This document shows, in pieces, positions 1-64,000 of a stretch of 64,000 nucleotides of DNA. A program made the translations under genes and the position numbers. The DNA lies in contig OZ004582.1 in assembly GCA_963924555.1 (NCBI GenBank), forward strand, positions 9,457,927-9,521,926. Direction: 5' to 3'. Position 1 is the stretch's first letter, and the number at the start of each line of letters is the position of its first letter. Source of the stretch: Crambe crambe. Lineage: Eukaryota; Porifera; Demospongiae; Poecilosclerida; Crambeidae. Under the pieces are notes generated by a model that saw only the letters and a program-made list of their open reading frames with translations, was not told where the DNA came from and made no database searches.

Positions 1-205
1 TGGCTTGCATGCAGCTTGGATTTGCTACAACTGGTAGCTATAAAGATATGGTCAGACATTCAGTACCCTGTAATAACCCTGTAATACCTTGTAATACCCT
101 GTATACTTCAAATTTGGTTGGCCATTTCCAAGAAGAAATGACCAGTGATTCTAGTATCAATATGATGGATACTCGACTTTCAGCAATACTTAGTATCAAT
201 GCAGA

Positions 206-39104
<38,899 letters not shown>

Positions 39105-39863
39105 TTATGACTTGACAATAATGAAGCATGTGATTGCAATGTTTGTAGAGGGTGCAAACTCACTTATATTTATGTACAATAAGACTCACCCTGTAATCTG
39201 ATAGTCGTGAAGTGTTACCATTAAATTTTATCAAGATTGCAAGATGAACAAAAAGTGTCTGATGAACCTTGCACTTTCCTTGTTCAGCACTAGATCATTT
39301 TAATGCATGGTGCACTCTATAATGCTCTTGGTGATGTATACATGCACTTGCTGAACACCTCAAGCACATTAAAACTAGATCATGCTAGCTATAATTATGT
39401 AATAGGTTGTTTTCATGACGCCATTCTACTATAACATGGTAGTGGGGCATCAATCAGTCTAGTAATAGTTTGTGCAAGTCATTCTGTGGTAATGTCATCC
39501 TGTGACTCGTTTTCTTATCCTATTTTATGCTATGTAGTCGTGAGTTTTTGTAATAATGTCTATACAAGGCATTTAGTGAGGCAGACAGCCTTGTTACACT
39601 ATAATGGTGACAGAAGGAAAAGGAGAAATAGTAAACAAGAGTCTGACTATAGTGAAGATATTTTTTAAGCACCAATGCTGAGACTGAATGTTACAATATA
39701 ATTCTCATTCAAGGGTCAGCTAATTTAGCAAAAACCAAATTAATTTGAGAATAGCGTAATCCATCAAGGCCTAATTAAAACACTGTAGAACTACTAATGA
39801 GCTAGTTAGTTACCTTGTGACCACACTGACCATACTTATGATGCCAATGGGACCAAGTCATGT

Positions 39864-41754
39864 CTACGTACATTCTTCCTCATATTCCAACTTGTTTTTG
39901 GCCACTATTCTCTCCTCTGTGTGATCCACCTCCATGAAGTACTTGTTGTGAAAGAAATGGTTTGAGATCTTGTGATGTACCATCACCTTGGACAGATCAA
40001 TAGCTGTGATGATACAAACTGAATGTACAGCAAATCCTGCACAATTACGATGTGGTTCAGTCTTCTGTATCCAGAAGGGTACTTCGATGCTAAAGTAGCG
40101 GTTTGAAGGAATGCTTGCATTATACCCACCAGGTACTCCAGGTAACATATACATGGTTGCATAGAAATGTTCTTCTGAGTTGTAACATTGTTTGAAAAAC
40201 TCACAGAATTTTTTCGCTGTTTCATTAAATGTAAGGAATTTTGCAAATTTGAGAGAGATGGCATTATATGATAAACTATGGTAGAATCCACTTTCATTGA
40301 ATGAAGATCCTAACAGAGAAGAGACAGCATTAGTGTAATTCTGCACTCGTCTCTTGATTCGATTACGAAGATTAAGAGCTGAAATATTAAATACTATTAC
40401 AGACGATATTCCATTTAGCCTCATAAGTTGCAACACCATCTCTTTATTGGTCTTCAGGGGAAGTTCTTTCCCACACAAGTTAATCACATACCTCCATTTG
40501 TGTTTCTGTCTGGTCCTGAGTGCAAGGAGATCAGTCATACAATTCATCTGAGCTTCCATTATGGTGTTTCGTCCCCATACCACATTCTCCACCTTTGAGG
40601 GAGAAATTACATTCTCAAAACAGTTGACGATCTTTTTGAAGAAAGCTGTGTGTGGAGATTTGGCATCACAGTGGATGCAGTAGGAGTTTTGAGGTCTGTA
40701 GAGGAGACGTAGTAATCTGAGCACCTGCTGGGGACTATTATGCACCACAAAAGTGAATGCTATAGGAAAAGACTTCTCCAACTTAGAATTGTACAAGTTG
40801 TCGCTGAAGTAGTCTCTAAGCCATGAGCAATCTTCCATCTTCTTCATCAATTCTTCATCTGAAAGTGAGTTTTTCCATCCCAACAGAGCTGATCTGGATC
40901 TGTTAATCTCCTTTTCGTCACCAGATATCACTCTGCTACAGTTCGCTTTAACTTCAGGTTTGAGTAAGGTCACTACCCCTTCACTCCAAGCCCTGAACCC
41001 TCCAGGGGGGACTTGACATCTATTAAGCATCGGTAAGGTAAAGCTGGGTGACTTGGGACACAGGTTAACTTGGGACAGTGGAGTTATATTTTAATCTTGT
41101 TTCGAGATTACTATGAGTTTCAAGATCTTACTTTGCACACATAAACATTTATGCTTTGTCTCTCTCTGAAGCCAGTCTAGAGTGCTTTGGTTACTCTGTT
41201 TGTAATAAGCAGACCTAAACACTCTGCTGATTTTATAAGACCGCAAGAAAAAACTTAATAAACTAACTTCAAACTTACTGAACTGATTTATCAATATTCT
41301 ACTCACTGAGATAATGCTGCATAATGATCTCTGTGTTTTATAAAAGTGATCAGTCAGCAAAACATGCATAGTGCACTGTTTAAGCTTTATCAAAATTGCA
41401 TGGACATGCAGTGTCCCAAGTTATCCTGAAAGGGATTTCTGCATGCTACACATTGGTGAATTGTAGCCAATTAATTAGTAAGCAATACCAATCATCTTTA
41501 GCTCAGCCTGGGACTAGAAAGATTACTCTATCTCTTGCAACTTAAAGCTTGTTTATAGCTAAAGCGGTTGCAGAGATATCATTATTTGTAGTAAGAGTGT
41601 CCCAAGTTACCCCAATCTACCTTATAGTGTCGTACCTAGTAGTCCCTTGTACAGTATACTTTATACGTGTCCAATTGGAGTAAGATACTAAGAGCACCAT
41701 AATAAATACTATACTGCACACAAATGAAGTCTGCACTGCCTTGCCTGGACTCAT
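39864..41754 (-). pseudogene. GT14 core-2 GlcNAc-transferase-like gene, copy 1, split by an insertion
   Basis: The open part 39864-41030 (388 residues) has the family landmarks: VVHNSPQQVLRLLRLLYRPQ, YCIHCDAKSP, CFENV, EAQMNCMTDLL, RYVINLCGKELPLKTN, SNRYFSIEVPFW. Family members are Golgi type II membrane enzymes adding branching GlcNAc to O-glycans. The N-terminal anchor (ATG at 41754; FVCSIVFIMVLLVSYSNW) is separated from the rest by a 587-bp element plus a 2-bp duplication, not a multiple of three. Unless the insert is spliced out, only a soluble protein from the Met at 41030 could be made. Confidence 0.8.
41036..41622. mobile_element. 587-bp MITE inserted in GT14 copy 1
   Basis: Inverted ends AGGTAAAGCTGGGTGACTTG and (reverse complement) AGGTAGATTGGGGTAACTTG, flanked by TA. 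The other gene copy (52815-52835) reads GGTATAGTGTCG uninterrupted, an empty site. No coding capacity. Confidence 0.87.
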
Positions 41755-43502
41755 ATTCCACTTTATTACTAAGTTGTGCTTCTACTACCTGATCGATGTG
41801 GCACACATAACTGAATCGACAAACATGATATGATATGAATGGATAGTCATGTTTTGACAATTAAATATCAAGTTTAGAAAGTTATATAGATTTTTAATCC
41901 ACTACATTACTGTAGGTCACTGATTCATGTTTTGCTAAAGTCAATCAACACAGATGGCACCCCCACTGTCACCACTGAACTGGCCATGAAGGTATGCTGA
42001 GTCGCCCCTAGCTGTACTTTCAACAACATGAAATTTATAACACCAAAGCAATAACCTCCTTTCAAAGGACTTAACTGTGGCTTTACTGCACATAACTAGC
42101 GGTGAAGGTATGTACCTGCTGGTTTTACCACAAAGTCCCCACAAAATTTTTAGTGATTTTAATTCCTTACTTCCACTACATAAATTGACTGCTTATCTTT
42201 CTACTATCAAAGTACATTCAGGTTCTTTGCTAAAATATTTTGTAACATCTGTAAACCAGTTGTATAAACATTTCAGTTGATTCAAGTGACTATAATCAGG
42301 GTTCTTCCAGGGGGGAAGGGGGCATTTGCCCCCGCCCCCTGGAATTTCAGTAGCTAATATAATGAAATTGACATGTAATGTTTAGTTAGCTAAGCATGGC
42401 TGAGTGTCCCCAAGCTAAGAGCCATTTTGACAAAGAATGGACCTGGGAATAGGTAGCTATTAGTCCGGCAGAATAAAGGACATTTTTAGCTGTACCTTGC
42501 AGCATGGTCTATAGTTTTTTTTATTATTCCTAGTTGTTCTACATATAGTAAGCTTCTCAAAATTGCCTGCTGGATCCCTGTCAGCAGTGGGCAAATTGAA
42601 ATATTAGCTGTGAAAACTTCACATTATGAATTTGCATACTTGTCGAATTCTTGAAATTTCTTGCACAATTACAAGGCCATGTGATTCATGTACATGCATG
42701 CAGCTGCCAGTTTTCTTTTGCCACAATGGTCTTGTCGACTATGAGATATGCTTCATCATCACTCACTACCAATATGTATGGTTCAAGCATTGTTATTCAG
42801 TGATGTAGCCTTGAAAATTCAAGTGGTCAGGTTGAAGTGGGACAGTGTACATAGCTATAGACTAACCACACAGTTTTGTGTGCATTATATGTTAGCGATA
42901 TACACGAAGATAATTAAAATTTGCAAAATACAGATTGACGTGTATCCAGGGGCTGATCCAGGTAGGGGGGACCTGCCCCCTCCCCTTTTCATTACCATTA
43001 GCCACAGTACTCACTGCATGGTGCAATATTTTAAATGAAAGAGCCTCATGGTAAATTAAAGCACCATACACAATGTTTTGAGCCAGAGAAAAGACTAGCT
43101 AGACAAGAATTATGAAGCTAAGCTACAGTTGATCTAGTTGTTATTTTGGGTGTGGTGGTTTGATTTGTAACTGAACTTGGATAAACTATCAGTTTCATCT
43201 GTGTCACAGCACCATTAGGTTATTCAAAGCATTTGACTCATTGTAGTTCTCAGGTAATTAAGGACAATCCATACATTTGAGAATGCTAGTCTCTGAGTGG
43301 CAGGCATCTAAGATAACAGCTTTATTATAAGATTATCAGGGGCTGATCCTTTAAAGAAGAGGGGTAAATAATAAATAGTGCCAAAATTTAGAAATCACAC
43401 CCATTTTGGTTTGCCATGGCTTTCTTAAATCAGCTAGGCTCCAGAGCCTCCAACCATACTGATTCTTTAGTATTTTTATTGAAATTTGGCCAGAATTTTA
43501 AA

Positions 43503-43682
43503 ACATAACTTGCAGCAATGCAATTTCACACTTCATTGCTCTAATTAGTGGGTGGATGAATACCACATAACTTGCAGCAATGCAATTTCACACTTCATTA
43601 CTCTAATTAGTGGGTGGATGAATACCACATAACTTGCAGCAACAATTTCACACTTCAGTACTCTTATTAGTGGGTGGATGTA
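43503..43682 (+). repeat. Three tandem copies of a 62-bp unit
   Basis: Units start ACATAACTTGCAGCAA at 43503, 43565 and 43627. The third has a 2-bp deletion and is truncated. Non-coding. Confidence 0.92.
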
Positions 43683-43849
43683 ATAACCAACCTAGTCATG
43701 ATAATTGCCAATAGCCATGCTGCAGGGCTGAACAAAAAAAAATAAATAAATAAATAAAGATGCTAATAATAACCATAGGGTGATGGTGTAGATGCTTGTT
43801 TATTCAGGTGACTTTAGGCCTCTAACAGCTCTGAAAAGATACTTACTAC

Positions 43850-43965
43850 TGATTGTTGTTATGCAGTTGCTAATTATGTGCCTGTGCAAAGCACTCTCAA
43901 AAAAATTCTCAAACAATTATTACAAATGCTTGTAGGATAGATAACAGAGATTACACTGTATTGCT
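43850..43965. mobile_element. Fragment of the Tc1/mariner-like MITE found at 12057
   Basis: The sequence from TTGTTATGCAGTTGCTAATTATG to GATTACACTGTA matches the right half of 12057-12547, but lacks the nested palindrome at CAGTTG. It serves as the empty-site reference. Confidence 0.75.
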
Positions 43966-44559
43966 TTTTTAAGTATGTGGTGTGATCACAAATAATTTAC
44001 ACAATCTTATGGGTGAACACTTGCTAGCACCTAAACCTAAAAACTTGTCTACGGCCCTAAAGGACTGATTTCTATGTTGAATTTCAGACCCAGCGATATG
44101 CATCTGATAGGTTTTACAATGTGTTGCTTATGAATAATTATCATTAATTTTGAGAGGGACCCATTTCATTCCCCCTGGATAAGCCCCTGAAATGTACCTG
44201 AAGTTCTTAATTAAGTGTTAGTATAGTTTGTTGGATTTCAGTGAGCATACGTAAATACATTTATTTATTTCAAAATCCAAAAAGTGGTACCGGCTGTAGC
44301 GGAGACTCCATGCAGCCATGCATGGTGCAAGCACACAGCCCCCTCTTTCCAAAAACTCTGGATCAGCCCCTGGTATCCTTTGCTAAAATAAAATCATTTG
44401 CTACTAGTTTTAGGTCAATACTATCAGTTATTTCTTGGTGGCAGTGAATCATCATCAGATGATTCAAGCAAGCTTGAGTCATTGTGTTTCAGGTTGATCA
44501 GGAAAAGTGGTCAGGTTGAAACCTGACCAACCTGACTGGAGGCTACACCACTGTTATTA

Positions 44560-45690
44560 TGACATGTTATTATGAGCTGGAACATCAGCAAGAGCAAGGC
44601 ATTGAAAGGATTCCTGTTCATCGTAAGTGTGTTGATAAATACTGTCACGAGAAGTCTATCCAGAAAGCAGTACATGAAAGGGCTGACAGTTCACGAAGTT
44701 TAAGTGAAAATCTAATAAATGAGCAAGGCAATCAGAACAGCCAACTTTTTCCTTTCTTCAGCATTGTCTATTTTGTGGCAAGCAGTGTAATACTGAAAAG
44801 GATCCTAAGCATCCAGGAAGATGGCGTCCTGCATATATCTGCCGGGAAGGGGAAAATTTCAGAAATAGGGGCTTAAAAGAGGCAATCTACGAAACATGTG
44901 AAAAAAGAAATGATGTTCAGTAAGAGTGAGAATGGCAGGTGTTCTTTCTGATCTGTATGCGGCAGGTGTCAGGTGTCATGTAGACTGTAGGGCATCTTTT
45001 ATGTATCCTAGACGTCAGACCTGTATCACTGATTAGCTTGTCGATAAAGCTTTTAATTCAGTTATTAGGTATCTGACTAATAATGAAACTATTGTTCATA
45101 GCTCAGTCACCTTATTCACTAAATATATGGAGGAGGTTGGGCAAGCACTCTCTAGGCGGCAGCTAGTAACAAGTATGATAAAGAAATTTGGAGGAGATAT
45201 GATTGCCCTTTCATTGCCAGGAATTGCCACAATATTAGCATTTAAAGCTACTGCTGCTAAAATGTTTCACATGATACCTGATGATACAGATGACATGTGT
45301 GATGTGATTGAGAAGGTATCTAAAAAGGTAAAAACTGAAATAAATAACATTGAAATTGACAAAGCTCTGTTCCCTACCAGGCTAACACCCACAATAGAAG
45401 CCTTTCAAGAGAATGTGAAAAGGGCCCACTATCAATGTGAGGAGGGCTCTCCAAGAACCCCCACATCTAGATCCCACTCAATATGGATGGTCTAGAGATG
45501 AGGAAACAAAGTCCCTTCAACCTCCTCCCACCAAGTTGCCAGCTCTAGATTATGTCCTTAAACTGGTTAGCTGCTCATGTGCATCAGAGACTCCATGCAG
45601 CACGAGTAAATGTGGATGTGTAGCAGCCTATTTGACTTGCACTGCATTTTGTCGCTGTGAAGGAAGAATGAACAGACAAAAGCAGTTGAA
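44560..45690 (+). pseudogene. Decayed transposon-borne gene with Cys-rich C-terminus
   Basis: Broken frames. Near 44755-44925 a frame reads CLFCGKQCNTEKDPKHPGRW then CREGENF and ends in a stop. After more lesions, a frame from 45058 to 45480 gives YMEEVGQALSRRQLVTSMIK... The end, 45530-45690, encodes a CXC-like stretch: CSCASETPCSTSKCGCVAAY then LTCTAFCRC. Such proteins occur in multi-copy elements of basal animals; function unknown to me. The tail is interrupted by the MITE at 45691; an acidic end (EESGSDDEAN) resumes at 46126 in another frame. Confidence 0.65.
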
Positions 45691-46125
45691 TATGGAAGCC
45701 GAGAAGTGCAGTTTTTATGCATTTTGACTTTTTGCTCCGACTGGTCGGAGGCGGGATCGGAGATGGTGTGGTGACTCAGCTCCGATGGCCGAGAAGTGCA
45801 TTTCGGGATCGGAGTTGGGATCGGAGTCGGGGTTGGGATCAGAGGCGAGATCGGGAAGCCGAGAAGGGCAACATACGGTGGCCGAGAAGGGTCACTTCTC
45901 GGCCGTCGGAGCTCGGTCGGAAGCCTCTCCGATCCCGCCTCCGACCAGTCGGAGCACAAAACAAAATGTTGCCCTTCTTGGCTTCCCGCCTCCGATCCCA
46001 ACTCCGATCCCGGAATGCACTTCTCGGCCGTCGGAGTTGAGTCGCCGCACCATCTCCGATCCCGCCTCCGACCAGTCGGAGCAAAAAGTCAAAATGCATA
46101 AAAATTGCACTTCTCGGCTTCCATA
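45691..46125. mobile_element. 435-bp palindromic MITE inside the CXC-type gene
   Basis: The ends are TATGGAAGCCGAGAAGTGCA and its reverse complement; long arms built from the repeated phrase (C)GGAGTCGGGATCGGAG and GCCGAGAAG. The 6-bp direct repeat GTTGAA occurs at 45685-45690 and 46126-46131. Open frames on both strands are products of the GC-rich repeats. Confidence 0.9.
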
Positions 46126-46451
46126 GTTGAAGAGTCAGGATCTGACGATGAAGCAAATTGAATGAAAATATTAAGTACACTACATTTTTTTCTGCTATGG
46201 ACATTCTGTTAATATAAATCCATGTTAGCTTTGGTTAAAAATGTGATTCACAGCAAGTGTAATGACGGAGATTATCCAGATGAGATGGTTGCTAGGCAAC
46301 CATTTAAATTGTTATTGCTATGGCTAAATGCCCAATGCTGACACAAGTCCAGCAAGTAGAATAGTGTAATAGGGGTGTAGAATGATCCCAAAATGCACTC
46401 AACAAAACTATAGACCCTTATGCAAGCTTTAATCCAAGTTCTGCCAGACTA

Positions 46452-46871
46452 TATATACCAGCTCTAAAGGTAACTTTTATAGGCATAGATAGATGCACTT
46501 TTAGAGCTTCTTCTGCACACATATTGATAGGTGGAGGTAATGCATCCATTGACAATACATAAGTAGGCGTGAAAGGGTGTGGTTAGGCAAAAGTGGGCAT
46601 AGTCAGGCCAAAAATTTTCCCCGCGCAGATATGACTACCCCCCCATATTTTGCTCACCCATCATTTTGCCCCCCCCCCTCCCCCTTGGGTATAATCCTGA
46701 AAGAAACTGTAATTATCCTTTTCCGTGATTTACCTGTTCCAATTTATTGGTTCCAAATTTCATGGTCTAAAAAGTTGATATCTTTGATTTTATGAATCAT
46801 GATTAGAATGTTGCCTTGTAGTCTATCACAAAATTTGGACCATAAATTAAAATGATATTCCTCTATTATAG
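46452..46871. other. Duplicated CKAP5 intron sequence with insert
   Basis: Continuation of the copied intron, with an extra stretch at about 46500-46740 including C/T-rich runs (46636-46685). No gene. Confidence 0.5.
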
Positions 46872-47338
46872 TGTTTGTGGAAGCTGACTCGGCAGATTCC
46901 CCAGCTGGTGACGTCCATCAACTTGGATCAGCTGCTCCTGGAGATCCACCAATTCATGATCAGCTACCTCAAACTAGTCCCCTCCCCTTCATCGGAGGAT
47001 ATCCCTTACCGAACCATCAAGACTATTCTCTTCCATGTGACCAATACTGTTGGTCCTGAGGTACATAAAAAATACATAATGAAAAACCCCATACATTATG
47101 TGAGTTCTGCTCTATGGTCAGTAATTTAGTCGTTCTACTGCACTAGGATTACTCTGAACTGTTTTTTCTCGTGTCATTTATGTGTTCAGATTTTGATTAG
47201 TTTAATATCATTTCTGTATGTATTGATTACCCTTGTTCCTCGATATGACTCTATGAATGAACAGTTTACACAAGAACTAACCACTACATTCATGGCTAGA
47301 TAAAAATATATACAGAGTTTTGCAGGTTGCTTATCATA

Positions 47339-47494
47339 CAGCAGATTGCAGTGATCTTGCAATACAAATCCAGAGCAGCAAAATCAAAATTTACATAGCC
47401 TCCTTTCAAGTAGCCCAACTCCAAAGCCATTTGAAAGGAGGCTATGTAAATTTTGGTTTTGCTGTTCTTGATTTCATGTTGCAAGATCACTGCT
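47339..47494. mobile_element. Hairpin MITE, second copy of the 35005 family
   Basis: Left end CAGCAGATTGCAGTGATCTT preceded by TA; the right end is damaged (GCAAGATCACTGCTACAG). Palindromic, non-coding. Confidence 0.75.
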
Positions 47495-47649
47495 ACAGTT
47501 GATTTAATAAGACTTGCAATAGATTTTTTTAGCATCCTACTACAATGTTATTACAGGTTACCACATTTCATTGATGTAATCAAGAGTTTGGTTAACCACT
47601 GGCTTCAAAAGTCCAGAACTCTGTTGCAAGTTTTACTAAATCAACTGTA

Positions 47650-47814
47650 CAGCAGATTGCAGTGATCTTGCAACATGAAATCCGGAACTGCAAAACCAAA
47701 ATTTACATAGCCTCCTTTCAAGTAGCCCAACTCCAAAGTCATTTGAAAGGAGGCTATGTAAATTTTGGTTTTGCTGTTCTGGATTTCATGTTGCAAGATC
47801 ACTGCAATCTGCTG
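47650..47814. mobile_element. Hairpin MITE, third copy of the 35005 family
   Basis: Intact palindrome with both CAGCAGATTGCAGTGATCTT ends and TA flanks. It directly abuts the next MITE, the two sharing one TA. Confidence 0.87.
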
Positions 47815-47816
47815 TA

Positions 47817-47980
47817 CAGTGAATTGCAAGTTGGTTGTCCAATGTAAGATGCAAAATCTACAAGAGCTGTGTAAACTTGAGGCTGTTCCTGAATAGATGT
47901 GTGGCTTTTCCTCAATAGATGCAAGTTTTATTGCAGTCAATTTGTGCTTTACATTTGGACAACCAACTTGCAATTCACTG
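47817..47980. mobile_element. 164-bp TA-flanked MITE of another family
   Basis: Inverted ends CAGTGAATTGCAAGTTGGTT, TA on both sides. The left TA is shared with the preceding hairpin element. Confidence 0.85.
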
Positions 47981-49080
47981 TATCTGCTGTATATTGCAAA
48001 ATGCTAATACAAAAGTTGTGAAAACTAAATCAACAATGTAGTAAAGCTGAATAGAAATAGATTGTGAATCTCATGCATAATCAGGGTTATAATTTTATGT
48101 GAAACAAGGGTGGTCACAAAAGAATGTAATTACTAACCATAAATTTCCAGTGTGATACACAGAGTTTCAATGGGACTATATGAAATGCATTGTTTCTCTG
48201 GAGTGAAGTCACTGGGCCTAAAATTTGCATACAGCTATTATCTGAATAGGTGAACAAATTTTACATTTGGATTTATCGATACCTATTCTAGAACTTCATT
48301 TAGCAAGCCATGTAGTCACCACTAATGTTGCCATAGGAATAAATTAAAAGATATCAACAAAAGCTCACGTAAATTTATAAAGGATAATAATAAGAAATGG
48401 CTGACCAAAAATCAGCCACTGAACTCAAGTATTTGGTGAGAAATAGTTTTTTATACTTTGAGAGTGATGAAGCTTCATATCTTGGGTAAGAATTGTCCTT
48501 TCTCCTTCATGTTTGGTATGTGTGGTAGTGTCTTAGTCATGTGGAGTTTCAAGTCCTTAGCATTAGTAGATTGGCTTCCTTAGCAACCATGTGTGGGCAG
48601 TATGTCTGACCAGCTTATCTAAGTGCTTGTGGTAAGTATTTACAGCTTTCTATGTATGGAGCTTCCCATGACTCTTGTCTGTCATGTGTACAGTATCTAT
48701 GATAGCACTGTACTATCTAATTTAATTAGCTAGCAGACACAGGTGAGCGTGCTCAGAATTCAAATTCAAAATAGCAGTCAAAATGCCAAAAGGGTACTCA
48801 GACCTTAGATGACGGATAATTTTGGAAATATCTTCTACAAAAGAAATGAAAGAAATCGATATGACTATTTTTCTTGTGTCGTTTACGTGTTCAGTTACTG
48901 ATTGGTTTATGTTATTTCTGTATGTATTGATTCCTTGATATGAATAGAACTTTGTTCAAGTGCTATTTTTCTTGTATTGTTTTGTTCAGATACTGATTGA
49001 TTTATGTTATGTAATGAATAGAACCTTTTTCTTGTGTTGTTTGTGTTCAGATACTGATTGGTTTTATGTTATTTCTGTAG
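47981..49080. other. Unassigned 1.1-kb insert in the copied intron
   Basis: Bases 47981-48855 have no counterpart in the source intron and no recognisable gene or inverted ends. From 48860 the source intron resumes with the ACTGATTGGTTTATG tandem repeat. Confidence 0.5.
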
Positions 49081-50816
49081 TTGCTGAATCAAGTATGACT
49101 GTGTATATCCGCAAAACCATCGCCAAGAACAACAGGCCTGCCAATGAGAATGAGAAGGGGTCAAAGTCCACCTTAGTCTCTACTAGTACCAGCAGTGGCA
49201 GTGATGGAGAGAGGCGGCGTGGGAAAACTCCCAAGGTCGGAGGGTCAGGCTAGGGGCTAGGCTAGGGCCTATCATATCATCTTTTTTAATAACTTGCAGT
49301 TCACTAGTTCTCATCTGTCAGAAATCTTTCTCAAGATTGGAGAATCCAGCAGGACAAAGGAGGCAAGTGACTGTGTATATACTGCATGTGATCATAATAT
49401 TATTATAATTACAGGGGCTCTATGAATTGGAGGAGTTTCATCGGACTCACCCGTCCTTTGACAGGAGCGGGAGGGAACAGGACCCAGTGAGACGGGAGGC
49501 AAGTCCAAAAGTAAGTACAACAGCATACTTGATTGTTGATATATTGATGTCTAAAAGTAAGCTGCACATCTGACAGTGTTACCAAATTTTATTCCACTCA
49601 AGCTGAATATGAAGAGCAGGTGATAGTGTTGGAAGAGATGAAGAATAAACTAGCACAGACGTTTGGTATTAGTGCAGAGGTAAGTGCGTGTCTTCCTTTA
49701 GACGAAACTAACTTTGTCTCTATGATGTAATAAGCGACTGGTTCCCTCCTTTGATTATCACATGATTATCACATGACTATCACATGATTACTTGCATCTT
49801 TAGGAGATGAGATCTCGGAGTCCAAGTCCTGGGAGTAGTGGTACAAATAGGAGGGAAAATCAATCCACAAAATCAGATGAAAATATGGTAAGCATGAAGG
49901 TATGTGTGTATAGCACAGAATTCTATGAATATAACTATTAATATTTTATTATGGTTGTCACTTGACGAAAATTTTCCCCACAAAAATTAATGGTATTATA
50001 TAATGTACTATACCAACCACAAATATTTCCTGTTGACTCTTGAACCAAAAAATAAATAAATAAATAAAAATGTGAGCATGTACTTAGAACTATGTAAGTA
50101 GTAACAGAGGAGTTATGGCCTATAGCTTTCAGTGAATTTTGGCAGTTAAAACATTTTGATAATGGTTTTTTAGTGGTATTTTGTGCATTGGTCAGGCAAA
50201 TAGTCTCACTAATCTGGCTCTCCCCTGTAACCTGTAGTATGAAGAATGTGGTCCCTAAAGCTAGCGGATATAAAATATGTGTTGGCTTGTTGGAAATGCC
50301 TGACCTGTGCGTTATCATCAACCCAGACAAATAGTTTTCTCAATGTGGACACAGAAGAAGCCGGATTAGAGAGTCCACATTAACTAGACCGATGCAATGA
50401 TGCATTGTTGAGCTGAATGTGATACATATGAAACAGTGAGAATTGATTGTGTGCATATGTTTCTGTATATAATTTTGTAGCCCTTGAACAGACCTCCACA
50501 GCAAGCTGTTGCCACTAAAGTTCGTAGTCTCAGACCCCCCCCCCCCCCCCCCCCACCAGTGGTTCAGGGGGAAAGAAAACTGGAGGCCCCTCCTCATCAG
50601 TCGACCTGGCTGATCTCCATAGAAGATAAAGGGCACAACTTAATTATGACTTGACAATAATGAAGCATGTGATTGCAATTTTTGTAGAGGGAGAGGGTAT
50701 AAACTCATTTATATTTATGTACAATAAGACTCACCCTGTAATCTAAATTTAATGATAGTTGTTATGTGTTACCATTAAATTTTATCAAGATTAGCAAGAT
50801 GCAAGATGAACAAATA

Positions 50817-50972
50817 CAGTAGTTTGCAGAACAGTTATCATGCATCAGGCAGGGATAAGTGGTGGCTTGTGGCTGGGGAACAATAAATAGCCCTATTGTT
50901 CTTAGCCACTAGCTACTCCAGAGCCGCTGCCTATCTCTGCCTTATGCATGATAACTGTTCTGCAAACTACTG
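50817..50972. mobile_element. 156-bp palindromic MITE, TA duplication, with empty site
   Basis: Ends CAGTAGTTTGCAGAACAGTT and its reverse complement, flanked by TA. The source copy at 39240-39265 reads through without it, so insertion followed the segmental duplication. Confidence 0.87.
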
Positions 50973-51017
50973 TAGTGTCTGATGATGAACCTTGTACTTT
51001 CCTTGTTGGACAACACT

Positions 51018-51080
51018 TAGTGCTGATCACACAACTTTCTGTTTACCTGTAATAAACAGAAAGTTGTGTGATCAGCACTA
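51018..51080. repeat. Perfect 28-bp hairpin
   Basis: Arms 51018-51045 and 51053-51080 (TAGTGCTGATCACACAACTT and reverse complement) with a 7-base loop. The source at 39285-39296 has only the outer CAGCACTAGATC, so one arm was added by a fold-back event. No U tract or gene context suggests a terminator. Confidence 0.85.
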
Positions 51081-51608
51081 GATCATTTAATGCATGGTGC
51101 ACTCTATAATGCTCTTGGTGATGAACACCTCGAGCACATTCTCGTGCAGGCACATTAAAACTAGGCCTTGATGGATCATGCTAGCTATAATTATGTAATG
51201 AGTTGTTTTGCAATTATGGTAGTGGGCATCAATCAGAGTCATTCTGTGGTAATGTCACCCTGTGGTTTGTTTTCTTATCCTGTTTTGTGCTTTGTGAGTT
51301 TTTGTAATGTCTATGCAAAGCATTTGGTGAGGCAGACTGCCTTGTTACGCTAATGGTGACAGAAGGAAAAGCAGAAGTAGTGAACAAGAGTCTGACTATA
51401 GTAAACATATATAATAGCTATTTTTTTTAAGCACCAATGCTGAGACTGTAATGTTGCAATACAATTCTCATTCATGAATTTTTGCTATAAAATAATTTCA
51501 GCTAATTTAGCAAAAAACAAGCCAATTTGAGAATAGAACAATAGCATAATCCATCAAGGCCTAGTAAATATTACTAAGCTACACTGTGACCACACTGACC
51601 ATATAATA

Positions 51609-52961
51609 TTATGATGCCAATGGGACAATATTATTGGAGTCATGTCTACATTCTTCCTCATATTCCAACTTGTTTTTGGCCACTATTCTCTCCTCCATAC
51701 ATGTCATAACTGTGTGATCCACCTCCATGAAGTACTTGTTGTGAAAGAAAATGTTTGAGTTCTTGTGGTGTACCATCACCTTGGACAAATCAATAGCTGT
51801 GATGATACAAATTGAATGTATAGCAAATCCTGCACAATTACGATGTGGTTCCTTCTGTGTCCAGAAGGGTACTTCGATGCTAAAGTAGCGGTTTGAAGGA
51901 ATGCTTGCATTATACCCACCAGGTACTCCAGGTAACATATACATGGTTGCATAGAAATGTTCTTCTGAGTTGTAACATTGATTGAAAAATTTACGGAATT
52001 TTTTTGCTGTTTCATTAAATGTAAGGAATTTTGCAAATTTGAGAGAGATGGCATTATATGATAAACTCTTGTAGAATCCACTTTCATTGAATGAAGATCC
52101 TAACAGAGAAGAGACAGCATTAGTGTAATTCTGCACTCGTTTCTTAATTCGATTATGAAGATTAAGAGCTGGAATATTAAATGCTATTACAGATGATATT
52201 CCATTTAGCCTCGTAAGTTGCAACACCATCTCTTTATTGGTCTTTAGGGGAAGTTCCTTCCCACACAAGTTAATCACATACCTCCATTTGTGTTTCTGTC
52301 TGGTCCTGAGTACAAGGAGATCAGTCATACAGTTCATCTGAGCTTCCATTATGGTGCTTTTTCCCCATACCACATTCTCCATCTTTGAGGGAGTAATCAC
52401 ATTCTCAAAACAGTTGGCGATCTTTTTGAAGAAAGCCGTGTGTGGAGATTTAGCATCACAATGGATGCAGTAGGAGTTTTGAGGTCTGTAGAGGAGACGT
52501 AGTAATCTGAGCACCTGCTGGGGACTATTATGCACCACAAAAGTGAATGCTATAGGAAAAGATTTCTCCAACTCAGAATTGTACAAGTTGTAGCTGAAGT
52601 AGTCTCTAAGCCATGAGCAATTTTCCATCTTCTTCATCAATTCTTCATCTGTAAGTGAGTTTTTCCATTCCAACAGAGCTGATCTGGATCTGTTAATCTC
52701 CTTTTCGTCACCAGATATCACTCTGCTACAGTTCACTTTAACTTCAGGTTTGAGTAAGGTTACTACCCCTTCACTCCAAGCCCTGAATCCTTCAGGGAGG
52801 ACTTGACATCTATTAAGCATTGGTATAGTGTCGTACCTAGTAGTCCCTCGTATAGTATAGTTGATACGTGTCCAATTGGAGTAGTATTCAGATACTAAGA
52901 CCATCACAATAAATACCATACTGCTCACAAATAAAATCTGCACTGCCTTGCCTGTATTCAT
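51609..52961 (-). CDS. GT14 core-2 beta-1,6-GlcNAc-transferase-like enzyme, copy 2 (450 aa)
   Basis: The ATG at 52961 (MNTGKAVQ) puts a single membrane anchor at residues about 7-28 (ILFVSSMVFIVMVLVSEYY), typical of Golgi type II enzymes; the frame stays open further upstream to 53240, but that part looks like leader sequence. Family landmarks: VVHNSPQQVLRLLRLLYRPQ, YCIHCDAKSP, CFENVITPSK, EAQMNCMTDLL, RYVINLCGKELPLKTN, GVPGGYN, SNRYFSIEVPFW. The expected role is branching of O-glycans with UDP-GlcNAc; substrate not determinable. It is intact, unlike copy 1. Confidence 0.88.
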   Translation of the reverse strand: MNTGKAVQILFVSSMVFIVMVLVSEYYSNWTRINYTIRGTTRYDTIPMLNRCQVLPEGFRAWSEGVVTLLKPEVKVNCSRVISGDEKEINRSRSALLEWKNSLTDEELMKKMENCSWLRDYFSYNLYNSELEKSFPIAFTFVVHNSPQQVLRLLRLLYRPQNSYCIHCDAKSPHTAFFKKIANCFENVITPSKMENVVWGKSTIMEAQMNCMTDLLVLRTRQKHKWRYVINLCGKELPLKTNKEMVLQLTRLNGISSVIAFNIPALNLHNRIKKRVQNYTNAVSSLLGSSFNESGFYKSLSYNAISLKFAKFLTFNETAKKFRKFFNQCYNSEEHFYATMYMLPGVPGGYNASIPSNRYFSIEVPFWTQKEPHRNCAGFAIHSICIITAIDLSKVMVHHKNSNIFFHNKYFMEVDHTVMTCMEERIVAKNKLEYEEECRHDSNNIVPLAS

Positions 52962-54273
52962 ATTCCACCATAGCCAGACCCCCGGTTTTTGGCGCGAGGC
53001 GGGAAAGGGTCCGGCCCAGAGTGTCTTTAAAATACAGGGCTTTTCAGTGATCTTGCACTGTTGCCCACATGTTGCGAACTGAGCATGCTCGATATACCAG
53101 GGGTCGTACGCGTACGATCGTCGCGCCGCCAGACTAGAGCCCTCTACTATCTCTGGCTCTAGTCGAAGTTCTAGTTTGACTACTAGGGTATGTTCGTGTA
53201 ACATATTCAATCGGCGAGCGAAGCAGTTGGTGAAAGTCATTTGTACTTTGACTTACTAAGATATTGCAGCTGCATACATAGGAGGCTGTATAATCCTTAC
53301 CACAAGCACTTAGAAAGCCAAGCGCCTACAATCCACTTAGCGCCTCTATGACAAAATGCTGTAGAAAGCAATAAGCTCTAGCTGTTTGTTCTAAGTGTTT
53401 CATTTGTGGGGTCAAAGGTCAAACGAACGCGTGCGCATGCGTATTATTAACTATGCCCGCTAGCTATTGACGTACTTATTACACGAGTCAGCGTGCATGA
53501 GATATGGGGAGATATTTCACGAGCCGAAGGCGAGTGAAATATCCCGCCATATCTCACAGCTGACGAGTGTAATAAGTGATTTATTCTTACAGTGCACTAC
53601 ATATGTCACAACTAACAAGTCTAAGGAGTGTTTATAGCCGTCATATAAACATACGATACGTCTGTAGGAAGCTGTTATGAGGACCTGTAATATCACCACG
53701 AAGCACTTTAGATAAGGCCCTACAAATAACTAATACACTTTGATAAACCGCTGTAAGATTCAATTAAGCTTGCCTATCATCTTCAGAAATGTCGGCCAAA
53801 AAGGTTACTAGGCTAGTTTGCGCATGCGTAGTATACTGTTGAATATAGCCGTTGAAATATTTATTCAACGGCTCGTCTATGGGGAAAATGTTCATGTACG
53901 AATTGACTCCATCTCTGTACGAATCTCATGTACGAATCTCATGTACGAATTGACTCCATCTCTGTCATCCTTCGTGGAGCAGTGGGAATGAATGATCTTG
54001 ACAGATTGGCATCGTAGGGATCCACTTCTTGTTGCAATGGATTCTGTTCTTCATGAGAGTCGCTTAGGGTCACAGTACAAAGTCCTGATAAGTTGCCATC
54101 TTTCGGGTAATTGAGCAACGATGTCAATGCTGATGTTGCAGTAATAGACATTGTTGTCCACCAACCACTGAAGTGCACCGAGCACCACTGACCTTCTCAC
54201 TCATACCAGCACTTCCTCTACCTGGGTAAGACACACTAAATGCTCTGAAACTTTGATCCTATGTCACCTGTAG
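52962..54273. other. Gene-poor stretch with inverted and tandem repeats
   Basis: Contains the 5' flank of GT14 copy 2, an imperfect inverted repeat at 53475-53571 (CTTATTACACGAG / CGAGTGTAATAAG) and a tandem repeat at 53893-53965 (CATGTACGAATTGACTCCAT and CATGTACGAATCT units). A short frame on the minus strand (53939-54178) shows no recognisable domain. Confidence 0.55.
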
Positions 54274-54774
54274 TTGAGATGGAACTGTGCCAGGATCCAT
54301 GTTATTGGCAGAGGAATAGAGCTTAGGTCAAAAAGGCAAAAAAAGGAAGAAGTTGATACTGTATTTGATCAACTCAAGGAAAAGCATGGCAGCAAATATA
54401 ATACACCCCACCTTCGTTTATGGGCTCGTATGATTGCTAACAGTTTACATGATGATTTTGAAGAGCCCCCTAACATACCTGCTTTTAGTTCAGTATCTAA
54501 GAGACCTCGACAACAATCTGTTACTAGTGCCATTAGTGGAGCAGCCATTACATTAGCAAAAGCACTTGGGGGAACTCCAAAAGAAGATGCTAAAGACACA
54601 TCAAGTACTCCCACCACTACTCCTACTTCATCTTATCGGCAAACTGGGTTATCACCTGGAAAAGCAGTTGAATTGAGGATGAAAAACTATGAACAGTTAC
54701 GATATCTTCAGCAATTATTTGAGGATGGTATACTGTCTGATAGTGAATATGCAGAGCAGAAACAGGATCATTAA
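54274..54774 (+). CDS. Unrecognised protein, possibly last exon of a transposon-associated gene
   Basis: Open frame of 166 codons to TAA at 54774, coding-like: charged start (KRQKKEEVDTVFDQLKEKHG), LRLWARMIANSLHDD, a Ser/Thr/Pro-rich middle, and an acidic helix at the end (LRYLQQLFEDGILSDSEYAE). A CTGTAG acceptor lies just before TTGAGATGG (54272), so it may be a terminal exon whose upstream exons I could not find. No known domain recognised. It neighbours a mariner-type relic but is not clearly part of it. Confidence 0.5.
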   Translation: MRWNCARIHVIGRGIELRSKRQKKEEVDTVFDQLKEKHGSKYNTPHLRLWARMIANSLHDDFEEPPNIPAFSSVSKRPRQQSVTSAISGAAITLAKALGGTPKEDAKDTSSTPTTTPTSSYRQTGLSPGKAVELRMKNYEQLRYLQQLFEDGILSDSEYAEQKQDH

Positions 54775-54904
54775 GAAAGTTGTGAGTGTTGTGTTGTTTT
54801 TGTTTTATTTTGTTTGGGACAGAACTTATGGTATAAATGGAAAATGTATTCAATGACATGTGAAAAATGATTACAACTGAGAATTAAATGATTTTGTTAC
54901 TATA

Positions 54905-55055
54905 TATACCAGGGTGAGAAATCCACCCCCTACAATCTTCAGCAGTTATTGCAGCAAAACTTGCCAATAATGCTGTTTCCATATCAAGTTCCTCTTCTGG
55001 ATCAATAGTTTTTAATTGTGACTTCACTTTTGAAAAAGCCTGCTCAATATATTAA
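54905..55055 (-). pseudogene. 3' fragment of an IS630/Tc1-mariner type transposase
   Basis: The antisense frame reads IEQAFSKVKSQLKTIDPEEE, then AFAAITAEDCRGWISHPGIY in outline. This resembles the C-terminal end of Tc1/mariner DDE transposases (F.KVK.......I..EDC..WI.H.GY). Upstream catalytic parts are missing; it is cut by the TRAF-like block at about 55060. Confidence 0.6.
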
Positions 55056-55064
55056 ATTAAAATA

Positions 55065-56372
55065 TTAGCAGTGGAGCCAGGGTTTGGGGTTGGGACTAGG
55101 GGTGTCTGCACTGATACGAAAATACAAACAGTCATCCTTCAAATACTGACTATTGGACTCATTGACAAGCTCTTCATGTGCAATAAACTTCTTTTTTCCA
55201 AAACCATTTTTTGCCCTGGTTCCATTTACCACCCTTTGAGTAGTAGATTCATCGTCCCTTCTTTTAGGGTAATTAATGTTACAAGTGTGGTGATAGTCAT
55301 CTTCCAGCTGGTTGAGAAGCATGATGATGACTTTGCCTTGTATGGGCCACTTCAGGTTGTCATCATAGTCCCCCTTCATCAGGTTGGCAAACACTGAGAT
55401 GTGAGATCCCTTTCCTTCACCATTGCCATTGGCATCTACTCTGATGCACATCTTGTACCCACCCTTATGTGTATAGAAGGGTGAACTATAAAAAGTCTTG
55501 TTTGAAGTTTTATGCTGATTGAATGATGGAAATTGAAAAGTTATTTTTCCATCTCTTGGGATGGTGGCTTGCTCAAGCTTTTTATTTAACTTGATAACTT
55601 CATCCATGGCCATAGTAAGGTGAGTCTGACTGTTAATTTCATGTTCTTCCATTTCCTGTCTGCATAGCACTGTCTTGCATCCTAGAAGCTCAAACTTGCA
55701 GTTTATCTTCTCGTGTGGACATGTGAGTTTGTGCTTGTTAAAGTCCATTCTCCTCACACTCTCTCTACAGCCCTCATTGGAACAGTTGACCTTTATGTAC
55801 TGACAAGTTTCTTTATGAGAGCCAGTGATATACTGGTATTTGCCTTCCTCCTTGCAGTGGGGACAAGGGAACTGTCGACATTGGCACTCACTGTCCAAAT
55901 GAGTTTGGAGGTCCTTTTGTCTGATCTTGATCTCTTTTCCATCTCTTCCCTTGCACATGTTAGGACACACAATCATGCAATAGATGCACTGTGAGATGTG
56001 ATACTCAGCTCCGCCCACTTCCCCTGTCCACTCGCAACCATTATCCTTATACTCACACCTGACTCTCAGGGCTCTGATGTTCCTCTCACCTGTTAGTACA
56101 AGAGTTAAGAGTTGGTCATTTTGTTATTATCAAACAACAACAAAACAAAACTTGCTTCGTTTGTCTTTGAAGTGGCTTCCTTGTGTGTCTCTGCAATTAG
56201 GACACTCTTCTTTCTTCTCCCTGTACTTGGTGATGCAAGTGGTACAGAAGACCTTTCCACAGCAGTCATTCTGCAGTGGTTCTTTGGCTGCGAACATACA
56301 TATCAGACAGAGCAGTTCATCTGGGGGTTCTTCTATGAAGTCCAAGTCATAGCCTCCATCTTTCACAGCCAT
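55065..56372 (-). CDS. TRAF-like gene K: copy of gene D (413 aa)
   Basis: Exons 56156-56372 (ATG at 56372, MAVKDGGYDLDF) and 55065-56089 join in frame; GC donor (GCAAGT, antisense 56150-56155). Very close to gene D through the MATH domain (same short coil VIKLNKKLEQ, same PKR/VNGTR region) and with the same upstream flank to about 56614. RING CLICMFAAKE...CCGKVFCTTC...CPNC. It lies outside the CKAP5 intron, in the third duplicated block. Confidence 0.87.
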
Positions 56373-56929
56373 TGCTACAGACGATATTTGCAAACCTGCA
56401 AATAACAGTATGACATACTTGAGATATGCTTATGGTCACTTTCTGAAGGGTACCCTAAACTTGCCCCTTCATTATCCAAACCATTCAGTCCACCATTTTC
56501 TAATCAAGTATAGTACAGTGCTCACCTTCAACTACTTAAGCTTTGGTAATGTGTTGAGTTATTCAAACTTAAAGTTTGAGTAACAAAAGTGGGCGTGTCT
56601 GTTTTAGATATTCATTGATCCAGAACAATGGGATGATTGTACTTTATCTATGGTGGCTCCCAGCCACAGAAGACGGTACCCATCATGGCTGCTCAAATCA
56701 GTGACCGTGACAATACTGTCCGATCATATCTGCAGCCCTCAACACCTAGTCTCGCGGGCCAGACCCTTTACCAACCACGAGGGAAGGAAAGAGTCTGGTC
56801 AAATCCAATACACGATCTTGTTGTGCACAGTCAGCAATCTTCGGAAGGAGGGGCACGACTATGACGTTATTATACATCACGAATTTAGGAAAAACCTGCG
56901 CTCTGGATTTCTTAGCGCTACATTATGGA

Positions 56930-57250
56930 ACGCGGAATCCGCCAAAAATACTGATAGATGTAGTCGATCAAAAATGAATTTGGAATCGATATTGCGAATT
57001 CCGAATCGATTACAAAATCGAACTTGGAATCGATCTGCACGCGCAAAATCGAATTTGGAATCGATTTTCTACAACCATTCGATCACAACTCGAGCTCGAT
57101 CACAATCGATTTTCTGCAACCAAAAATCGAATTTGGAATCGATTTTCTACAACCATTCGATCCCAATCAAGCTCGATCATAATCGATTTTCTATAGCCGA
57201 AATCGAATTTGGAATTGATTTTCTACAACCATTCGAATCTGAACTTTGAC
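56930..57250. repeat. Left subterminal repeat array of the transposon
   Basis: Repeated phrases around GAATTTGGAATCGATTTTCT and ACAACCATTCGATC, at least five units. Mirrored in inverted orientation at 61740-62040. Such arrays often bind transposase, which is inference here. Confidence 0.8.
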
Positions 57251-57303
57251 CCTTTCACACGTCATGTGGTCACGTGCACATGAGAAACCACGTGGCTCTT
57301 GTG

Positions 57304-60012
57304 ATGGCGTCTAAGCAGTCTCTCTCTCCTTCTACCATCAAAAAAGCCAAAGAAGCTTTAAGTGTCCTTAATTCTCTTGTTGGCGATCGCGATGATGCGA
57401 AAGATACGTCGAGAGTTCAAACTGCACGAGATGATCGAGAGGAATCACCACAAACTCGTCGTCATGGTATTTGTTTACAAATAATTGTCGCCAATTTTTA
57501 ACCAAAGTTGTGATTGTCATATAATTATAGGTAAATTAATGAAGGCTGCTGATAGGGCTTTAGAAGCCCTTAGGGGATTAAAGAGAAGGAAAGGTAGCGA
57601 AGGGAAAAGGCCCTTGAAGTCAGAAGTGATTAATGCAAAAAGAGCAAAGAAGTGTGCATGGAAGCATCGCTTTGTATGCCTTGCTTGGAAGGATCAAGGG
57701 AGAGTCCCTACGACTGATACAGAGAAGGACGATCTTATGAAGGCGGGGCTGGGGGAGAAAACAATCGAATTTTCATCTCTAGATATGTCTGCTGAGGAGT
57801 TCAGAGATGAGATCTATTCTGCTTTTCCAAAATTGCAAGAAGGTGGTGGTTTTCATTTTTGTAAATGCATTGCAAATACCAGGAAGCTAGAGCTACTATC
57901 TCCTGTTGTGCATTCTTCACCAGCTTTACTTAAAGAGCGTGTGAGTAATGCCAGGACTTATATCCGTCCCCTCCAGTGTGACTTAGCTATCGATGAAGAA
58001 GTTGATCTTCCTGATGGGGTAAGTAGCTATAGCTCTTATAATTAAAGTATAAGACGATTATTCTCTTTGTTAGCCAAAGGAAAAATGCTTGCTATGTGGC
58101 CTCGAGTTGCCATTGAGTGCTCTTAAGGATCATATTGACAGATGTGAAAAGGAACTGTGAGTATGCACTATAATAATTAATGACTGACAGGAGTTTAAAT
58201 AGTCCTTGTAATTATGCTATTATGATATAATTATAGGAGATCACTTTCACCACTTTCATCATCAACTTCAAGTGCAGAGGATCTCTCACATGGTTTAACT
58301 GAAATGTACAGTTGTATATAAAAAGAAGTGAGATGCTTACATCTAATTCTTATTATCATAGTGGCCATACTGGTGCTGGTAGTAGTACAGGACCTGTTAT
58401 ATCAGTAAGTTTAATAATTTGTATCTACATGTAATCTATACTAAAAATTATTTACAGCAGGAAGATGTCATTTTAGAACACGAATTTGTGCAAGCAGCTA
58501 TCAAGGAGAGTATGTCTGATGTTATTTGTTTGGGTGAGGAAGAGCAGGACAATGTAGTGAAAAGAAGTGGAGATGATGGAAGGTATAACAGTACATACTA
58601 TATAATTCTGTAGCTTAATCTGAATCAATTTGTATATAGCAATATTGCAACTGAAATACGTTCACTTCAATCTCAGCTCTTGGACTCACCTTTATGTCTG
58701 GATATTAGGCGGGACTATGTACTAGTTGATGCTTTACGAGAAGCACGAAAGAAAAAATTTGATTCACGAAAACGCTTAAAGGTTTTTAAATAAAAATTAA
58801 TTAATTATAATTTATTGTTATAATAATTATAGGTTACATTTGTTGGAGAAGGTGCTATCGATCATGGTGGTCCCCGTCGTGAATTTTTCAGGCTCTTTGC
58901 ATTAAAATCCTCAGAAGAATATTTTCATGGGCCTGAAGGGAAAAAATTTTTTGTAAACAATGTAATGGCAGTTCAAGTAAGTAATACACCTCGTGTAATA
59001 TCTAATATCATAATAACAATATCCTTATATTTTTATACATAGAATAATGATTTTTTCTACCTTGGACAGTATGTAGCAATGTCCATTGCGCAGGGTGGAA
59101 ATGGATTTCCATTCTTGTCTAAAGTTGTTTATTCCTACATTGCAAGTGGAAAGTATACGAATATTGATATTGATTTAAATGACATTCCTGATCCAACACT
59201 CCAATTTGCATTAGTAAAGGTATATAGCAGTATTGTGTAGCTATTATGTAATAATTATGTGAACAGATTAATGGAGCAGAGGACAATGATGAGATGAAAG
59301 CAGTTTTGGCCATTGAAGAAGTCCAAGACTTTATTTTTCAGACTGGTTTTAGGAAAGCAATCAAAGACCTTACTGTAGATAACAAGAAGGAGCTGACATC
59401 TATTATGGTAGACTACCATTTAATGGCGAAAGTTAAATGCTGCATGGATCAATTTATTGATGGCCTTCAAGCACTTGGATTGCTAGGAAAGATTCAAGTG
59501 AAGCCTAGCCTGTGGGAGCCACTATTTTGCTCTGATAATTCAAGTTTAACTGTTGGTATGCTTATTACATTAGTAATTTATTTTTTCATGCCTGCTTCTA
59601 TTTATAGATGCTTTGAAGGCTATCTTCAAAATGCACTTTTCTGACAAAGGTTGCAATAGGAGGGTACTACAAGAACAGACATATGTCTTTTTCACTGATT
59701 TCCTTGACGAGTGTGCAGGTATAAATTATTGCTACATGCAATTAAGCTTGTAATCTAATGAGGTTATTGTTGTCAGATGGAGAAGTTGGATGTTCAATCG
59801 AAGACATTTGTGTCTTTTTCTCTGGGAGTAGCTGTGTACCACCCCTTGGTTTTGAAAAACAACCAGTTTTATCGTTTCATGATGGCATGTTGGCAACAGC
59901 ATCAACATGTGAATTGCACATTCGCCTACCCATGGCACACAAGAACTACCCTTCCTTCAGGGATGCAATGATTCTATCCATTAGAGGGAATGATGGTTTT
60001 GGTGGTGTTTGA
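57304..60012 (+). CDS. Transposon-borne HECT-type E3 ubiquitin ligase (about 689 aa, 12 exons)
   Basis: Exons joining in one frame: 57304-57466, 57531-58018, 58074-58156, 58237-58305, 58362-58404, 58458-58582, 58640-58781, 58833-58976, 59043-59219, 59267-59555, 59608-59718, 59777-60012 (2070 nt). An in-frame ATG at 57280 would add 8 residues. Order: basic N-terminus (KKAKEALSVL, LKRRKGSEGKR), C2HC-like finger about 218-245 (CLLCGLELPLSALKDHIDRC), a UIM-like helix about 285-300 (EHEFVQAAIKESMSD), then the HECT domain about 370-689 (GEGAIDHGGPRREFF, YLGQYVAMSIAQGG, active site LATASTCELHIRLP with Cys about 656). HECT ligases accept ubiquitin on that Cys. Target unknown; 3' end faces the transposase gene 110 bp away. 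Confidence 0.88.
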
Positions 60013-60121
60013 ACTCGCTATAGCACACTGACTATGATGCTCTACTTTATGACTCGACACTTATTTGGCTGCTTATCTTATTTGTTTATGATGATCTAAT
60101 AATTATAACAAAGAATAATTA

Positions 60122-61696
60122 TCATGTATTGGACACCACTGTGTGAATATATGTCTTGGCAATGGAAAACTGGTGAATCAGCAGTGCTTCTGTCACAGTC
60201 AACATGGGATTTATTTGCAACAGACGTTCATTCAGAGCAACCTTTTGTTCATCAGAAAGGATCTCATCAATTTCTTCTACTACTACAGTACTATTGTCAT
60301 TGTCGGAAGAGTTAGATCCATCCCATTCAATGTCATAGTCATTACTATCCTACAACAATATAGTCTATGTTAAACAGTAAAAGTTAGCACTTTCTGCTTA
60401 CCAAGTACATCCCAGTGACTGCAGAATCCTCGTGATTTTCTGCACACATTGCATGCATACCTAGTATCCATAATTGTTTGGGGCTTTGGTTTCTTTCTGT
60501 CCTGAGAGGGTGAGAACCCCATGCTTGCATAAATATATCCAGTTGTTTTTGGATTACAGGGATAAAAGCATGGTGTAAGGCATAAAGATCAAGCTGGTCT
60601 TCTATATTTAAAATTCCAGTGTCTTCAAGGAAATAAAAGAAGTAATAAAAAAAGCAAATGCATCCACTGAAGAGATCACGCCAAAGTCGTTCGATTCTCT
60701 GGTTATGTATACTCTTGCCTGCTATTATGCTACCCCTACCAGGGCCTCTTTCAGGATGACTGTTCATATAATGAGCTATAAGCACATTTTCACCACCTTT
60801 GTCAGTGCGTATCCGTGATGGCAGACCGAATTCATCCACAGCCTTCAAAAAGGCTGATAACACAGTTTCTGCTCTGTTATTTGAAGATGCTTGTAAGAAG
60901 GTTATCAGTCGGCTGTAACCATCTATACCACCATGAATTACAATTTTCCACCGAATGAGCTTGTGGTGCCCGTCTATATGCCATAAAGAATTAGGAGATT
61001 TCACATAATACTCCCTTCTGTGAAGGACGCTCCTCATTCTAGATTCAATTCCAGAAGGATCAACCCTCCTCAAAGAGTCTCGAACACGTTGTCTCTGGAT
61101 GCGAATACCTTTTGCTCGAAGCCTCCCATCTACCAATTTTTCGCCACATCTAGGATATGAAGTACAAAGTTCTATCACATGCTCATCCAATTCACTATCT
61201 GATATGATGGTATAGTTACGTGCTGAAAGCTGCCAGGTGTTCATTCGTCTTTCCATGGTTCGCTTACTACAACCCAACAATAAGGCTATGTCTCTCACTT
61301 TAAAACCACTATCGACATAAAAACGAAGCTGGTCTTGTTGAATTTCTATAACAGGCCGACCTTTCAAAACTTCTCTAATCCTTTCATCACGTTCCTCCTC
61401 TATACATCTTAAAATAACGTCCAGAGATGTCAATAATTCTATCAGCAACTCCTGATAGTGTTCATTGATGGATGAGTGAACTGAGGACTCTAGTATTGTT
61501 GCATACTCAACAAATTGCTCCAGGCAACATAGAAGATCTTGATCTGCATAGGTATTGTATCTATCAACCTTATACACACATTCAGTAACTTCTTACCTGT
61601 GTCTGCATCATTTCCATTTTCATAATAATCTCTTACTAATCCTAGTAATCCCTCTCCAAAATCACAGAAACTCTCTACAAGCGAATAGTCCTCCAT
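60122..61696 (-). CDS. DDE/rve-type transposase, IS3-integrase-like (about 489 aa, 3 exons)
   Basis: Exons 61597-61696 (ATG at 61696, MEDYSLVESF), 60402-61543 and 60122-60349 join in frame. N-terminal helical part, HTH about 113-139 (VRDIALLLGCSKRTMERRMN), an IS3 OrfB-like second HTH region (GEKLVDGRLRAKGIRIQRQR), then the catalytic core with candidate residues Asp224 (LWHIDGHH), Asp281 (RIRTDKGGEN) and Glu318 (HNQRIERLWRDLF), spacing D-56-D-36-E. The last exon gives an acidic tail (DSNDYDIEWDGSNSSDND). All three residues are present and frames are intact. The fold suggests the eukaryotic IS3EU-type group; family placement is inference. Confidence 0.87.
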
Positions 61697-61946
61697 CCTA
61701 CATCACGTGCGCGTACGCTCGAGGTTAAAGTTCACATTCTCTGTTCGATTCCTAATTCGATTTTGTGATCGATTTCAAATTCGTTTATAGAAAATCGATT
61801 CCAAGTTCGAAGTTGTAATCGATATCCGAATTCGATTTTTACTTTAGTGGCGACATAGATATATCTATGGTGGCGAGTGCAGATTGTAGAAAATCGATTC
61901 TGAGTTCGATTTTGATTTTGTGATCGAATGGGTATAGAAAATCGAT

Positions 61947-62332
61947 TCAAAGTTCGATGTTGTAATCGATTCGGAATTCGATTTTGTTGCAGAATATCGA
62001 TTCCAAATTCATTTTTGATCGACTACATCTATCAGTATTTTTGGCGGATTCCGCGTTCCATACTACATGGCTGAGCAGGAATATGATTACAGACTGGAGG
62101 CGGCTATTCAAGAGAGTGGGAGGAGGCTTGGAAACAGCTTTCTGGTCAGAAAGTGTCGGAAATTTTTCCAGTGCAACTCCTGCAAGTACCTGGAGCAGTT
62201 CTTTGGCTGATGCACACCCTGGACCATGCAGCCTTTTCTTTTTCCTATGATCACCAATGAGATCTCTGCATACAAGCAAGCAGCTCATTAACATGACCAT
62301 AGATATATCTATGACATGACTAAACTCTACGA
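61947..62332 (-). other. Extra sequence in the right arm with a short open frame
   Basis: Between the inner inverted repeat (to about 62060) and the outer end there is 62065-62330 without a left-arm counterpart. The antisense frame (DHRKKKRLHGPGCASAKELL) is open, but no domain is recognised and there is no start context. It may be captured host sequence. Confidence 0.4.
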
Positions 62333-64000
62333 CTACTCTGTAAGTGCACGCGCGAAAAAATCTGTTTGAGAGCCGTGACGTATCGTGACGTTTTGCGCAT
62401 GCCCCCCACCAAATCTTTGGGCAATTGAAACAGGATCATGTATTGGATTTGACCAGACTCTTTCCTTCCCTCGCGGTTGGTAAAGGGTCGGGCCCGCGAG
62501 ACTACTCAACACCATGGTCGTCGTTTATGGCAATATGGGAGACGGGATCTACAAATTCACATCCCAGGTATAATGTGTACTTATATAGGTAGCGATCCTG
62601 TACCAAATTTAAAAGAGCTGCTTTGTATAGCTGGTGACCCTTTACCGAATCACTATTGGCGATACTTTACCAAAATCACTATGTTGGTGGTGACCCTTTA
62701 CCATAATGTGAAGTCACATTGTTACTCAAAAATTATTTTGTGGTATATGTTATGACCCTTTTACTATCTATATAACATGTAGCTATCAGATAAAGATGTC
62801 AGTCTACTGGAGGAGAGGATAAAATGCTCGGGGATCAAGCCTCCATCATCTGTGACTCCACCCCCTGGCTCCTCCTCTGCTGCAAAACCCCAGGATCAGC
62901 AGCCGACTGACAAAAAATCTCATGGCAAGTAAGTATGGGGAGAAATCAGGAGAAAATAATGATCTCTCTCCCTCCCTCTCTGACCGTAATTATACAAATG
63001 GCTTTTCATTATTTATTATTATTATTTTTTTGAATTTATTTATTGAAGAGAGTGAGAAAGTAATTTAAACTTGAATTTGTAGATCCAAGCTTGCTTCGGA
63101 TCAAACTTCAACTGCTGAATCAACAGCTTCAAGTAGCGAACGAAAACTCGTCACACCAGATCAACCAGCTATTGAAGAAGCACAACTAGAGCCCCCTCCT
63201 CCCGTGGTTCCTGCCCCTGAGCCCCGGAGACCTGGAACCGTTCCAGGACCTTTCAAACTCAACTTCAACTATAAGAAGATGATGGAGACCATGAGCACTC
63301 GCACTGACAAAACTGTAGGACTGAAGACAGAACTGAGCAAAGAACAAGCAGCTCTCTTGGAGGAACCACCTGTCGATATGCCACAGCTTGTTTCAAAGTA
63401 AACAATATTATTTTACAATGACCTTTGCTTGTAGTGTTAGTGTTTATGATCGTTGTAGACACAAAGATTTACAAAATATAGCAAAATTCTGAAACTGAAG
63501 AGTGGAAAGGAAAATGATAAAAAACAGCTGATCCCGAGTGATAGAGGTTCCACTGTATTGTCATACAATGGCCAATTATTTTTTAATAATACAGGTGGTC
63601 GGGTTTTCCCTTGATGTTTACTAAGTACAGTATAGATTAGAGATTTTAAATAACATGACAATTGTTCAGGTTTTCCCTATGTACAGAGATTTGAATTTGG
63701 CGAATAGCAAAATTCTAAAAATATAAATGACCTGCCTACCACATGTTAGGTACATGAATCCATCCTATCCTGTGAACCTCTCCCCCACGAGAATGGCCAG
63801 CACCTCCGCTGCCATCAACTACATCATCTCCCAAATCACCAGCAGTGACCACACCACCAGTTCTAAGGCCATCAGGCAGGTATGTCAGGAGGGAGGGAAG
63901 AACAAGAGAGCCTTGGGAAAATAGTTAAACTACGTTTTACCATACTACCATATTAATTGCAATCCTATTGATTAAGTATAGTTGTATAGCTAAATTTTAT

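Follow-up and report, generated by a model that had tools for sequence, protein, structure and literature searches.

It is well established that DDE transposases mobilise their elements. One superfamily, IS3EU, is defined in the main text of PMC10045372 by an integrase-type DDE core whose first D lies 100-300 residues from the N-terminus, in proteins that have no HHCC integrase N-domain; complete families always have TA..TA ends and usually 6-bp duplications, and HECT does not appear in that main text. Fungal IS3EU elements with TET/JBP have ends of the form TAYGG..CCRTA and 6-bp duplications, and they carry a further enzyme gene, for an alpha-kinase, that is oriented opposite to the transposase gene (main text of PMC12730594, in which neither HECT nor ubiquitin is mentioned). 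Modifying enzymes are thus known as extra genes in this superfamily. The element analysed here, located in a stretch of 64,000 nucleotides of the Crambe crambe genome (the window), has the same kind of ends, 6-bp duplications and a second enzyme gene opposite to the transposase gene, but this second gene encodes a HECT ubiquitin ligase instead of an alpha-kinase or TET/JBP.

The element spans positions 56924-62062 (5,139 bp) and ends in TATGGAACGCGG..CCGCGTTCCATA, i.e. TATGG..CCATA. Its terminal inverted repeats of 70 bp (56924-56993, plus strand, and 61993-62062, minus strand) are identical, and it is flanked by the 6-bp target-site duplication CTACAT, present on the plus strand at 56918-56923 and 62063-62068. 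The same borders were recovered by a scan for ends plus duplications. The termini correspond to the TA..TA ends of IS3EU, and 6-bp duplications were found for the window element as well as for the related elements L012 (CAGCAC), L017 (AAATAA) and L018 (CTTCCA). The core of the transposase is of the integrase type; its first D, residue 224, falls within the 100-300 range, and no match to the integrase zinc domain was listed. On ends, duplication and integrase-type core the element therefore fits the published description of IS3EU, and the predicted class is the one set by that description; the HECT-carrying element is in this sense a variant of a known superfamily. No second intact copy was found in the genome, where a DNA search with the HECT exons returned the window alone. 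Protein searches of the genome identified one decayed partial copy, L025, with pieces of 88-98% identity, and other families that have several copies.

The HECT gene (57304-60012, plus strand) consists of 12 exons (57304-57466, 57531-58018, 58074-58156, 58237-58305, 58362-58404, 58458-58582, 58640-58781, 58833-58976, 59043-59219, 59267-59555, 59608-59718 and 59777-60012) that join to 2070 nt, with GT-AG at the introns, and encode 689 amino acids. The DD36E transposase gene (60122-61696, minus strand) has three exons (61696-61597, 61543-60402 and 60349-60122), which join to 1470 nt, also with GT-AG introns, and encode 489 amino acids. The transposase matched PF24764 (rva_4 integrase core) at 273 bits (cut-off 26) and scored likewise above the cut-off for PF00665; the catalytic residues D224 (60974-60972), D281 (60803-60801) and E318 (60692-60690) are encoded within 60690-60974 of the minus strand. 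The C-terminal part of the ligase, residues 397-687 of 689, matched PF00632 (HECT) at 47.9 bits (cut-off 23.9); the corresponding span, introns included, is 58908-60003 on the plus strand. Solved HECT ligases matched the window protein at an E-value of 3.7e-07 and weaker. Cysteine C656 (codon 59908-59910, plus strand), within the sequence ASTCELHIRLP, is presumably the catalytic residue of the C-lobe, judging from the HECT consensus. It was kept in all 12 loci for which the C-lobe was recovered, a count that includes the near-duplicates L012 and L016 and leaves out L019, L025 and L064, where the C-lobe region is missing, as well as L065, whose fetched stretch shows no HECT. By its domain and this cysteine the 689-residue protein is a predicted HECT-type E3 ligase. 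These results agree with a preliminary description of the region, which had reported two convergent genes whose exons join in frame, an active-site Cys kept in the HECT protein and the residues D, D and E kept in the transposase.

Three further exons of the HECT gene, all on the plus strand, encode recognisable features upstream of the HECT match. The exon at 57531-58018 contains an N-terminal family-specific domain, which was conserved across the eight stretches aligned and has no Pfam match. The exon at 58074-58156 encodes a zinc-finger-like motif, C-x2-C..H-x3-C, read from 15 aligned rows: it was complete in the window, L010, L016, L019 and L020 and degenerate or misaligned in L009 and L017, and the region was not recovered in the other eight rows. 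The exon at 58458-58582 encodes a motif without Pfam match, seen in the window, L009 and L019 of the 15 rows, which resembles a ubiquitin-interacting motif.

The preliminary description had assigned both genes to one flanked unit with other borders, a single transposon of 5,758 bp reaching from 56747 to 62504 with 9-bp duplications. The features on which this was based are real. Inverted repeats of 76 nt with 95% identity are present at 56747-56822 and 62429-62504, continuous at both outer ends; the 9-bp sequence CTCAACACC occurs as a perfect duplication on the plus strand at 56738-56746 and 62505-62513, and again at 33356-33364 (plus strand), whereas 0.63 occurrences would be expected by chance in the window. 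The uninterrupted site at 33356-33364 is a true paralogous empty site, since both of its flanks match those of the outer sequence, a 4-bp indel on the left side being the one exception. However, the sequence enclosed by these features contains the full ends of the 5,139-bp element together with its own 6-bp duplication. When this element and one copy of CTACAT are removed from 56747-62504, exactly 613 bases remain (177 + 436), corresponding to a left part at 56747-56923 and a right part at 62069-62504, both on the plus strand. The remainder aligned over its full length to 33 of 39 other copies in the genome at 93.2-99.5% identity. The alignment crossed the insertion point in 38 of the 39, and the exact 17-base junction at this point was unbroken in 35. 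Moreover, among the 37 copies of the outer type with both ends located, the longest measured 1,186 bp. Together, the inner ends, the CTACAT duplication and the 613-base remainder matched elsewhere show that the empty site and the 9-bp duplication go with an outer element, and that the two genes are part of the inner one. The 5,139-bp element with both genes thus sits inserted in a non-autonomous element, 613 bp long, that belongs to a different family, and 56747-62504 was rejected as one transposon; the probability that it forms a single unit is negligible in our judgement. What stood of the original claim is a mobile unit, at 56924-62062, shared by a HECT ligase and an IS3-like DDE transposase, which also recur as neighbours elsewhere in the genome; neither its boundaries nor the 9-bp duplication nor the empty site stood as properties of that unit. 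How the genes moved can be read from the inner element's own ends, and not from the outer ends, their 9-bp duplication or the empty site. We regard it as nearly certain that the inner transposon is structurally complete and of the IS3EU type, that its two genes are arranged tail-to-tail, and that it lies inside an outer element. The arrangement serves as a caution that matching ends and an empty site may belong to another element than the genes they enclose.

Analysis of the outer family in the genome started from 245 candidates at the first pass, 40 of which were scored; with the window copy set apart this leaves the 39 copies mentioned above. The 37 copies with both ends located had lengths of 226-1,186 bp, too short for the two genes and at odds with the expectation in the preliminary description of several full-length copies carrying both genes between different 9-bp duplications. 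A perfect 9-bp duplication flanked 34 of the 39, and by eye all 34 duplications differ. The other five comprise one with eight of nine bases matching, one with an 8-bp repeat, one with none and two without a second end. The outer element is non-autonomous. Mutator-like non-autonomous elements have long inverted repeats and are flanked by target-site duplications of 9 bp. The outer 613-bp element shares both features, and we tentatively take it to be of this type. Its right flank, 62505-63999, matches 33356-34850 over 1,495 bp at 99.87% identity, a sign that either the duplication or the insertion of the outer element happened very recently. The sequence of the left flank (55201-56615) was found many times in 1887-22834 of the window at 72-93% identity. 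A 16-base palindrome, CATAGATATATCTATG, has one copy in the inner element (61854-61869) and one in the outer element (62298-62313).

The association of the two genes was then analysed across the genome with 59 strong PF24764 cores, defined as matches of at least 173.7 bits among the 155 listed; several are near-identical copies, so that the 59 are not independent. A Pfam HECT match was located within 6 kb of 26 of these listed cores, and 33 had a HECT within this distance when matches to the exons of the window HECT were added. The orientation of the 33 pairs was tail-to-tail in 28 cases, head-to-head in four and in the same direction in one. Random placement (1,000 trials, in which the size of contig C18 was approximate and 37 of 49 match rows had been entered by hand) gave a mean of 1.1 pairs and a maximum of eight, as against the 33 observed. 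Measured against this placement, proximity by chance was rejected for the listed cores. The Pfam and window-exon searches detected no HECT match within 6 kb of the remaining 26 listed cores. Four stretches, L063, L064, L065 and L066, were picked because the HECT N-terminal exon had no match there. Inspection by eye and by profile identified HECT fragments in L063, L064 and L066 and none in the fetched stretch of L065; L063 and L066 were already included in the 33 through Pfam, and L064, with a head-to-head arrangement, belongs to the 26, as does L065.

Starting from the other gene, a transposase match was present within 10 kb of 18 of 27 HECT N-domain loci. The other nine, on contigs C1, C3, C5, C6, C9 and C13, had no transposase match within this distance. 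HECT and DDE genes found apart, which the preliminary description had named as evidence against the pairing, are thus seen in part, at nine of these loci, with a transposase match near the other 18. The HECT loci without transposase could be decayed, non-autonomous or domesticated. One of the nine has a transposase match only just beyond the limit (11.3 kb), and some have open frames.

Ends of the type TATGG..CCATA with a perfect 6-bp duplication around both genes were identified in four of the 25 stretches scanned, namely the window, L012, L017 and L018; internal repeats of palindromic form were likewise returned by the scan and were discarded on visual inspection. L010 and L011 have the ends with an imperfect 6-bp duplication. 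Since clean borders were obtained in only four of 25 stretches, most of the pairs are to be read as neighbours and as candidates for a shared element. L017 (contig C10, 6,218 bp, AAATAA) and L018 (C16, 6,221 bp, CTTCCA) are near-identical and carry both genes each. They are one family with both genes placed together at two sites. The copies with different duplications that had been anticipated for the outer borders were therefore found in the class of the inner element. Some stretches showed additional features. L013-L015 (C1, 8448500-8478100) contain two HECT-transposase copies at a short distance from each other; these are inverted relative to one another and have the same HECT match score, which suggests a large inverted duplication. 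In L022 (C9), positions 4293-8147, inspected by eye, presumably represent an LTR retroelement that separates the HECT part of an IS3EU relative from its transposase part. Near a HECT fragment in L024, an open frame at 2-907 resembles, by eye, a piggyBac-type transposase. The second catalytic position of the L024 transposase reads RAEHGGEN, with E in place of D, while the core is conserved otherwise.

Phylogenetic analysis, which had been proposed as a check, separated the element HECTs of 10 loci from two other HECT genes of the genome by a fully supported branch. The tree left out L016, L019, L025, L026 and L064, some of its branches are long, and the placement of the long rows L063 and L020 is uncertain. 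Kimura distances of the element HECTs from the window HECT ranged up to 2.07. For 14 loci, a set without L025 and L065, HECT and transposase distances correlated with r 0.43, a value reached in 40 of 5,000 permutations. The coefficient was 0.38 over 12 loci (341 of 10,000 permutations as high) when L016, a near-duplicate of L012, and L019, in which one stretch mixes two transposases, were also dropped, and 0.50 over nine loci (279 of 10,000) when L020, L026 and L064 were further dropped. The agreement between the two sets of distances is weak. Near-identical copies gave no support for purifying selection. In L012/L016, the only such pair in which changes were numerous enough, dN was 0.017 and dS 0.020 for HECT, as compared with 0.147 and 0.242 for the transposase; no purifying selection on HECT was seen in this pair, in which the gene looks neutral. 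L010 and L011 were identical across the codons compared, and L017 and L018 had three nucleotide differences in HECT over 449 codons. The contrast in L012/L016 suggests either that the two genes have had separate histories or that the damaged L016 was read poorly; a possible cause is that one gene was swapped between elements, or that a damaged copy was misread. In view of this contrast and of the weak agreement of distances, strict co-inheritance and an ancient capture followed by exchanges or recombination are equally possible.

Taking these data together, we read the locus, with a probability of roughly 0.78, as a complete IS3EU-type element that encodes a DD36E transposase and a HECT ligase that would act on a protein important to the element. 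The transposase would excise the element at its TA..TA ends and insert it via a 6-bp staggered cut, as knowledge of DDE transposases leads one to expect. The HECT protein would use its catalytic Cys to ubiquitinate its substrate, for which the N-terminal domain is the likely recruiting part, and the zinc-finger-like and UIM-like motifs may bind ubiquitin. The substrate may be the element's own transposase, in which case the ligase would control its dosage, or else a host factor for silencing or repair. It is most likely that the ligase aids its element by modifying a protein that restricts it, and its retention is probably due to such a benefit. A contrasting view is that the HECT gene was captured long ago and hitch-hikes as a passive passenger with no effect on transposition. 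This would be consistent with the weak congruence of the two gene trees, the unequal divergence and lack of purifying selection on HECT in L012/L016, and the HECT loci and listed cores that have no partner (9 of 27 and 26 of 59, respectively). However, a passive passenger is expected to decay over distances such as those observed, so that a cysteine kept in 12 of 12 loci at Kimura distances up to 2.07 counts against it, as does the predominance of the tail-to-tail order (28 of 33). We consider the passenger explanation unlikely.

Chances are about even that the main substrate of the ligase is a host factor rather than the transposase. Like the preliminary description, we infer that the ligase may control transposase stability or host defence. 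A ligase that targets its own transposase could limit copy number or overproduction inhibition. The location of its gene in one unit with, and facing, the transposase gene and the single intact copy of the window family found in the genome are in line with this, although other families in the genome reach several copies; taken on its own we regard this version as rather improbable. Removal of a host silencing or repair factor would resemble, by analogy, the role proposed for TET/JBP in fungal transposons, that of aiding escape from methylation-based silencing, and the alpha-kinase gene in the same elements (main text of PMC12730594) adds a second modifying enzyme. Being an analogy, and with a presumed substrate-binding region that has no named fold, this version is somewhat doubtful. 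More broadly, the HECT ligase may be a standing second gene of animal IS3EU, retained across deep divergence to counter host defence or to regulate dosage, and some of the HECT loci without transposase may be host genes that were domesticated from it; we put this forward tentatively, as a possibility short of even odds. If true, ubiquitination would be a transposon weapon, as has been proposed for TET/JBP in fungi. The presence of alpha-kinase and TET/JBP in fungi and of HECT here suggests that the IS3EU superfamily is able to adopt modifying enzymes repeatedly. Should the ligase serve its element, a cut-and-paste transposon would bring its own protein-modification tool, and the HECT-transposase pair would offer a direct route to the host defences against it. 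In addition, some genes called as HECT ligases in animal genomes may be transposon genes.

Fish genomes contain many similar HECT and integrase gene calls, and G2E3 is a HECT-type ligase. In Cottus fish, an unclassified repeat matching the ubiquitin ligase G2E3 has been described (PMC5638112); like the window element it matches a HECT-type ligase and may be the same kind of element, but in the passage that describes it, unlike for the window element, no transposase is given. Our literature searches, with Repbase outside their scope, retrieved no paper that joins IS3EU and HECT, and those on HECT and transposons yielded, among the titles listed, nothing on a HECT-transposase pairing; passages of PMC5560861, PMC12092107 and PMC9587614 contain nothing on a HECT-IS3EU pairing. 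Elements with both genes may already be among the Repbase entries.

Outside the genome, no relatives were found in viral contigs. In the MAG of a Cycloclasticus symbiont (GTDB) obtained from a poecilosclerid sponge, three short contigs encode the transposase at 54, 52 and 50% identity, and other contigs gave three strong matches and one weak match to the HECT N-domain. One of these HECT N-domain contigs, L072, additionally encodes the motif of zinc-finger-like type and the first part of the HECT region. None of the contigs examined in this MAG has both HECT and transposase, and a PF00632 search of it gave no match, a miss that does not show absence there. The transposase and HECT contigs of the MAG (L069-L081) are probably sponge host DNA. 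Transposon and retroelement frames were observed in L069-L081.
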